Source: Sphingobacteriaceae bacterium (GTDB taxonomy: Bacteria > Bacteroidota > Bacteroidia > Sphingobacteriales > Sphingobacteriaceae). Taken from it: 64,000 bases of DNA. Below the pieces are notes generated by a model. That model saw only the letters and a list, made by a program, of their open reading frames with translations. It was not told the DNA's origin and did not search any database. The translations under genes were made by a program, and so were the position numbers. Within the stretch, counting starts at the first letter, position 1. Each line of letters opens with the position of its first letter. Below are positions 1-64,000 of this stretch, one piece after another. The DNA is taken from positions 248,001 through 312,000 of the forward strand of contig JAQSWM010000002.1 of the NCBI GenBank assembly GCA_029266635.1, in the 5' to 3' direction.

Positions 1-427
1 GAAGAAGGGGAATTCCAAGCTTTAAGAGCGAATGTGCAATCCGATAGAAGCAAATAGCAAAAAAGCCTGGGTAAGCTCTAACCACTTCGAAACGCGATTT
101 AGCTGAAGGATCACCCTGAAAAATAGCATCTACATCTGTGTTTAGAACCCGGTATAGTTCAGGGATATTATCGAAAAACTGTTCTGCTTTTAATTCATTG
201 TCACAGCTATCACAAGCTGTAGTCCCTTTGAATATTTTCAAAAGCTGCTCTTTTAACAAATCAAATCGATTGTCTATTTCCGCAGTGCTGGGGTAAATTA
301 TTTTATTGTGCTCCGGATATAAAAGGAAAATAAGGTCTTGTACCCAACCTTTAATGATGTCGTTAGACGGAACAGACTCTACAACTTGTTGTTTCTCCTT
401 CAGATGACGTAAAAGTTCCTGATTCAT
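1..427 (-). CDS. cysE: Serine O-acetyltransferase, N-terminal part (cut by window edge)
   Basis: The ATG is at 427-425 and the frame stays open to the left edge, giving about 142 residues. The visible part is the helical N-terminal domain of serine acetyltransferase, ending in the family hallmark RAYPGFFAICFYRIAHSLL; the hexapeptide-repeat catalytic domain lies outside the window. The enzyme makes O-acetylserine from serine and acetyl-CoA, the acceptor onto which cysteine synthase puts sulfide. It sits 14 bases downstream of the DUF302 gene on the same strand, so the two are probably co-transcribed. Its place beside persulfide and thiosulfate genes suggests a dedicated route for fixing released sulfide into cysteine. 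A cysteine synthase gene might follow outside the window (inference). Confidence 0.88.
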   Translation of the reverse strand, partial: MNQELLRHLKEKQQVVESVPSNDIIKGWVQDLIFLLYPEHNKIIYPSTAEIDNRFDLLKEQLLKIFKGTTACDSCDNELKAEQFFDNIPELYRVLNTDVDAIFQGDPSAKSRFEVVRAYPGFFAICFYRIAHSLLKLGIPLL

Positions 428-441
428 CTGCTGTTATATAA

Positions 442-837
442 TTAGAGTGAATCGATTGCTTCCTTCAATTTCAGGCTCACTTCGCCAGCTATTGCTTCCA
501 GATTTTGATTTTGAACCGCAGACATCGTTTCCATAGGATTGACTGCAGATACTTCTACTTTACCGTCGGTGCGTTCCTGCACCAGTATATTGCAAGGTAG
601 CAATACGCCGATTCTATACTCTTGTTCAATTGCATGGTAGGCCATTTTCGGGTTGCAAGCACCGAGAATACGGTACTCACGAAAGTCGACGTTAAGTTTT
701 TCTCTGAATTTTTCCTTTAGATCTATTTCAGTAATGACTCCAAACCCTCTGTCTGCCAGTGCTTGTTTAACCTTTGTTAAAGCCGTTTCAAAAGTGTTGC
801 TTACTTCCCTGGTATGATAATAATTCATCTGGTCCAT
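442..837 (-). CDS. DUF302 family protein
   Basis: This is a 131-residue soluble protein without signal peptide. The pattern YYHTREVSNTFETALTKVKQALADRGFG followed by a beta-rich core and a conserved stretch around ACNPKMAYHAIEQEYRIGVLLPCN matches the DUF302 fold; the family is typically 120-150 residues. A cysteine in the ACNP segment and another in LLPCN are characteristic of the family. The function is unknown, but DUF302 genes recur next to sulfur oxidation and rhodanese genes. The gene precedes the serine acetyltransferase gene by 14 bases. The 134-base leader upstream holds an inverted repeat (CTGGCAA at about 896 and TTGCCAG at about 922) but no copy of the CRP-like palindrome found at the neighbouring operons. 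Confidence 0.8.
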   Translation of the reverse strand: MDQMNYYHTREVSNTFETALTKVKQALADRGFGVITEIDLKEKFREKLNVDFREYRILGACNPKMAYHAIEQEYRIGVLLPCNILVQERTDGKVEVSAVNPMETMSAVQNQNLEAIAGEVSLKLKEAIDSL

Positions 838-955
838 TGCTAAATGTTCACAATTAGAGATGGAACACTCCCTGGCGCATTAAGTTCTATGTTTCTGGCA
901 AGTGAGGCAATTGCAATAAGTTTGCCAGGGGTACTAAAAACTGGAGAGGCAAAAA

Positions 956-988
956 ATCAAAAAGGATCCGTTTAAAGATCCTTTTGAT
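956..988 (-). terminator. Rho-independent terminator of the DUF983 gene
   Basis: The arms AAAAGGATC (960-968) and GATCCTTTT (977-985) form a 9-bp stem with an 8-base loop. On the minus strand the stem is followed by TGATTTTTTG. The hairpin overlaps the stop codon of the DUF983 gene, so it should separate that gene from the DUF302-cysE unit. Confidence 0.65.
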
Positions 989-1337
989 ATTTAATTGGCG
1001 ACAAATAATGAAGTAATATCGTCCTTGAACACCTAAAATTGATTGCCATGAGTAAGATAACGGGTGAGATGGTAATTGCCATCAAGAGCCATAAATTACT
1101 TTCTCCAACAGTATAAAAAGCGGCTATGCCCGCTATCACTAATTCCGCTACCGTAAATGCGTAACTAACGTACATCGCGGCGTAGAAGAAGCCCGGTTCT
1201 ATCTCGTATTTTTGATTACAGTATGGGCATCTTTCATGCATAGTAGCGTACTTCCAACTAAATATTGAGCTCTTATAAATATCGCCCTGTTTACACCGTG
1301 GACATTTTTCATTAATCACAGCTGATATCTTAGTCAT
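972..1337 (-). CDS. DUF983 family membrane protein with zinc-ribbon-like cysteines
   Basis: This 121-residue protein begins with two CxxC pairs (CPRCKQGDIY near residue 12 and CPYC near residue 37), which look like a metal-binding knuckle. Two transmembrane helices follow (about residues 55-75 and 83-100). The arrangement is that of DUF983, whose function is unknown; members are small cytoplasmic-membrane proteins often near haem or copper assembly genes. The promoter upstream has a TACTTTTG -7 box (1411-1404, minus strand) placed 22 bases from the palindrome at 1434-1447. The gene therefore appears to be co-regulated with the divergent gene at 1495. Confidence 0.78.
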   Translation of the reverse strand: MTKISAVINEKCPRCKQGDIYKSSIFSWKYATMHERCPYCNQKYEIEPGFFYAAMYVSYAFTVAELVIAGIAAFYTVGESNLWLLMAITISPVILLMAINFRCSRTILLHYLSPIKYQKDL

Positions 1338-1403
1338 CTCGATCCCTTCCTTAAAGTTTTACACTAACACTGACCGGGGCTCGTAAAAGTTGCCCGACTA
1401 ATA

Positions 1404-1411
1404 CAAAAGTA
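1404..1411 (-). promoter_or_regulatory. -7 promoter box of the DUF983 gene
   Basis: The minus strand reads TACTTTTG, a full match to the Bacteroidota -7 consensus TAnnTTTG. Exactly 22 bases separate it from the edge of the palindrome at 1434-1447, the same spacing as at the other palindrome-linked promoters in this window. The predicted transcript start is near 1400. Confidence 0.7.
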
Positions 1412-1433
1412 AGGAGTTGATATAGCGTCTTTG

Positions 1434-1447
1434 GTGACAAAAGTTAC
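1434..1447. promoter_or_regulatory. CRP/FNR-like operator shared by two divergent promoters
   Basis: The site reads GTGACAAAAGTTAC, an inverted repeat with GTRAC arms and a 4-base AT core, equivalent to a CRP-type GTGA-N6-TYAC site. Its centre (1440.5) is 33 bases from the centre of both the plus-strand -7 box (1470-1477) and the minus-strand one (1404-1411). Relative to both predicted starts it would be near -41, the classical activator position. The likely protein is the Crp/Fnr regulator encoded at 12841-13485. Confidence 0.75.
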
Positions 1448-1469
1448 CGAACCGTCTCGTTACCGAAAT

Positions 1470-1477
1470 TAGCTTTG
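1470..1477 (+). promoter_or_regulatory. -7 promoter box of the DUF6132-like gene
   Basis: TAGCTTTG is a full TAnnTTTG match, 22 bases after the operator at 1434-1447. The predicted start near 1481 leaves a leader of only about 14 bases before the ATG at 1495. That supports ATG over the upstream TTG at 1486. Confidence 0.72.
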
Positions 1478-1494
1478 TAAGAAATTTGTTGACT

Positions 1495-1695
1495 ATGGAA
1501 TTTTTAAAAAGAAACACAGGGATAGTTTTAGGAATTGTACTTGGGATGTTAGCGGGATTTCTATATTGGAATTATGTGGGCTGTGTAAGCGGCACCTGCG
1601 CAATTACTTCCAGTCCGGTAAACAGCACTTTGTACGGAGCATTGATGGGTGGTTTGCTGGGTAATATGTTTAAAAAGGAAAGGAAGACTGAATGA
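1495..1695 (+). CDS. Small membrane protein, DUF6132-like
   Basis: This 66-residue protein starts at MEFLKRNTG; an in-frame TTG at 1486 is a less likely start. It has a first transmembrane helix (about residues 9-27), then a loop with two cysteines (VGCVSGTCAITSSP), then a glycine-rich second helix ending in a basic tail. The pattern YVGC-x-SGTC-x-ITSSP-x-NSTLYGA is typical of small DUF6132 proteins of Bacteroidota, which are found beside rhodanese and YeeE genes. Function is unknown; the CxxxxC pair between the helices could handle sulfur or thiol groups (inference). It is transcribed divergently from the DUF983 gene from a shared operator. Confidence 0.72.
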   Translation: MEFLKRNTGIVLGIVLGMLAGFLYWNYVGCVSGTCAITSSPVNSTLYGALMGGLLGNMFKKERKTE

Positions 1696-1705
1696 TATTT
1701 GGGCG

Positions 1706-2929
1706 CTATGACGTCCCTTTCTTTAGTCCAGGGATCATCCTAAGCTGCACAACCAAAGATGATAAGACAGTTAATCCACCGATTGTTGCTATAGCCGTGG
1801 AAAGGCCGAACGAATCTGCAAGGATTCCTGAAAGGATTGCACCAAAAGCATAGCCGGAATCTCTCCATAGTCTGAAAATACCGAGACTTTCAGCCCTTTG
1901 TTCGGGCCTCGTTTCATCTGCAATAGCGGCCAGAAAGGTTGGATATACCACCGCTGTTCCTATCCCTAAAATTACCGAGATAAGCACGTAAGAACTCAAC
2001 TGGAACGCAGGGATTAACAGCAACAGAGCTAAACCCTGGGCCAACATCCCCCAAAATAGCAGCGTCTTTTTATTTATTCTATCGGCAAGTTTACCGGTAA
2101 AAAGCTGCCCTAGTCCCCATACTGCAGGATAGATCGAAACAATCATCCCTATCTCCTTTAGTCCATATCCTTGTGTGCTTAACAGCAGAGGCAATAGTCC
2201 CCAGACCATTCCATCGTTTAGATTGTTCACCAAACCTGCCTGCGTGATTGATGATAAATTTGGATGACGAAGGCCTGTGTCAAGAAAAACTTTGTCAAGG
2301 GGTTTTATGGTTGATGTCTTTTTTTCTGTTAAGACGAAGCCCCTGGTGTCTTTGATCAAAAAAATACTGCCTGCAAGACCCAGGAAGGAGATAGCAATTC
2401 CGATATAAAAAGGATAGGGTCTGAGGCCGTATTCCGAAGCGATAAAACCGGTTAGAAGAGCTACTAGTGCGACGGCAAGATAACCAGCAAACTCGTTAAG
2501 TCCCATAGCCAGTCCCCGGTTCTTTTCTCCTACCAGGTCGATCTTCATTACTACTGTGGATGACCAGGTTAATCCCTGACTTATCCCCAGCAGCACATTA
2601 GAAGCAACTACCCAGGTCCAACTTTCAGCTGAAATGAGAATAATCGGCACGGGGATGGCAAAAAGCCATCCGTAGATCAGGAGCTTTCTCCGGCCAATAG
2701 TATTAGCAAGTGCTCCTGCAAAGTAATTTGCGATGGCCTTTGTAAAACCAAAAACAACAATGAAAGAAAGAAGTGCGGATTTAGCTACAATCCCAAATTC
2801 TTCCCGAGCCAACTCGGGAAGAATGGATCGTTCCAAACCGATCATTCCCCCAACAAAGGCATTTATAATTATAAGAAGCGTGAACTGCTTCCAGTTCTGC
2901 CGGAGCCCCAGTTGGATTTTACTGCTCAT
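1706..2929 (-). CDS. MFS transporter
   Basis: This is a 407-residue protein with twelve predicted hydrophobic helices. A signature MFS loop follows helix 2 (GALANTIGRRKLLIYG) and a second equivalent follows helix 8 (GKLADRINKKTLLFWG). The length is normal for the family. The substrate cannot be read from sequence. Its start codon overlaps the stop of the upstream periplasmic rhodanese gene by 4 bases, so it is the last gene of the sulfur operon that begins at 6988. Export of a sulfur compound or uptake of a related anion is plausible from context only. Confidence 0.82.
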   Translation of the reverse strand: MSSKIQLGLRQNWKQFTLLIIINAFVGGMIGLERSILPELAREEFGIVAKSALLSFIVVFGFTKAIANYFAGALANTIGRRKLLIYGWLFAIPVPIILISAESWTWVVASNVLLGISQGLTWSSTVVMKIDLVGEKNRGLAMGLNEFAGYLAVALVALLTGFIASEYGLRPYPFYIGIAISFLGLAGSIFLIKDTRGFVLTEKKTSTIKPLDKVFLDTGLRHPNLSSITQAGLVNNLNDGMVWGLLPLLLSTQGYGLKEIGMIVSIYPAVWGLGQLFTGKLADRINKKTLLFWGMLAQGLALLLLIPAFQLSSYVLISVILGIGTAVVYPTFLAAIADETRPEQRAESLGIFRLWRDSGYAFGAILSGILADSFGLSTAIATIGGLTVLSSLVVQLRMIPGLKKGTS

Positions 2930-3378
2930 TCTACAGGATATCCCTTATTGATCCAGTCGACTTTAATATTGGTTGGTAGATTTAGAAGCTTCCCATTCTT
3001 GAATCCGGCAGCTTTCAACGCGGTAAAGGCCGGACGGATGTTCGGACAACGTTCAAACGGACAACAGCCGCAGTAAACAACTACTGTTGACGTTTTTGGA
3101 ATGCTTGATAAAGCCTTCTTAAACCGGTCCAGATTTTCCTTTTCGCTGGCACCACCCATATTTCTTGCCCCTTTGATATTCTCGACCACGCCTATATTGA
3201 AGATAAGCGGTTTTGAAGTTTTCGAATTTTTGATCATCGCTGCCAAGGATGCCGGAGCCATCAAATCGGTTCTTGTCCAGGGATCCTTCGCCAATTGCGG
3301 CTTAGCAGGAAATTGCGCCCAGGACGTTAACGTTACAAATAGGGTGAGAACGAATGTAATTAATGTTGTCTTCTGCAT
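2926..3378 (-). CDS. Periplasmic rhodanese-like protein with a cysteine-rich active loop
   Basis: This is a 150-residue protein with a clear signal peptide (MQKTTLITFVLTLFVTLTSWAQ). The body has a rhodanese-like order: a PLIFNIG strand, a GARNMGGA segment, and then the loop VVVYCGCCPFERCPN at about residues 98-112 where the rhodanese catalytic cysteine belongs. Four cysteines (C-x-C-C-x4-C) in that loop are unusual, since normal rhodaneses have a single CRxGxR loop. It probably carries or transfers sulfane sulfur outside the cytoplasmic membrane. It overlaps the MFS gene by 4 bases and abuts the YeeE-type gene at 3378, so translation is probably coupled. Confidence 0.7.
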   Translation of the reverse strand: MQKTTLITFVLTLFVTLTSWAQFPAKPQLAKDPWTRTDLMAPASLAAMIKNSKTSKPLIFNIGVVENIKGARNMGGASEKENLDRFKKALSSIPKTSTVVVYCGCCPFERCPNIRPAFTALKAAGFKNGKLLNLPTNIKVDWINKGYPVE

Positions 3379-3800
3379 TAGTGAGGTAGTTTGTCTTTAA
3401 TTAACCCATATAAATAAGTACCGGAAAGGGCTCCGATCACGACGATGATCATAGCAAGGTAGCCATAACCAATATTAACGAACATGGGGCCTGGACAAGC
3501 GCCAGTCAGCGCCCAGCCCAATCCGAAGATCGAACCTCCGATAATATACCGTGGCCAGCTTTTATCCTTATCCTGAAAGGTAATCGGATTGCCCTGAGTG
3601 TCTTTCATCCTGAATTTTTTGATAAGTGCTACTGCTATTACACCAAGTATAACGGCGGTTCCAATGATCCCATACATGTGGAACGACTGAAAGCGGAACA
3701 TCTCCTGGATGCGATACCATGAAATTGCTTCAGACTTGGCCATGATCACGCCAAAAACCAGTCCTGTTAGTATATATTTTAATCCTTTCATCTCTTTCAT
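3378..3800 (-). CDS. YeeE/YedE family protein (DUF6691-type half)
   Basis: Starting at ATG 3800, which overlaps the upstream stop as TAATG, this gives 140 residues. An upstream in-frame start at 3923 would lie inside the preceding gene and add a non-hydrophobic tail, so I reject it. The protein has four hydrophobic segments and the conserved GWALTGACPGP motif around residues 93-103, whose cysteine is the counterpart of the thiosulfate-passing cysteine in YeeE. With the next gene it forms the usual two-gene YeeE pair that together equals one full-length transporter. The likely role is uptake or movement of thiosulfate or a similar sulfur species across the cytoplasmic membrane. Confidence 0.8.
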   Translation of the reverse strand: MKEMKGLKYILTGLVFGVIMAKSEAISWYRIQEMFRFQSFHMYGIIGTAVILGVIAVALIKKFRMKDTQGNPITFQDKDKSWPRYIIGGSIFGLGWALTGACPGPMFVNIGYGYLAMIIVVIGALSGTYLYGLIKDKLPH

Positions 3801-4357
3801 TAGAATATTAATGGTAATAGTAAATGGGTCATTACCAGACCACCTATAAAAAATCCGATCACTGCTACCAGAGAAGGGAGCTGCATATTGGAAAGGCCGC
3901 TGATGGCATGTCCGGAGGTACATCCTCCTGCGTATCGGGCTCCAAATCCTACCAGCACACCTCCAATAAGCAGTACTAATATTCCTTTCGAGGATGTAAG
4001 AACTTCTGTCCCAAAAAGCTGCGATGGGTTTAGGCCGCCGTCAAAGGCTATTCCCAATCCCTTCAGATCTTCGATCGTTGCTGCTGATAGTTTAAGCGGC
4101 TCATCGTTTTGCAGTAAGGTTGAGGCAACTACACCTCCCAACACTGATCCAAACAGGAAGAGTAAGTTCCATTTTTGGGTTCTCCAGTTGAAGTCGAAGA
4201 ACTTTACTTTTTTTCCGGCACCGGCGATGGTACAAATGGTGCGAAGGTTTGCCGATACACCAAATGATTTGCCAAAGAATAAGAGCAATACCATGATGAA
4301 AGCTATTGCCGCACCCGAAATATACCAGGGCCAGGGCTGTCTAAGTAGTTCAAGCAT
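3800..4357 (-). CDS. YeeE/YedE family thiosulfate-transporter half
   Basis: This 185-residue membrane protein has the YeeE motif GARYAGGCTSGHAISGL near residue 140, whose cysteine is essential for thiosulfate passage in characterised YeeE. Hydrophobic segments are at about 13-32, 64-81, 123-142 and 160-180. It overlaps the universal stress gene upstream by 8 bases and the partner half downstream by one base (TAATG), so the pair is translationally coupled. The split into GGCTSGH and GACPGP halves is normal in Bacteroidota and proteobacterial sulfur operons. Confidence 0.85.
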   Translation of the reverse strand: MLELLRQPWPWYISGAAIAFIMVLLLFFGKSFGVSANLRTICTIAGAGKKVKFFDFNWRTQKWNLLFLFGSVLGGVVASTLLQNDEPLKLSAATIEDLKGLGIAFDGGLNPSQLFGTEVLTSSKGILVLLIGGVLVGFGARYAGGCTSGHAISGLSNMQLPSLVAVIGFFIGGLVMTHLLLPLIF

Positions 4358-5183
4358 GTTGTTTTTTTAATTGAAATGTTAACAAAGGTTTGATGCAATG
4401 ATTCACCAAACGTTCAGCAATGCTGCCAAACAATAGATGATTTCTTCCTTTACGGGCGTTAGTTCTGATACACACCAGATCCATCTCGGCTTCGCGGTTA
4501 AAGTTTCTGATACCATCGGCAACTTTTCTGTCGCGGTACAGATGTGTTTCATACTTTTCTAGCTGATGTTCCTCCGCAAAAAACTTCATCTGAGCTTCAA
4601 TCTCGTCGGCATATTTTTCCTCACCTTCAGTTAGGATTTGCAGCAGATGGATGGTGCTATCAAAAGCCTTTGCCAGTTTTTTAATGGTTTCGATCTGCAC
4701 ACCCTTTCCAAAAAGCTCAAAGTCGGCCACTAAAAGGATGTTTTTCAAATCAAGCATCGGCGTTCCTGGGCGGATTGTCAGAACAGGAACCTGTAAGTAA
4801 CGAGCTACGTGCTGTGCTTCGGAGCCGGAAATCATCTCTATAAATCCATCAGACCCCTTAGTGCCCATTAATACCAGGTCAGCTCCCAGTTCAGCAGCGG
4901 CTTGATTAATTTGGTCTGTCAGCTTTCCTACACGAACATGCGCTTCGAATTTTGCTCCACGGGATTTCAACGCTTCAAACTTATTTAACGTTTCCAACTT
5001 CTTGTTCTCCAGCTCAGCATCAGAGCGACCTTCCAGATAGTCGGAGTCAGAATCGTTCACCTGCTGCACATGAAGCATATGAATTTGGATGGGGATTTTT
5101 CGCTCAAGCACTTCGGCCATTTCAATCGCCAGGTAACTAACTTCAGAAAAATCGGTAGGAATTAGAATATTTAAAGTTTCCAT
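4350..5183 (-). CDS. Universal stress protein, tandem UspA domains
   Basis: This 277-residue protein has two UspA-like domains. The first (about 1-145) carries the ATP-binding-type end GADLVLMGTKGSDG-x-SGSEAQHVARYLQVPVLTIRP. The second (about 148-273) is more divergent and ends FGSIAERLVNHCIKPLLTFQL. The G-x2-G-x9-G pattern is recognisable in the first domain. No signal peptide is present, so it is cytoplasmic. It lies inside the sulfur operon, 29 bases after the rhodanese gene and overlapping the YeeE gene. A stress or regulatory role in sulfur handling is inferred only from position. Confidence 0.85.
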   Translation of the reverse strand: METLNILIPTDFSEVSYLAIEMAEVLERKIPIQIHMLHVQQVNDSDSDYLEGRSDAELENKKLETLNKFEALKSRGAKFEAHVRVGKLTDQINQAAAELGADLVLMGTKGSDGFIEMISGSEAQHVARYLQVPVLTIRPGTPMLDLKNILLVADFELFGKGVQIETIKKLAKAFDSTIHLLQILTEGEEKYADEIEAQMKFFAEEHQLEKYETHLYRDRKVADGIRNFNREAEMDLVCIRTNARKGRNHLLFGSIAERLVNHCIKPLLTFQLKKQHA

Positions 5184-5212
5184 TTTTATTTATTGATTTA
5201 AGGAGGTGGCTT

Positions 5213-5533
5213 TTATCGTGGCCACGCTCCAATTCCCCCAACTAAATTGTAAGATTTTAATCCTAGCTTCTCAAAAAGCGATGCAGCGCTTCCACTCCTG
5301 TTACCACTGCGGCAATACAAAAAGTAAGTTTTGTCCTTATCGAGCTTTTGAACCTGACTTTGAAAATCAGGAGCCATCAAATCGAGGTTCTTTGCTCCGG
5401 GAATACTACCGGAGGAGAACTCTCCCGGAGTACGTACGTCAATCAGCTCTGCTTTATCTGTTGTTTCAAACTTCTGTTTGAAATTCTTTCCGTCTAAATC
5501 GTTTTCTTTCTTTGAAAAAATGCTGTTAAACAT
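5213..5533 (-). CDS. Single-domain rhodanese
   Basis: This is a 106-residue cytoplasmic protein consisting of one rhodanese domain: LIDVRTPGEFSSGSIPGAKN, then the catalytic loop FLYCRSGNRSGSAA (Cys at about residue 75) and the end GGIGAWPR. The six-residue CRSGNRS loop fits a sulfurtransferase acting on thiosulfate or persulfide. It follows the persulfide dioxygenase fusion gene by 36 bases. It could deliver sulfane sulfur from incoming thiosulfate to glutathione-like thiols or to the dioxygenase. Confidence 0.9.
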   Translation of the reverse strand: MFNSIFSKKENDLDGKNFKQKFETTDKAELIDVRTPGEFSSGSIPGAKNLDLMAPDFQSQVQKLDKDKTYFLYCRSGNRSGSAASLFEKLGLKSYNLVGGIGAWPR

Positions 5534-5569
5534 GATTGTGCTTTTTTAATGATTAATAGATTTTTATGC

Positions 5570-6988
5570 TTAGGCCATTGTACTTGGACATACATAAGGA
5601 CTAACTTCAAATTTTCCTGATTCTTTCAGCGCCTTAAATCCGCCTTTGATGTCTATAAGATTATCAAAGCCACGTGCGCGAAGTATCGAGTTGAAGATCA
5701 TGGAGCGATATCCACCTGCACAATGCACATAGTAAGGCTTATTTTTATCCACTTGTGCCATTGCGTCATTGATGTAATCAAGAGCCGCGTTTTCTGAACC
5801 GATCAGATGCTCTGAATAGTGTTCTGTGTTTTTGCGCACATCCAGAATATTTACCTCTGCACCTTTTGCTGCTCGTTCTGCCAGTTCTTCAGGAGTAATT
5901 GACTCGATCTGATCTACTTCTTTCCCTGCGGCTCTCCAGGCTTCAATGCCGCCTTTCAGATATCCTATAGCATTGTCATAACCAACCCGGGCCAAACGGG
6001 TTATAACTTCTTCTTCCCGGCCTTCATCCGTGATCACTAATAGTTCTTGCTGAATATCCGGAATTAAAGTTCCAACCCATGGAGCGAAACTTCCATCAAT
6101 TCCTATATTGATTGAGTTTGGTACAAAACCTTTCGCGAATGTCTGTGGATCGCGGGTATCTAAAAGCAGGGCTCCGGTTTCATTCGCTGCAGCTTCAAAA
6201 GCTGCAGGATCTAAAGCCTGTGTTCCTTTTTTCAATACATCTTCAAAGCTTTCATACCCTTCCTTATTCAATTTCACATTTAAAGGAAAGTATGCAGGCG
6301 GAGGAGTAAGACCATGTGTCACCTCTTTGATAAATTCCTCTCTGGTCATATCGGCCCTTAAAGCATAATTAGTTTTCTTCTGGTTGCCTAAAGTATCGGT
6401 GGTTTCTTTGCTCATGTTTTTGCCACAAGCGGAACCTGCACCATGAGCCGGATAAACGGTGATATCATCATTCAAAGGCATGATTTTAGTCCTTAGGGAA
6501 TCGAAAAGAGTTCCTGCAAGTTGTTCTTGAGTCATATCAGCGGCTTTCTGAGCCAGATCAGGACGCCCCACGTCGCCGATAAACAGCGTATCTCCGGAGA
6601 ATAATGCTGTCTCATTTCCCTGCTCGTCCATTAACAAATAGGAAGTTGATTCCATGGTGTGACCTGGCGTATGGAGTACTTTAATAGTAAGATCCCCAAT
6701 TTTAAATTCTTCGTTATCTTTTGCGATGTAAGCGTCAAAGCTTGGATTGGCGTTTGGCCCGTAGATAATAGGAGCGCCTGTTTGTTTTGAAAGATCCACG
6801 TGTCCTGAAACGAAATCCGCATGAAAATGCGTTTCAAAAACATACTTGATCGTTGCCTCGTTTGCCTTAGCTTTTTCTATGTATGGGTTGACTTCGCGTA
6901 ATGGATCTATAATCGCAGCTTCGTTTCCTGATTGGATGTAATAAGCACCCTGTGCTAAACATCCGGTATAAATCTGTTCGATGATCAT
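5570..6988 (-). CDS. Persulfide dioxygenase-rhodanese fusion (MBL fold, CstB/Blh-like)
   Basis: Start ATG 6988 gives 472 residues. An open frame continues upstream to 7132, but it reads through the operator at 7056-7069 and lacks family similarity. Residues 1-230 are a metallo-beta-lactamase fold of the ETHE1 type: THFHADFVSGH at 53-63 supplies the iron ligands, with HTPGHT near 110 and FSGDTLFIGDVGRPDL near 130. Two rhodanese domains follow. The first (about 280-365) has ITDEGRE where the catalytic cysteine should be and so looks inactive. The second (about 375-465) has the full YVHCAGGYRS loop (Cys near 422). The enzyme should oxidise a persulfide to sulfite and exchange sulfane sulfur with thiosulfate. 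It heads the sulfur operon. Confidence 0.88.
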   Translation of the reverse strand: MIIEQIYTGCLAQGAYYIQSGNEAAIIDPLREVNPYIEKAKANEATIKYVFETHFHADFVSGHVDLSKQTGAPIIYGPNANPSFDAYIAKDNEEFKIGDLTIKVLHTPGHTMESTSYLLMDEQGNETALFSGDTLFIGDVGRPDLAQKAADMTQEQLAGTLFDSLRTKIMPLNDDITVYPAHGAGSACGKNMSKETTDTLGNQKKTNYALRADMTREEFIKEVTHGLTPPPAYFPLNVKLNKEGYESFEDVLKKGTQALDPAAFEAAANETGALLLDTRDPQTFAKGFVPNSINIGIDGSFAPWVGTLIPDIQQELLVITDEGREEEVITRLARVGYDNAIGYLKGGIEAWRAAGKEVDQIESITPEELAERAAKGAEVNILDVRKNTEHYSEHLIGSENAALDYINDAMAQVDKNKPYYVHCAGGYRSMIFNSILRARGFDNLIDIKGGFKALKESGKFEVSPYVCPSTMA

Positions 6989-7025
6989 ATCTTTATTATT
7001 CTTTTTTAATTCTGTTTTGATAGTA

Positions 7026-7069
7026 CAAATTTCGGTATCTCTAAATGCGGGGACGGTGACTTTTGTTAC
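7026..7069 (-). promoter_or_regulatory. Operator and -7 box of the persulfide dioxygenase operon
   Basis: On the minus strand the operator GTAACAAAAGTCAC (7069-7056) is followed after exactly 22 bases by GAAATTTG (7033-7026), a -7 box that keeps A at position 2 and the TTTG end. The predicted start is near 7022, 34 bases before the ATG at 6988. The spacing is identical to that at the other operators in the window. Confidence 0.7.
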
Positions 7070-7077
7070 AGAAGGAC

Positions 7078-7872
7078 CTAACCACTTATTTCTTTGAAAA
7101 TGATATAGATACCCATTGCCAGCACGAACCAACCAAAGCCTTTTTTAAGCTTTTCTCCAGGGATTTTCTTACTCAACAGCCCGCCAACAAATATACCGGC
7201 AACGGCAATTCCTGTAATGGTAATAAGGAACGTCCAGTTGATAGTAAAGTGTCCCAGATCTCCAGCAAAGCCGAACAATGAATTCATCGCTATAATCGCT
7301 AACGATGTTCCTACCGCCTTTTTCATGGGCAGCTTAATCAGGAACACCAGGGCTGGAATCAGTAGGAAACCACCACCGGCGCCAAGCAGACCTGTAACCA
7401 ATCCAATGCTAATGCCATAGCCGAGAAGTTTGAAGAATTTAATACAGTCGGAACATTCCTTTTCGGGACCGGCACCGCTTTTATCCCTGATCATGCTAAT
7501 GGATGCGATCAGCATGAGTATTCCGAACAGAACCATCGTAAGAAAGGATTCCGTAATCGTGAAGCCGCTGATTGTGATTATTTCTTTCGGAATGATGGGC
7601 ACCAAGAACTTCCGTGTTGCAAATACAGTAATAACCGAAGCTGCACCAAAAAACAAGGCCGCTTTTATACTTACCAACCCTTTACGGAAATTATTAAACG
7701 ATCCGATTAGGCTGGTTGAACCAACAATGAATAGTGAGTAGGAAGTGGCCAGTAAGGGAGATACGCCGAAAAGGTAAACCATCACCGGAACGGTAAGGAT
7801 TGAGCCGCCGCCACCAATTAAGCCAAGAGAAATTCCGATTAAAGCTGATGCAATATAGCCTAGTAGTTCCAT
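7078..7872 (-). CDS. TauE/SafE family sulfite exporter
   Basis: This is a 264-residue protein with eight predicted transmembrane helices in two repeats. Each repeat has the family's glycine-rich signature (GLIGGGGSILTVPVMVYLFG near residue 18 and GLLGAGGGFLLIPALVFL near 160). The family exports sulfite or sulfoacetate-type anions across the cytoplasmic membrane. Because the next operon begins with a persulfide dioxygenase whose product is sulfite, sulfite export is the natural role. It has its own operator-promoter at 7891-7934, and a further operator lies between it and the dioxygenase gene. Confidence 0.85.
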   Translation of the reverse strand: MELLGYIASALIGISLGLIGGGGSILTVPVMVYLFGVSPLLATSYSLFIVGSTSLIGSFNNFRKGLVSIKAALFFGAASVITVFATRKFLVPIIPKEIITISGFTITESFLTMVLFGILMLIASISMIRDKSGAGPEKECSDCIKFFKLLGYGISIGLVTGLLGAGGGFLLIPALVFLIKLPMKKAVGTSLAIIAMNSLFGFAGDLGHFTINWTFLITITGIAVAGIFVGGLLSKKIPGEKLKKGFGWFVLAMGIYIIFKEISG

Positions 7873-7890
7873 TATTTTGTTTTGATACTA

Positions 7891-7934
7891 CAAAGGTCAT
7901 GCTTAGAATTTCGGGAGTTTGTGACAAAAGTCAC
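7891..7934 (-). promoter_or_regulatory. Operator and -7 box of the TauE/SafE gene
   Basis: The perfect palindrome GTGACTTTTGTCAC (minus strand, 7934-7921) is followed after 22 bases by GACCTTTG (7898-7891). The predicted start near 7887 lies 15 bases before the ATG at 7872. The palindrome and its AAAC flank are identical to those at 12428-12441. Confidence 0.75.
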
Positions 7935-7948
7935 GCGGTGTAGCTTAG

Positions 7949-8404
7949 CTATAGGAAGGGGAAGAATCGGTAGCTGCGTTTTTGATAATCCTGATATTCA
8001 GGAAACTTCTCCATCAGCAGTTTCTCTTCGTAGCTTGACTTAAAATAGAACAGCAACAGCAAAAGAGAGGTGATAAAGAGCTTGAACAAACTTAGCTCCC
8101 ACATAGCGTATCCAAAGAAAAACAGAAGCAGTCCAGTGTATACAGGATGCCGTATCTTTTTGTACAAACCGGTTTGAATAAGAGTTCCCTGAGATACAGG
8201 TCTAGGAAATGGACTTAAATTTCCTCTTAGCTGCAGTAGGGCAAGTACTGCAATCAATAAGCCCATAACCGCTATAACCAGGAACGCTACTTTAACCAAG
8301 GAAGGAAATTGCCATCCCTGCCGGGATGGCAACTGAAAATATAAAATGAAAAGCAGAAGCTGAAGACCGACGAACAGTATATCTTTTGCCTTTAATCGTT
8401 TCAT
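7949..8404 (-). CDS. Isoprenylcysteine methyltransferase-like membrane protein
   Basis: This 151-residue membrane protein has four to five helices. The conserved C-terminal pattern GLYKKIRHPVYTGLLLFFFGYA, followed by YEEKLLMEKFPEYQDYQKR, belongs to the ICMT/PEMT-like methyltransferase superfamily. In that superfamily the RHP and E-x2-L-x4-P-x-Y residues bind S-adenosylmethionine. The substrate is unknown; some relatives methylate thiols or membrane lipids. It overlaps the DsbD gene by 4 bases (ATGA) and closes the thiol-redox operon, so a thiol substrate is a reasonable guess. Confidence 0.78.
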   Translation of the reverse strand: MKRLKAKDILFVGLQLLLFILYFQLPSRQGWQFPSLVKVAFLVIAVMGLLIAVLALLQLRGNLSPFPRPVSQGTLIQTGLYKKIRHPVYTGLLLFFFGYAMWELSLFKLFITSLLLLLFYFKSSYEEKLLMEKFPEYQDYQKRSYRFFPFL

Positions 8405-10095
8405 TGAACTAAAGTAAGCTTCTTTTCTTCGAATCGGACTTTACCCTCATCCAAAAAATCAGCAAATGACTCAGGATCATAATCTGCACCACGAGGCTCA
8501 TTTAACATTTCGCCATCATGGTCAAGCAGGACATAGTATGGTTGAGAATTGGCATTGAAACGACTCGCCTGGAAATCACTCCACTTATTGCCAATCGTCC
8601 TGATCTTTTTACCGCTGAACGATGAAACGCTTTGCTCGTTAGGCGGTAGTTCAGTCTTATCGTCCACATACAACTGGATCAACACATAGTCGTTTTGGAG
8701 CCTGCGCAAAACTTCCTTCTCGGGCCAGACTGTTGACTCCATTTTTCTACAATTTACGCAGGCATGTCCGGTGAAATCGATTAGCACAGGCTTGTTGACT
8801 TCTTTTGCATAGGCTAAACCTTCTTCATAGTCGAAAAAAGCATTCAGGTTCAGGGGGGCATGAAAAATATCGGAGTACTTCTTCTTCGACTTTTGATCTA
8901 AAGGTATACCTACAGAAGAAATTGAATTAGTATACAAATCGAAATCCTGCGTAGTCTGAGGCGGAAGGAATGCAGAAATTGCTTTCAAAGGTGCGCCCCA
9001 CAAGCCGGGGATCATATAGATGGTAAAAGAGAGAGTCATAATAGCAAAACCAAGGCGAGGGATGCTGATGACAGAATTATCTGAGTCGTGAGAAAACCTC
9101 AGCTTGCCCAGAAGGTAAAGTCCAAGTAAACCAAAGATCACAATCCAAAGAGCAAGAAATACCTCCCGATCGAACCAGTCCCAATGATAAGCCAGATCTA
9201 CATTGGACAGGAATTTCAGCGCTAAGGCGAGTTCTAGAAAGCCCAGTACGACTTTCACCATATTCAGCCATCCGCCCGAGCGGGGCAGAGACTTCATCCA
9301 GGATGGGAACATGGAAAACATCACGAAGGGAATAGCCAATGCCACTGCAAATCCGAACATCCCTGTTGCTGGGGCTAACAAGGTTCCGGTAGAAGCAGCT
9401 TCGACAAGCAGCGTCCCAATGATAGGTCCGGTACAGGAAAAAGATACCAGGGCCAGCGTGGCAGCCATGAAAAAGATCCCCATCCATCCGCTTTTTTCGC
9501 TCTTCGCATCCATTTTATTTACCCAGGATGCTGGAAGGGTAATTTCAAACGCTCCAAGGAAAGAAGCAGCAAACACCAGTAATAGCAGGAAGAATGCGAA
9601 GTTGAAAATACCGTTTGTGGATAGGGCATTGAGGGCATCAGCACCAAAAAGCACGGTGACCAATAAACCCAATACTACGTAAATCACGACAATGGAAATA
9701 CCGTATAACAGCGATCGTCCAATGGCTCTTCCTTTGTTTTCGGCTGCCTTTGTAAAGTAGCTGATTGTTAGAGGCAGCATAGGGAATATACAGGGCATTA
9801 AAAAAGCCGCGAAACCACCAAGTAAACCAGCCAGAAAGATCGACCAGAGAGAACCGGACGTTTCTTTTGCTTTCTGTGTTTTTGGTGTCGGTTCGCTAAC
9901 GCTCTCTTTCGGCTCCCCGCTTTCCGCTGGGATTTCGATGAAATCTAAGTCTTCCGCTTGAATGCTGTCCCCGTTCTGCTCAATGGGAGTGAATTGGAGA
10001 TTTTCAATGTCAGTGCTTCCAACAGTATCTTGCGGAAAGACCGGTGTGACACTGGTAAGAAGTGTAAGTATAAGGTGATAGATCAGCCTGATCAT
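8401..10095 (-). CDS. dsbD: DsbD-type thiol:disulfide reductase (transmembrane and C-terminal domains)
   Basis: This 564-residue protein has a signal peptide, then a low-complexity acidic linker (about 22-80) in place of the usual N-terminal DsbD alpha domain. An eight-helix membrane domain (about 85-370) follows with its two redox cysteines in MPCIFPMLPLTISYF and SFSCTGPIIGT. A C-terminal thioredoxin-like domain carries GHACVNCRKME (CVNC) near residue 448. It should pass electrons from cytoplasmic thioredoxin to periplasmic thiol proteins such as the TlpA encoded in the same operon. The missing alpha domain is encoded separately by the next upstream gene, so DsbD is split here. Confidence 0.88.
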   Translation of the reverse strand: MIRLIYHLILTLLTSVTPVFPQDTVGSTDIENLQFTPIEQNGDSIQAEDLDFIEIPAESGEPKESVSEPTPKTQKAKETSGSLWSIFLAGLLGGFAAFLMPCIFPMLPLTISYFTKAAENKGRAIGRSLLYGISIVVIYVVLGLLVTVLFGADALNALSTNGIFNFAFFLLLLVFAASFLGAFEITLPASWVNKMDAKSEKSGWMGIFFMAATLALVSFSCTGPIIGTLLVEAASTGTLLAPATGMFGFAVALAIPFVMFSMFPSWMKSLPRSGGWLNMVKVVLGFLELALALKFLSNVDLAYHWDWFDREVFLALWIVIFGLLGLYLLGKLRFSHDSDNSVISIPRLGFAIMTLSFTIYMIPGLWGAPLKAISAFLPPQTTQDFDLYTNSISSVGIPLDQKSKKKYSDIFHAPLNLNAFFDYEEGLAYAKEVNKPVLIDFTGHACVNCRKMESTVWPEKEVLRRLQNDYVLIQLYVDDKTELPPNEQSVSSFSGKKIRTIGNKWSDFQASRFNANSQPYYVLLDHDGEMLNEPRGADYDPESFADFLDEGKVRFEEKKLTLVQ

Positions 10096-10122
10096 CCTAG
10101 AATCGTTTAATGATTGAAATAC

Positions 10123-10569
10123 TTATTTAATTGTAAGAATAAAATCGACCTCTTCAGGAGGAAGGCATCTGGAGTCATCACATGCCATATATTCAATTTT
10201 TCCCTTAACTGTTGCAGGTAGCCTGGAGAGGTTTACTTTTTGCTGAAAGATAACTGTATTTGAAAAGTAGCTGACTTTCATGTTGAAAGCCTTTTCAAAC
10301 GTCGTAATTGGCTTTGGCTCCAGGGTTGCCCCCAACTTCTTATAAGAAGAAGAGGGAGTAAAGCTGAAGCTTGTTTTTACGGGACCGCCTTCAGGTACCT
10401 TCTGCGAGTAAATATGCCAGCCCTTATCGATCGTTGCTTTCAAGTAGATAATGGCCTCGTTCTTTCCGGTTTTCTTGGTAGCGTACGACCACTTTACCGG
10501 CTTTAAAATCTGAGAATATGAAGTAGCACTGAAAAACAGTGCTACTATCATGAAAAGGATGTTTTTCAT
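10123..10569 (-). CDS. Separate DsbD N-terminal (alpha) domain protein
   Basis: This 148-residue protein has a signal peptide (cleaved after ATSYSQ). The remainder is the immunoglobulin-like DsbD alpha domain: an LKPVKWSYATKK start, GWHIYSQKVPEGGP, and the two redox cysteines in YMACDDSRCLPPEEVDF near residue 130. In ordinary DsbD this domain is the periplasmic electron outlet. It lies 27 bases upstream of the gene for the rest of DsbD, so the two products probably work together. Confidence 0.85.
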   Translation of the reverse strand: MKNILFMIVALFFSATSYSQILKPVKWSYATKKTGKNEAIIYLKATIDKGWHIYSQKVPEGGPVKTSFSFTPSSSYKKLGATLEPKPITTFEKAFNMKVSYFSNTVIFQQKVNLSRLPATVKGKIEYMACDDSRCLPPEEVDFILTIK

Positions 10570-10606
10570 CTTAATTTTATTTGACTACCCAATATCTGGG
10601 AGTTGT

Positions 10607-11227
10607 TTATTTACTTGTTAGTTCCTTAAAAAACTTCACAATTTCCGGGTTCATGTAATCTGCACCACCTTCATGCCTGCCAACTACTTTACCTTCTTTG
10701 TCAATTATTACAGTCGTTGGAATGGATCCTGAAAGGAACTCCGGTGGAACCGAACTAACCGCGGTATATACAGGCAGGTCGTACTTATTATTTACCATGA
10801 ACTTGCTCGACTTTTTGTAGTTGTCGTCTACATCTACCATGAGGAATAAGATGTCTTTTTCGTCGAATTGCTTTTTTAGCTCATTAATAGATGGCATCTC
10901 CTGAACACATGGAGGACACCAGGTAGCCCAGAAGTTGATGAAGAGCACCTTTCCCTTTTGTTTAGAAATATCAACGGTTTTACCGCTCCCGTCTTTAAAT
11001 ACCACTGAGGGGGCCGGAGCCAGTTCTGCACTTCCAGTAGATTCATTGTTTACCTCCTGAGCAGAAACGGATGCTTCCTGTTCTGAGTTGTTTCCAGATT
11101 CACTGGTGTTATTATTTGCGCCACCAAATAAAAGCGCTTTCGCATCCGGGCTTATTAATAAAATTGCCGTAATAAGTATGACAATAGCAGAAAAGATGCC
11201 TGCCTTAGAAAAGATCTTAGATTTCAT
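10607..11227 (-). CDS. TlpA-family periplasmic thioredoxin-like protein
   Basis: ATG 11227 gives 206 residues starting MKSKIFSKAG. A longer frame to 11341 adds a hydrophilic stretch ahead of the membrane anchor and is not credible. An N-terminal anchor (about 8-27) is followed by a Ser/Glu/Asn-rich linker and then a TlpA/ResA thioredoxin domain with FINFWATWCPPCVQEMP (CPPC near residue 102) and the cis-proline loop SIPTTVIID. It should act as a membrane-tethered disulfide reductase outside the cytoplasmic membrane, fed by the DsbD pair encoded just downstream. Confidence 0.87.
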   Translation of the reverse strand: MKSKIFSKAGIFSAIVILITAILLISPDAKALLFGGANNNTSESGNNSEQEASVSAQEVNNESTGSAELAPAPSVVFKDGSGKTVDISKQKGKVLFINFWATWCPPCVQEMPSINELKKQFDEKDILFLMVDVDDNYKKSSKFMVNNKYDLPVYTAVSSVPPEFLSGSIPTTVIIDKEGKVVGRHEGGADYMNPEIVKFFKELTSK

Positions 11228-11357
11228 TTTTTGGTGTTTAATAGTTGGCTCCGAAGAGTCGTAAGAAATAAATTGAATAGTTAGTGCTGAACCAGACATA
11301 GTGCAACCTGTGAAAGCCTGTAAGCAGGTTTTCAGATACAAGAAAGTTTGGGCGAAA

Positions 11358-11759
11358 TCAAATCAGAAAGGTCCTGTTCCGAAGATATAGGGGAACAGAA
11401 TACAGGGGTAAGGGTTCACGTTCCCTGGAAAATAAAATCAGGGAATCAGATTTAAACATGGCCGAGATAGCCCAAAAAGCAGTAATTAATACAGCTGTAA
11501 ACAAGGGCGCATTAGCTTCTGTCGGACGCTCAGGCAAAGACATTTTCTTACTGAAGCTACTTTCTCCACCAACACATATAACCGAAGCGAGGTTTTTCCC
11601 TTGCCCACCACCGGTCTGCTCCGTTTGGTTGGTACCATTCAAGTAAACGTGAATGGCCTTTTTCAAGGGGCAAGAGCCCAGCACAAGGAAACTCATTATC
11701 AGTAAGAATACTGACAAGAAGCCTATTTTTCTAGAAAATCCTTTGAGCTGTCTAACCAT
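11358..11759 (-). CDS. Hypothetical lipoprotein-like membrane protein
   Basis: I do not recognise this 133-residue protein. It has an N-terminal hydrophobic segment ending VLGSC, which could be a lipobox, and then KKAIHVYLNGTNQTEQTGGGQG. A second cysteine lies in ASVICVGGESS and a second hydrophobic helix at about residues 86-103. The C-terminal tail is short and polar. It sits inside the thiol-redox operon between thioredoxin and TlpA genes, which hints at a role in envelope thiol chemistry, but nothing in the sequence proves it. The frame is real as far as operon order and spacing can show. Confidence 0.55.
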   Translation of the reverse strand: MVRQLKGFSRKIGFLSVFLLIMSFLVLGSCPLKKAIHVYLNGTNQTEQTGGGQGKNLASVICVGGESSFSKKMSLPERPTEANAPLFTAVLITAFWAISAMFKSDSLILFSREREPLPLYSVPLYLRNRTFLI

Positions 11760-11812
11760 TTTTTCCTTAAATGTATTCTTTCTCTTGTGTAGTGTAACGA
11801 TTCAAAAGTGAA

Positions 11813-12109
11813 TTAAGTATATTTTTCAATGACCTGCTTTAGCTGCGAAGCCTGCATGACGCCAGACTGCCGCCACTTCGTTTCTCCGTTTTTGAATAAG
11901 ATTAAAGTAGGAACTCCCTGAATTTGATAAGATTGAGCTACCTCTGGGTTTTTATCCACATCAACCTTCAAAATCGTTGCATCTTCACCAACCAATCCTT
12001 TTAATTGCTCTAAAATAGGTGCCATCATCTTACACGGGCCGCACCATTCTGCAGAGAAGTCAACCAATACAGGTTTATCAGAATTTATGATCTCAAAAAA
12101 TGTTGCCAT
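11813..12109 (-). CDS. trxA: Thioredoxin
   Basis: This is a 98-residue cytoplasmic thioredoxin: [20 protein letters not shown] with the WCGPC active site near residues 22-26, [28 protein letters not shown] with the cis-proline, and a standard C-terminal helix. The length is slightly short for the family but complete. It lies 12 bases after the small membrane protein gene. It probably reduces the split DsbD of the same operon, giving a dedicated electron path from the cytoplasm to the periplasm. Confidence 0.93.
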
Positions 12110-12121
12110 ATCTCTTTCTGT

Positions 12122-12376
12122 TTATCTACCCTTAATTTCTTCAAATTCAACATCCACTGTTTTATCGATGTTTTGCTTCCTCGGAGTGGTATTACAGGCG
12201 CTCGTTCCACAACAAGCTGCATTTGCCAGGGCCTGGAAAACAAACAAGCCTGCCAGAAGTCCTAACAGTCCGTTTTGTAATTCAAAAGCCTGGTAAGCAA
12301 CAAGTAACCCCATTGCCAACCTCAACCATCTCATAAAATTCCAACCGGTGAATAATGTTTTTCTAAGTGTTTCCAT
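12122..12376 (-). CDS. Small YgaP-type membrane protein with clustered cysteines
   Basis: I place the start at ATG 12376 (METLRKTLF), giving 84 residues. The in-frame TTG at 12400 lies inside the -7 box and upstream of the predicted transcript start. The protein resembles the membrane-hairpin part of YgaP-type rhodaneses (DUF2892-like): two short helices around LRLAMGLLVAYQAF and LLGLLAGLFVFQALANAACCGTSAC. The tail contains three cysteines (CCGTSAC). There is no rhodanese domain. It is the first gene of the thiol-redox operon, directly under the operator at 12428-12441. Confidence 0.72.
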   Translation of the reverse strand: METLRKTLFTGWNFMRWLRLAMGLLVAYQAFELQNGLLGLLAGLFVFQALANAACCGTSACNTTPRKQNIDKTVDVEFEEIKGR

Positions 12377-12397
12377 TCTTCTCTCGTTTTCCTTAGA

Positions 12398-12441
12398 CAA
12401 AAGTCAGGAGAATAGATACGAATGTTTGTGACAAAAGTCAC
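12398..12441 (-). promoter_or_regulatory. Operator and -7 box of the thiol-redox operon
   Basis: The perfect palindrome GTGACTTTTGTCAC (minus strand, 12441-12428) is followed after 22 bases by GACTTTTG (12405-12398). The predicted start is near 12394, about 18 bases before the ATG at 12376. The operon then runs through thioredoxin, TlpA and DsbD to 7949. No matching box exists on the plus side. Confidence 0.75.
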
Positions 12442-12516
12442 CAGGAAGGTCTGGAAGTGGACTTGGGAATTAATTGTTAAACTTCAAATCCGGAGGCCGT
12501 TTACTGATGCAAATTC

Positions 12517-12798
12517 ATGGATCATAAACAAATATTTGAAAGCATAGTTAAAGGAAGTATGGACAGGATGAAACAGCCTTTTAGCATTACCGTAGATCTG
12601 GATGGAAACTGCGAACAAAGAACCTTATTTCTGACTCATAATACAGAAACTTTTGATTTCGAATTAGACGGGCAAGCAATTTCGATAATCAACAACGGCG
12701 ATAATTCGTGGAGCATTGTTGCCGGAACGATCGATCAGGAGACGGTTAACCTCATCGGTACAGAGGTCGAAAAGCATTATAAAAACCTCCACCTCTAG
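12517..12798 (+). CDS. Hypothetical protein, 93 residues
   Basis: I do not recognise this small soluble protein. It begins MDHKQIFESIVKGSMDRM and continues as an alternating beta-rich domain (SITVDLDGNCEQRTLFLTH), ending in a helix. One cysteine is present. It stands alone on the plus strand, divergent from the thiol-redox operon and convergent with the Crp/Fnr gene. A plus-strand -7 box at the usual distance from the operator at 12428-12441 is absent, so it is probably not controlled from that site. Composition and codon use look like real coding sequence. Confidence 0.6.
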   Translation: MDHKQIFESIVKGSMDRMKQPFSITVDLDGNCEQRTLFLTHNTETFDFELDGQAISIINNGDNSWSIVAGTIDQETVNLIGTEVEKHYKNLHL

Positions 12799-12840
12799 TT
12801 TCTATAAATTTTATAGCCCCTTGTCCGAAATTTAAGAATC

Positions 12841-13485
12841 TTACTTTTTCCACTCTATATAATTCCTGTGCAAGGCTAGGTAACCTCTTTGTTCCATCTT
12901 CTTTAATAACCTTGATATCACCTCACGTGATGAACTCAGGTCGTTGGCTATCTCCTGATGAGTGATATTTAACTGCTTTGTTTCCAGCTTCTCCGACTGG
13001 TTTTTTAGATAAAAATCCAGGCGTTCATCCATGCTTTTAAAAGCGATATTATCTACCATCGTCAGGAGCTCTTCATATCGGTTACGATAGGTTTCCAGTA
13101 CGAAATAGTACCATGTCTTATAATCCTGCATCAGCTCGTCCATCAACTGTATCGGGATAAGTAAGGCGACAGTGTATTCAACAGCTTTAGCCATAACTTC
13201 ACTTGTTTCCTGTTTAGCAGCACAAATCATAGACAGAGCACATGCTCCGCCCGGTTCTATGTAATACAGGAAAAACTCGTTGCCCTCTTCGCCCTGCCGA
13301 TAAAGCTTCACCCGGCCTTCCACAATTAGCATGGTAGAGCGAAAGTATTGTCCGGGAGACATCATTACTTCCTCCGCCTCAAACTTTTTGATAGAGCAAT
13401 TTGCGATCAGCTTTTCCTTCAACCCAGGCTCGAATTGTGGAAAGAACTGATTGATGTATTGGGATACTGTTAATTCATTGGCCAT
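12841..13485 (-). CDS. Crp/Fnr family transcriptional regulator
   Basis: ATG 13485 gives 214 residues beginning MANELTVSQYINQF; a longer frame to 13551 adds a poorly conserved tail. Residues about 10-125 are a cyclic-nucleotide-binding-like beta barrel, with the FRSTMLIVEGRVKLYRQG segment. It lacks both the cAMP-binding residues of Crp and the four-cysteine cluster of Fnr. Cysteines 82 and 88 (GGACALSMICAAK) form a C-x5-C pair. The C-terminal winged helix has the recognition helix HQEIANDLSSSREVISRLLKKMEQRG, whose SSSREV part resembles the CRP DNA-reading helix. That fits the GTGA-N6-TCAC-like operators of the neighbouring sulfur operons, so I infer that it controls them. Confidence 0.88.
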   Translation of the reverse strand: MANELTVSQYINQFFPQFEPGLKEKLIANCSIKKFEAEEVMMSPGQYFRSTMLIVEGRVKLYRQGEEGNEFFLYYIEPGGACALSMICAAKQETSEVMAKAVEYTVALLIPIQLMDELMQDYKTWYYFVLETYRNRYEELLTMVDNIAFKSMDERLDFYLKNQSEKLETKQLNITHQEIANDLSSSREVISRLLKKMEQRGYLALHRNYIEWKK

Positions 13486-13488
13486 ATG

Positions 13489-13496
13489 CAAAGGTA
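13489..13496 (-). promoter_or_regulatory. Possible -7 box of the Crp/Fnr gene
   Basis: The minus strand reads TACCTTTG, a full TAnnTTTG match, ending 3 bases before the ATG at 13485. If used, the transcript would begin at or next to the start codon and be leaderless. A start at 13551 would require another promoter. Confidence 0.4.
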
Positions 13497-13555
13497 GGGG
13501 AAAAATTAGGGAATAGTCGACCTCTATGTGAAATCCAAACTTGTCTAACATCTCT

Positions 13556-13563
13556 TAATTTTG
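13556..13563 (+). promoter_or_regulatory. -7 box of the gene at 13583
   Basis: TAATTTTG matches TAnnTTTG and lies 19 bases before the ATG at 13583, giving a leader of roughly 16 bases. No clear -33 element was found. Confidence 0.4.
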
Positions 13564-13582
13564 CCGATATTAAAAGTAACAC

Positions 13583-13984
13583 ATGGAAGAAGCAAAAGTA
13601 TTTGAGGCCTGCTTTTCATTAGCTGAAGATTTAATGTGGGAAAGTGAACAGGGCGGGATTGAAAGTCTCCCTGAACAGATGGCAGAATTGTCTGAAATGA
13701 CAAATGAATTTGTAAGAATTGCAAAACAGTGTTACTATCAGATAGAAGATATTCCGGATTTCGAAGCAATACTACTAGGTGCGATAAAATATTTAAATGC
13801 ACAGGCAATTCCCCCTCTTCGAGGAAATTATTCCTGGTTTTTCAACTCACTTAGCGCATTATTAGAGCTCTGTAACCCTAATAGCGCTGTTGGAAAAGAC
13901 GGTTTACCATTTTTACTTGCATTGCAGTCAGGTGTGAATAAATGTATAGAATGGGCGGGAGAAGATATAGATGAGTTTGAATAG
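13583..13984 (+). CDS. Hypothetical protein, 133 residues
   Basis: I do not recognise this protein. It is acidic, soluble and largely alpha-helical (MEEAKVFEACFSLAEDLMWESEQGG), without signal peptide or membrane segments. It is transcribed divergently from the Crp/Fnr gene and followed by another unknown gene on the same strand. The base composition is more AT-rich than the sulfur operons to its left, which fits recently acquired DNA. The regular codon structure supports a real gene. Confidence 0.6.
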   Translation: MEEAKVFEACFSLAEDLMWESEQGGIESLPEQMAELSEMTNEFVRIAKQCYYQIEDIPDFEAILLGAIKYLNAQAIPPLRGNYSWFFNSLSALLELCNPNSAVGKDGLPFLLALQSGVNKCIEWAGEDIDEFE

Positions 13985-14066
13985 GCAATCCTTATTTTTT
14001 CCCCTCTGCGTTTTATAAAAGCATTAGTTATCTAATTTATTCCATTAAAGCTTCAAATTTCAAGAT

Positions 14067-14924
14067 ATGATAGGCATTTGCAAACTATATGATGAGCCCT
14101 GCGAATTGATGGAAAGCCACATTCTCCCTAAGTTTATTATTGATTATTTTAAAAAAACTGGATCTAATTATCTAAGGACAGCGGTTGAACCGAATAGGCG
14201 AAGACAAGACGGTAAGAAAGGCTACTACTTGTCAGAAAGGGCAGAGTTGGATTTTAGTAAAAGGGAAAAGTGGTTCGCCGAGAAAATATTTAAACCTTTT
14301 CTAGAAGAAAAAAGGAGACTTTTCGAGTATGATGAGAATCTCTATTATTTTTTAATCTCCCTTCTTTGGCGAGGATTGCTATCCGAACTTGAAAATCCGG
14401 ACTATCTCAAAGAGAAATATTATGGGTCTCTGTTAGAGGTTGAAAGAGAGTGGAAGGATTATCTAAAAGGTGGAGCAACTCCTGTTAAATTTCCTGACGT
14501 TAACTTGTTTCTAACTGATTCAATTCGTGCTCATAATATAAAAGTTACCGGGCTAGACTACTACTTTACACGAACTTTGGATTTCACCATATTCGCCAGT
14601 TCCGACGGTTCCTTTGTTGCTATATACTGCAAGTTCTTACGGTTCATGGTATGGTCAGTGATCAAAGACATACATACAAACATAAACAGTGAGCTTCAAA
14701 TTTGCCCGAGTAAAGGCTTTATACATTTTCCTCAGCATATACACGATGCGTACATGATAGAAAATGTAATACAAAGGGTGCGAGTGATAGAGTCGATGCC
14801 TGGTGCTTCAGAACAGCAACAAGAAAAGATCTTCCAGGAAGTCAAAAAGAATACTGAGAAATTTGGCAGTACTGATGGAGCCAGAGCAATCTTCAATGAT
14901 TGGTATAATCTTGATCAAAGTTGA
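14067..14924 (+). CDS. Hypothetical protein with an SHILPKF motif
   Basis: This is a 285-residue soluble protein of unknown function. The N-terminus reads MIGICKLYDEPCELMESHILPKFII. It resembles proteins that begin with a CxLC...SHIIPKF zinc/HNH-like motif, but the second cysteine of the first pair is replaced by tyrosine, so a metal site may be degenerate. The rest is helical and rich in aromatic residues. The gene is AT-rich and sits between another unknown gene and a small DNA-binding gene in a likely mobile region. A nuclease-related role is possible but not shown. Confidence 0.6.
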   Translation: MIGICKLYDEPCELMESHILPKFIIDYFKKTGSNYLRTAVEPNRRRQDGKKGYYLSERAELDFSKREKWFAEKIFKPFLEEKRRLFEYDENLYYFLISLLWRGLLSELENPDYLKEKYYGSLLEVEREWKDYLKGGATPVKFPDVNLFLTDSIRAHNIKVTGLDYYFTRTLDFTIFASSDGSFVAIYCKFLRFMVWSVIKDIHTNINSELQICPSKGFIHFPQHIHDAYMIENVIQRVRVIESMPGASEQQQEKIFQEVKKNTEKFGSTDGARAIFNDWYNLDQS

Positions 14925-14958
14925 TTGTAAGAACACCGGTCACCCTTAATAAATTTCT

Positions 14959-15219
14959 TCACTTCTTTTGAAGTAATTCTTGAATCTCCTGGTACGCATA
15001 ATAGTAAATTCCGCCAATTTTTTTTCCGTATAGGATTCCCGTTGTCCGGTAGGTTTTCAAGGTGTTTTTTGTAATATTCAACATGGTCATCACCTCGAAG
15101 GATTTCAACCATTTCTTCCTGGGAGTTTCTTTGTAATCTTTTAATAGCAGTTTGAAATCTTCCAATAATTGGATCCGGAACTGCTGTAAATCTTCGCTTG
15201 TAATTATCTCAGTAGCCAT
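14959..15219 (-). CDS. Helix-turn-helix protein of mobile-element type
   Basis: ATG 15219 gives 86 residues (MATEIITSED); the frame is open to 15273 but the upstream part runs into the direct repeat. The C-terminal half reads KKWLKSFEVMTMLNITKNTLKTYRTTG, then an IGGIYYYAYQEIQELLQ wing. This is an HTH_17/MerR-like winged helix of the type found in excisionases and accessory genes of Bacteroidota conjugative elements. It lies just outside the left copy of the 32-bp direct repeat, transcribed away from it. It may be an excisionase or a regulator of the element. Confidence 0.75.
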   Translation of the reverse strand: MATEIITSEDLQQFRIQLLEDFKLLLKDYKETPRKKWLKSFEVMTMLNITKNTLKTYRTTGILYGKKIGGIYYYAYQEIQELLQKK

Positions 15220-15264
15220 ATTAAAAAGATTAGGATACAAAGATTGTAAGGGTGTCAATTCCCG

Positions 15265-15296
15265 GAGGTACACTTTTCAAAATGTCCATTCAAAAA
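15265..15296 (+). repeat. Left copy of the 32-bp direct repeat
   Basis: The sequence starts GAGGTACACTTTT and continues AAAATGTCCATTCAAAAA, matching 22635-22666 at 31 of 32 positions in the same orientation; only position 15278 differs (C versus A). The two copies bracket the copper cassette. They could be recombination sites, integrase arm-type sites or a duplicated leader. Confidence 0.75.
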
Positions 15297-15571
15297 AGGA
15301 TGTGTTCTCACCCAAGAAGTGGTATTAATACAGAAGAACGCCAGACGTTTCAGCTTAAGATTATTTATTTTTTACCAATAGACAAATAATACCTGATTCG
15401 TATCAAGATATCTCCCTTCCTGATCTAGAAGCACGGATAATATCGGGTTCAACCGATCTCAACTATAAAAAACAATTATCTTTTTCGACGTGTATTGATT
15501 TACATAACAGCTGCTGATGCATTGCGTACTTAAAGCAGACATTCTGATATAGTCAATTAACTTCTAAATCT
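15297..15571. other. Intergenic region upstream of the copper cassette
   Basis: This region lies between the left direct repeat and the first DUF305 gene. I see no open frame of useful length. A partial -7-like TATCTTTT lies near 15478, which may belong to a promoter for the copper genes. No copper-regulator binding site of a known type could be recognised. Confidence 0.3.
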
Positions 15572-16258
15572 ATGAAAACAAATAGGATCTTTTTTTCAGG
15601 CATCGCCCTCGGGCTACTTATTGGCGCCTGCCAGAACCCTGGCTCTAACACTGTCGCCGGCACTGATGACACGTCAGCCACTGAGCACATGTCCGGTATG
15701 GGATCAGATACATCCATGATGGGGCAAGACACATCCATGATGGCTGGCATGAACCGCATGATGAAACAAATGCATCAAATGAAGATGACCGGCAATGCAG
15801 ACTACGATCTCGCCATGATGCTTAAACATCACCATCAGGGAGCCATAGACATGTCGGAAGCAGAACTCAGATGGGGAACCGATCAGCAGTTGAAAGATAT
15901 GGCTCAGAAAATGATCGATATGCAAAAGAAGGAAATTCAGGATCTGGAGGCGATTGCTGACAAATATAAATCCGGTCCGAAAAATTATGATCCGGCGAAT
16001 AAAAACGAGGGTTTAGGTAAGGATATGGATAAAAGTATGAGATCAATGATGGAAATGGGTCATGACATGTCGAAGAGCATCGACCATCAGTTCGCGTCCA
16101 TGATGAAAAAACACCATAAGGACGGCATTGAAATGGGTGAAATGATTGTGAAATATGCTAAGGATGCCAACTTTAAATCGATGACTCAGAAAACCATGGA
16201 TGAGCAGAAAAAAGACATTGAAAAGCTGGACGAATGGCTGGATAAACATAAAGAATAG
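15572..16258 (+). CDS. DUF305 lipoprotein, methionine-rich
   Basis: This is a 228-residue lipoprotein with signal and lipobox LLIGAC (Cys 20). A Met/Asp-rich linker (about 40-70) is followed by two DUF305 repeats: the first has LAMMLKHHHQGAIDMSEAEL (near residue 95), the second FASMMKKHHKDGIEMGEMIV (near residue 175). DUF305 is a ferritin-like helical domain; its HH-x-G-I-x-M motif and the many methionines suggest copper binding in the periplasm. It opens a plus-strand run of copper genes. Confidence 0.82.
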   Translation: MKTNRIFFSGIALGLLIGACQNPGSNTVAGTDDTSATEHMSGMGSDTSMMGQDTSMMAGMNRMMKQMHQMKMTGNADYDLAMMLKHHHQGAIDMSEAELRWGTDQQLKDMAQKMIDMQKKEIQDLEAIADKYKSGPKNYDPANKNEGLGKDMDKSMRSMMEMGHDMSKSIDHQFASMMKKHHKDGIEMGEMIVKYAKDANFKSMTQKTMDEQKKDIEKLDEWLDKHKE

Positions 16259-16288
16259 CCTGTAATAGATAAACACAAATTCACTGAA

Positions 16289-16753
16289 ATGGAGAATAAA
16301 CCAGGTAACTATAAAAAGTTTGGGTGGATGCTGCTGGCATCATTCATCATCATGTACGCAGTGATGTTCCTCAACGTCGACAAGCTGGATCATGTGTATC
16401 TGAGTACTACACGGGCTTATATGGCCTTGCTCATGGTAGCCCCGATGGCCTTGTTGATGCTTGCCATGATGCCGATGATGTACCCTGACAAGAAATTAAA
16501 CGGAATCATTGCTGTAACGAGTGTTGTGGTATTTATCCTGGCGCTGGTGTTCTTAAGAAGTCAAACCTTTATCGGCGACCGTCAATACATGAAAGCCATG
16601 ATCTCTCACCATTCCTCTGCCATTATGGTGAGCCAGGAGGCCAAATTGAAAGATCCGGAATTGAAGCAGTTGGCTGAACAAATCATCCGTTCCCAGGAAA
16701 AGGAAATTGCTGAAATGAAACAGATGCTTAAGCGAATGGAAAATAAGGACTGA
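16289..16753 (+). CDS. DUF305 membrane protein
   Basis: This 154-residue protein has three transmembrane helices (about 12-28, 42-65, 73-92), rich in methionine (MVAPMALLMLAMMPMMYP). A C-terminal DUF305 half-domain follows, with DRQYMKAMISHHSSAIMVSQEA at about residues 98-119. Methionine-lined helices plus the HH motif suggest copper movement or sensing at the membrane. It follows the DUF305 lipoprotein gene by 30 bases and precedes the DUF3347 gene by 7 bases, so the three are probably one transcript. Confidence 0.8.
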   Translation: MENKPGNYKKFGWMLLASFIIMYAVMFLNVDKLDHVYLSTTRAYMALLMVAPMALLMLAMMPMMYPDKKLNGIIAVTSVVVFILALVFLRSQTFIGDRQYMKAMISHHSSAIMVSQEAKLKDPELKQLAEQIIRSQEKEIAEMKQMLKRMENKD

Positions 16754-16760
16754 AATACAA

Positions 16761-17342
16761 ATGAGTTTATTCAAAGACTGTATGAAAATACCCCTGATCA
16801 CTATTACAGCTATTATGCTCTTGGGATCCTGCCAGGGCGATTCGAAAAAGGAGATGGCTAGTGGAGGAAGTTCTGATACTTCGCAAACAGCAACTGAAAG
16901 TAGAAAATCAGATCAGGGTGCGGAAGCAATAATCACCTCTTACCTTGATTTGAAAAACGCGCTGGTAAAAGACGATGATAAGGCCGCGGCCGAAGCCGGA
17001 AAGCAACTTGCCTCGGCCTTCAAACAATTTAACACATCAGGTCTGAAGGAAGCCGAACGGAAAATATTCGAGGATATCCGGGAAGATGCAATTGATCATG
17101 CCTCCCACATTTCAACTAACGCCGGGAATATCAGCCACCAGAGAGAGCATTTTGAAACCTTAAGCGAAGATATTTACGATCTTAAAAAAGGTGTCGGGGG
17201 AGATCAGAAGCTTTACTACCTGCATTGCCCTATGTATAATAACGGCAAAGGCGCTAATTGGATCAGCGAAACCAAAGAGGTTCAGAATCCTTATTTAGGA
17301 AAATCGATGCCGGAGTGTGGAACGCTTAAAGAAGAATTATAA
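16761..17342 (+). CDS. DUF3347 domain lipoprotein
   Basis: This is a 193-residue protein from ATG 16761; an internal ATG at 16782 would give a tidier lipoprotein signal ending LLGSC. The domain begins at about residue 55 (AIITSYLDLKNALVKDD), the DUF3347 helical bundle. It ends with the conserved LYYLHCPMYNNGKGANWISE and NPYLGKSMPECG motif, whose Cys, His and Met residues are likely copper ligands. DUF3347 is known as a C-terminal domain of CusB-like efflux proteins. It probably buffers or delivers copper in the periplasm, together with its neighbours. Confidence 0.8.
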   Translation: MSLFKDCMKIPLITITAIMLLGSCQGDSKKEMASGGSSDTSQTATESRKSDQGAEAIITSYLDLKNALVKDDDKAAAEAGKQLASAFKQFNTSGLKEAERKIFEDIREDAIDHASHISTNAGNISHQREHFETLSEDIYDLKKGVGGDQKLYYLHCPMYNNGKGANWISETKEVQNPYLGKSMPECGTLKEEL

Positions 17343-17347
17343 CAGGC

Positions 17348-17803
17348 ATGGGCCTTAAAACAAAAATATTGCTCATTCTAGTTGCTGTATTCGTTGTTAT
17401 CCAGCTTTTTCAGTCTCCAAAGAACAACACAGCACCTGAGACATCAGCTGACATTTCCCGTGTTTATCCAATGTCTCCCAATGTGAAGGCTACCCTTCGC
17501 AAATCATGTTACGACTGCCACAGCAATTCAACCCATTACCCCTGGTATTCTTATATCCAACCTTTCGGCTGGTGGCTGTCTTCGCATATAGAAGAGGGAA
17601 AAGAGGAACTGAATTTGTCTCAGTTTAAAGACTATTCGGCCCGCCGGAGAAAAAGCAGGCTGAAGTCGATGGCTGAAAGTATCGAAGACGGATCCATGCC
17701 TTTGTCATCTTACACTTTCATTCATAACGGAGCAAAGCTGCGTGACCAGGATAGAAAGCTTTTACTGAATTGGATCGACAGCGTACGTGCCAGTCTTAAT
17801 TAA
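17348..17803 (+). CDS. Haem-binding domain protein (cytochrome c-like CxxCH)
   Basis: This is a 151-residue protein with an N-terminal membrane anchor (about 6-23). The body has KSCYDCHSNSTHYPWYSYIQPFGWWLSSHIEEG, that is, a CxxCH haem attachment motif near residue 56, followed by the aromatic-rich helix of the Haem_bd family. The haem would be covalently bound in the periplasm. It lies 5 bases after the DUF3347 gene and 6 bases before the multicopper oxidase start. It may pass electrons to or from the oxidase (inference). Confidence 0.82.
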   Translation: MGLKTKILLILVAVFVVIQLFQSPKNNTAPETSADISRVYPMSPNVKATLRKSCYDCHSNSTHYPWYSYIQPFGWWLSSHIEEGKEELNLSQFKDYSARRRKSRLKSMAESIEDGSMPLSSYTFIHNGAKLRDQDRKLLLNWIDSVRASLN

Positions 17804-17809
17804 TTGATC

Positions 17810-20440
17810 ATGAAAACACTACTCATCTACCTGTTACTTACTTTTTCCGCTAGCGCACTTTTCGGGCAAACTTCTGATCAGTCGGCCCAGCTTGTGCGAC
17901 AGGAGGTTTATACCTGTCCGATGCACCCCGAAGTGATCAGCAATAAGCCAGGCAGATGCCCTAAGTGTGGAATGGAACTGGTTAAGGAGAAAACAGCAAA
18001 GCGGAGCGCGCCCGCTAAGCCGGCAGCACCCAAAAAACAGCAGCCAAAAAAAGTAAGCAAACCTGCTCCCGTAAAAACACAGCCGCCCTTGAAAGCCGCC
18101 CCGGTACAGAAAGAACAGATGCCGGTTCAAAATCCGGAGGAGAAAGCACGTCCAGTTCCAAAATCCGGACACAAGATTGAAAAGCCCGGGCTCACCTATA
18201 AGCCTAAAAAGGTTCGCTATGATCTGTATGTGAACGATACAATAGTCAATTTCACCGGGAAAAACAGGAAAGGAGTGGCGATTAACGGTAGTATTCCTGC
18301 TCCAACCTTAACCTTTACTCAGGGCGATACCGCTGAAATATATGTGCACAATATGATGCATATGGAAACCTCCATTCACTGGCATGGAGTGTTTCTGCCC
18401 AATCGTTTCGACGGGGTACCCTATCTTACCCAAATGCCGATCAAGCCTCATTCAACTTATATATATAAATTTCCCATCATTCAAAACGGGACCTACTGGT
18501 ATCACAGTCACACAGAACTGCAGGAACAGAGCGGAATGTATGGGGCCTTAATCTTTAATAAACCGGACGAACCATCCATTCCTGCAATTCCAATTGTGTT
18601 AAGCGATTGGACAGATATGAACCCCATGGAGGTAAACAGATCGCTACATAATGCCACAGACTGGTTTGCGATCAAAAAAGGATCCACTCAGAGTTATTGG
18701 GAGGCGATCAGAAAGGGTTACTTTAAAACGAAGCTGATTAACGAATGGAAACGCATGACCGCCATGGATGTGAGTGATGTAGCTTACGATCGCTTCCTCA
18801 CCAACGGCAAGCCCATCGCTGAGGCTACTCAGTTTAAAGCCGGCGACAAGGTTAAACTTCGAATAGTGAACGGCGGTGCGTCAAGCTATTTTTGGCTGAC
18901 CTATTCGGGAGGAAAAATGACCGTGGTTGGAAACGATGGGAATGACGTGCAGCCGGTCGAGGTAGATCGTCTGATCATTGCCACTGCCGAAACCTACGAT
19001 ATCATTGTGACCATTCCTGAGAATATGAGCTATGAGTTTTTGGCGACTGCGGAAGACCGGACACAATCCACCTCACTCTGGCTTGGTAGCGGAATGAAGA
19101 TGCCAGCAAAACCTTTAGGGAAACTGAAGTACTTCGAGGGCATGAAAATGATGAATGGCATGATGAAAATGAATGGGGACATGGAGCCAATGGGGATGCA
19201 GATGAGTAACCAGCAGATGGATATGAATTCGGTCATGTATCCGGAAGCTACGGGCGAAGAAAACGCGATGCCGGCTAATGAAGGTCATGACAAGCACAAC
19301 ATGGACAAGTCTAAGGAAGCCGACACAACGAGGAAAGCTCCTAACGAGATGCAGGGCCACGAAGGACATAATATGCCTCAGATGGCAGGGCACGAAGGTC
19401 ATAACATGGGCGCAGGTACCGCTTCTGATATCGTTACCCTGAATTATGGAATGCTTCGGGCGACTGAAAAAACAACTTTGAAGGAAGGGCCCTGGCGGGA
19501 ATTCAGGTTTGAGCTGACCGGCAACATGAACCGTTACGTATGGACAATCGATAATAAGACAGTGGGCGAATCCGACAAGATCCTGATTAAAAAAGGGGAG
19601 AACGTACGGATCATCCAGTTCAACAATTCTATGATGCGGCATCCCATGCACCTGCATGGTCACGATTTTAGAGTAGTGAATAAGCAGGGAGAATACGCTC
19701 CAATGAAGAATGTCATCGACATCATGCCGATGGAGACAGATACGATTGAATTTGCAGCATCAGAAAGCGGCGACTGGTTTTTCCATTGCCACATCCTTTA
19801 TCATATGATGAGCGGTATGGGCCGTGTGTTCAGCTATGTGAATTCGCCCCCGAATCCCGAACTGCCTGATCCTGCCCGGGCCCGGCGTATGTTCGTGAAG
19901 GAGAATAGCAACATGTATTACTTCATGACCAATGTGGGACTGGAAAGCAATGGCAGCGATGGGGAAGCCTCATTTAACAATACCCGCTATCGCTTGTCTA
20001 CTGAATGGCGTCTGGGAATAAAATCAAAATATGGATATGAGAGTGAAACCTACTTTGGTCGCTTCCTTGGCAAAATGCAGTGGCTCTTTCCTTTCATCGG
20101 CTTCGACTATCATAAAAACAATGTGGAGAATGAAACCGAAAAGAATATGTTCGGTCAGACCACCAATCAGAATAACCGGAAAGCCTTCGTTGCGGGTATC
20201 CAGTATACGCTTCCCATGCTCGTTAATTCAGAGTTCCGGATCGACAGCAAAGGAAAGCTGCGGCTCCAGTTAAGGCGGGAGGATATTCCCATTAGCAGTC
20301 GCCTGAGAGCTACTCTGATGGGCAATACCGACCGGGAATTTATGGGAGGGCTGCGATACGTCTTAACGAAATATTTTTCATTGTCTACGCACTACGATAG
20401 TGATATGGGATACGGCGCTGGCTTGACGGTCACCTACTGA
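17810..20440 (+). CDS. Multicopper oxidase with N-terminal metal-binding domain and C-terminal CopB-like barrel
   Basis: ATG 17810 gives 876 residues; the TTG at 17804 is less likely. After a signal peptide comes a heavy-metal-binding domain (YTCPMHPEV to RCPKCGMEL, about 34-60) and a Lys/Pro/Ala linker. The multicopper oxidase (about 120-675) has all four copper motifs: HWHGVF near 190, WYHSHTE near 230, HPMHLHGH near 610 and HCHILYHMMSGM near 658. A long Met/His-rich insert (about 440-540) resembles that of CopA/PcoA. From about residue 700 the chain turns into a beta-rich segment (TRYRLSTEWRLGIKSKYGYESETYFG...) like outer-membrane CopB. The fusion would couple copper(I) oxidation to an outer-membrane domain. 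Confidence 0.85.
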   Translation: MKTLLIYLLLTFSASALFGQTSDQSAQLVRQEVYTCPMHPEVISNKPGRCPKCGMELVKEKTAKRSAPAKPAAPKKQQPKKVSKPAPVKTQPPLKAAPVQKEQMPVQNPEEKARPVPKSGHKIEKPGLTYKPKKVRYDLYVNDTIVNFTGKNRKGVAINGSIPAPTLTFTQGDTAEIYVHNMMHMETSIHWHGVFLPNRFDGVPYLTQMPIKPHSTYIYKFPIIQNGTYWYHSHTELQEQSGMYGALIFNKPDEPSIPAIPIVLSDWTDMNPMEVNRSLHNATDWFAIKKGSTQSYWEAIRKGYFKTKLINEWKRMTAMDVSDVAYDRFLTNGKPIAEATQFKAGDKVKLRIVNGGASSYFWLTYSGGKMTVVGNDGNDVQPVEVDRLIIATAETYDIIVTIPENMSYEFLATAEDRTQSTSLWLGSGMKMPAKPLGKLKYFEGMKMMNGMMKMNGDMEPMGMQMSNQQMDMNSVMYPEATGEENAMPANEGHDKHNMDKSKEADTTRKAPNEMQGHEGHNMPQMAGHEGHNMGAGTASDIVTLNYGMLRATEKTTLKEGPWREFRFELTGNMNRYVWTIDNKTVGESDKILIKKGENVRIIQFNNSMMRHPMHLHGHDFRVVNKQGEYAPMKNVIDIMPMETDTIEFAASESGDWFFHCHILYHMMSGMGRVFSYVNSPPNPELPDPARARRMFVKENSNMYYFMTNVGLESNGSDGEASFNNTRYRLSTEWRLGIKSKYGYESETYFGRFLGKMQWLFPFIGFDYHKNNVENETEKNMFGQTTNQNNRKAFVAGIQYTLPMLVNSEFRIDSKGKLRLQLRREDIPISSRLRATLMGNTDREFMGGLRYVLTKYFSLSTHYDSDMGYGAGLTVTY

Positions 20441-20547
20441 TCTGACCTTCTTCTGTGCTAAGAGGTTCGGGAATAGGAAGATCAGCCGCCTGTTCTCAGG
20501 GTATTGCAATTCATAACGCCATCAGTTTTTCTGTTTAAGTTTTTCGT

Positions 20548-22596
20548 ATGAACCCTCAGCATCACCATTCCGAACACCATCAGCATGAGCAGCATGGGAA
20601 ACAGATTAAAAAGCCTGGAGATCATGGAACTGCAGAGCATAGTGCCCATGACGAACATGCGGGGCATCATACAGAAGACTTTCTAAGAAGGTTTTGGATC
20701 TGCCTCGCGCTGACCATCCCGGTGGTCCTTCTTTCGGAAATGGTTCAGCATTGGTTCAGCTATCGGATTACTTTTCCCGGCGATCGTTTTGTGCTTGCCG
20801 GTTTGGGACTGATCGTTTTCGTGTACGGAGGCAAACCATTTCTGGTCGGGATGTATCGTGAACTGAAAAGAACTGATCCCGGTATGATGACCCTTATCGG
20901 CGTTGCTATAACCGCTGCCTTTGCCTATAGTACCGCTATTGTATTTGGCTTGAGGGGAATGGATTTCTTCTGGGAACTGGCTACCCTGATCGACATTATG
21001 CTGCTGGGACATTACTTTGAAATGCGTTCTCAGCTGGCGGCTTCCCGGGCCCTGGAATCCCTGGTTGCCTTACTTCCTTCGGATGTGCATGTTTACCGGG
21101 ACGATTCTCTTGTTGATATTCCCCTCAGCGACTTAAGGAAGGGCGATCTGATCCAGATTAAACCAGGCGAGAAGATCCCGGCAGACGGAAAAATAATTGA
21201 AGGTCATTCTTCAGTTAACGAAAGTATGCTTACCGGCGAGAGTGTCCCCGTAAAAAAGGAGAAGGAGGATCGGGTGATCGGTGGATCGATTAACGGGGAC
21301 GGATCAATGAAAGTATTGGTTACCGGAACCGGAGAAGAAAGCTACCTCAACAAAGTGATAGATATGGTTCAGGCGGCCCAGGCCACGAAATCGAGGACAC
21401 AAAATCTAGCCAACACCGTTGCTAAATGGCTCACTTATATTTCCCTTGTCGTAGGGGCCGCCACTTTCATTTTCTGGTTCGGGAAAGAGGGCGAGCTGGC
21501 CTTTGCGCTGGAGAGAATGGTGACCGTGATGGTGACTTCCTGTCCGCATGCGCTCGGCGTTGCCATTCCTTTGGTGGTGGCCATTTCTACCTCCCGGGCG
21601 GCTACCAGGGGACTTCTGAACCGCAACCGTACTGCTTTCGAAAATTCCAGGAAATTAAGCCTCGTCATCTTTGATAAGACAGGAACGCTTACCGAGGGAG
21701 CGCACAAGGTTCAGCAGGTCATATCTCTTGATTCCCGGCTTTTGGAAAATGAGATACTTCAGAACGCAGCGGCTATTCAGCAGCATTCTGAGCATTACAT
21801 AGCCAGGGGAGTTTTGGCACTGCTGAAGGAAAGGGAGCTGGAGCTTTGGCCTTCAACCGATTTTGAATACTTTCCCGGGATGGGTGTTTCGGCAAGGGTT
21901 AATACCAGGAAGGTGGTAGCAGCGGGGCCGAATTATTTTAAAAAAATTGGTGAGGACATGCCAAAGATCCCGTCTCAAATCAATCAATCGCTGGAGACGC
22001 TCAATTTCGTACTAATCGAAGGGAAGCCGGTGGGTATAATTACTCTGGCAGACACAATCAGGCCTACTTCCGGTCAGGCAGTGGATGAGCTGAGGTCCAT
22101 GGGAATAAAATCATACCTGCTGACAGGAGATAATGAGCAGATCGCGGCCGCTGTAGCAAAACAACTGGGAATGGATGGCTTCCTGGCAAATGTCCTTCCG
22201 GATCAGAAGCAGCAAAAAGTGATCGAGTTTCAGCAAAGGCAGGAAATCGTCGCCATGACCGGTGATGGGGTGAACGACGCCCCGGCCCTGGCTCAGGCCG
22301 ATGTCGGCATTGCCGTTGGCTCAGGGACGGACGTGGCAGCAGAAACAGCTGATATTATACTTGTAAACAGCGACCCTCGCGACGTAACTGCCATGATCCG
22401 CTTTGGCAGAGCAACGTATAGGAAAATGATCCAGAATCTTGTCTGGGCCGTAGGATACAACGTAGTAGCTATCCCCCTTGCTGCTGGTATTTTATATCCA
22501 ACTTTTATCCTTAGTCCGGCAGCAGGAGCGGTATTAATGAGTCTCAGTACTATTATTGTCGCGATCAACGCTCAGCTGCTGAGAAGAAGCTTGTAG
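20548..22596 (+). CDS. Copper-translocating P1B-type ATPase (CPH type)
   Basis: This 682-residue ATPase has a His-rich N-terminal tail (first 45 residues) instead of an HMA domain, so it is not a CPC-type CopA. Motifs in order are TGES (near 227), CPH in [14 protein letters not shown] (near 331), DKTGTLTEG with the phosphorylated Asp (near 375), HP-loop region, TGDNEQ and [13 protein letters not shown] (near 570). The CPH motif marks the P1B-3 group, which exports copper or silver from the cytoplasm. It follows the multicopper oxidase gene by 107 bases and ends the copper cassette. Confidence 0.92.
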
Positions 22597-22634
22597 GAAG
22601 CCTAATATTTTACAGCGAAACCGCGTTCCTGAAT

Positions 22635-22666
22635 GAGGTACACTTTTAAAAATGTCCATTCAAAAA
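22635..22666 (+). repeat. Right copy of the 32-bp direct repeat
   Basis: This copy matches 15265-15296 with one substitution and lies 38 bases after the ATPase stop codon. The small gene at 22706 starts 40 bases to its right. The similar motif GGTACATTTT-x5-CATT occurs once more near 22931, which may be a weaker relative. Confidence 0.75.
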
Positions 22667-22705
22667 TTTTGCTTTTTTTCAACTTGCGTCTTTAATTCTC
22701 AAGCT

Positions 22706-22900
22706 ATGATAACTGAAAGAATTTGTATCTACCCAAAAGATGTGATGCTGATTACCGGAAGAAGCGAGCGTTCGGGCTGCAGGCTATTGCAAACCATTAG
22801 AAAGAAATACAATAAGACAAAGCATCAATTTGTATCAATCTTCGAGTTCTCGGAATATACTGGTTTGCAAATCGAAGAGATTCGTACTTTCCTTGAATAA
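22706..22900 (+). CDS. Small mobile-element-type protein, 64 residues
   Basis: ATG 22706 gives MITERICIYPKDVMLITGRSERSGCRLLQTIRKKYNKTKHQFVSIFEFSEYTG. The frame extends to 22652 but that part overlaps the direct repeat. The sequence has the form of a small helix-turn-helix protein of Bacteroidota conjugative or integrated elements (family assigned by resemblance only). It stands just outside the right direct repeat and 160 bases before the tRNA remnant. Its position mirrors that of the HTH gene at the left repeat. Confidence 0.6.
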   Translation: MITERICIYPKDVMLITGRSERSGCRLLQTIRKKYNKTKHQFVSIFEFSEYTGLQIEEIRTFLE

Positions 22901-23061
22901 AAGGATAAGTATCTGTCGGCTAACTCTTTTTGGTACATTTTGTGCTCATTTAAACTGTAATGTAGTATATTTGTATTATCATTCAGGTGCAGTACCTATT
23001 AGAGTACCTAAGATAGATTGCAGCTGGTAAAGAATTGATAATTAGATAATTACTATAAAGC
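22901..23061. other. AT-rich junction region
   Basis: No gene is supported here. A frame could be read through to 23030 but it has no start and unusual composition. It holds a GGTACATTTT motif similar to the start of the 32-bp direct repeats. It ends where tRNA-like sequence begins, as expected for the border of an integrated element. Confidence 0.35.
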
Positions 23062-23082
23062 GTTCGAGCCCAGGTGGGCGCA
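23062..23082 (+). other. tRNA 3'-end remnant, candidate attachment site
   Basis: GTTCGAGCCCAGGTGGGCGCA has a TTCGAGC T-loop, a 3' T-stem strand CCAGG and a 7-base acceptor strand TGGGCGC with discriminator A. The matching 5' T-stem (CCTGG) is missing; AAAGC stands there instead. No D-arm or anticodon arm lies upstream, so this is only a tRNA end. Such ends remain where tyrosine recombinases integrate into tRNA genes. Confidence 0.6.
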
Positions 23083-23086
23083 CGAG

Positions 23087-23115
23087 AAAAGCAATCCAAT
23101 ATGGGTTGCTTTTTG
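23087..23115 (+). terminator. Rho-independent terminator behind the tRNA remnant
   Basis: AAAAGCAATCC pairs with GGGTTGCTTTT over 11 bp with one wobble around the loop AATAT, followed by TTG. It was probably the terminator of the original tRNA gene. Confidence 0.7.
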
Positions 23116-23238
23116 AGTTTTAAGCTATTCTGTGGCTTTCTTTTTCTTATTCAACAGGACAAAACTTAATTAATAATAACTGTTCCCCGCATTGCTGTTA
23201 TTTTATCCGTACTTTACAGGCTTATTAAATAAAGTATA

Positions 23239-23430
23239 ATGCAACAAGGAACAGTAAAATTTTTCAATGAAACTAAAGGTTTTGGATTTATTACGCCTGC
23301 TAATGGCGATGCCGAGATCTTCGTTCATTCTTCAGGCCTGATTGACAACATTCGCGAAAGCAATGAGGTTACCTACGATGTAGAAGAAGGCCGTAAAGGT
23401 CCTAATGCCGTAAATGTAAAAGTAGCTTAA
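23239..23430 (+). CDS. Cold-shock protein (CspA family)
   Basis: This is a 63-residue single cold-shock domain: GTVKFFNETKGFGFITP contains RNP1 (KGFGFI) and IFVHSSGL is RNP2. The length and the two motifs are typical. It binds single-stranded RNA or DNA and acts as an RNA chaperone. It is monocistronic, with a strong terminator behind it. It is the first ordinary chromosomal gene to the right of the island border. Confidence 0.93.
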   Translation: MQQGTVKFFNETKGFGFITPANGDAEIFVHSSGLIDNIRESNEVTYDVEEGRKGPNAVNVKVA

Positions 23431-23452
23431 TACCTCTTATAGATTTATTGTG

Positions 23453-23487
23453 AAGCATTCGCCAAAAGGGCGGATGCTTTTTTTTTA
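23453..23487 (+). terminator. Rho-independent terminator of the cold-shock gene
   Basis: AAGCATTCGCC and GGCGGATGCTT form an 11-bp stem with one wobble and a short A-rich loop, followed by a run of T. An open frame crosses this hairpin, which argues that the next gene starts downstream at 23540, not at 23450. Confidence 0.85.
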
Positions 23488-23539
23488 CTTTATATTTTTA
23501 TCGTTTAATATTGATGAAAGTGGGAGCAAAATAATACAA

Positions 23540-25087
23540 ATGGACAACGAAACTAAAAACGACGATTTAAAAATAGAACTGCGTACGCTCACGAAAGACG
23601 ACTACCTCGGCTTGAAAGCCTCTATGATGGAGGCGTACTCGGAGTGGGAAGGCGCTTCCTTCTGGGGCGAAACGCACATCAGCAAACTGGTGGAAATCTT
23701 CCCCGAAGGACAGATTTGTATTCTTGTTAATGGGGCTATCGCGGGATGCGCCCTGTCGCTGATAGTCAACTACGATCAATTTGGGGATAATCACACCTAC
23801 GCTCAGATAACCGGCAACTACACCTTCTCTACACACAATCCCAAAGGCGACGTACTATATGGAATTGACTTCTTTGTACATCCTGATTTTCGTGGTATGC
23901 GGATAGGAAGAAGGCTGTATGATGCCCGAAAGGAGATATGTGAAAGGCATAACCTGCGGGCCATTATCGCCGGAGGGCGCATCCCCAAGTATAAAGACTA
24001 TGCCGGCCAGCTCAGCCCTAAAGAATACCTTGAGAAAGTTAAGGGAAAAGAGATTTACGACCCTACTTTGTCATTTCAGCTGTCCAACGACTTTCACGTA
24101 AGAAAAATATTAAAAGGGTATTTGCCGGGCGACACCCAATCCCTTGAATACGCGTCTTTACTGGAATGGAACAACATCTACTACAATGAAGAGGCTGTTA
24201 ACCTGAACTCAAAAAAGTCCATTATACGGTTAGGGCTTGTGCAATGGCAAATGAGGCCCTTTCCCAGTTTAGATTCATTGTGCGAACAGATCGAGTTTTT
24301 TGTGGATGTGGTGAGTGACTATCAAAGCGATTTTATCCTGTTCCCGGAATTGTTCAATGCACCATTAATGACGGCGTATAATCATATGAGCGGCGCAGAG
24401 GCGATGAGGGAAATAGCGAAGTGCACTATCCCTTTACGAGATAAGTTTATTGAATATGCCATCAGCTATAACATTAACATCATCACTGGGAGCATGCCTT
24501 ATTTTGAAAACGGAATTCTGCAAAACGTAGGTTTCCTTTGCCGCAGGGATGGCTCCCACGAAATGTACCGGAAAATACATCTAACACCTGCAGAAAAGAG
24601 TGCATGGGGGATGGTTGGAGCTGATTCACTTGCCGCTTACGATACCGATTGTGGCAAAATTGGAATTTTGATCTGCTACGATGTTGAATTTCCTGAGCTT
24701 CCCCGCTTGTTGGCAGAGCAGGGAATGCAAATACTGTTTGTGCCGTTTATGACAGATACGCAGAACGGATATACGCGGGTACGCAATTGTGCACAGGCGA
24801 GGGCAATTGAAAACGAATGCTATGTCGCTATCGCCGGGAGCGTAGGTAACTTGCCAAAGGTTCATAATATGGATATTCAGTATGCGCAATCAGCAGTTTT
24901 CACTCCTTCAGATTTCTCATTCCCAAGCAACGGCATCAAAGCCGAGGCAACTCCCAATGCGGAGACCACGCTGATCGCCGATGTTGATGTTGACCTGCTG
25001 AAGGAGCTCCATAGCTTTGGAGCTGTAAGGAATTTACAGGATAGAAGGCTTGATATTTATCAAATAGTGAACAAGACAAGAAGTTAA
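23540..25087 (+). CDS. Bifunctional GNAT acetyltransferase / carbon-nitrogen hydrolase
   Basis: ATG 23540 gives 515 residues; an earlier ATG at 23450 lies in the terminator of the preceding gene. The first part (about 10-215) is a GNAT domain with GIDFFVHPDFRGMRIGRRLYDAR, the acetyl-CoA loop. The second (about 230-510) is a nitrilase-superfamily domain with all three catalytic residues: Glu in FPELFNAP, Lys in YRKIHLTPAEK and Cys in ICYDVEFPELPR. This two-domain arrangement is known in Bacteroidota; the substrate is an unknown amide or nitrile. The 11-base gap to the HAD gene suggests co-transcription. Confidence 0.9.
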   Translation: MDNETKNDDLKIELRTLTKDDYLGLKASMMEAYSEWEGASFWGETHISKLVEIFPEGQICILVNGAIAGCALSLIVNYDQFGDNHTYAQITGNYTFSTHNPKGDVLYGIDFFVHPDFRGMRIGRRLYDARKEICERHNLRAIIAGGRIPKYKDYAGQLSPKEYLEKVKGKEIYDPTLSFQLSNDFHVRKILKGYLPGDTQSLEYASLLEWNNIYYNEEAVNLNSKKSIIRLGLVQWQMRPFPSLDSLCEQIEFFVDVVSDYQSDFILFPELFNAPLMTAYNHMSGAEAMREIAKCTIPLRDKFIEYAISYNINIITGSMPYFENGILQNVGFLCRRDGSHEMYRKIHLTPAEKSAWGMVGADSLAAYDTDCGKIGILICYDVEFPELPRLLAEQGMQILFVPFMTDTQNGYTRVRNCAQARAIENECYVAIAGSVGNLPKVHNMDIQYAQSAVFTPSDFSFPSNGIKAEATPNAETTLIADVDVDLLKELHSFGAVRNLQDRRLDIYQIVNKTRS

Positions 25088-25100
25088 GTTGGGCAGCAAT

Positions 25101-25733
25101 ATGCAAAACATTAAAAACATAATTTTCGATTACGGAAACGTGATCTTTCTAATCGATTTTAAGAAAACTCAACATTCTTTCACAGAGTTGGGAATTGATA
25201 ATGTGGAACATTTCTACGCCCACACAGGCCATCATCCAATTTTCGATGAGTTTGAAAAAGGGGCTATATCATCCGCACAGTTCCGGGAGGGCATCAGAGA
25301 GCTCACGCAGCGTCCGGATTTAACAGACGCACAGATCGATGCTACCTGGAACAGCCTCTTGATTGGCGTGCCTCCGGTAAATCATGAAATTCTGCTTAAG
25401 GTAAAAGAGAAATATCGCACGTTCCTGCTCAGCAACATTAATGAGATACATTACGATTTCATAATGGATTACCTTCAGCGGGAACATGGTTTGGAATCAA
25501 ACCAGGAGTTCTTCGAAAAGACGTACTACTCTCATTTAGTGGGTATGAGAAAGCCGAACGCCGACATCTTTCAGCACGTACTCAGCGATAGCAACTTAAA
25601 TCCTGAAGAAACCTTGTTTATCGACGATAGCCCTCAGCACCTGAAAACGGCTAAAGAGCTCGGCCTGCACACACACCTGATGACAGCCGATGATTCGCTC
25701 GAAAAATTTATGTTTAAGTCTGGCTTACTGTAA
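25101..25733 (+). CDS. HAD family hydrolase
   Basis: ATG 25101 gives 210 residues beginning MQNIKNIIFDYGNVIF, motif I, in which the usual second acidic residue after DxG is shifted (DYGNV). The cap is helical. Motif II is LLSNINEIH, the motif III lysine is in RKPNADIF, and motif IV is LFIDDSPQHLKTAKELG. The organisation is that of HAD-IA phosphatases of the YihX/HerA group, which act on small sugar phosphates. It lies 13 bases after the GNAT-nitrilase gene. Confidence 0.88.
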   Translation: MQNIKNIIFDYGNVIFLIDFKKTQHSFTELGIDNVEHFYAHTGHHPIFDEFEKGAISSAQFREGIRELTQRPDLTDAQIDATWNSLLIGVPPVNHEILLKVKEKYRTFLLSNINEIHYDFIMDYLQREHGLESNQEFFEKTYYSHLVGMRKPNADIFQHVLSDSNLNPEETLFIDDSPQHLKTAKELGLHTHLMTADDSLEKFMFKSGLL

Positions 25734-26039
25734 TCAGCCGGGAGTATTCAGCTTCTTAAGCAGATCTTCTGAAATGTCGTCAGAGTAAACTCCATAGGCG
25801 TTTACAAATACACCTTTGATGTTGTACTTGTCGGAATTAATTCCGTAAACAATTGCGCTGTCTGCCGGATCTGACTCGCCTTCAAAGCGGTACAATTCTG
25901 CTATTTCAAAATCGTCGGGTTGCAGGGTGATATTTTGTGTGCTGTTGTGAAGCGCATCCCTAGTGAGGTTAAAATCTAAGGTAAAACCACGTTGTTTCAG
26001 GTCGTTCAGAGCTTCAACCATTGTTCCATAGTCTCTCAT
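25734..26039 (-). CDS. Small conserved Bacteroidota protein
   Basis: This is a 101-residue acidic soluble protein: MRDYGTMVEALNDLKQRGFTLDFNL, then LQPDDFEIAELYRFEGESDPADSAIVYGI, then GVFVNAYGVYSDDIS. The family is widespread in Bacteroidota, and members are often labelled phosphoribosylpyrophosphate synthetase. The sequence has no PRPP-synthetase motif, so I do not support that name. Its function is unknown. It ends directly against the HAD gene, convergently. Confidence 0.7.
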   Translation of the reverse strand: MRDYGTMVEALNDLKQRGFTLDFNLTRDALHNSTQNITLQPDDFEIAELYRFEGESDPADSAIVYGINSDKYNIKGVFVNAYGVYSDDISEDLLKKLNTPG

Positions 26040-26093
26040 ATCGCAATAACAGGAACAACATACAATTGTTTTTAACGGAATTGAAGAAGCAGG

Positions 26094-27299
26094 CTAGGCT
26101 TTTCTTCTTCGCTTTTCGGTGATGATCAGGCTGAGTTCCCTTCCGGTTTGGCCAGCGATAGACGTGTTTTCCTGAGCCCTTCTGAATAGATATGGCATAA
26201 CAGATTTAACAGGCCCGTAGGGAACGTACTTTACCACATTGTAACCTGCGCTTGCCAGGTTGAAGCTCAGGTTATCACTCATTCCCAACAATTGCGAGAA
26301 GAACACATGCGGATGATTGTGAGGAATTTTATTCGTTGAGAGCAAATCAACCAGAGCTTTGCAGCTGTTCTCATTGTGTGTGCCTGCTACAAGGGCAGTG
26401 TATTTAATGTTCTTGATACACACTTCGAGTGCGGCATTGTAATCGCGGTCGGTGGCTGCCTTATCCGCTTGTATTGGTGAAGCATAGCCAAGTTCCGCTG
26501 CACGTTCCCGCTCTTTCTCCATGTATGCGCCACGCACAAGCTTGGCTCCAAGCATGAAGCCGTTGCTCTCGGCGAAAGCAGCATCCGATTTCAAGGAAGC
26601 AAGTTTATCATGCCGGTATAATTGGTAGGTGTTATAAACAATGGCTTTTTCGCGGTTATAACGACGCATCATTTCAAGTGATAGTTTATCGATCGTATCC
26701 TGTATCCATGACTCCTCAGCATCCATCATCACCGGCACATCCGCAGCTACCGCAGCCTGGCAAATCATATCCACGCGACCTTTGAACTTCACATATTCAG
26801 CCTGCTCTTTATGGCTGAGTTCTCCTCCGGCATCCAGTTTTGCCAGGAGCCCCGCCCTGCCAACTCCCGTAGGTTTGAAAACCGAGAACGGTATACGGCA
26901 ATCTCCCTTAGCACGTTCAATAGTGCGGATAATTTCCTGAGAGGTAGCTAGGAAAGTGCTTTCTTCATCTCCGCCTTCTACAGAGTAGTCCAGTATTGTT
27001 CCAACTCCACCGCGGGCGAGCTGCTCGATAGCGGCTTCGCACTCACCTATGCTTTCACCGCCGCAAAATTGCCGGAAGATTGTTGATTTAATGGCGCCAT
27101 CAATTGGAAGTCCCAGCTTGAAGGCAAGGTTTGTAAGCGGTGGACCGACGCGGGTAAGAACGCTGCTGCCAATCACCTTGAACAGCCAGTAAGCTTTGTT
27201 AAGATCTTTATTGCTTTTTCCTTTAAAAGCGATCTCGGTGTTTTCGAACGATAAACTTTGGTTTTCGGGATGAGAGCTGCCCGGGGATGTAGTGGCCAT
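26094..27299 (-). CDS. Proline dehydrogenase
   Basis: This 401-residue protein has the PRODH TIM-barrel motifs: LDYSVEGGDEE, VPVMMDAEESWIQD, YNTYQLYRHDKL and KLVRGAYMEKERERA, plus a C-terminal YVPYGPVKSVMPYLFRRAQEN. These form the FAD- and proline-binding site. It is the single-domain type, not the large PutA fusion. It oxidises proline to pyrroline-5-carboxylate and passes electrons to the quinone pool. The first 30 residues are polar and probably disordered. It stands alone on the minus strand. Confidence 0.93.
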   Translation of the reverse strand: MATTSPGSSHPENQSLSFENTEIAFKGKSNKDLNKAYWLFKVIGSSVLTRVGPPLTNLAFKLGLPIDGAIKSTIFRQFCGGESIGECEAAIEQLARGGVGTILDYSVEGGDEESTFLATSQEIIRTIERAKGDCRIPFSVFKPTGVGRAGLLAKLDAGGELSHKEQAEYVKFKGRVDMICQAAVAADVPVMMDAEESWIQDTIDKLSLEMMRRYNREKAIVYNTYQLYRHDKLASLKSDAAFAESNGFMLGAKLVRGAYMEKERERAAELGYASPIQADKAATDRDYNAALEVCIKNIKYTALVAGTHNENSCKALVDLLSTNKIPHNHPHVFFSQLLGMSDNLSFNLASAGYNVVKYVPYGPVKSVMPYLFRRAQENTSIAGQTGRELSLIITEKRRRKA

Positions 27300-27400
27300 T
27301 AGAGCAAAGGTAGGAATTTGTAATCAATGAATTGCTTCAGGCATGGCTGGCACAGTCATTGCACCATATAGAGAAGTGAGAGATGTTGAATTAATCAACA

Positions 27401-27811
27401 ATGTGTATGAAAGCAGAACAGACAGTAGCGAGATTAGGTGCAATTTTCCTTTTAGTGTTTCTATTTACAGGTACAAAATCATTCAGCCAAAGCCTTAGAG
27501 ATCAGGAACAAACAGTCCGGGAGTACCGGATGAAAGACTCTGTTGCCTTTGATAATTACATGGCCAGAAGGGGTGAAATAGCCGCAATCAAAGACTCAGT
27601 TGAAGCTGAGAACAGCACTTTTGGAGCCAAGGCAACAAGAGCAGCTTCCGCAAACCAATCCAAAAAGCAGCAGGAGAATGTAGTGAAATTTGACGCTACC
27701 GGTCTAAATTCAGTACAAACTGTAAACAATGGTAGATCTACACTGAATTCGACTGGATTTAATTTTAACGCCGCGGATTCAGAACGCCGCCGCACCTCAA
27801 ACAGGCGCTAA
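27401..27811 (+). CDS. Hypothetical secreted protein, 136 residues
   Basis: I do not recognise this protein. It has a signal peptide (about residues 10-30, ending FSQ) and a charged, Ser/Asn/Arg-rich mature part, SLRDQEQTVREYRMKDSVAFDNYM. The end, FNFNAADSERRRTSNRR, is strongly basic. ATG 27407 is an alternative start. The low-complexity composition suggests an unstructured envelope protein. No neighbour gives a functional clue. Confidence 0.55.
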   Translation: MCMKAEQTVARLGAIFLLVFLFTGTKSFSQSLRDQEQTVREYRMKDSVAFDNYMARRGEIAAIKDSVEAENSTFGAKATRAASANQSKKQQENVVKFDATGLNSVQTVNNGRSTLNSTGFNFNAADSERRRTSNRR

Positions 27812-27847
27812 ATAATCAAAAATATTTTCGATAAAGCTTGAGGGAGA

Positions 27848-28420
27848 TTATTCTCCCTCAACTGCGTAATTCAGTTCAGTTACCCCACTGTTAAATTGAT
27901 GAGTGCTTACCAGTTTTAGTTTTGTCTTGTTTTCTCCGCCTTTAAACAACGGGATGCCTTGCCCGAGCACAACCGGATTTACGAACAGCCAATATCCATC
28001 TATTAAATTCTGCTCAATAAGAGCGTGCGTTGCTGTGGGGCTGCCGAAAAGCAGGATCTCGCTTCCAGGTTGCTGCTTGATTTCGTTTATCTTGTCTGCG
28101 ATTTTATCGCTGATGATGGTTGTGTTTGGTAAATCTGAAGCTTTCATCGTTTCGGAAAGAACGATCTTGTGAGCTTGTTTATACCATTTTGAATGATTGA
28201 TGTCGTGCTTGCTGGCATCGGGCTCGTCTGCTGCGGTAGTCCAGTAGCCTTCCATCATCTGGTAAGTTATACGTCCATATAGCGCAGCATCAGTTCCATT
28301 GATGCGCTTTTCAACGTGATCAAAAAGTTCTTCATTGACTGTAATCCAGTTCATTTCTCCCTTCGGGCCGGCTACGAAGCCATCAAGGGAGATGTGCATA
28401 AAGGATATAATTTTTCTCAT
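27848..28420 (-). CDS. Dihydrofolate reductase-family protein (RibD C-terminal type)
   Basis: This is a 190-residue protein with the RibD_C/DHFR-like fold: MRKIISFMHISLDGFVAGPKGEMNWI, GRITYQMMEGYW, KIVLSE near the middle and IDGYWLFVNPVVLGQGIPLFKGGENK near the end. It is a single domain of the usual length, so it is neither RibD nor true FolA. Members reduce an unknown substrate with NADPH. It stands alone. Confidence 0.88.
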   Translation of the reverse strand: MRKIISFMHISLDGFVAGPKGEMNWITVNEELFDHVEKRINGTDAALYGRITYQMMEGYWTTAADEPDASKHDINHSKWYKQAHKIVLSETMKASDLPNTTIISDKIADKINEIKQQPGSEILLFGSPTATHALIEQNLIDGYWLFVNPVVLGQGIPLFKGGENKTKLKLVSTHQFNSGVTELNYAVEGE

Positions 28421-28490
28421 TGCTGATATTGAATGTTTACCGCTAAAATAGGTGATCGCAGTTTATATTGAGGTAGCCGTAGGGTAAATC

Positions 28491-29069
28491 TTATTTCTTG
28501 TACTTATTGTCTTTCCACTGGTTGGTCCCAGCCTCGCTATCTGAAATAATCTTATTCAAGCGCTTTAGTCTGGTTAAATCCTGCTTTGCACCCATTATCC
28601 AGTGTGTGGATAGTTTTTTGTATGAAGGTGCGAGTGCTTGAAAATACTCCCAGGCTTTTTTATTTGCCTGGAACAACTTTTTAAAATCGGCGCTCAATTC
28701 TGTTTCTTCTTTTTCATGAGAGTAAACCTTCGACCGGCTTTCGGTTCTCTTTTCAAAAGCCGCAAGCCCGGCAGGATGCATAAGCCCTCGCTGTGTTAAC
28801 TCTTCAACCTTTTTGATGTTCACCGCACTCCAAATACTCCTTGGTTGGCGCCGGGTGAAACGGATCTGGTAACTATCTTCATCAATGGATTTTCTTACGG
28901 CGTCAATCCAGCCGAAGCAAAGCGCTTCATCCACAGATTGCGACCAGGTCATACTTGGTTTTCCGCTGCCAACCTTGTAAAAACCAACCAGTAATTCAGT
29001 TTCCCTATCATGGTTTTTTCGTAACCACTCTCTGAAGGCAGATTGGGTTGGGAAAAACGTAGGCGACAT
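28491..29069 (-). CDS. YdeI/OmpD-associated family protein
   Basis: This 192-residue protein contains the family pattern WLRKNHDRETELLVGFYK, then SVDEALCFGWIDAVRKSID, then IRFTRRQPRSIWSAVN and KKVEELTQRGLMHPAGLAAFE. The FGWID and PRSIWS motifs are the best-known part of the YdeI/OmpD-associated family. Homologues have been linked to resistance to antimicrobial peptides, but the biochemical role is unknown. It is a lone gene on the minus strand. Confidence 0.88.
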   Translation of the reverse strand: MSPTFFPTQSAFREWLRKNHDRETELLVGFYKVGSGKPSMTWSQSVDEALCFGWIDAVRKSIDEDSYQIRFTRRQPRSIWSAVNIKKVEELTQRGLMHPAGLAAFEKRTESRSKVYSHEKEETELSADFKKLFQANKKAWEYFQALAPSYKKLSTHWIMGAKQDLTRLKRLNKIISDSEAGTNQWKDNKYKK

Positions 29070-29167
29070 TGGGGCGATTGGTTTTGGGCTGTGGCGAAGT
29101 CAGAGACTCTGGTTTATTAGCGAATCCGTAGAGACGCTCGGCTGAACTCTACGGACAGGAGTGAATG

Positions 29168-29998
29168 TTAGTTGTTAGCTTTCTTAAATTCACTAATGAT
29201 GGTTATAAGTGCGGAAATTTCATGAATTAGTTCCTTTTTTTCCCTAACCATCAATTTGTCCAAAAACGAATTCGAAAGTTTTTTAGCCGAGGTTGCTAAG
29301 ACTTGGTTATAATGCTTGCCTTGTCCAACAATTAATATACACTCAAAATACTGTGAATGATTAAACTTTGAAAAAGTGGATGGATACATTTCTGCTTGTT
29401 TGCCTGAGAGAATAGCTGTGATGTTTACTCTGTTGTAAAGTTTGTCAATGCTAAGAAAGAATGTGTCTCTTTCTGTTTTAATATTAAACATGCCGTCTCT
29501 ATAAAAAACCTTTGTTCCAGTATAGTTCGCCAACGCTTCGCTAAATTTTGCTTTGCTTAAATATATGTCACTCTCATCTGGTCGTTCGTCTGTTTCATAT
29601 GGAACAACGAATGTATTTACAAAGTTATTTAATTCTTTAAGCTCCTCTGGAGTATCGGTTTTACAGCCAATTTCAATTGAGCTATTGTTTGATGTCGACA
29701 AAAGATTCATAGAGGAGATGACACCAAACTGTTCATTGAAATAAAGCTTCGCATGAAGATTTGGAACCAATCTCGGTTTAATGTCCAGGCCTTCTATTTG
29801 CTCCCAACTACCTGAGTTATTCGAGTCTAACCGCGTATAGAAATCTATTTTTACACCACGTTGGACGGCAGCTTTAAGGTCATTTGATATTCTAGTCCAA
29901 AAGTCAACGTATGGTGATACTATTACCAGTTGTTCTCTGGCTTCAAAAATCACATCTAAAATCTCGCTTGAAATTTTGTGTGGATAGATGATTCTCAT
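29168..29998 (-). CDS. Phospholipase D-like domain protein
   Basis: This 276-residue soluble protein has a single HKD-type motif NLHAKLYFNE near residue 100 (HxK) followed by GVISSMNLLSTSNNSSIEIG, in a PLD-like fold at about 5-150. The second half has no recognised motif. Single-HKD proteins act as dimers and include nucleases and DNA-repair helpers. The gene's ATG overlaps by 4 bases (ATGA) with the end of a broken upstream gene, so it was once translationally coupled to it. It has probably lost partners to the RAYT insertion. Confidence 0.75.
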   Translation of the reverse strand: MRIIYPHKISSEILDVIFEAREQLVIVSPYVDFWTRISNDLKAAVQRGVKIDFYTRLDSNNSGSWEQIEGLDIKPRLVPNLHAKLYFNEQFGVISSMNLLSTSNNSSIEIGCKTDTPEELKELNNFVNTFVVPYETDERPDESDIYLSKAKFSEALANYTGTKVFYRDGMFNIKTERDTFFLSIDKLYNRVNITAILSGKQAEMYPSTFSKFNHSQYFECILIVGQGKHYNQVLATSAKKLSNSFLDKLMVREKKELIHEISALITIISEFKKANN

Positions 29999-30084
29999 AA
30001 ATCGATTTGTGTGCTTACAGTTAATCTACCTCTATCTCCGAAAGATGTCTTAATAGCTACTTTTTTCCATGGGCTATTTTCCCT
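29995..30084 (-). pseudogene. C-terminal fragment of a gene broken by the RAYT element
   Basis: On the minus strand an open frame runs from the REP hairpin into a 29-residue tail, HRENSPWKKVAIKTSFGDRGR and so on, ending TQIDL. Its TGA overlaps the ATG of the PLD gene. The frame has no start codon: it runs back through the REP and stops at an in-frame TGA near 30167. The tight 4-base coupling shows that the tail is a relic of a real gene. It is not obviously the end of the NERD gene on the other side. Confidence 0.5.
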
Positions 30085-30109
30085 ATGGTCGGTGTTATCA
30101 CCGTACCAT
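30085..30109 (+). repeat. REP hairpin, left of the RAYT gene
   Basis: Plus strand: ATGGT-CGGTG-TTAT-CACCG-T-ACCAT, a 10-bp stem with one bulged T and a TTAT loop. The core from 30087 to 30107 is the exact reverse complement of the right copy's core. Confidence 0.8.
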
Positions 30110-30121
30110 CCGCTATCTTCA

Positions 30122-30634
30122 CTAGATATGTTCCATGTAGTGCATCAGTATTGGGTTGGGTGAATTTAGACAATAAAATCTGGCTGAAGAATAATGATAT
30201 TCTTCAGGAGTATCGCACAAAGCCGCTTTTACCGGATTGTTGTGGATGTAATCAATTTTTTGCTCGCATACTGTTCGGTTGAACATTGTGGCAACATAAG
30301 GCCTCCGTTCCCAGAAATGATATAAGCGATCCGCTTGTGTGCTTCTGTAGTTATTGAGCTGGTGCGGGAAATTGGCAATAAGGTTAAATTTGATTTGCTG
30401 CGCAGTGTATTTTAAAAACTGCTGTTGTACGCTCTTATCTAACCATTCATTCTGTTTCCGCCAAAGGATGTGTACATGGTTGGGCATAATCACGTAAGCG
30501 TATATCCAAACTCGTTTTTCAGACACCAGGAAATTAAGGCTATCCAGTACGATTTTTTTGTGCTTTTCCTCTGAAAGCAGGTTCTGCCAGTTGAGGCAGG
30601 TCGCTGTGAAAAACTCAATCCCAGAGGAAATCAT
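30122..30634 (-). CDS. REP-associated tyrosine transposase (RAYT)
   Basis: This is a 170-residue Y1-type transposase of the IS200/IS605-like superfamily. It has AYVIMPNHVHILWRKQ with the HUH metal motif (HVH near residue 54) and YIHNNPVKAALCDTPEEYHYSSARFY with the catalytic tyrosine near residue 130. The length and the two motifs are typical of RAYTs, which cut single-stranded DNA at REP hairpins and spread them through a genome. Its ATG overlaps the stop of the broken NERD gene by 4 bases (ATGA). Both flanks carry matching REP hairpins, so the gene is probably functional. Confidence 0.9.
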   Translation of the reverse strand: MISSGIEFFTATCLNWQNLLSEEKHKKIVLDSLNFLVSEKRVWIYAYVIMPNHVHILWRKQNEWLDKSVQQQFLKYTAQQIKFNLIANFPHQLNNYRSTQADRLYHFWERRPYVATMFNRTVCEQKIDYIHNNPVKAALCDTPEEYHYSSARFYCLNSPNPILMHYMEHI

Positions 30635-30903
30635 GGTTCAATATACGAAGCCTGAAAAACAACCATCAGTGTTTGCGGTACGGTGATAACACCGACCGCA
30701 TGTGGAATAACTACATGATCAATCTGCGTGGTCTTTCCATTCGCTTCTAACACGACATTATTGATCACTTTGTACTTCGACTTGTCAAGAAAATATAGAA
30801 CCGCAGAGATCGTTTTCTCTCCTATGGCTCCTTTGACTTTTATCCTGAATATTCTCCAAAATAAGAGTAAAGCAATGACTATTATGGCTATTAATGAACT
30901 CAT
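30631..30903 (-). pseudogene. NERD-domain nuclease gene, truncated by the RAYT element
   Basis: The readable frame is 90 residues. After an N-terminal membrane anchor (about 3-17) comes the beginning of a nuclease-related NERD domain: GAIGEKTISAVLYFLDKSKYKVINNVVLEANGKTTQIDHVVI. In intact NERD proteins this is followed by the ETKN-type catalytic strand. Here the frame instead enters the REP hairpin (PHAVGVITVPQ) and stops. The catalytic lysine and glutamate region is missing, so the product should be inactive. Confidence 0.72.
30674..30700 (-). repeat. REP hairpin, right of the RAYT gene
   Basis: Plus strand: TGCGGT-A-CGGTG-ATAA-CACCG-ACCGCA, an 11-bp stem with a bulged A. The outer stem differs from the left copy, yet both strands have changed together so that pairing is kept. 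Confidence 0.8.
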
Positions 30904-31085
30904 TGTTGATCAGGAAAGCTCGTAATAATATGCGCCCTCAATTTCTAAAAAAGTGCCTAATGCTCCCAACTTTGTTGGGATAGATACACCTTTTCTTATA
31001 GTTCGTTGGTGCATATATTTCTTCTAAACCTATCCAAATATCTCATCATAAACAAACTTGCTTTTGCCCATCTTGTTAAACAATC

Positions 31086-31808
31086 ATGCTCAACTGGAAC
31101 ATCGGCTGCTCAGGTTTTCACTATAAACATTGGAAAGGCATCTTCTATCCCGAAGGCCTTGCCCAAAAGAAGTGGTTTGACTATTACTGCCAGTTCTTCA
31201 ATACGCTGGAGCTGAATGTTACTTTCTACAGGTTTCCGCAGTTGTCCATGATGCAAAACTGGCACGAGAAAAGCCCGGATAATTTTCGCTTCGCGGTGAA
31301 AGCGCCACGAGCCATCACCCATTTCAAAAAGTTCCTCGGTACCGTAGATATGCTCTCCGACTTTTATAATACCTGTCGAGATGGCTTGCAGGAAAAGCTT
31401 GGCTGTGTACTCTTCCAGATGCCGCCTCGCCTCGGCTACTCGCCCGAGTTCCTGAAACGCATCATCAACAGCCTGGATAATTCTTTTCTAAACGTAGTTG
31501 AATTCAGAAATGAAAGCTGGTGGCGGCAGGATGTGTACGATGAGCTCGCAAAGCACAACATTAGCTTTTGCGGGATGAGCCATCCCACTTTGCCAAAAGA
31601 TGTTATTGCCAATACCGGTTTGCTCTACTATCGCTTCCATGGAGAAGATGCACTTTATGCTTCGCTTTACAGCAAAGAAAAGTTGCAGGAAACGGTTAAG
31701 ATCATTCGCGGAAGCGATACAGTAAAAGATGCCTTTATTTTCTTCAACAACGACATTCACGGCTATGCCGTGAAGAACGCCAGGGAGATGATCGGGATGC
31801 TAAAGTGA
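31086..31808 (+). CDS. DUF72 domain protein
   Basis: This is a 240-residue protein with the DUF72 TIM-barrel-like pattern: WNIGCSGFHYKHWKGIFYPEGLAQKKWFDYYCQFFNTLELNVTFYRFP, then FRFAVKAPRAITHFKK, then LGCVLFQMPPRLGYS and YYRFHGED near 185. The family is widespread and of unknown function, with a suggested xylose-isomerase-like or DNA-repair role. The last 9 bases overlap the end of the convergent glycosyltransferase gene. It is intact and of normal length. Confidence 0.88.
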   Translation: MLNWNIGCSGFHYKHWKGIFYPEGLAQKKWFDYYCQFFNTLELNVTFYRFPQLSMMQNWHEKSPDNFRFAVKAPRAITHFKKFLGTVDMLSDFYNTCRDGLQEKLGCVLFQMPPRLGYSPEFLKRIINSLDNSFLNVVEFRNESWWRQDVYDELAKHNISFCGMSHPTLPKDVIANTGLLYYRFHGEDALYASLYSKEKLQETVKIIRGSDTVKDAFIFFNNDIHGYAVKNAREMIGMLK

Positions 31809-32996
31809 GCGATTGTGCTCAGAAATTGCCTTCTGCAGAAGTTTGAAAAAATGGTTTTCAATAACCTGCGGCGAAAAATATTCGTCCCGCTTTTTTAGGG
31901 CAGCTTCGCCCAAAGCAAGCCTGTATGCCGCTTCTGATTTAAGTTTCAACAGTTCGCTTTCCCACAATCCTGCATTTCGCTCAGGCATTGCTAAAACGGA
32001 ATCGCTGTTGTTCATGCCCCAAATCACTCCGGTAGCGTAAGGCGGGCCAACAATGATCACGGGCATGCCGAGTGACAGGTATTCGGGCAGCTTGCTGGGA
32101 AAGTGGCTCTCGTACAGCCTTTTATATTGCTCATCCCAGGCATAGGGAAGAATCACGGCATCACAATCTTTTTTAATCTTCTCCCAGGTAGCTTCGGCTG
32201 ACGCTTCAAAGCCACCGTACTCCACGAGGCTATTTCTTTTAAGATTATCCGGTAAGTTAACGCCATAAAACTTCAAAATGCTACCGCTTTTTTCAAGTGC
32301 CGGAAGCATTTCTTCGAGCTGGGCAGAGTAGCCGTAACCTGCCTTTCCGGCGTAACCTATCGTGAGTTTTCCCTCAATCTTCAGCGAACGGTTTTCCTCT
32401 GGCTGGCGGGCAGACAGAGCAGGGGAGGGCATAGGGTAAAGCACATCGCCATCATAACCATACAGGTTTTTGAAAAGCTTCGCCATTTGCTGACTGATAT
32501 TCATCCTTACGGAAGCGTAGCCGTAAACCTCTGCGTTTAGCCGTAGTTGTTTTTTTCCTAATGGCGGATAAACTTTCTGAAACTCCTCCGGCTGATCGTG
32601 GACGAAAAGTGCCAGTGGCAAGTTGTGCTTTTTGGCAAACTTATATGCCGAGGTGTAGAACATATAACTTTGCAGTAAAGTCAGAACTACGTCGGGCTTA
32701 AAGTCGAGCGCTGCCTTTTCGAGGTGAGCGGGAAGCTGATAATTGATCAATCCGGCTATGTCCAGAGTGTTCACCAGCTTGTGAAAACGTTTTTGCTTTC
32801 GCCTGAACGACTCGAGCGGAAGATAGGTGCATTTGAGGGTTTCCGCTCCTGCGTCGGGCTTCTCCCCGATGATCAGCAGGTTATCTGGCGGATAATTCTG
32901 AAGCAACCTGTAAAACAAAATGCTGCCGGCATTTTTAGTTTGCGGAATTTCATCCTGAATAAATAAGAGCCTTGGGAGTGAGTCCAATGTGTCCAA
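31800..32996 (-). CDS. Glycosyltransferase (GT4-like, family uncertain)
   Basis: This 398-residue soluble protein has the two-domain GT-B layout. The N-terminal half holds PRLLFIQDEIPQTKNAGSILFYRLLQNYPP. The C-terminal half holds GKLTIGYAGKAGYGYSAQLEEMLPAL, then DAVILPYAWDEQYKRLYESHFPSKLPEYLSLGMPVIIVGPP, an E-x7-E-like donor-site region (ESHFPSKLPEYLSLG). Donor and acceptor are unknown. It overlaps the DUF72 gene tail to tail by 9 bases, and no surface-polysaccharide cluster surrounds it. Confidence 0.72.
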   Translation of the reverse strand: MDTLDSLPRLLFIQDEIPQTKNAGSILFYRLLQNYPPDNLLIIGEKPDAGAETLKCTYLPLESFRRKQKRFHKLVNTLDIAGLINYQLPAHLEKAALDFKPDVVLTLLQSYMFYTSAYKFAKKHNLPLALFVHDQPEEFQKVYPPLGKKQLRLNAEVYGYASVRMNISQQMAKLFKNLYGYDGDVLYPMPSPALSARQPEENRSLKIEGKLTIGYAGKAGYGYSAQLEEMLPALEKSGSILKFYGVNLPDNLKRNSLVEYGGFEASAEATWEKIKKDCDAVILPYAWDEQYKRLYESHFPSKLPEYLSLGMPVIIVGPPYATGVIWGMNNSDSVLAMPERNAGLWESELLKLKSEAAYRLALGEAALKKRDEYFSPQVIENHFFKLLQKAISEHNRSL

Positions 32997-33038
32997 AGCT
33001 CAAATATAGCAAGAAATTGCAGCGCAGATGTTGGCGGT

Positions 33039-33584
33039 TTAGAGTATCCACACGTGTCCCCAGCACTCCTGAAGGCTGCCCACATCACCGTAAACCGGAT
33101 CTTTTGCAGGCACGGGAACATTAGCAATGTTTTCTTCTGCTTTAGCTTTCTCTTCCGCTTTGCCGTAGTTAATGTCGTAATCGCTGCCTTCCGGATACGC
33201 CCCTACGCAAGCAAAGTCATCGCTGCTTTCAATTTTCTTGTGAGCTACGCCGGCGGGAATAATTACCACGTCGCCACGCACAAGCTCGGCGCAAACGCCT
33301 TCGGGGCCGCCAAACTGCACATCGGCATGCCCGCAAACAATGCCCAGCACTTCGTGAGTAATGCTATGATAATGGTGGTAATCAAAAATGCCATCAACCC
33401 AGCTATTGGTCCAGCCATTCGTTTCAAAAACCGCCTGCACTGTGCCTGCATCGTCGGTGGGATGGAGATGAAAAGCGCCCTTGTAAATGATCAGGGGCAA
33501 TTTGCTGTTGTTCGGGAAGTTGCCGTCGCTTTCGAGTATATGCGAGGTAACATATGCCTGCTGGGTTATTTCTGATGTTCTCAT
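33039..33584 (-). CDS. Cupin family protein (YjlB-like)
   Basis: ATG 33584 gives 181 residues (MRTSEITQQA); a longer frame to 33671 would overlap the divergent promoter region. The cupin fold shows WVDGIFDYHHYHSITHEVLGIVCGHADVQFGG (metal ligands His-His-Glu) and VVIIPAGVAHKKIESSDDFACVGAYPEG. These agree with the YjlB family, whose substrate is unknown. It is transcribed divergently from the response-regulator gene, 94 bases away. Confidence 0.82.
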   Translation of the reverse strand: MRTSEITQQAYVTSHILESDGNFPNNSKLPLIIYKGAFHLHPTDDAGTVQAVFETNGWTNSWVDGIFDYHHYHSITHEVLGIVCGHADVQFGGPEGVCAELVRGDVVIIPAGVAHKKIESSDDFACVGAYPEGSDYDINYGKAEEKAKAEENIANVPVPAKDPVYGDVGSLQECWGHVWIL

Positions 33585-33678
33585 GTTGATAGGTGTATAT
33601 GCTAACGTTCTACACAGCTTTTGGTTACAGAAAATGTTAAAAATTGCGCCATGGGAACTAAAATGATACATTTAAACG

Positions 33679-34356
33679 ATGAATGTTCTGATTGTTGAGG
33701 ATGAGAAAAGCCTAGCGTTTGAAATAGCCGAATTCTTATCGCAGCAAGGCTACATAATTGAGCATGCGTGGAAAAAGCGGTCGGCAGAAGAAAAACTGTT
33801 TGGAAATTCGTTTGATTTTGTGCTGCTGGATATTGGCCTGCCTGATGGTGATGGTTTTGAGTTGCTGAAATCGCTCCGGAAAATCCCTGGCCGGGAAGAT
33901 GCCGTGATCATGCTCACTGCCCGCGGCTCCATAGACGATCGTGTGCAAGGGCTGGAAGAGGGCGCCGACGATTACCTGCCCAAGCCTTTTGCGCTGTCTG
34001 AGCTGCTGGCTCGCATGCATGCTATCATCCGCCGCCGGCACAAACTAGAAAAAAATGAAGTGAAGGTACATGACTTCCTGCTCAATATTCCAAATCGCAC
34101 GGTGAGCCACGGGACTGAGCGCCTTAATCTTACCCGCAAAGAGTTTGATATTTTCAACTACCTGGTGTTGAACAAAAACCGGGTAATTCCACGCATGAAC
34201 CTTACTGAACATGTGTGGGGCGATATCCTGGAGATCAATTCTGATTCGAACTTTGTGGATGTGCACGTGAAAAATCTGAGGAAAAAATTGTCGCAATACT
34301 CCACTATAGATTGGTTTGAAACGGTAAGGAGCGTGGGATACCGGATAACTATTTGA
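33679..34356 (+). CDS. OmpR-family response regulator
   Basis: This 225-residue protein has a receiver domain at 1-120 with phosphoacceptor Asp in FVLLDIGLPDGDGF (near residue 51), LTARGS and the conserved Lys in YLPKPF. A winged-helix DNA-binding domain follows at about 128-224 (LTRKEFDIFNYLVLNKNRVIPRMNLTEHVWGD, then VDVHVKNLRKKL). It precedes its histidine kinase gene by one base. A likely target is the small gene at 35749, whose promoter has TCTTCAT direct repeats. Confidence 0.93.
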   Translation: MNVLIVEDEKSLAFEIAEFLSQQGYIIEHAWKKRSAEEKLFGNSFDFVLLDIGLPDGDGFELLKSLRKIPGREDAVIMLTARGSIDDRVQGLEEGADDYLPKPFALSELLARMHAIIRRRHKLEKNEVKVHDFLLNIPNRTVSHGTERLNLTRKEFDIFNYLVLNKNRVIPRMNLTEHVWGDILEINSDSNFVDVHVKNLRKKLSQYSTIDWFETVRSVGYRITI

Positions 34357-34357
34357 T

Positions 34358-35677
34358 ATGAAGCTTCAACACAAACTGGCTTTATACAACACGTTTACCA
34401 AGGTTGCCATCATCGCCATTGTTGGCATACTAATCGCCATTTTCATCGGTAAAGTATCTGTGAGCCACTTGCAAAACAGGCTGGTCGAGAAGCGGAATAA
34501 GCTGATCGCGAACCTTTCAGATGCTGAGATTTCGGGGCTAATGCAGCAGCAAAGTTCTTTTACCGACTACAATCTGCTGAAGGAAGAATACATCGTGCTA
34601 ACACAAGCCAGGCAGCAGGAAAAAAGATCGGTCGGACCTCTATTTACACAGGAGCAGAGGGAAATTGACGGTGACGAAGAAGAGTACCAGATATTAACCG
34701 ATTATTTCAGTTATGGAGGGCAACTATATCGTCTGGAGATAGGCGAGTCGACGCTGGTTACGCGGCAGTTTGAAAAAACGATACTGGCTTTTACCCTCGT
34801 TGTGCTGGCGCTTTCTGTTGGCCTGAGCATCATTGCCGACCTGAGTTTTACCCGCGTTATCCTGGCGCCTTTTTACAAGATCATAGATCAGAAGCTGAAT
34901 AGGGTTGATGATCCCCTGCAGTTTAGTTTCCTTCCGGAGAAAACTACTACGGATGATTTTAAGCTTCTCGACAGCAGTATCAGTACTCTGATGAAGAAAA
35001 TTTCTGCGCAGATGCTCTCTGAAAAGCAGTTTATTACCAATGTTTCCCACGAGTTGCTCACGCCGATTTCCATCCTACGCACGCGGCTGGAAAACATGCT
35101 GAATGATGAGGGCTTATCGCCAGAAGGCCAGGTCAAGCTCGCGGCATCGCTTAAAACTGTAAGCCGTCTAAAATCAATCATCAATAGTTTGTTGCTGATT
35201 TCAAAGATCGAGAACAAGCAATTTAATAAAGCCAATCAGCTATTTATCCCAACGCTCATTCACGAGATCTGTGAGGAACTGCAAGACCGCCTTGCTGAGA
35301 AAAATATCTCGTTTGACATAAGGCTCTCACACGAATTTACCGCAACCGGAAATCAAGCGCTGCTCCATATTCTGTGCAGCAACCTGGTTAATAATGCTAT
35401 CAAGTACAACCGGCAGGATGGAATGATCTTCATTGCTGATGAATACGGCGAGAAACGTTATACACTGATTATTCGTGATGAAGGCGTTGGAATGGACGCG
35501 ATGCAGATAGAAAAAGCATTTGAACGATTTGAAAAGCTAAACAGCACGGACGCTGGCAGCCACGGCCTCGGATTAGCAATTGCACGCAGCATTGCAGTTT
35601 TTCACGAATTCCCACTCACAATCACCTCCGAGCCGGGCAAAGGCACCACCGCCAGCATCGCTTTTGGAACGAGTTGA
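34358..35677 (+). CDS. Sensor histidine kinase
   Basis: This 439-residue kinase has two transmembrane helices (about 13-32 and 143-165) with a periplasmic part of about 110 residues between them. It has no HAMP that I can identify; a short linker follows. The HisKA motif is FITNVSHELLTPISILRTRLE (His near residue 230). The HATPase has the N box NLVNNAIKYN, the G1 box IRDEGVGM and the G2 box GSHGLGLAIARSIA. It pairs with the response regulator just upstream. The signal sensed cannot be told from the sequence. Confidence 0.93.
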   Translation: MKLQHKLALYNTFTKVAIIAIVGILIAIFIGKVSVSHLQNRLVEKRNKLIANLSDAEISGLMQQQSSFTDYNLLKEEYIVLTQARQQEKRSVGPLFTQEQREIDGDEEEYQILTDYFSYGGQLYRLEIGESTLVTRQFEKTILAFTLVVLALSVGLSIIADLSFTRVILAPFYKIIDQKLNRVDDPLQFSFLPEKTTTDDFKLLDSSISTLMKKISAQMLSEKQFITNVSHELLTPISILRTRLENMLNDEGLSPEGQVKLAASLKTVSRLKSIINSLLLISKIENKQFNKANQLFIPTLIHEICEELQDRLAEKNISFDIRLSHEFTATGNQALLHILCSNLVNNAIKYNRQDGMIFIADEYGEKRYTLIIRDEGVGMDAMQIEKAFERFEKLNSTDAGSHGLGLAIARSIAVFHEFPLTITSEPGKGTTASIAFGTS

Positions 35678-35690
35678 GCGCCTGAATCCA

Positions 35691-35726
35691 TCTTCATAAA
35701 ATCTTCATATAGCATGATCACTTTTG
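35691..35726 (+). promoter_or_regulatory. OmpR-type direct repeats and -7 region before the gene at 35749
   Basis: TCTTCAT occurs at 35691-35697 and again at 35702-35708, 11 bases apart start to start, as in tandem OmpR/PhoB-family boxes. A -7-like CACTTTTG follows at 35719-35726. The response regulator encoded just upstream is the natural candidate to bind here. Confidence 0.55.
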
Positions 35727-35748
35727 ATAAACAAAAAGAAAACAGATC

Positions 35749-35952
35749 ATGAAAAAAACAATTTTGGCTCTTGCACTCGGCGTATTATCAGTAGGTGCAT
35801 TTGCACAAACAGCACCGGCAAAAAAAGGATCAGCAAAGTCTCCTCATGCAACTGAAAAGGTAGCAGCAACAAAAAATTCAAATGCAAAAGCAGATTCAGC
35901 GAAAACTGCAAAGGCGGTAAAAAAGGTTAGCCACAAAAAAGCTAAAAAGTAA
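35749..35952 (+). CDS. Small secreted Ala/Lys-rich protein
   Basis: This 67-residue protein has a textbook signal peptide (MKKTILALALGVLSVGAFAQ) and a 47-residue mature part made almost only of Ala, Lys, Ser and Thr (TAPAKKGSAKSPHATEKVAA and so on). It resembles small basic, acid- or stress-linked periplasmic proteins. It is monocistronic between the kinase gene and a bidirectional terminator. The operator-like repeats suggest control by the adjacent two-component system. Confidence 0.72.
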   Translation: MKKTILALALGVLSVGAFAQTAPAKKGSAKSPHATEKVAATKNSNAKADSAKTAKAVKKVSHKKAKK

Positions 35953-35987
35953 AACGCTCCACGTGTTTTAGTTAGGTTCAGGTAAAG

Positions 35988-36014
35988 CCGCTTCGGAAGA
36001 AGCGGTTTTTTTTA
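35988..36014 (+). terminator. Bidirectional rho-independent terminator
   Basis: CCGCTTC-GGAA-GAAGCGG (35988-36005) followed by a run of T on the plus strand ends the small secreted protein gene. On the minus strand it lies just after the thymidylate kinase gene and is followed by TTTACC. Confidence 0.8.
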
Positions 36015-36632
36015 TTTTATCTGCTTCACGTGCTCCCAGATGTCAGCAGCAATTTCTTCGGCAAGACGGTTGCCATTAGTGATGAAGACCTTCTCCTCAT
36101 CTTTAAGCAAGTCGAAAGCTTTGAAATAGTTGTTACGCACGTTGTTGAGATTTTCGGTGGTTTCGTAGAGCTCGGTGCTGTTGCGGCCTTTATTGATGCG
36201 CTCCATGCTGGCTTCGGCCGAAATATCAATGTAAATGGTTACGTCGGGGCGGAGCAGTTGGGCACTCAGCTCGTTGGCTTTTATCACCCAATCCATGGGC
36301 ATGTGTGTTCCGTGGTAAGCGTACGATGAAAAGTAATAGCGGTCTGTTAATACCGTATAACCCTCTTTCAGCTTTTTCAGTAAACCATCTTGTTCGTTGA
36401 GCAAGTGGTCCAGGCGGTCGGCGACAAAAAGCCCGGCTATTGCCCGGTCGTCCATCTGCATTTCACCTTTTAAAACACTGCGGATCATGGCTCCAATCGG
36501 GCGGGCGCTTGGCTCGAAAGTGGAGTAAACCTGATGCCCGGAGGCGATTAGTTTTTCTGCCAGTAATTTGATCTGTGTGCTTTTTCCGCTACCGTCTATG
36601 CCTTCCAGGGCGATGAATAGGTTCTGTTTCAT
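36012..36632 (-). CDS. tmk: Thymidylate kinase (dTMP kinase)
   Basis: This 206-residue protein begins MKQNLFIALEGIDGSGKSTQI, which contains the P-loop. The DRYYFSSYAYHG segment near residue 96 is the DR(Y/H) motif of dTMP kinase. A lid region with RPDVTIYIDI follows, and the N-x2-R-x2-Y type end is present. It phosphorylates dTMP to dTDP for DNA synthesis. It is a lone gene, divergent from the YceH gene. Confidence 0.95.
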   Translation of the reverse strand: MKQNLFIALEGIDGSGKSTQIKLLAEKLIASGHQVYSTFEPSARPIGAMIRSVLKGEMQMDDRAIAGLFVADRLDHLLNEQDGLLKKLKEGYTVLTDRYYFSSYAYHGTHMPMDWVIKANELSAQLLRPDVTIYIDISAEASMERINKGRNSTELYETTENLNNVRNNYFKAFDLLKDEEKVFITNGNRLAEEIAADIWEHVKQIK

Positions 36633-36692
36633 GGAGGCACAAATCTAAATTAATATCACACATTTTGAGGCTTGCGCAGCGGCGCTTTGAAT

Positions 36693-36700
36693 TATCTTTG
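36693..36700 (+). promoter_or_regulatory. -7 box of the YceH-like gene
   Basis: TATCTTTG matches TAnnTTTG and lies 5 bases before the ATG at 36706, so the leader would be very short or absent. A TTTG at 36664-36667 is too far for an ideal -33 element. Confidence 0.4.
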
Positions 36701-36705
36701 CTGCT

Positions 36706-37359
36706 ATGGATGCGTATTTTACTCTGCCGGTTCTGGATGCTGAAGAGCAGCGGGTGCTTGGCTGTTTGATGGAGAAAAGCAAAACTACGCCAGATTATTA
36801 CCCGATGACTTTGAACGGGCTAACGGCTGCTTGCAATCAAAAATCGTCACGTAAGCCGGTGGTGGAGTATGATGAGGAGACAGTAGTGCTGGCTTTGAAT
36901 TCGTTGAAAAAGCGGGGGCTTATTTCTACCGCGACCGGTGGCTCCAGCCGGGCAACTAAATACAAGCACAATTTTGCAATCGTTTATCCACTCATTCCAT
37001 CCGAGCTTGCTATCATCTGCCTGCTGCTTTTGCGTGGCCCGCTTACGCCGGGCGAGATCAACAGTAACTCGGGGCGTTTATATGAATTTGAAAGCCTGGA
37101 AGAAGTGCAGGAAATGCTTGAAAAACTTGCCGGCGGCGATATTCAGTACGTTGCGCAATTGCCGAGGCGTGCAGGCCAGAAAGAACTTCGCTACATGCAT
37201 CTTTTAGGAGGAACGCCCGAGAGTGTTGAAGAAGATTTTCCCGAAGAACCTGCCCGACGCTCTGTAGGCGACATGGAGACCAGGCTCAGCAAAGTGGAGC
37301 AGGAACTTGCTGATTTAAAAGAAGCTTTCGATAAGCTGATGAAAGAGCTGATGGGCTAA
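36706..37359 (+). CDS. YceH family protein (DUF480)
   Basis: This 217-residue protein matches the YceH/DUF480 family. It begins VLDAEEQRVLGCLMEKSKTTPDYYPMTLNGLTAACNQKSSRKPV, the first of two winged-helix repeats, and the second repeat contains LLLLRGPLTPGEINSNSGRLYEF. The C-terminal 35 residues form a coiled coil (ETRLSKVEQELADLKEAFDKL). Function is unknown, but the fold is DNA-binding-like. It is transcribed divergently from tmk. Confidence 0.9.
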   Translation: MDAYFTLPVLDAEEQRVLGCLMEKSKTTPDYYPMTLNGLTAACNQKSSRKPVVEYDEETVVLALNSLKKRGLISTATGGSSRATKYKHNFAIVYPLIPSELAIICLLLLRGPLTPGEINSNSGRLYEFESLEEVQEMLEKLAGGDIQYVAQLPRRAGQKELRYMHLLGGTPESVEEDFPEEPARRSVGDMETRLSKVEQELADLKEAFDKLMKELMG

Positions 37360-37527
37360 GGTCTCTTTTAGAAAATATTTAGAAATTCTCCGAACCCGGG
37401 CAACTTTTCCCCGGCACCCTCGCGTATCTTATTTCGAAGAACGGTTGTAAGTGAGATCCGTCAGGTTTTCTTTCAGAAATAAATCTGAATCCTCATTTGG
37501 TTAGTATATCATCGAAATTAACGACTC

Positions 37528-37776
37528 ATGGGTGCAATAGAATTTGAACTGAACAATGTAGGCATGACTGCCCGAATAGAGGAGGTGAACCTGGAACTGA
37601 TGTATTTTCAGGTATCGCCCGAAAGAGAACTTCCGTTCCTGATCAATTATGATCGGAAGAAATCTAAATGGAAGTGCGCCTCCGGCATTTATGCTGTTAA
37701 GCAGGAAATTATTGAAGCTGTTGGAAAAGCAATTGACCGCACATTGAAGCAACAATACAGGATATCAAATGGCTGA
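37528..37776 (+). CDS. Hypothetical protein, 82 residues
   Basis: I do not recognise this small soluble protein. It is beta-strand rich at the start (MGAIEFELNNVGMTARIEEVNLELMYFQVSP) with a helical C-terminus. No motif, signal or membrane segment is visible. A strong hairpin lies 28 bases after the stop, consistent with a monocistronic gene. The 168 bases before it show no clear promoter. Confidence 0.55.
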   Translation: MGAIEFELNNVGMTARIEEVNLELMYFQVSPERELPFLINYDRKKSKWKCASGIYAVKQEIIEAVGKAIDRTLKQQYRISNG

Positions 37777-37803
37777 ACTTTTACCACTTAGTTAACGCTT
37801 TCA

Positions 37804-37841
37804 GCAGATTTCCCCGCAAAAGGAAATCTGCATTTCTTTCT
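37804..37841 (+). terminator. Rho-independent terminator between 37776 and the MFS gene
   Basis: GCAGATTTCC (37804-37813) and GGAAATCTGC (37822-37831) form a perfect 10-bp stem with an 8-base loop, followed by ATTTCTTTCTT. Confidence 0.75.
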
Positions 37842-37842
37842 T

Positions 37843-39081
37843 ATGTTTGCGGCCACGAATTGCCAAGTGACCAAAAAACGCAAATTTCTAACCATCTTAT
37901 TGCTCGGGCTGTTAACATCCATAGTCCCATTTTCAATAGATATGTACCTGCCGGGTTTCCCGGATATTGCCAGGTCAATGGGCACTACCGTCAGCAAAGT
38001 GGCACTATCCTTATCATCTTTTTTTATCGGGCTTGCCATTGGGCAGTTGGCGTACGGCCCAATACTGGATCGCTTCGGACGGAAGAAACCGGTTTACCTG
38101 GCATTGATATTTTATTGCATAACTTCTATTGGTTGCTCATTTTCCGGATCCATTGAGGTACTGATCGGTCTTCGATTTTTTCAGGCAATTGGAGCGTGCG
38201 CCGCCTCAGTTGCAGCAATAGCCATGGTCCGCGATCTTTTTCCAGCTCACCAGAATGCCCGCATCTTTTCGTTCCTCATCCTGGTGCTAAGCGCTTCGCC
38301 TATGCTGGCGCCAACCATCGGCGGCTACATCACAGCCGAGTTTGGCTGGCAATCCATTTTTATCGTACTTACGGTATTGATCGTCGTTATACTGATCGGC
38401 GTATTCCTGTTTCTTCCGGATGGAAAGCCTGCAGACGAGGAACACTCTTTACGTATCCCCGCCATCATTAAAGGTTACAAAGCCGTTCTGTCTGAACGGA
38501 CTTTCCTGCTTTATGCCTTTGTAGGAGCGGTGGGATTTGGAGGTTTGTTTGTGTACATCGCCAGTTCTCCGGCGATTTTTATGGGTGGCTATAAGCTTAG
38601 CCAAAAGGAATATGGCTTTCTCTTTGCGTTCATAGCCTCGGGCTTAATTATCGCATCTCAGATCAACAACTTACTGCTCAGGCGTTTTACCAGCGAGCAG
38701 ATTGTGCTGGGCATACTTTTGATTCAGAATGTGATTGGCGTTTTATTGCTGATAGCAACAATTGCGGGACTCACTAATTTTTGGGCGCTGATTATTCTGA
38801 TATTTTGCTTCATCGCTCCAAGCGGATGCATGATGCCTAACGCCTCGGCTTTGTCCATGCGCCCCTTCGATCACAATGCCGGAAGTGCAGCGGCGATGTT
38901 AGGATTTATCCAGATGGGGATTGGCTCTCTGGCTACTATTTTGATTGGCTTTCTCGATATTACGTCGGTTAGAGGGCTGTCAGCAGCACTTGTAGTGGGC
39001 AGTGCTTTGGCGCTGATACTACTGCTTTTGGGCAGAAAATCCGTGAAGATGGTGCCTGCCCCAAATTCAGTTGCCGGCTAA
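37843..39081 (+). CDS. MFS multidrug transporter (Bcr/CflA type)
   Basis: This 412-residue protein has twelve helices. The Bcr/CflA signature IDMYLPGFPDIARSMG lies near residue 30, and the MFS loop GPILDRFGRKKPVYLALI is near 70. A GTG at 37867 (VTKKRKFLTILLLG) is a tempting alternative start, because TATGTTTG at 37842-37849 would be a full -7 box over the first ATG. The family exports drugs such as bicyclomycin or chloramphenicol, and sometimes amino acids. It is a lone gene. Confidence 0.88.
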   Translation: MFAATNCQVTKKRKFLTILLLGLLTSIVPFSIDMYLPGFPDIARSMGTTVSKVALSLSSFFIGLAIGQLAYGPILDRFGRKKPVYLALIFYCITSIGCSFSGSIEVLIGLRFFQAIGACAASVAAIAMVRDLFPAHQNARIFSFLILVLSASPMLAPTIGGYITAEFGWQSIFIVLTVLIVVILIGVFLFLPDGKPADEEHSLRIPAIIKGYKAVLSERTFLLYAFVGAVGFGGLFVYIASSPAIFMGGYKLSQKEYGFLFAFIASGLIIASQINNLLLRRFTSEQIVLGILLIQNVIGVLLLIATIAGLTNFWALIILIFCFIAPSGCMMPNASALSMRPFDHNAGSAAAMLGFIQMGIGSLATILIGFLDITSVRGLSAALVVGSALALILLLLGRKSVKMVPAPNSVAG

Positions 39082-39093
39082 ATTTCTAGTCCC

Positions 39094-39483
39094 TCAGCTA
39101 TTCTCCTGAAGCTCTTTTTCAACAACTTTTGCGTGTGTGCCTTCTTTCTTGATATTGGTTCGAATGAGGAAAAACAGGCTCATATACATGTTTGCTACCC
39201 ACATTAAAGCGAACTCTGCAATCAGATAGCCTCGCCATCCTTCCAGTAATAATTGGTAGCGGGTAATGAAAAGGAAAAAAGCCGTTACATAAAAACTGAA
39301 GCAATATTCGCAGGTGAAAACGTAGAAAAGCTTGCGTTTAAAAAGAGTCTTGGCAGTCTCGCTGCAGCGTTTGCAATACTCACGTGGCTCCCGAAATATT
39401 TCCTCGTGTGTAACAGTCCAGGCTACGCATGCAATTGGGATTGCAAGCAGGAAAAGCCAGATTATTTGTGTTGTCAAATCCAT
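39094..39483 (-). CDS. Hypothetical membrane protein with two CxxC pairs
   Basis: ATG 39483 gives 129 residues (MDLTTQIIWLFLLAIPIAC); a longer frame to 39552 adds a further hydrophobic run. Three helices are predicted (about 3-21, 61-80 and 89-110). A cytoplasmic or periplasmic loop holds YCKRCSETAKTLFKRK, and FTCEYCFSF follows at the edge of the second helix, so there are two CxxC pairs. Metal binding or redox activity is possible. The family is not recognised, and no operon partner is visible. Confidence 0.55.
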   Translation of the reverse strand: MDLTTQIIWLFLLAIPIACVAWTVTHEEIFREPREYCKRCSETAKTLFKRKLFYVFTCEYCFSFYVTAFFLFITRYQLLLEGWRGYLIAEFALMWVANMYMSLFFLIRTNIKKEGTHAKVVEKELQENS

Positions 39484-39565
39484 CAGCAATAGTACAATTA
39501 AAATAAAAAATGGTTGAGCATGAGCGATAATGATGCTTAGAAGCGTTACCATAAGTATCTTAAAT

Positions 39566-39573
39566 TATATTTG
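39566..39573 (+). promoter_or_regulatory. -7 box of the GH20 gene
   Basis: TATATTTG matches TAnnTTTG and lies 26 bases before the ATG at 39599, giving a leader of about 22 bases. No -33 element was clear. Confidence 0.45.
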
Positions 39574-39598
39574 CTGGCTAACGCCGATTTAAACACTC

Positions 39599-41497
39599 AT
39601 GAAATACATTCTTGCAGTCGCCCTCCTGTTTTCTTCAGTTCTTGTTAAAAGCCAGGTTTCAATCCTTCCTGAACCGGTTAAGATTGTAAACCACACCGGC
39701 TATTTCACACTGCCTTCGCAAGTGCTTATCCAGGCACCGGCGCAGGAGGATGTAAAGCCTATTGTGGAAATGTTAGAGCATCGCTTGCACGCCGCCACCG
39801 GATATTCGGTGAGAGCGGTTGGACATTCGTCGCCTGCAACTATCAAATTTGTTCTGAACAGTAACGCTGATGTCGAAATCGGCGATGAAGGTTACCATCT
39901 GGAAAGCAGCAGCAAAGGCATCCAGATTACAGCTAATAAACCCGCCGGGCTTTTCTATGGAATGCAAACTCTTCTGCAGTTGCTGCCAAATGAAATTGAA
40001 AGCAAGGTTGCCGTTTACGACGTGAAGTGGCATGTGCCGCTGGTATCCATCACAGATTATCCACGCTTTGCCTGGAGAGGTTTGATGTTCGATGTTGCAA
40101 GGCACTTCTTCTCTGTGGCGGATGTGAAATCGTACATAGATGAAATGGTGCGGTACAAACTGAACGTTTTTCACTGGCACCTTACAGATGATGAGGGCTG
40201 GCGAATAGAAATCAAAAGCCTGCCTAACCTGACAGTCAAAGGGGCATATAATGTAGCACGAGTTGGCAAGTTCGGTTCATATTCGCCCATTCTGCCGAAT
40301 GAACCCCGTACACAAGGCGGATTCTATACGCAAGAGCAGATTAAGGAAGTTGTGCAGTACGCTAAAGAGCGATTCGTAAATGTATTGCCAGAAGTTGACG
40401 TTCCCGGGCATAGCCTCGCTGCCGTATCTTCATATCCTGAGATCTCCTGCACAGCAGATGCGGTGAATTATGAACCACGTTCGGGTGCTGCAGGGTTCAT
40501 GGCCTGGACCAGCAATGGGATTATCGCCAGCGTTGACAATACTATTTGTCCGGCAAACGAAAAAGCTTACGAGTTTTTAGATAAGGTCTTTGGCGAGATC
40601 GCTCCTTTGTTCCCGTTTGAATACATCCATATCGGCGGCGACGAGTGCGCAAAGAATTTCTGGGAAAAGAGCGATGCGGTAAAAGCCTTGATGGTGCAGC
40701 AGAACCTGAAAAATATGGATGAAGTTCAGAGTTATTTCGAACATCGGGTAACCGCCATTGTGGCTTCCAAAGGAAAAAAAGTAATTGGATGGGATGAAAT
40801 TCTTGAAGGCGGGCTGGCTCCCGGAGCAGCAGTAATGAGCTGGCGTGGCGAAAAGGGCGGACTTGAAGCAGCTAAGCAGCAGCATGAAGTGGTAATGAGC
40901 CCCAACAATTTCATGTATCTGGATTTTGTGCAGGGCGAGCCATCCTATGAGCCACCGGTTTATTCGAACTTAAGGCTGGAGAAATCTTACCAGTTTGATC
41001 CGCTGCCTGCGGGAATGGACCCCCGCTTTGTAAAAGGCGGGCAGGCAAACCTCTGGACTGAACAAATTTACAATATGCGGCATGCTCAATATATGCTTTG
41101 GCCGCGGGCATTTGCCTTGGCTGAGTCAGTGTGGTCGCCAAAGGAGAAGAAGAACTGGAATAACTTTGTAGGCAAGGTAGAAGACGAGTTTAAGCGTCTG
41201 GATGTCCGTGAGGTAAATTATTCACCTGCAATGTACGATCCGATTGTCGCAGCCACCAAAGACACCACTGGTGTACTCACCGTGAATATGCGCACGGAAG
41301 TAGAAGGACTTGACATTTACTACAGCTTTGATAACTCGTTTCCGGATAAGTTTTATCCTAAGTACACCTCGCCGGTGAAAGTACCGATTGATGCTATTCA
41401 AATGCGGGTGATCACCTACCGTGGGGGCAAGCCAATTGGGCGGATGTTAAGTATCCCAACAAAAGATTTACAGAACAGAGCGGCGGCTAAAAAGTAG
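39599..41497 (+). CDS. Beta-N-acetylhexosaminidase (GH20)
   Basis: This is a 632-residue secreted enzyme with a signal peptide ending in VKSQ. A GH20b-like domain (about 20-140) is followed by the catalytic barrel with MFDVARHFFSVADVKSYIDEM, KLNVFHWHLTDDEGWRIEI, VLPEVDVPGHS and the catalytic pair in YIHIGGDECAKNFW (Asp-Glu near residue 348). A C-terminal chitobiase-like beta domain (about 545-625) completes it. It removes terminal N-acetylglucosamine or N-acetylgalactosamine by substrate-assisted catalysis. It opens the plus-strand glycan locus, but is separated from the SusC gene by three further genes. Confidence 0.93.
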   Translation: MKYILAVALLFSSVLVKSQVSILPEPVKIVNHTGYFTLPSQVLIQAPAQEDVKPIVEMLEHRLHAATGYSVRAVGHSSPATIKFVLNSNADVEIGDEGYHLESSSKGIQITANKPAGLFYGMQTLLQLLPNEIESKVAVYDVKWHVPLVSITDYPRFAWRGLMFDVARHFFSVADVKSYIDEMVRYKLNVFHWHLTDDEGWRIEIKSLPNLTVKGAYNVARVGKFGSYSPILPNEPRTQGGFYTQEQIKEVVQYAKERFVNVLPEVDVPGHSLAAVSSYPEISCTADAVNYEPRSGAAGFMAWTSNGIIASVDNTICPANEKAYEFLDKVFGEIAPLFPFEYIHIGGDECAKNFWEKSDAVKALMVQQNLKNMDEVQSYFEHRVTAIVASKGKKVIGWDEILEGGLAPGAAVMSWRGEKGGLEAAKQQHEVVMSPNNFMYLDFVQGEPSYEPPVYSNLRLEKSYQFDPLPAGMDPRFVKGGQANLWTEQIYNMRHAQYMLWPRAFALAESVWSPKEKKNWNNFVGKVEDEFKRLDVREVNYSPAMYDPIVAATKDTTGVLTVNMRTEVEGLDIYYSFDNSFPDKFYPKYTSPVKVPIDAIQMRVITYRGGKPIGRMLSIPTKDLQNRAAAKK

Positions 41498-41626
41498 CTT
41501 GGGGAAGCATTAGGGCGTATTGAAGCACATAATTAGCAGCTTACGCTACAATACTGCTAATTTGTGGCCTGCGTGGTTTCTATTATTGTAGTCCGGTTAT
41601 TATAATTGCCGGAACTTAGATTCCTG

Positions 41627-42697
41627 ATGAGGATAACTCGTTTCGCCCTTTTTCCTGTTGCATTGCTTTTGTCGGTTTCGGCGTGTTTTACCAACAACGC
41701 TGCGGTTGACAAATCCGTTACATCCACAGACACTGCCAAATACTATTTTAAGAATCCGATAGGCAAAGGTGCCGATCCGTGGGTGGTAAAATCCGGCAAA
41801 TACTATTACACATGCCAGACAGGGCAGGGCGGAATCACTGTAAGAAAATCAGAAAAACTAACTGTATTGGGCTCGCCAAAATTAGTTTGGAAGCCGCCTG
41901 TAAATAGCTGGAACAGCACCTGTATCTGGGCTCCGGAGCTTCACCATATCGGGAAAAAGTGGTATATCTATTATGCAGCGGGGCAATCCGGTCCGCCGTA
42001 CATCTATCAGCGTTCAGGTGTTTTGGAGTCGGTTACCCATGATCCGCAAGGTGCATACATTGACAAAGGCATGCTGAAGACCGGCGATGATCCGGCAGAT
42101 CCCAGCAAAACCATCTGGGCTATTGATGTAAATGTGTTTCAGGTAAACGGTGGTTTGTATGCCGTGTGGTCGGGATGGAAGAGCAATGCACCAACTGACA
42201 AAACTTCGCAACATTTATACATCGCCAGGATGGCAAACCCCTGGACCATCAGTTCTGAGCGGGTAAAAATATCCAGCCCCGAAGAGCCCTGGGAGACCGG
42301 CGGCCCGCTCAATCTGAATGAAGGGCCTGAGTTTTTGAAACACAACGGAAAAGCTTTTATAATCTACTCCACCCGCGAATCCTGGACCCCGCAATATCGC
42401 CTCGGGCAATTAGCGCTTCAGGATTCTACAAAAAGCCTGTTGAACGCCGGTAACTGGAAAAAGAGCGGGCCTGTTTTCGAGGGTACGCCAGAAGTGCTGG
42501 GAGTAGGGCACGCAAGCTTTACCACATCGCCGGATGGAAAAGAATGGTGGATTTTCTACCACAGCAAAATAGAATCGAAGCCAGGATGGAACCGCGATTT
42601 AAGGCTTCAGCAGTTTTTCTGGGATGCGAGCGGAAATCCGGTATTTGGCACCCCATTGCCCGCAGGAACTTTAATCAGAAAACCATCAGGAGAATAA
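41627..42697 (+). CDS. Glycoside hydrolase family 43-type protein
   Basis: ATG 41627 gives 356 residues (MRITRFALFPVALLL) with a lipobox VSAC; the upstream TTG at 41606 is not needed. The five-bladed propeller shows the catalytic base in KGADPWVVKSGKYYYT, the second Asp in AIDVNVFQVNGGLYAVWSGW and the acid Glu in NEGPEFLKHNGKAFIIYSTRES. These fit GH43, acting on alpha-L-arabinofuranosides or beta-xylosides. It is an outer-membrane or periplasmic lipoprotein, probably co-transcribed with the next gene 34 bases downstream. Confidence 0.85.
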   Translation: MRITRFALFPVALLLSVSACFTNNAAVDKSVTSTDTAKYYFKNPIGKGADPWVVKSGKYYYTCQTGQGGITVRKSEKLTVLGSPKLVWKPPVNSWNSTCIWAPELHHIGKKWYIYYAAGQSGPPYIYQRSGVLESVTHDPQGAYIDKGMLKTGDDPADPSKTIWAIDVNVFQVNGGLYAVWSGWKSNAPTDKTSQHLYIARMANPWTISSERVKISSPEEPWETGGPLNLNEGPEFLKHNGKAFIIYSTRESWTPQYRLGQLALQDSTKSLLNAGNWKKSGPVFEGTPEVLGVGHASFTTSPDGKEWWIFYHSKIESKPGWNRDLRLQQFFWDASGNPVFGTPLPAGTLIRKPSGE

Positions 42698-42731
42698 AAC
42701 TATATTTAACAGCATAAAACCAACCAATAAT

Positions 42732-43823
42732 ATGAAACATAAATTTTTACTATCTATCCTGCTTTTGTTTGTTACGGTTGCGGGGAATTCGCAAACACTG
42801 GACAACCAGCTAGGTACCTATAGTGCCCGCTGGAGCACGCAGAAGGCAAATTCCTGGTATAAAGAACATAAGTGGATCACGGGGGCAAACTATATCCCCG
42901 CAAATGCTATCAACCAACTTGAAATGTGGCAGGCGAGCACGTTTAGCCCGGCTGTAATTGACAAAGAACTGGGCTGGGCAGAGAGCATTGGCTTTAACAC
43001 CATGCGTGTGTTCTTGCATAGCCTTGCCTGGAAACAGGATCCCGAAGGTTTTAAGAAACGGATGGATACTTACCTCGGAATCGCAGATAAGCACCACATC
43101 CAAACAATGTTTGTGTTTTTTGACGATTGCTGGAATAAAGTGCCGGTTGCGGGAATACAGCCGGTGCCTGTTGTTGGGAAGCACAATTCAGGCTGGATGC
43201 AAGATCCGGGCGACCCGATGTATAAAGAAACTGCTAACTTCCCGGAGCTGGAGAAATATGTGAAGGACGTGATGACGCGTTTTGCTCATGACAAGCGCAT
43301 CCTACTTTGGGATTTGTACAATGAGCCTGGTAATTCAGGCAAACTGGATACATCTATTCCTCTTCTTACCAACGTTTTCGCTTGGGCAAAAGCAGTAAAT
43401 CCTGATCAGCCGATAAGCGTTGGGATCTGGAGATGGGATTTCGAGAAGCTAAACCAGATTCAGATATTAAATTCTGATGTAATTACTTATCACGACTATG
43501 AAGAGCCTGCTTTGCATTTACGGGTTATTCAAATGCTGAAAATCCACAACAGGCCACTAATTTGTACAGAGTACATGGCTCGTACCCGCAACAGCCGGTT
43601 TGCTAACATTCTTCCAATGTTGCAAAAAGAGAATGTTGGTGCTATCAACTGGGGTTTTGTACAGGGTAAAACAAATACTATTTATGCATGGGATACCCCA
43701 CTTCCGGATGGTAGCCAGCCTATTGAGTGGTTCCACGATATCTTCCGCCCAGACGGCACACCTTACCGCCAGGATGAAGTGGACCTCATTAAAAAGTTAA
43801 ATGCTGAAATGGCGAAGAAGTAG
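42732..43823 (+). CDS. GH5-like glycosidase (cellulase-superfamily fold)
   Basis: This 363-residue enzyme has a signal peptide ending in GNSQ. The barrel shows WAESIGFNTMRVFLHSLAW, then ILLWDLYNEPGNSG with the acid/base Glu in an NEP motif near residue 201, and PLICTEYMARTRNS with the nucleophile Glu near residue 283. These are the GH5/clan GH-A signatures. Homologues are often named 1,4-beta-xylanase, but the substrate is not certain. It lies between GH43 and aldose epimerase genes, spaced 34 and 45 bases apart, as in one operon. Confidence 0.82.
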   Translation: MKHKFLLSILLLFVTVAGNSQTLDNQLGTYSARWSTQKANSWYKEHKWITGANYIPANAINQLEMWQASTFSPAVIDKELGWAESIGFNTMRVFLHSLAWKQDPEGFKKRMDTYLGIADKHHIQTMFVFFDDCWNKVPVAGIQPVPVVGKHNSGWMQDPGDPMYKETANFPELEKYVKDVMTRFAHDKRILLWDLYNEPGNSGKLDTSIPLLTNVFAWAKAVNPDQPISVGIWRWDFEKLNQIQILNSDVITYHDYEEPALHLRVIQMLKIHNRPLICTEYMARTRNSRFANILPMLQKENVGAINWGFVQGKTNTIYAWDTPLPDGSQPIEWFHDIFRPDGTPYRQDEVDLIKKLNAEMAKK

Positions 43824-43868
43824 TGAGTTATAGATACATTCGCAAATAAAAACTAACCTTACATTAAA

Positions 43869-45023
43869 ATGGATATGATCAAAAAGGCAGCTTTATACCT
43901 GATGGGTGTTGCGGCTGTAGGATGTACCACTGTAAATAAACAAACTGATGCTCAGACAAGTGCTGCCGACAGCGCAATGGCATCGGCATTTAACCAGACA
44001 GTTGACGGTAAGCCTACCGCATTATACATATTGAAGAACAAAAACAACATGCAAGCCAGCTTTACCAATTACGGAGGAAGGCTGGTTAGTTTACTAGTAC
44101 CGGATAAAGATGGCAAGCTAACGGATGTAGTTGTTGGTCTTAATAGTGTGGATGCATACAAAAACTCAACTGAACCGTATTTTGGTGCCACTATCGGGCG
44201 ATATGGAAATCGTATTGCTAATGGTAAATTCTCTATAGACGGAACTGAGTATACCTTGTTCAAAAACAATGGAGCTCACACGCTTCATGGCGGCAAGAAA
44301 GGCTTTCAGTACGTAGTTTGGGATGCGCAGCAGCCAAACGATCATACATTGGTGCTGAACTATTTGTCGAAGGACATGGAAGAAGGCTATCCGGGAAACC
44401 TGAAAGTGAAAGTTACTTATAGCCTGACTGATAACAATGAGTTGAAGATGGAGTATGATGCAACTACTGATAAGAAAACAGTAGCAAACCTCACAAATCA
44501 TGCTTTCTTCAACCTAAATGGCGAGGGCAGCGGCACTATCCTGAACCACATTGTTCAGATAAATGCCGACAGGTATAACCCTGTAGACGCAGGCCTTATC
44601 CCACTTGGCCCGCTTGCGCCAGTGGCCGGCACTCCATTTGATTTCCGTACACCAACTTCTATCGGTGCCAGGATTGGGGCTGACAATGTGCAGTTGAAGA
44701 ACGGCGTGGGCTATGATCATAATTTCATTCTAAACAGCGGTGGCAGCGGCCCCACCCACGCAGCAACTGTTGTAGGTGATAAATCAGGCATTGTGATGGA
44801 CATCTACACACAAGAGCCCGGGCTGCAGTTTTACTCAGGAAATTTCATGAAGAGCAAGAACACGTTTAAAGGCGGGACAAAAGACGATTTTAGAACTGCT
44901 TTCGCGATGGAAACTCAACACTTCCCTGATTCTCCAAACCGCCCGGAATATCCTACAACGATATTAAACCCAGGACAGGTTTACCATACTGTATCTGTGT
45001 ACAAGTTCTCTACGAAAAAATAA
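43869..45023 (+). CDS. galM: Aldose 1-epimerase, secreted lipoprotein type
   Basis: This 384-residue protein has a lipobox VGC (Cys 19). The galactose mutarotase domain contains NYGGRLVSLLVPDKDGKLTDVVVG, then TIGRYGNRIANGKF, HTLHGGKKGFQYVVW, NHAFFNLNGEG with a catalytic His, VGYDHNF, and the catalytic Glu in QEPGLQFYSGNF. It interconverts the alpha and beta anomers of sugars released by the hydrolases of the locus. A strong terminator follows, so it ends the first transcript. Confidence 0.93.
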   Translation: MDMIKKAALYLMGVAAVGCTTVNKQTDAQTSAADSAMASAFNQTVDGKPTALYILKNKNNMQASFTNYGGRLVSLLVPDKDGKLTDVVVGLNSVDAYKNSTEPYFGATIGRYGNRIANGKFSIDGTEYTLFKNNGAHTLHGGKKGFQYVVWDAQQPNDHTLVLNYLSKDMEEGYPGNLKVKVTYSLTDNNELKMEYDATTDKKTVANLTNHAFFNLNGEGSGTILNHIVQINADRYNPVDAGLIPLGPLAPVAGTPFDFRTPTSIGARIGADNVQLKNGVGYDHNFILNSGGSGPTHAATVVGDKSGIVMDIYTQEPGLQFYSGNFMKSKNTFKGGTKDDFRTAFAMETQHFPDSPNRPEYPTTILNPGQVYHTVSVYKFSTKK

Positions 45024-45045
45024 AAAGGATTAAATCATCTGAAGA

Positions 45046-45076
45046 GGCGGGCTGCATACAGTCCGCCTTTTTTGTG
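45046..45076 (+). terminator. Rho-independent terminator after galM
   Basis: GGCGGGCTG and CAGTCCGCC form a 9-bp stem with one wobble and a CATA loop, followed by TTTTTTG. Confidence 0.88.
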
Positions 45077-45338
45077 GGAATTATTAGCGGCGGCATAACT
45101 GTGGAACGTATCGCAGGAAATTAGCACCGTCACAAATGCTTGCCTATTGCTTTTATAAATAATTAAAATTTTTGAATGTTGTTTACAAACGAAATCGTAT
45201 TATTGTTTTGTAGAAACTCGGTTTTTTGAATAAAAAAGAAAGGAGAATTTTTTATTGTAGCACTTTTACGCCGCTAAACTGACCAACCGAAGGCTCGATT
45301 TGAGCCCGGGACCTCGTGATCACTAACCAACCAATTTT
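45077..45338. other. Intergenic region upstream of the SusC gene
   Basis: No gene is seen. The region is AT-rich and should contain the promoter of the SusC-SusD operon. Partial -7-like stretches such as TATTGTTTTG occur near 45201, but none is a full TAnnTTTG. Control by the hybrid two-component regulator at 58709 is likely; I could not recognise its binding site. Confidence 0.3.
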
Positions 45339-48300
45339 ATGGAAAAACTTTACAAAACCACAAGAGGGTTAAATACGCCCTTTTTTTACCAATTTATCTT
45401 TCAAAAAATATTTACGCTTTGCCTTCTTCTGGCAATCGGAGGGCAAGCTGTAGCTGAAAAGGCGGCGAAAGCATTGCCGGACATTCGCATATCAGGTACT
45501 GTTACCGATGCTGCCAGTGGCGAAACTCTGCCTGGTGTAACCATCAAGGTAAAAGGCATGACCACCGGCGTAGCTTCTGATGTGAATGGCCGTTTTACCA
45601 TTAACGCTCCGGATAACGCCACACTCGAGGTAATCTATATCGGGTATGTGACGCAGGAAGTAGCTGTAGGTAATCGTACTCAGATTAACATCGCTTTGCA
45701 GCCAGCAGTTTCTAAACTGGACGAGGTAGTGGTAATAGGGTATGGAACTGTTCAAAAAAGCGATGTTACTGGTGCAATCAGCTCGGTTAAGCTTCGTGAT
45801 GTGAATGAAACAAAAGCAGTTTCTATCTCTGAAGCGCTGCAAGGCAAATTAGCAGGGGTAAACATTGTTACAAATACAGGTGAGCCGGGCGGAGCAATCA
45901 CTTTCAACATTCGGGGTATGACTTCGATTACCGGTAGTAATCAGCCGCTTATTGTTATTGATGGCCAGCCAATCGAATCGTCTTTTGGTGCAACCTACGC
46001 CGGAACAGGCTTAGATGGTGGCGCCGACATCCCTCCTGCAGATCCGCTTGCAGCTTTGAACACCAATGATATTGCCTCTATTGAAGTGCTGAAAGATGCA
46101 TCATCTACTGCAATTTACGGCTCAAGGGGTGCAAACGGGGTTGTGCTTATTACCACCAAAACAGGAAGCCGCGGCAAGGACAGGATGGTGTATTCACAAC
46201 GTACAGACGTTAGCAAGTTGCCAAAGCAGCTAGACATGTTAAGCTCATTTGAGTACATGTTGATGAAGAATGAGGCCGCAGTGAACGATGGTAAAGCAAA
46301 CGTATATTCTGACCTACAGCTTGATTCCATATCAAAAACTTTGAATGTGAACTGGCAGGATGTGGTATATCGAAATGCCATATCACAGGATCACAATCTA
46401 TCCTTTTCAGGCAAAGATGATAAGTATAGCTATCTCCTTACCGCTAACTATTCAGATCAGGAAAGCATCCTGAAAAAGGCCGGCTTTGCAAAAGGGGGAG
46501 TACGCTTGAATTATGAGCGCCAAATTACCCCCAAGCTTAAGGTTGGCTTGCGCACTTTCTTGTCGCTTGCAGACCGCAAATTTGGTTTGCAATCTAACTG
46601 GACTGGTATTCTAGGTTCAACAGCAGTTTTAGGTGCTCTAACATTCAATCCTTTACAAAATCCTTTTGACCCGGAAACGGGAGAGTTCGATGAGGATCTT
46701 GCGAATTCACCGCTATTGCTTATCAATCGGGTAATCGACAGAACCTCTATCAAAACGGTGATCTCAAATTTCAACGTTGATTATAAGATCGCAAAAAATT
46801 TATCATACAGCTTAACTGGTGGTGTAAATCAAATTTATTCACTTCGTAATATCTGGTATCCAACAGGAACTTTCATCGGAAATTCCGCTCCGGGTGGCTC
46901 TGCAACCCGTGCAGATAATAGCAATTCTAACTATTTGATCGATAACTTACTGACGTATAAAAACACGTTTGCAGGTAAGCATTCACTAAATGCGGTAGGT
47001 GGTTTTAGCTACCAGAACTGGGCTAACAATGCAACCAGCGTAACTAACCTGGGCTTCCCCTCTAATACGCTTAACTACAAGGGTATGGAGCTGGCTCAGT
47101 TCCCTGGTAAAACGTATATATCTTACAACAACCGGGCTCTTCAATCTGTGATCGGGCGTCTTAACTATTCGTACGATAAGCGTTACATGTTTACTTTAAC
47201 TGGCCGTTATGACGGATCTACACGTTTAGCACCCGGAAACAAATGGCAACTGTATCCTTCTGTAGGCCTTGGCTGGAATGTTTCAAATGAGAAGTTCTTT
47301 GAAGATAATGTAAAAGCCTTGTCAAACTTGAAGCTGCGTGCAAGCATTGGGGTTGCTGGTAATGACAACGTTGCTGTTGGCGGTTCTCAGGCATCTTACG
47401 GAACCAATTATTATCCGTTTGGGCCCACCATCAATCCGACTTATGTTTTAAGTCGCTTTGAGAACCCAAATCTGCAATGGGAAAAGACCACAAAGTACAA
47501 TGCAGGGATGGATCTTGGGTTTCTGAATGATAGGCTGTCTTTCTCGGTGGATTATTACAAACACATCACCACAGATTTACTGATCAACCTGAGCTTGCCA
47601 GGATCGGCAGGGTTGGGCAGCTACTTTACCAATATCGGTAAAATCATGAATCAGGGCCTTGATGTGGAGAGTACTTACAACATCAAGGTGAACAAGTTCA
47701 ATATTGACCTTGGCGCCAACTTCTCTATCTTCAATAACAAGGTGGTAGACCTTGGTGAGGGTACTGCTATATTCGGCAGAGGTTTCTTTGCCGGCGGAGC
47801 TATTGTGCTGGGGCAGCCTGTAACTGCAGCTATCGTTGGAAATCAGATCTCAAATTTCTACGGATATAAAACCAATGGTATCTACCAAAATCAAAATGAG
47901 ATTGACAGCGACCCAGCATTAGGAAATGACCCAGGGCGCTCAACCATTCAGCCGGGAATGATAAAATACGTAGATATCAACGGCGATGGTCAGATTACCG
48001 GCGATGACCGAGGCATTATTGGAAACCCGTCGCCAGATTTTACCTACGGCTTTAACTCAAATATTGGTTATAAGCGCTTTAGTGCAACGTTGAATATCTT
48101 CGGTAGCCATGGCGGACAGCTGTTAAACCTTAACCGGTGGATGGTTGGTTCAAACCATTCAAATACTACTTATAATTCTTTTCAGGATTCGTATTTCGGC
48201 AGGTGGCATGGCGAAGGTACCAGCAACCTGTATCCAAAACTTACCACAGAAGCAGTTCGTTTACAACAGCGCTTTCCTGACTGGATGGTTGAGGATGCAT

Positions 48301-48536
48301 CATTTATCAGATTGCAAAACCTGACACTCGGATATGATTTCAAGCTGCCGGAGGATTTCAAAGTAGGTGGGTTGAAAGTTTTCCTTACAGGTACCAATTT
48401 ATTGACTTTGACAAACTACAGCGGATATGACCCAAATGTGAACTCATTCGGACAAACTTCGCTTAACAATGGGATAGACTTAGGCACCTTGCCACAGTCG
48501 CGTTCATATTCTGCCGGTGTACAGGTAACCTTTTAA
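45339..48536 (+). CDS. SusC-like TonB-dependent outer-membrane receptor
   Basis: This 1065-residue protein has a signal peptide, then a carboxypeptidase-regulatory-like domain (ISGTVTDAASGETLPGVTIKVKG..., about 50-125), then a TonB box-like segment (LDEVVVIGYGTVQKSDVTGAI). The plug (about 140-260) contains LIVIDGQPI and ASSTAIYGSRGANGVVLITTK. A 22-strand barrel runs to the C-terminal aromatic end SYSAGVQVTF. It imports oligosaccharides through the outer membrane with its SusD partner, encoded 18 bases downstream. It is the core import gene of the locus. Confidence 0.95.
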   Translation: MEKLYKTTRGLNTPFFYQFIFQKIFTLCLLLAIGGQAVAEKAAKALPDIRISGTVTDAASGETLPGVTIKVKGMTTGVASDVNGRFTINAPDNATLEVIYIGYVTQEVAVGNRTQINIALQPAVSKLDEVVVIGYGTVQKSDVTGAISSVKLRDVNETKAVSISEALQGKLAGVNIVTNTGEPGGAITFNIRGMTSITGSNQPLIVIDGQPIESSFGATYAGTGLDGGADIPPADPLAALNTNDIASIEVLKDASSTAIYGSRGANGVVLITTKTGSRGKDRMVYSQRTDVSKLPKQLDMLSSFEYMLMKNEAAVNDGKANVYSDLQLDSISKTLNVNWQDVVYRNAISQDHNLSFSGKDDKYSYLLTANYSDQESILKKAGFAKGGVRLNYERQITPKLKVGLRTFLSLADRKFGLQSNWTGILGSTAVLGALTFNPLQNPFDPETGEFDEDLANSPLLLINRVIDRTSIKTVISNFNVDYKIAKNLSYSLTGGVNQIYSLRNIWYPTGTFIGNSAPGGSATRADNSNSNYLIDNLLTYKNTFAGKHSLNAVGGFSYQNWANNATSVTNLGFPSNTLNYKGMELAQFPGKTYISYNNRALQSVIGRLNYSYDKRYMFTLTGRYDGSTRLAPGNKWQLYPSVGLGWNVSNEKFFEDNVKALSNLKLRASIGVAGNDNVAVGGSQASYGTNYYPFGPTINPTYVLSRFENPNLQWEKTTKYNAGMDLGFLNDRLSFSVDYYKHITTDLLINLSLPGSAGLGSYFTNIGKIMNQGLDVESTYNIKVNKFNIDLGANFSIFNNKVVDLGEGTAIFGRGFFAGGAIVLGQPVTAAIVGNQISNFYGYKTNGIYQNQNEIDSDPALGNDPGRSTIQPGMIKYVDINGDGQITGDDRGIIGNPSPDFTYGFNSNIGYKRFSATLNIFGSHGGQLLNLNRWMVGSNHSNTTYNSFQDSYFGRWHGEGTSNLYPKLTTEAVRLQQRFPDWMVEDASFIRLQNLTLGYDFKLPEDFKVGGLKVFLTGTNLLTLTNYSGYDPNVNSFGQTSLNNGIDLGTLPQSRSYSAGVQVTF

Positions 48537-48554
48537 CGACTTAAATTAAACGAG

Positions 48555-50318
48555 ATGAAAATTTTAAAATATTTCTATTTCATGCTGCTCACCACAGTAT
48601 TGATCATGCTGAACTCCTGCAGTTTAGAGGAACATATAGAAGATAGCCCTACCCCCGCGACTATAACCAGCGAAAGTGATGTGGATGCTGTAATCCAGGG
48701 GATGTATTCCAGGTACAATGACTCAGGCATGTTTAAGTTCTTAGGATTTATCATGATCACAATTTGTGCGGATGATATCTTTTCAAATTCCGGATCAGAA
48801 TATGGCCTGTATGCTGAACGTACATACACCAGCGGAAGCACAAACCCGATGTGGTCTAATATGTATGCCACGATCGAAAATGCTAACAATTTAATTGAGG
48901 TGCTTGACAAATTGGAGTTAAGCCCTGCTTTTGAAAAAAGAGCATATGGCGAAGCTTATTTTAACCGGGCCTTTGCTTACTATTATTTGGTACGTCTGTA
49001 CGGCGGAGTTCCGTTGCGGACAACAGCTACGCACATTGATAGTGATTTCTACTTGCCACGCACAAGCATTGATGAAACGTATGCGCAAATCATTAAGGAT
49101 TTTAAGGCGGCTTCGGAAAGGTTGCCAGCAAGTGTTGTCGCAGGAGAATTGGGGCGGGCCACTAAAGGAGCAGCGCAGGGATTCTTGGCGCAGGCTCTCT
49201 TAACCTATGGTAATCAGTTGTCCCTAGCGGGAAAATCAGGTACGGCTCAATATACTGAAGCAGGCCTTTACGCTGACTCCGTGATTATAAGCAAGCAATA
49301 TGCTTTGACACCTGATTACAAAGATTTGTTTGATATCAACAAAGAAACAGACGCTTACAAAGAAGTAATATTTGGCATCCGCTTTACTACTGACCCACAG
49401 GCGAGAGCGCAGCCGGCTGCCGGCTCTGAGTATGCCCAATCATTTGGCGCAGGTAATACCTGGGGCGTAAGTGCAGGAGGTGCAAACGGAAACAACGCGT
49501 ATAGAGGTGCTCATTGGTTCGCTGATTATTATCGGAGTGGTGATTACCTTACGGGGACAGATCCACGGAATAATGATAATATAGACTATCGCAATCTTGT
49601 AGCTTTTCATCAACGCTCGCATAACAACGCCAACAAGTTTTTCGCTGTTTATCCGAATGTTCCAGGCTCAACAGTTCCGGGTTCAACTGGAGATGGAACC
49701 ATCAACGATCCTATTATCGCGAAGTACCAGGATCCGGGAGGTAAAGATGCCAGGAATAATGGCAACGACTTCTTTGTTTTGCGCTATGCAGAAGTGCTTC
49801 TGATCAAGGCAGAGGCAGAAAACGAACTGAATGGACAGACCAAAGTAGCTACTGATGCATTTAATCAGGTCCGGTACAGAGCCCGGACTGTTAATTCTAT
49901 CCCAAATGCCAGGCCCGTTCCTGCCGATTTGCTACCTAATACTCTGACTAAAGATCAGTTCCGCATGAAGATTTTCGATGAAAGAGGGATTGAATTTTTA
50001 GCGGAAGGCTTACGATGGTTTGATCTCGTACGGATGAGAAGCCCATTGAACCCTAAACAAACTATGTATGAATACCAGTTTAAGGTGGTGCTTGCTGATC
50101 CTAAAAAGTTTCCGCCAAAGTTGCCTACAGGTTATAACGCTGCCAGCCAGCAATATACCCCAACCCCGGCAAATGCAGTAAAGCCGGAGATTTTAAACGT
50201 GGGCCCAAACGTAACGAACCTCAATGGTGTAACAGGACCGAAATTTATTTTGTTCCCGGTTCCGTCACAGGAGCTTTTGCAGAACAAAAATTTTGGGCCT
50301 CAAAATACCGGCTGGTAA
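48555..50318 (+). CDS. SusD/RagB-like glycan-binding lipoprotein
   Basis: This 587-residue protein has a lipobox NSC (Cys 22) and the SusD fold: AYGEAYFNRAFAYYYLVRLYGGVPL, IDETYAQIIKDFKAASERLP, TKGAAQGFLAQALLTYG and, near the C-terminus, LRYAEVLLIKAEAENELNG and FDERGIEFLAEGLRWFDLVRM. These are the TPR-containing SusD hallmarks. It sits on the cell surface and closes the SusC channel over bound glycan. Confidence 0.95.
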   Translation: MKILKYFYFMLLTTVLIMLNSCSLEEHIEDSPTPATITSESDVDAVIQGMYSRYNDSGMFKFLGFIMITICADDIFSNSGSEYGLYAERTYTSGSTNPMWSNMYATIENANNLIEVLDKLELSPAFEKRAYGEAYFNRAFAYYYLVRLYGGVPLRTTATHIDSDFYLPRTSIDETYAQIIKDFKAASERLPASVVAGELGRATKGAAQGFLAQALLTYGNQLSLAGKSGTAQYTEAGLYADSVIISKQYALTPDYKDLFDINKETDAYKEVIFGIRFTTDPQARAQPAAGSEYAQSFGAGNTWGVSAGGANGNNAYRGAHWFADYYRSGDYLTGTDPRNNDNIDYRNLVAFHQRSHNNANKFFAVYPNVPGSTVPGSTGDGTINDPIIAKYQDPGGKDARNNGNDFFVLRYAEVLLIKAEAENELNGQTKVATDAFNQVRYRARTVNSIPNARPVPADLLPNTLTKDQFRMKIFDERGIEFLAEGLRWFDLVRMRSPLNPKQTMYEYQFKVVLADPKKFPPKLPTGYNAASQQYTPTPANAVKPEILNVGPNVTNLNGVTGPKFILFPVPSQELLQNKNFGPQNTGW

Positions 50319-50376
50319 GTTTAATTAAACCATTTCAGGTGGGCGGCGAAAGGCGCCCATCTTTAAAAATATTTAT

Positions 50377-51669
50377 ATGAAAAGACTTTTCTTATTAACC
50401 GGCCTAGTATTTAGTGCTTTTGCAATGAATGGCCAAACGGTTTACTTTTCGCAGGATTTTAATTCTTCCACGAATTACACTACTTACCAGGGCAGCCCGG
50501 TAACTGCTAACAAGTTTGACGCTATTCAGCTTGCAGGAAACACAACCGTTAATGCTACAAATAACAAATTACAGTTTGTTAAAAATGGGGGTACTGGAGT
50601 CAACCGCGGTAGTTTTACACGCACCACTAATTTCGCGGGTGCGCCAGCAACAGGGCCAGGCTTTCTGAAGTATTCTATGGATGTTTCTGTCTCTAATAAT
50701 TCTGCAGATGTTGCAAGTGGCTTCCGGTTCATGTTTGGTGATACGTTTCCCATAACTCCAGCCGCTCCCGCAAACGGAAATATCCATTCAGGGCTTTACA
50801 TTAACCCTACCAAGAATGCAGGTGAATTCAAAGTAGAATCTGAAAGTAATACCCAAACCCTTCCTAACACCTTTACCGGTACGCAGACAGTAATTTGGTA
50901 CATAAACAATACTGGTGCTGATGCAGGCTATAAAGCACCGGATGGCACAATAAACACAGTTCAGGATGACTATGCAGATGTTTGGGTTGTGAGCGGTAAT
51001 ACTAAAACTCTTGTTTTTAATGAAGAACCAGCTCTCACACCTGCAAAAACACTTAAAAATTTCAAACTGACTAATAATCCGAACTTCACAGCTACGATAG
51101 ATATAGACAATATTGTTATTTCTGAGGAGCCGGTTATTGTAGTACCTAAAATTGTGAGCGTGGCACCGGTAGCTCCTGTAACTGTGCCGTTGAAGACCCT
51201 GTTCAACCTTCTCCCTTTTCCAACAGAGGTAGAGGTTACTTACAACAACAATACTAAAGACATCGCTAAGATCACCTATTCTCCTCTAACCAACTACAAC
51301 CAATACCTGCTGGGCACCTACCAGGTTGTGGGAACAATAACTCCGAATAACGGTACCATAAACCCCAGCAAAATTTCAGTGGCAACTACAGTTACTGTTA
51401 GAGATAACATAGTCCTAACCAACACCTTCTCTCCAAATGGCGATGGTAAAAACGACACCTGGATTAACGAGGAATTAGCCCGTTACCAAAATACGTCTGT
51501 AGAAGTATATGACAGAGATGGACGCAGGTTATTCCAATCTACCGATCCGAAGATCGGTTGGGATGGCAAGAATGCGAACGGCGATGTAATTGCTGGTTCA
51601 TACTTCTATATTATCAAAGTGCCGGATTTGAGCATGGCCAAGAGAGGTGTGGTAACAGTTATTAAGTAA
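50377..51669 (+). CDS. Type IX-secreted surface protein with type B sorting domain
   Basis: This 430-residue protein has a signal peptide ending MNGQ. The first part (about 20-240) is a beta-sandwich-like region starting VYFSQDFNSSTNYTTYQG, resembling carbohydrate-binding modules of secreted lyases. A short Ig-like linker follows (about 245-340). The C-terminal domain TFSPNGDGKNDTWINEELARYQNTSVEVYDRDGRRLFQSTDPKIGWDGKNANGDVIAGSYFYIIKV is the CHU_C type B sorting signal. The protein should be exported by the type IX system and attached to the surface, probably to bind the glycan. It is followed 6 bases later by a PorP/SprF gene. Confidence 0.85.
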   Translation: MKRLFLLTGLVFSAFAMNGQTVYFSQDFNSSTNYTTYQGSPVTANKFDAIQLAGNTTVNATNNKLQFVKNGGTGVNRGSFTRTTNFAGAPATGPGFLKYSMDVSVSNNSADVASGFRFMFGDTFPITPAAPANGNIHSGLYINPTKNAGEFKVESESNTQTLPNTFTGTQTVIWYINNTGADAGYKAPDGTINTVQDDYADVWVVSGNTKTLVFNEEPALTPAKTLKNFKLTNNPNFTATIDIDNIVISEEPVIVVPKIVSVAPVAPVTVPLKTLFNLLPFPTEVEVTYNNNTKDIAKITYSPLTNYNQYLLGTYQVVGTITPNNGTINPSKISVATTVTVRDNIVLTNTFSPNGDGKNDTWINEELARYQNTSVEVYDRDGRRLFQSTDPKIGWDGKNANGDVIAGSYFYIIKVPDLSMAKRGVVTVIK

Positions 51670-51675
51670 TCAATT

Positions 51676-52617
51676 ATGAAAAGATATTCAACCTTATTTC
51701 TATTGTCAATGTTCGCCTGTGCGGGATTAAAAGCTCAGAACAGGCAGGACGTTGCAAATTTCTCGCAATTCAAGCAGCTCTTTAACCCAGCTTTGACTGG
51801 TTTGGAAGGAACTTCTATCAAGAACTTCTACCGGGATCAGTGGACTAGCTTTGAAGATGCTCCCCGCACTTTATTCCTTTCCGGCGAGGCAAACCTGCAG
51901 GATCTTACTAAATCTAAAGGCGATGGTTTACAGCATTCGTTCGGCATTTCTTTATTGCATGATACTTACGGAGCGTTAACCAACAATAATCTCAACCTTT
52001 CTTACGGTGCAGGAATTAAAATTGCCGATAAACTGCGTTTGAGGGCTGGCATTGCAGTTACGTATAACAACACCAAGTTTGATAATGCATCGTTGATTGT
52101 TGCGGATCCAACTGATCCGGCTTATACCTCGTTAAGCAATAACAACAATGTTAAAAAGTATGGTGTTAACATCGGAGTAGCTGTTACATCAGACGACTAT
52201 TATTTCGGGTATTCAGCCTCAGACCTTGTAAAAGGTGGCGACTCTGATGTGGCATATTTTAACGATGTGTATGTTTTGCAGCATACTGTTCAGGCAGGCT
52301 ACCGCCGGGCACTTTCAAGCAACATCGGCCTCGTGCTGAACGGAATCTATCGTTATGATGAAAACATGAAAGGCACTGCCGAGGCTCAACTGAAAACTGT
52401 ATTCCTAAACTCATTCTGGCTTGGAGCCGGATACAGGAACGATATTGCTTACACGTTTAATACGGGCGTACGCTTTAAGCAGTTTAAAATCGGCTACAGC
52501 CGCGAACTGTCATCGAACAAAATTGCAAATACATACAGAGGCGGCAACGAGATAACCCTTTCGTATAATTTTACACCTGTGTTTAGCGGTGCAGGCAAGA
52601 CACTTTCAATTTGGTAA
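51676..52617 (+). CDS. PorP/SprF family type IX secretion membrane protein
   Basis: This 313-residue beta-barrel protein has the family pattern FKQLFNPALTGLEGTSIKNFYRDQWTSFEDAPRTLFLSGEANLQD, then HSFGISLLHDTYGALTNNNLNLSYGAGI and a C-terminal outer-membrane strand. Members work with a type IX secretion client that has a type B sorting domain, and are usually encoded next to it. Here the partner is the gene 6 bases upstream. The pair sits inside a glycan-use operon instead of a gliding locus. Confidence 0.9.
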   Translation: MKRYSTLFLLSMFACAGLKAQNRQDVANFSQFKQLFNPALTGLEGTSIKNFYRDQWTSFEDAPRTLFLSGEANLQDLTKSKGDGLQHSFGISLLHDTYGALTNNNLNLSYGAGIKIADKLRLRAGIAVTYNNTKFDNASLIVADPTDPAYTSLSNNNNVKKYGVNIGVAVTSDDYYFGYSASDLVKGGDSDVAYFNDVYVLQHTVQAGYRRALSSNIGLVLNGIYRYDENMKGTAEAQLKTVFLNSFWLGAGYRNDIAYTFNTGVRFKQFKIGYSRELSSNKIANTYRGGNEITLSYNFTPVFSGAGKTLSIW

Positions 52618-52689
52618 GTGGTTTTATAACATGAATGAGGGATACGGAGACGTATCCCTTTTTCTTTGCTAACTTTTACATCTGATATC

Positions 52690-54366
52690 ATGAGAACATT
52701 TAAATCTATTTTCAAACAAGCGGGCATTGGAAAAACCGGAATTTTTTGGTTGTTCGCGATGCTCGGATGCAGCAGCGCTTTTGCGCAATCCAAGCCTAAC
52801 ATTGTGATGATCATAGTTGACCAGTGGCGGGCCGACGCATCGAAATTGAATGGATTTGCGCTAAACACAACTCCCTTTCTGGATAGCCTGGCCACAAACG
52901 GCACCTGGTTCAATAAGGCATATTGCGCCTCGCCGGCGTGTGTGCCAAGCCGCACGTCGCTCATGACTGGTCGCTTCCCGAGCGCTACCCACGTACGTTC
53001 AAACATGAACCTCGAGGATGCTTATTTTAAAACAGATTTGATTGACGTAGTGAAAGCACAGGGATATTCCACCGCTCTCATCGGCAAAAACCACAGCTAT
53101 TTAAAACCGGCTGACTTCGATTTTTGGAAAGGTTATTTCCACCTGGGAGTTGATACGCCCGAAGGTGCGGACGAAAAGGCTTTCAACGATTACATGAAAA
53201 CCACCAACTATTACATGGATGCCAAGCCTGCACCTTTTCCCGCCGAAATGCAGTTGCCTTCCCGCATTGTAAACGATTCTGAAAAGTGGATCAGCGACAC
53301 GAAAAGCAGTGACAAGCCTTTCTTCCTGTATATGTCGATTCCCGAGCCTCATAATCCCTACCAGGTTTCTGAGCCATACTATTCCATGTTCCCGCCCGAA
53401 TCGCTGCCACCGCTACGCACAGGTGCCGACGTACTTCCGTCGAAAGGAAACAAATGGGTATTGCAGCAAGAAATGTTGGAGATGGGCTATCCCGGATTTG
53501 AAAAGAACATCCCGCGTATCAGGAGCAACTATTACGGCATGCTCCGCCTGATCGACGATCAGCTTAAAGGTTTCGTAAGCTATTTAAAGGCCAACAACCT
53601 TTACGATAATACCATTCTGATTTTCATCGCCGATCATGGCGACTTTACAGGAGAATACGGCCTTATTAAAAAAGGCGTGGAAGTGCCCGAATCCTTAACC
53701 CGCATTCCCATGATCTGGCACGGGCCCGGCATCGTGGAAAACAAAAAGCCCCACATGGCACATGTAAGCAACGTAGATATTATGCCAACACTTTGCGATA
53801 TGCTGAATGTGCCTTTGCCAGAAGGCGTTCAGGGCCGAAGCATGTGGCCGCTGCTCACCGGGAAGGAATATCCAAAAGAAGAATTTGCGAGTATGATTGT
53901 GCAGCAGGGCTTTGGTGGGCTGCATTATACGGATTTAAAAGAGTACAACCCATACACACAAGATGGTACCTTAACCAAAGGCAAAATAGAATTCGACGAG
54001 CTAAACACCTGGACTCAAAGCGGGACGATGAGGATGTTGCGAAAGGGCGATTGGAAGCTTGTTTATGATATGCAAGGCTCGGGACAAATGTATAACCTGG
54101 CGAAAGATCCTTCTGAGGTTAAGAATCTGTATGATGATAAGCTGTATCGCGATAAGCAAATGGAGCTTTTACAGGCTTTAATGACCTGGGAACTTCGCAA
54201 CCAGGACCCGCTTCCACTGCCTCATCCCAACAAGGTAAGGACATATGGTTTCAAAACTGATCCGCGGAACTATTATGCTCCTTATAAAGATGAGCCGGAG
54301 CGGAAGTTGAAAGCTAATATTGAGGCGGCTAAAGAAGCCAAAAAAGCTAATTCAAAAAAACAGTAA
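52690..54366 (+). CDS. Sulfatase (formylglycine type)
   Basis: ATG 52690 gives 558 residues. The signal peptide ends SSAFAQ. NIVMIIVDQWRAD carries metal ligands, and ASPACVPSRTSLMTGR contains the C-x-P-S-R sequence in which cysteine becomes formylglycine (near residue 82). ADHGDFTGEYGLIKKG supplies further metal ligands. The length is normal for the S1 family. It should remove sulfate esters from the glycan before uptake or breakdown. The subfamily could not be assigned without a search. Confidence 0.93.
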   Translation: MRTFKSIFKQAGIGKTGIFWLFAMLGCSSAFAQSKPNIVMIIVDQWRADASKLNGFALNTTPFLDSLATNGTWFNKAYCASPACVPSRTSLMTGRFPSATHVRSNMNLEDAYFKTDLIDVVKAQGYSTALIGKNHSYLKPADFDFWKGYFHLGVDTPEGADEKAFNDYMKTTNYYMDAKPAPFPAEMQLPSRIVNDSEKWISDTKSSDKPFFLYMSIPEPHNPYQVSEPYYSMFPPESLPPLRTGADVLPSKGNKWVLQQEMLEMGYPGFEKNIPRIRSNYYGMLRLIDDQLKGFVSYLKANNLYDNTILIFIADHGDFTGEYGLIKKGVEVPESLTRIPMIWHGPGIVENKKPHMAHVSNVDIMPTLCDMLNVPLPEGVQGRSMWPLLTGKEYPKEEFASMIVQQGFGGLHYTDLKEYNPYTQDGTLTKGKIEFDELNTWTQSGTMRMLRKGDWKLVYDMQGSGQMYNLAKDPSEVKNLYDDKLYRDKQMELLQALMTWELRNQDPLPLPHPNKVRTYGFKTDPRNYYAPYKDEPERKLKANIEAAKEAKKANSKKQ

Positions 54367-54380
54367 GATCAAATCTTAAG

Positions 54381-56471
54381 ATGATGAGGTCGTGCTGTTT
54401 GATGTTGATTCTTTGGCTCGCGGTGTGGATGCCAGAGGTTTTATTGGGACAAGTCCCTGTTGATGTTTCGCAATTTAGCAGCCGAAGCGGTGCTACGGTT
54501 AATACAGCGAACAACCAAATAGCTGTAAACTGGCCGATAAACGAAAATAAAAAAGGCAATATCAAAATCAACCTGGATAATGCTAAGCCTTTGTTTGAAA
54601 GCATAGGGCTAACAACCGGGGCAGAAGTGCATACCGTTATAAAGAATCAGGATCCTGCATTTATCCTCACGGTTGGTAAACGGGACCTTGTTTCGCAAAA
54701 CGGCTGGAATATTTTCTTTGATTCAACGCCATATAAGCCACACCAAGCGTACGTTGTTAAGCTGGACAAAGACGGTGCGAAGGTTACTAGCAATGGATCT
54801 AGAACCAATATTTCTATCTCGGGGCTAAGCGCCGGCGGCTTTAAAGGCCACCTTGAAATAACCTTATACAATGGGAGCCCCTTATTAAACATTGCTGCCG
54901 TTGTCTCTACCGATAAAGATTCTACAGCAATTATTTATGACGCGGGTTTGGTGAGCAGCCAGCCTGCTTTTGAGAAAGTCGCGTGGTCAGATACTGACGG
55001 ATACTTGCAAGGCATTCATGCGGAGCAAGCATCGACAGCTACAAATGTGAAGGTTAAATACCGGGCCATCAGCGGCGAAAATGCGGAAGGCAGTGTTGCT
55101 ATTTTTCCGCCTCCGCACCAGTATTTTCCGCCTCTTGATAATGCATTTAATCTAAGGTTTACCTGGTACGGAAAAGGCTATCGCGATCTTGTACCGCAGT
55201 ACGGAATTGGAATCCGCAACGAGTTGATGGGTGACATGCGCTGGGTTCCCTGGTTCAATGCTCCGCCCAACACGCTCCAACGCCTTAATTTTTTTCTGCT
55301 CTTAAGCACACAGAAAGGCGGTCGGGTTATCGATGAGGTGAAGAAGTTCACCCACAACGATTCTTATAAATCACTTGATGGCTTTTACACCCTTGCCAGC
55401 CATTTCCATACGGAACATACAGATGATGTATTAACTCACAAGCCATTGCCTGAGGTGCCCGGCTTTGTAAAGGCTCTTAAAAAAACAGGTGTAAACATTA
55501 TGCATTTGGGCGAGTTTCACCTTGCCGGCAATCCCAAAGATCCCGGCCCACGGCGCCTGATTCAGTACAAAACGATGTTCCAGGAATGCGAGCGCTTATC
55601 ATCTGGGAACTTTCTGATGCTTCCAGGCGAAGAGCCAAATAACTTCTTTGGCGGGCATTGGATGAATCTTTTCCCCAAGCCGGTGTACTGGATAATGGAT
55701 CGGCAGAAAGGGCAGCCCTTTTTAGAGGATGTTCCGGGCTATGGCAAAGTGTATCGCGTAGGCGATAAAAACGATATGCTGGGTCTTCTAAAATCAGAGA
55801 ATGGGCTCGCCTGGACAGCGCACGCACGTACAAAGGGCTCCGTGGGCTATCCCGACAAGTATAAAGACGAAGAGTTTTACAAGTCAGATCGTTTCCTCGG
55901 AGCTGCGTGGAAGTCGCTGCCTGCAGATTTGTCGCAGCCGCGGCTCGGAAAACGAGCGCTGGATGTGATGGACGACATGGCGAATTGGGGTTTTCGGAAG
56001 CACGTAATCGGCGAAGCAGATATATTTAAACTTGAGCCGGACTATGAAGTGTACGGACATCTCAATGTTAATTATTTGCAACTCGATAAACTCCCCGAAT
56101 TTAAAGATGGATGGCAACCCGTGTTAACCGCCCTTGAACAAGGTAAGTTCTTCGTATCAACAGGCGAGGTTTTGCTGCCGCGATTTACGGTAAATGGAAA
56201 AGGTTCAGGAGAAGTACTGAAGATCAGCAAAGACGGTAAAGCTGAGGTGCAGTTGGATGTGGATTGGACATTTCCGTTAAGTTTCGCTGAAATTATATCC
56301 GGTGATGGCAATCAGGTTTTTCGTCAAAGAGTTGATTTGTCAAATACGGAGGCTTTTGGCAAGCAGTCGTTCAAGTTTCAAACAAACCTGAAAAACAAAA
56401 CTTGGCTGCGTGTTGAGGTCTGGGATGTGGCTTCGAATGGAGCATTTACGCAACAAATTTGGCTGGAATAG
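54381..56471 (+). CDS. Large secreted protein with a PHP-like metal motif, function unknown
   Basis: This 696-residue protein has a signal peptide (ending LLGQ). The first 310 residues look like beta-rich domains. At about 330-500 come possible metal-binding motifs: LASHFHTEHTDDVL, then MHLGEFHLAG, then LPGEEPNNFFGGHWMNLF and AWTAHARTKGS, in the order seen in CehA/McbA (PHP-like) metallohydrolases. A beta-sandwich C-terminal domain follows. The enzyme might be a phosphodiesterase-like or de-esterifying hydrolase acting on the glycan. I cannot name the family with certainty. It lies between a sulfatase and the GH127-type gene, all closely spaced. Confidence 0.62.
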   Translation: MMRSCCLMLILWLAVWMPEVLLGQVPVDVSQFSSRSGATVNTANNQIAVNWPINENKKGNIKINLDNAKPLFESIGLTTGAEVHTVIKNQDPAFILTVGKRDLVSQNGWNIFFDSTPYKPHQAYVVKLDKDGAKVTSNGSRTNISISGLSAGGFKGHLEITLYNGSPLLNIAAVVSTDKDSTAIIYDAGLVSSQPAFEKVAWSDTDGYLQGIHAEQASTATNVKVKYRAISGENAEGSVAIFPPPHQYFPPLDNAFNLRFTWYGKGYRDLVPQYGIGIRNELMGDMRWVPWFNAPPNTLQRLNFFLLLSTQKGGRVIDEVKKFTHNDSYKSLDGFYTLASHFHTEHTDDVLTHKPLPEVPGFVKALKKTGVNIMHLGEFHLAGNPKDPGPRRLIQYKTMFQECERLSSGNFLMLPGEEPNNFFGGHWMNLFPKPVYWIMDRQKGQPFLEDVPGYGKVYRVGDKNDMLGLLKSENGLAWTAHARTKGSVGYPDKYKDEEFYKSDRFLGAAWKSLPADLSQPRLGKRALDVMDDMANWGFRKHVIGEADIFKLEPDYEVYGHLNVNYLQLDKLPEFKDGWQPVLTALEQGKFFVSTGEVLLPRFTVNGKGSGEVLKISKDGKAEVQLDVDWTFPLSFAEIISGDGNQVFRQRVDLSNTEAFGKQSFKFQTNLKNKTWLRVEVWDVASNGAFTQQIWLE

Positions 56472-56498
56472 ACCACTATTTAATTTTAATTTTCTGCT

Positions 56499-58607
56499 AT
56501 GAAACTTGCGTTGTATTCTTTATTTGTTGGGGTTTTATTTGCATCGTGTGCTTTAGGACAGCAACAGGTGTTTGATCAGAGCAAGATTGTATTATCTCCG
56601 TTTTCGTACAACGAAGTAAAACTGCAAAGCGGTCCTTTAAAGAAGCAGTTCGATCAAGTTGAAAAATACTATTTAGCTATTTCAAATGATGATTTGCTAA
56701 AAGGTTTTCGGGAACGTGCGGGATTGCCTACAAATGGTGCCAAAGACCTTGGCGGTTGGTATAGCAATGACGTGTTTCATGTATTTGGTCAGCTCTTGGG
56801 TGGGATGAGCCGACTATATGCTGTGTCCGGCGATGAAGCAATGAGACAAAAAGTAGACGCTCTTATCTCCGAATGGGCCAAAACAATAGACAAAGACGGC
56901 TATTTCTTTTACTCAGCGAAGCCAAACGCCAAACACTACGTATATGAAAAAATGGTGGGCGGACTGGTTGATGCCTATGTTTTTACCGGCAACAAACAGG
57001 CTTTGCAGGAACTTGGAATCATAACAGACTGGGCTATAAAAAACCTGGGTCGTGAACGAATTTACGGTCAAACGCAATCTGAGTGGTACACGCTTTCTGA
57101 AAATCTTTACAGGGCGTACGCTGTAACCAAAGATAAAAAGTACCTGGATTTCGGCAAAGTCTGGGAATATTCCGACTACTGGAATTCCTACCTGGCGGGG
57201 ACACCTCCGATTGATTCAATCAGGCATCACGGTTACAGTCACCTCAACACCCTAAGCGGTGCTGCGGCTGCGTACCTTTTAACAGGCGACGAACACTACA
57301 AAACAACGGTCAAGAACGCATACAATTTCTTCAACGATACGCAGGCTTTTGCCACAGGCGGTTTCGCTCCAAATGAACGCCTGCTCACTAAAGACAAACT
57401 GATAGAAGCCTTAGAGACAACCCATAACACCTTTGAAACCCAATGCGGCTCCTGGGCGATTTTCAAATTGAGCAAGTATCTGATGGAAATCACCGGCGAC
57501 GCCAGGTATGGAGATTGGATTGAAAAAATGACCATCAACGGCATTGGCGCAGACATTCCGATGTCTGAAGATGGCAAGGTGTTATATTATTCAGACTATA
57601 ATCCTCGGCAAGGGCAGAAGCGCAATTATTTCTTGGGCTGGAGCTGTTGTACAGGCACCCGTCCCCAGGCTGTAGCTGAATATGCCGATCTGGTTTATTT
57701 CAAAGGGCCGACTGGCTTATATGTTAATTTGTTTGTGCCATCAGCGGTTAGCTGGAACGGTTTGTCTGTAACTCAATCCACAAATTATCCCGAGGTAAAC
57801 TTTACTGAGCTTACAATCAAAACCGGAACAGCAGGTAAAAAGATGGTTTTGGCATTTAGAAAGCCTTCCTGGGCAAAAGATGCTCCGCTGATTTACGTCA
57901 ATGGTAAAATTACAAAGTCGTTGTTGGCCGATAATTGGTTGAAAGTGGGCAGATTATGGAAAAATGGCGACAAAGTTAAAGTGGTATTTCCAATGAAGCT
58001 TTATTCGGATCGCTTAGACGAGACGAAGGCGTATCCGGCAGCAGTGATGTATGGCCCGGTAGCTATGGCGGTAAACGTTCAGGATGCTTATCCATCAGAC
58101 CTGATATCAGCGGACAAAATTGCTCACGGTTTTACGCCGGTGCCGACCAAAAAATTAAATTATGAGGTGTCTGGTTATCCGGGCCTGACATTAAAGCCGT
58201 ATTATCAGTATGCTGCTGAAGAACCTTATATTTTGTATGTGGATACAGCCGTACGGAATGTTATACCTGAAAGGAATTTGGCATTTAAGGGCGATTGGCA
58301 GAAAAATAAATGGGCTTTTTTTACCAAAGATACAAATGCAAGCCTGAGCGCATCTTTTCACGGAACAGGTTTAATCGTGTCGGGGATAGGGTATAAAAAT
58401 TCGGGTTTCATGAATATTGAGGTTGACGGCAAGCTGCTTGATTCTGTTGATACCTATTCGGCAAAGGGTCCGGAAGCTCCTTTTGAACTATCTTACAAAA
58501 ACCTTACGTCGGGCGCCCACCGGGTGAACATTTCTGCATCCGGCCAGAAAAATCCACTTTCAAAGGATAGCTATATCAATTTCTTAAAATTTAAGGCAAT
58601 CGAGTAA
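56499..58607 (+). CDS. Beta-L-arabinofuranosidase-like protein (GH127/DUF1680)
   Basis: This is a 702-residue secreted protein with signal LFASCALGQ. The alpha6/alpha6 barrel contains LGGWYSNDVFHVFGQLLGGMSRLYAVSGDE, NTFETQCGSWAIFKLSKYL and FLGWSCCTGTRPQAVAEYADL. The two adjacent Cys (CCTGT) and the Glu-Cys before them are the zinc ligands of GH127. The first pair is E-T-Q-C instead of the E-T-C seen in the founding member, so the ligand spacing is shifted. A C-terminal beta-sandwich (about 610-700) looks like a carbohydrate-binding domain. It probably releases L-arabinofuranose or a related sugar. Confidence 0.83.
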   Translation: MKLALYSLFVGVLFASCALGQQQVFDQSKIVLSPFSYNEVKLQSGPLKKQFDQVEKYYLAISNDDLLKGFRERAGLPTNGAKDLGGWYSNDVFHVFGQLLGGMSRLYAVSGDEAMRQKVDALISEWAKTIDKDGYFFYSAKPNAKHYVYEKMVGGLVDAYVFTGNKQALQELGIITDWAIKNLGRERIYGQTQSEWYTLSENLYRAYAVTKDKKYLDFGKVWEYSDYWNSYLAGTPPIDSIRHHGYSHLNTLSGAAAAYLLTGDEHYKTTVKNAYNFFNDTQAFATGGFAPNERLLTKDKLIEALETTHNTFETQCGSWAIFKLSKYLMEITGDARYGDWIEKMTINGIGADIPMSEDGKVLYYSDYNPRQGQKRNYFLGWSCCTGTRPQAVAEYADLVYFKGPTGLYVNLFVPSAVSWNGLSVTQSTNYPEVNFTELTIKTGTAGKKMVLAFRKPSWAKDAPLIYVNGKITKSLLADNWLKVGRLWKNGDKVKVVFPMKLYSDRLDETKAYPAAVMYGPVAMAVNVQDAYPSDLISADKIAHGFTPVPTKKLNYEVSGYPGLTLKPYYQYAAEEPYILYVDTAVRNVIPERNLAFKGDWQKNKWAFFTKDTNASLSASFHGTGLIVSGIGYKNSGFMNIEVDGKLLDSVDTYSAKGPEAPFELSYKNLTSGAHRVNISASGQKNPLSKDSYINFLKFKAIE

Positions 58608-58708
58608 CGAGTTCGCTTTGATGCCATATATTAATCTTGAATTTTTTACATCATTTCAGGGTGCAGTTTTCATTTTAATGGCGTAACTTTCTGTTTTGCT
58701 ATCAATCG

Positions 58709-61700
58709 ATGAAGTTCCTGCCTAAAATCCTCACTTCTTTATTCTTCATATTCGGGGCATATTCCGGTTTCTGCCAGCAAATCTTGTTTCGGAATTACTC
58801 CGTAAACAACGGGCTTTGCTCGAATACTGTGTGGAGCATCACGCAGGATAGCCAGGGTTATATGTGGTTCGGTACTAAAGACGGGCTGAACAGATTTGAC
58901 GGATACAATTACAAAGCATATAGGTATGAGCCGGGGCAGGCATCCTCTCTAGGAAGCAATTTCATACATAAGATCACCGCTGCAGACAATACTCACTTAT
59001 GGCTCGCAACCGATCAGGGCGTTTATATATTTGACCAGGAGAAGGAGGAATTTACCTTTTTTAAGCAGTCTGGCGATGATGTAGTGTACGATATTCATCG
59101 GGCGAAAAATGGTGTAATGTGGATAGCCACCCGTGATAAGGGATTGTTCAAGTATACTGAAGCCAGTGACCGCGTTGAGAACTATTCAACAACAACAAAA
59201 AGCCGTTTGTCATCCAATCAGATTAGAAAGGTTATTGAGGATGCTGACGGAAATATATGGATCGCGTCCTTTGGCGGCGGGCTTGATATCTTAAATCCGG
59301 CTACCAGGCAGATAACTCATCAATACGCTGGAGCAGGTTCAATCAGCAGCAATGCGATCCTCGAACTGTATAAAGACCTGAGCGGAAATATCTGGATCGG
59401 GACGCTGGCGGGAGGCTTAACAAAGTGGGACAGGGCTTCTAAGTCTTTCGCCACTTACACCAAAGCAGGTGGGAATTCAATCAACGACAATACCGTGCGT
59501 TCTATATTCCAACCTTCGCCCGATAAAATTTACTTCGGCACAGAAAAGGGATTGAATATTCTGAACCTTAGTACGGGCAAATTTACCGCCTACACTGTCA
59601 GAAATAACGATCCGCTCAGCATCAGCGACAATGCTATTTACACGATCTATCAGGATCGGGAGGGAGGCACATGGCTCGGCACCTATTTCGGCGGAGTGAG
59701 TTATTTTAGAGCGAAAGGATCGAACTTTGAACTTTATTATCCCAACGGCGATGCAACGTCTCTCTCCGGGAACGCGGTAAGTGCATTTCTGGAAGACAAG
59801 CCGGGCTACTACTGGGTGGCAACTGAGGATGGTGGCCTAAACTACTTCAATTCCTTCGCAAAAACCTTCAAGCATTTTCCGTTTAGCAGTAATCAGCAAA
59901 ACCTTTCTTATCACAACATCCACTCGCTTCATAAAGACAAAGCAGGAAATATTTGGATAGGCACTTTCACGGGCGGCCTCAACGTATACAATCCAAATAC
60001 CGGAGAAGTGAAGGTATATAAATACAGCGCAAGCAATCCCAGGAGCCTGAGCAACAATTCAATTTATTCAATTTATGAAGACAAATCCGGCAGGACCTGG
60101 GTGGGTACAGTTTTCGGATTGAATTTATACGATCCTCAAACCGACTCCTTCATCCGCATAAAAGAACAAGGCCTCAGCACAAACTGTATTTACGCGATTG
60201 ACGAAGACGACTACGGGAATCTTTGGTTTGCTACCTATGAAGGGGGCTTAGTGGGCAAGGAGAAGTCGACTGGTAGCTGGGTACAATATTCTCAGTCTAA
60301 CAAGCGCAATTCCATCAGTTCAGACAAGGTTATCTCCATGCTCGATGATCATTCCGGCAACTTATGGCTCGGCACAGATGGCGGAGGACTGAACTTGTTT
60401 AACATTCAAACCCGAACCTTCAAATACGTAGGATCAAAAGAGGGGATAACCAGTTCTGTGATCTATGGTCTACAAAAAGATAAATCGGGCAACATCTGGC
60501 TTTCGAGCAATAATGGCCTTTACAAGTACAATCCCCAGTCCCAAAAGGTAAACCACTATACCCAATGGGATAATCTGCAAAGCAAGCAGTTTAATTATAA
60601 TGCTTCGTACAAGGCGAGCGACGGGAAATTCTTTTTTGGTGGTGTGAAGGGCTTCAATGCCTTTTATCCCGATAGCGCCAAAAACCTGAACTACCCGCAC
60701 AAGGTCTCCATCACCAATCTGCAGCTTTTTAACAAAGACATCGGAATAGGTGAAGAAGAGAGCCCGCTGGACCGCATGATCAACTACGCTGATGAAATTA
60801 CTCTTTCCCACAGCCAGTCTGTCATCAGCTTTGATTATGCAGCTTTGAGCTACATAGCGCCAAGAAAAATCCAGTATGCATACAAAATGGAGGGCTTTGA
60901 TAAAAATTGGAATTTTGTAGGCGATCAGCGCAAAGCCACCTACACTAATCTTCCCGCAGGCACTTACACTTTTAAGCTTAAATCTACTGATAACGACGGA
61001 AACTGGATAGATGCTGAAACGGCTCTGAAGGTGAAAGTGCTGCCACCTTTTTACCGAACAAACTGGGCTTACCTGCTTTACATACTTGTTTTTGCGGGCA
61101 TTTTTGTGCTGGCACGCAGATACGTCATCCGGGAGGCAAGAAGGCGTAATCAAGTCAACCTCGAACGTTTAAAAAACGTTGAAGAACAAGAATTCTATAA
61201 GCAAAAAATCGACTTCTTTACTTCAATGGCTCACGAGATCAGGACACCCTTGTCATTGATCATAGCGCCTTTAGAGCGCCTGTTATCATCCGGAAAACTT
61301 CAGCCCGAAATAAAAGAGCAGCTTAACGTAATGGGCGAAAATTCTGATCGCCTGCAAACACTTGTAACGCAATTGCTGGATTTCAGGCGCATAGAGAGCG
61401 ATATCTACGAAATACACAAAGAGAATATAGAGATTGTCGCCTTGGTGCAGTCAATCTTTACACGCTTTTATCCCGTGGCTCAGCAGAAGGGAATGAAGTT
61501 TTCGATCGAAACAAAGATATCTCACCTGAATGCCGAAGCGGATCCGGAAGCGCTCACCAAAATTTTAAGCAACCTTCTCATCAATGCCTTTAAATTTACC
61601 AGGACGAAGGTGAAGGTTAAGGTGCTGGAGCCAAAGAAAAGTGCAAGCGGACAGTCGTTCTTTTCTATCAGCGTTGAAGATGATGGCATCGGAATCCCCA

Positions 61701-62743
61701 AAGAGCAGGTTGATAACATCTTCAAAAAGTTCTTCAAGGTTACAGCAGGGCAATATGATTACAGTAACCTCGGCGGCACAGGCATTGGCCTGGCGCTAGC
61801 TAAATCGCTGGCAGAAAAGCACAATGGCGACTTGTTTGTGGAAAGCCAGGAAGGCACAAAGACGGTGTTTACTGTTAAAATACCATACGCAGATGTAGTT
61901 TCTGAAGATGTTGAGCTCCTCGTTACGGCAATGCCGGTGGATACGAGCGACGTGGATGACGATAGCAAACCTGTTATCATGGTAGCAGAGGATGATCGTT
62001 CGATGATCAGCTTTATCCTGAAAAGCTTGCAAATTGATGGCTACAAAACCATCGGTGCCCGCAACGGTGCACAAGCGCTGAAGCTCCTGGATGAGCATCA
62101 TATTGATTTGATCATATCGGACGTGATGATGCCCCACACCGACGGGCTGGAGCTTTGTAAAAAGGTAAAGCAGGACATCAATTTCAGCCACATCCCTTTT
62201 ATACTTTTAACTGCTAAAGCCAACTCAGAAGCTGAGATTGAAGGATTTGAAAACGGTGCTGATGCATACATTGTGAAGCCTTTTAAATGGAAACACGTAT
62301 CGGCTGTTATAAAAAACCTTCTTGGCTCCAGGGCCATTTTGAAGGAGAAGTTCAGCCAGCAGCCGCTCGCAGAAGCTAAGGGCCTTACCACCAATACCCG
62401 CGACAGTAAATTCATTCAGAAGATCATCAGCATTATTGAAGAACGGATAACTGATCCTCAGCTTTCGGTAGAGGAGCTGAGCCGTGAGATGGCCATGAGC
62501 CGCTCGTCGCTTCATAAAAAGCTGAAGTCTATGACAGGTAGTGTACCAAATGAATTCATCCGCCTTGTGCGCCTGAAGCATGCCGCCAAACTGTTGTTGC
62601 TGCAGGAGTATAATGTATCTGAAGTAGGTTTCATGGTAGGCTTTAACTCACATTCATACTTCTCGAAATGCTTTTTCCAGCAGTTTAATCAAACCCCAAC
62701 CGAGTTCGCAGAAAATGGAGCAGAGGCCGATGTTGTGAAGTAG
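58709..62743 (+). CDS. Hybrid two-component system regulator (HTCS)
   Basis: This 1344-residue protein combines sensor and regulator. After a signal sequence, a periplasmic propeller of repeated reg_prop blades (GNIWIGTLAGGL-type, about 30-630) and a Y_Y_Y domain (about 700-770) sense the glycan. One transmembrane helix is at about 783-805. The HisKA box FFTSMAHEIRTPLSL is at about 836 and the HATPase at 940-1060. The receiver (PVIMVAEDDRSM..., phospho-Asp near 1137) is followed by an AraC-type DNA-binding domain (about 1245-1340). It should switch on the SusC/D and hydrolase genes when oligosaccharide is present. Confidence 0.95.
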   Translation: MKFLPKILTSLFFIFGAYSGFCQQILFRNYSVNNGLCSNTVWSITQDSQGYMWFGTKDGLNRFDGYNYKAYRYEPGQASSLGSNFIHKITAADNTHLWLATDQGVYIFDQEKEEFTFFKQSGDDVVYDIHRAKNGVMWIATRDKGLFKYTEASDRVENYSTTTKSRLSSNQIRKVIEDADGNIWIASFGGGLDILNPATRQITHQYAGAGSISSNAILELYKDLSGNIWIGTLAGGLTKWDRASKSFATYTKAGGNSINDNTVRSIFQPSPDKIYFGTEKGLNILNLSTGKFTAYTVRNNDPLSISDNAIYTIYQDREGGTWLGTYFGGVSYFRAKGSNFELYYPNGDATSLSGNAVSAFLEDKPGYYWVATEDGGLNYFNSFAKTFKHFPFSSNQQNLSYHNIHSLHKDKAGNIWIGTFTGGLNVYNPNTGEVKVYKYSASNPRSLSNNSIYSIYEDKSGRTWVGTVFGLNLYDPQTDSFIRIKEQGLSTNCIYAIDEDDYGNLWFATYEGGLVGKEKSTGSWVQYSQSNKRNSISSDKVISMLDDHSGNLWLGTDGGGLNLFNIQTRTFKYVGSKEGITSSVIYGLQKDKSGNIWLSSNNGLYKYNPQSQKVNHYTQWDNLQSKQFNYNASYKASDGKFFFGGVKGFNAFYPDSAKNLNYPHKVSITNLQLFNKDIGIGEEESPLDRMINYADEITLSHSQSVISFDYAALSYIAPRKIQYAYKMEGFDKNWNFVGDQRKATYTNLPAGTYTFKLKSTDNDGNWIDAETALKVKVLPPFYRTNWAYLLYILVFAGIFVLARRYVIREARRRNQVNLERLKNVEEQEFYKQKIDFFTSMAHEIRTPLSLIIAPLERLLSSGKLQPEIKEQLNVMGENSDRLQTLVTQLLDFRRIESDIYEIHKENIEIVALVQSIFTRFYPVAQQKGMKFSIETKISHLNAEADPEALTKILSNLLINAFKFTRTKVKVKVLEPKKSASGQSFFSISVEDDGIGIPKEQVDNIFKKFFKVTAGQYDYSNLGGTGIGLALAKSLAEKHNGDLFVESQEGTKTVFTVKIPYADVVSEDVELLVTAMPVDTSDVDDDSKPVIMVAEDDRSMISFILKSLQIDGYKTIGARNGAQALKLLDEHHIDLIISDVMMPHTDGLELCKKVKQDINFSHIPFILLTAKANSEAEIEGFENGADAYIVKPFKWKHVSAVIKNLLGSRAILKEKFSQQPLAEAKGLTTNTRDSKFIQKIISIIEERITDPQLSVEELSREMAMSRSSLHKKLKSMTGSVPNEFIRLVRLKHAAKLLLLQEYNVSEVGFMVGFNSHSYFSKCFFQQFNQTPTEFAENGAEADVVK

Positions 62744-62823
62744 CCGCTACAGATGTTGCAAATTGCAATACAATCTTTACAGGGCAGTTGCGATATTCAG
62801 CTTAAACTTGTAGAAAAATAGAA

Positions 62824-64000
62824 ATGAACAGTAAGCTTCTTTGGGCTATTTGCTTAGTTGCAATGGCAATATCTGTTTCGGGATTTAAAACTTTTGCGAA
62901 AGAGATTGATCCCGCTGGTGCTTCACAGAAGCCTAATGTGCTATTTATCGTGGTGGATGATATGAACTCTTGGAGCGTTTTGGGCGACTACCCTGCACTT
63001 AAGGTCCCCAATATCAAGAAGCTATTATCACAATCATATTATTTCAGCAATGCTTCATGCGCTGCCCCAGTTTGCATCCCGTCAAGGGCTTCGTTCTTTA
63101 GCGGCGTATACCCTCATAATACCGGCGTTTACGGCAATGGCCCTGATGTTTGGGGTGTTTCAAAAAAGCTCGGTGAGGTAGAAACCCTTCCGGAGTGCTT
63201 TAAACGCAATGGCTATACAACGTGGGGCAGGGGCAAAACTTTCCACGTATCTCTTCCAGGCACCCGTGAGCAGGATATGTTTGACAATGCTGTTTACAAT
63301 GGAGGTTTTGGCCCATTCCCGGCCAAAGCTTACTGGTCGGGGAAAAGCCACTGGTATGGCATACAACCCTGGGAAGGGCCCGACACTGATTTCCCTGATG
63401 TGAAAAACGCGACTGCCGCAGTTGAGTTTCTGAATCAAAAACACGAGAAGCCTTTCTTTATGTATTATGGATTGTATCGTCCACATTCCCCCTACACTGC
63501 TCCAAAGCGGTTTATGGAAATGTACAAAGATTCAGAGATTACACTACCACCCGGGTATTTGAAAAATGACCTTGACGATATTCCTGATAAGGGAAAAGAA
63601 TTGATTGATGGGATGCGTGCGCTCCAAACTGCGGGCTTAACTAAAGAACAGGCCTGGCTGCGCTTCCTGAAAGCTTACTGCGCCAATTACAGTTTTGCCG
63701 ATTGGAATTTAGGGCGAGTATTGGAAAGCCTCGATAAAAGCCCTTATGCTAAAAATACAATTGTTGTTTTTTGTTCAGATAACGGCTTTCATAACGGTGC
63801 CAAAGATCACTGGACCAAAAGTACCCTTTGGGAGCAAGCTGATGCGGTTCCGTTCCTCATCCGCCTTCCAAACGGAAAAGCTTATAAATGTCCCCAGCCA
63901 ATTACGCTGGTGGATATTTACCCTACATTAGTGGAGTACTGTGGCATTCAGGCTCCTAAGCAGAAGCTCGACGGACAAAGCTTGGTGTCAATTTTGAAAA
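62824..64000 (+). CDS. Sulfatase (cut by window edge)
   Basis: ATG 62824 opens a frame to the right edge, giving 392 visible residues. The signal peptide is followed by NVLFIVVDDMNSWSVLG with metal ligands. ASCAAPVCIPSRASFFSG contains the formylglycine cysteine (C-x-P-S-R, near residue 83). CSDNGFHNGAKDHWTKSTLWEQ fits iduronate-2-sulfatase-like members. It is only distantly similar to the sulfatase at 52690, so the locus has two different sulfatases. The 3' end is missing. Confidence 0.9.
   Translation, partial: MNSKLLWAICLVAMAISVSGFKTFAKEIDPAGASQKPNVLFIVVDDMNSWSVLGDYPALKVPNIKKLLSQSYYFSNASCAAPVCIPSRASFFSGVYPHNTGVYGNGPDVWGVSKKLGEVETLPECFKRNGYTTWGRGKTFHVSLPGTREQDMFDNAVYNGGFGPFPAKAYWSGKSHWYGIQPWEGPDTDFPDVKNATAAVEFLNQKHEKPFFMYYGLYRPHSPYTAPKRFMEMYKDSEITLPPGYLKNDLDDIPDKGKELIDGMRALQTAGLTKEQAWLRFLKAYCANYSFADWNLGRVLESLDKSPYAKNTIVVFCSDNGFHNGAKDHWTKSTLWEQADAVPFLIRLPNGKAYKCPQPITLVDIYPTLVEYCGIQAPKQKLDGQSLVSILK

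Follow-up and report, generated by a model that had tools for sequence, protein, structure and literature searches.

Divergent promoters activated by CRP from a single target have been described in Escherichia coli (El-Robh and Busby 2002, Biochem J 368:835, cited in PMC5499769), and divergent activation was also suggested for Cmr, a redox-responsive CRP/FNR protein of Mycobacterium tuberculosis (PMC5499769). In Acinetobacter, sulfur-handling genes (persulfide dioxygenase, TauE, YeeE/YedE) are governed under sulfide stress by two persulfide-responsive regulators, the sigma-54 activator FisR and the repressor BigR, which senses through a pair of thiols (PMC7315123). The locus reported here lies in a 64,000-nt window, the whole stretch of Sphingobacteriaceae DNA that was analysed, and shares traits with each of these systems. 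As in E. coli, it would rely on one dimeric Crp/Fnr-family protein, one palindrome, and promoters on both sides, and the mechanism is therefore of a kind already known, since divergent activation from one CRP target has been shown there. It differs from the E. coli system in having Bacteroidota -7-box promoters, a regulator devoid of cAMP-binding residues, and a natural, exactly symmetric arrangement. It departs from Cmr in lineage, promoters and regulon alike. With FisR and BigR it shares the kind of genes controlled, whereas its proposed regulator has a Crp/Fnr fold.

The reading that we favour, and consider likely, is that the palindrome at positions 1434-1447 is one class II operator, bound by the regulator encoded at 12841-13485 and shared by the promoters of a DUF983 and a DUF6132 gene, within a local reactive-sulfur regulon. 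Sequence and comparison show the operator, the boxes, their spacing, the membership in the regulon, the conservation, and the co-variation of the E/V helix residue with the half-site; from these we infer the binding of the regulator, the activation, the use of both promoters, and the signal. The Crp/Fnr regulon for sulfur detoxification to which the site would belong is conserved and apparently undescribed, and two-sided members such as this one are rare in it. In the limited collection of literature consulted, we found no description of this Bacteroidota regulon, its motif or its fixed 22-nt rule, no described regulator for such Bacteroidota clusters, and nothing usable on a Crp-type persulfide regulator of Bacteroidota or on the function of DUF983 and DUF6132.

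One palindrome between two predicted promoters

The first-pass annotation had proposed that a palindrome and two flanking boxes allow one activator, bound near -41, to drive both neighbouring genes, and the sequences and coordinates it gave are exact. The palindromic operator GTGACAAAAGTTAC (1434-1447, no strand), recognized by direct reading and by the regulon-wide motif, is separated by 22 nt from the -7 box TAGCTTTG on the plus strand (1470-1477) and by the same 22 nt from the -7 box TACTTTTG on the minus strand (1411-1404). Both boxes are, as had been claimed, full TAnnTTTG matches equally distant from the palindrome (33.0 nt centre to centre on each side). Because the TAnnTTTG box occupies -12 to -5 in Flavobacterium psychrophilum (PMC9723704), transcription is predicted to start at 1482 (+) and 1399 (-), with the centre of the palindrome at -41.5 of each promoter, as for a class II activator site that overlaps the -33/-35 region; both predicted starts are A, the base that 53 of the 77 promoters aligned have at +1. 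The plus-strand promoter would serve a small DUF6132 membrane protein gene (1495-1695, +; PF19628, E 3e-7) with a predicted leader of 13 nt, and the minus-strand promoter a DUF983 membrane protein gene (972-1337, -; PF06170, E 6e-8). Both matches exceed the Pfam cut-off, and the names first given to the two genes hold.

Taken singly, the elements are not above chance within the window, where TAnnTTTG occurs 48 times (58 expected) and the loosely matched palindrome 33 times (29 expected), but the palindrome-N22-box combination is. It lies beyond chance because a box of the form NAnnTTTG is expected at one fixed offset with a probability of only about 0.0016 and because units of palindrome, N22 and box are found repeatedly throughout the regulon. 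Chance co-occurrence of palindrome and box was ruled out by reversed-motif controls.

A fixed 22-nt spacing in related loci

The spacing was determined in loci chosen only by their homology to the 12841-13485 regulator, namely 20 family loci and, separately, 80 named loci, nearly all from Bacteroidota. In the 20 family loci, together with the window and the locus on its left (L009), 27 of 60 oriented sites have a box at spacing 22 and 3 have one at 23, other spacings being represented by scattered single cases (the 1434 site is counted twice). The 80 named loci gave the same picture: of 224 oriented sites, 88 have a box exactly 22 nt away and 6 have one at 23 nt, most other spacings occurring about once, and two control motifs showed no spacing peak in these loci. 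A scan of 121 family genomes for the palindrome-N22-box unit returned 49 matches, against 3 for the reversed control. Sites accompany the regulator in 64 of the 80 loci, and about 15% of the palindromes in the vicinity of the regulator lack a box.

Within the 77 aligned promoters, no peak was seen for a TTTG element near -33, and the -7 box is degenerate at its first base, with T in only 19; taken together, these two features fit activator-dependent promoters. As judged from the loci compared, the 22-nt rule points to a conserved class II activator architecture. The two promoters at 1434, which carry full -7 boxes, may be stronger than other promoters of the regulon.

Other operators in the genome and content of the regulon

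Pattern searches of the whole 3.6 Mb genome found GTGACNNNNGTYAC in eight places, five of them with a box at 22-23 nt. These five box-bearing palindromes, the only ones detected genome-wide, all fall inside 15 kb (C16:245819-260441). L009:9819 lies outside the window, 2.2 kb to its left, and the others are inside it, at 1434, 7056, 7921, and 12428. This 15 kb lies around the regulator gene, which speaks for assigning the 1434 operator to the 12841-13485 regulator. The three further operators in the window bear no strand, and each has its box 22 nt away on the minus strand. The operator at 7056-7069 (GTGACTTTTGTTAC; box GAAATTTG, 7033-7026) has as predicted target an MBL-fold/rhodanese gene, persulfide dioxygenase-like by its Lactamase_B and Rhodanese domains (5570-6988, -), with a YedE/YeeE-type sulfur transport gene pair (3378-4357, -; PF04143) farther downstream. 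The operator sequence GTGACAAAAGTCAC occurs both at 7921-7934 (box GACCTTTG, 7898-7891), predicted to act on a TauE/SafE-like exporter gene named from its sequence character, with no curated family match (7078-7872, -), and at 12428-12441 (box GACTTTTG, 12405-12398), predicted to act on a small membrane protein gene that is DUF2892-like by eye and has no Pfam match (12122-12376, -). The operator outside the window (L009:9819-9832) is itself two-sided, with its left box at 22 nt and its right box at 23 nt; a persulfide dioxygenase-like gene flanks it on the left and a CoA-disulfide reductase-rhodanese gene on the right.

Across relatives, TauE/SafE genes were the most frequent downstream of box-bearing sites (58), followed by MBL-rhodanese (52; 42 + 10), YeeE (14), thioredoxin (7), CoA-disulfide reductase-rhodanese (4), DUF983 (3), DUF6132 (3), and a few others, eight downstream genes having no match to the reference set; these counts take in overlapping loci from the same genomes. 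In other genomes, DUF983 is part of YeeE-YedE-DUF983 operons and DUF6132 lies close to YeeE/YedE, which indicates that the two families recur within this set of genes.

Occurrence and conservation of the two-sided form

Boxes on both sides of the palindrome were present in only 4 of 144 distinct sites, namely 1434, L009:9819 (at 22 and 23 nt), and the counterparts of both in Pelobium manganitolerans. When 401 family genomes were searched, the two-sided pattern was found at five sites in three genomes (those four and one GTAAC-type site in G198), and its reversed control had no match. Apart from the GTAAC-type case, the form comes from two closely related genomes. At DUF983/DUF6132 pairs it was found in Pelobium and, among about 427 family genomes searched, in no other relative.

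The 74-nt unit of the window differs from that of Pelobium at 4 positions, all in the spacers, a number too small to demonstrate that both boxes are under selection. The right spacer of L009:9819 has diverged, but an NAnnTTTG box is still found at 23 nt. One relative (G033, locus L048) is devoid of the DUF983 gene together with its box, and on the DUF6132 side retains a near-site, GTGATGAAAGTTAC, followed after N22 by TAGCTTTG. The joint disappearance of DUF983 and its own box is what one would predict were each gene served by a box of its own. The proposal of one activator near -41 for both promoters is therefore supported by the 22-nt rule, by the retention of the two-sided form in Pelobium, and by this one-sided loss.

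The proteins of the cluster (window 442-13485) are mostly 92-99% identical to those of P. manganitolerans (L098), the two genomes being placed in different genera; the likeness may reflect close kinship or transfer. The site in G198 (L200; G198:C21:124502-124575) is an independent two-sided GTAACNNNNGTTAC site located between unrelated genes, which include those for a DoxX-like membrane protein, a DsrE-like protein (by eye), and a haem-binding lipoprotein.

The candidate regulator

The proposed activator is encoded by the gene that closes the cluster (12841-13485, -) and matches PF00027, PF13545, and PF00325. In an AlphaFold2 model (mean pLDDT 84; pTM 0.61, with uncertain inter-domain placement), it displays the hallmarks of the Crp/Fnr superfamily, that is, an N-terminal cNMP-binding-like beta-roll, a long dimer helix, and a C-terminal Crp-type helix-turn-helix; a Foldseek search with this model matched the CRP, NtcA, and FNR folds. 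The label "CRP-like" given to the palindrome is hence appropriate as to the family, but not in the sense of a cAMP-CRP site, the regulator being devoid of cAMP-binding residues: E72, R82, and S83 of E. coli CRP align to a gap, Glu, and Thr, respectively, and cAMP-CRP was rejected. An FNR-type 4Fe-4S oxygen sensor was likewise rejected, as the regulator has no N-terminal cysteine cluster and its only invariant cysteines are Cys82 and Cys88.

Recognition helices of the SREV(I/V)SR type pair with GTGAC half-sites, and those of the SRVV(I/V)SR type with GTAAC. In the regulator-chosen set, AA-type sites were found in 4/4 cases at V-type loci and in 0/26 at E-type loci (Fisher p 4e-5; one site stands twice among the 26, and the kinship of the V-type sequences is uncorrected). 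In a further sample, V-type sites were AA or AG, never GG. This co-variation between the E/V helix residue and the GTGAC/GTAAC half-site ties the regulator to the motif. The same E-to-V step separates CRP from NtcA, whose residue is visible in the alignment; the binding consensus is TGTGA for CRP and GTA-N8-TAC for NtcA.

Proposed mechanism and alternative explanations

In the mechanism that we propose, the regulator dimer would be activated at Cys82/Cys88, probably by sulfane sulfur or by a thiol-reactive signal related to it, and would then occupy 1434-1447, at -41.5 of two back-to-back Bacteroidota -7-box promoters. Either face of the symmetric dimer could recruit RNA polymerase in a class II manner, leftward for DUF983 and rightward for DUF6132, and the regulon partners of the two genes (MBL-rhodanese, TauE/SafE, YeeE/YedE, CoA-disulfide reductase-rhodanese, and thioredoxins) would handle reactive sulfur. 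Two polymerases may not fit together, in which case the promoters could compete. If this reading is right, the sulfur-detoxification clusters of many Bacteroidota acquire a named regulator together with its binding motif and promoter layout, and the uncharacterised membrane families DUF983 and DUF6132 gain a testable context. The 1434 site is also a small, naturally occurring setting in which to ask whether a single symmetric activator can work on two Bacteroidota-type promoters.

An unlikely, but the most serious, alternative is that the operator works on one promoter only (probably that of DUF6132 or DUF983 alone), the opposite box being a weak or unused -7-like sequence. One-sidedness is indeed the common state, as 96 of 112 palindromes in the 80 named loci have a box on one side and none on both, and some 0.2 extra fixed-offset boxes are expected by chance among about 140 sites. 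Against this stand two full TAnnTTTG boxes at exactly 22 nt with correctly oriented genes, neither of which is altered in Pelobium, the loss in G033 of DUF983 along with its own box only, and a second two-sided site in the same cluster.

Shared operation of both promoters by the 12841-13485 regulator is also preferred over two explanations that question the identity or the mode of action of the protein. That a different Crp/Fnr paralogue or cAMP-CRP binds the sites, with the neighbouring regulator gene being incidental, appears very improbable: the genome encodes five proteins with a cNMP-binding domain and the GTGA half-site resembles that of E. coli CRP, but the sites cluster around the 12841-13485 gene only, keep company with it in most of the named loci, and co-vary with the recognition helix of its family. 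Least probable, in our estimation, is repression of both promoters until a sulfur signal frees them. Although BigR and CstR, known regulators of similar operons, are repressors (PMC7315123), repressor sites have no need of a fixed spacing, and the strict -41.5 position, the lack of a -33 TTTG, and the degeneracy of the -7 box at its first position fit activator dependence.

A possible signal

All orthologues more than 60% identical to the regulator carry CALS(M/L/I)IC as an invariant motif, which contains Cys82 and Cys88. This cysteine pair and the sulfur-related regulon are only suggestive of a regulator that senses sulfane sulfur or persulfide through Cys82/Cys88. A more specific proposal, which we put forward tentatively and which may well prove wrong, is that 12841-13485 encodes an undescribed Bacteroidota persulfide/sulfane-sulfur sensor of Crp/Fnr fold, in which a two-cysteine switch replaces the nucleotide pocket, and that a single dimer of it activates DUF983 and DUF6132, both acting in a sulfide-detoxification response. 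The closest solved structure, that of a Crp/Fnr regulator from Eubacterium rectale (PDB 3dv8), carries C-x5-C at the corresponding position, but is about 26% identical to the regulator, and its function is uncharacterised in the record. Being found in a Firmicutes protein, the cysteine pair could mark a wider subfamily. In one genome (G080; loci L029 and L058), the orthologous regulator gene contains an in-frame TAA, while the adjoining box-bearing operator is still there.
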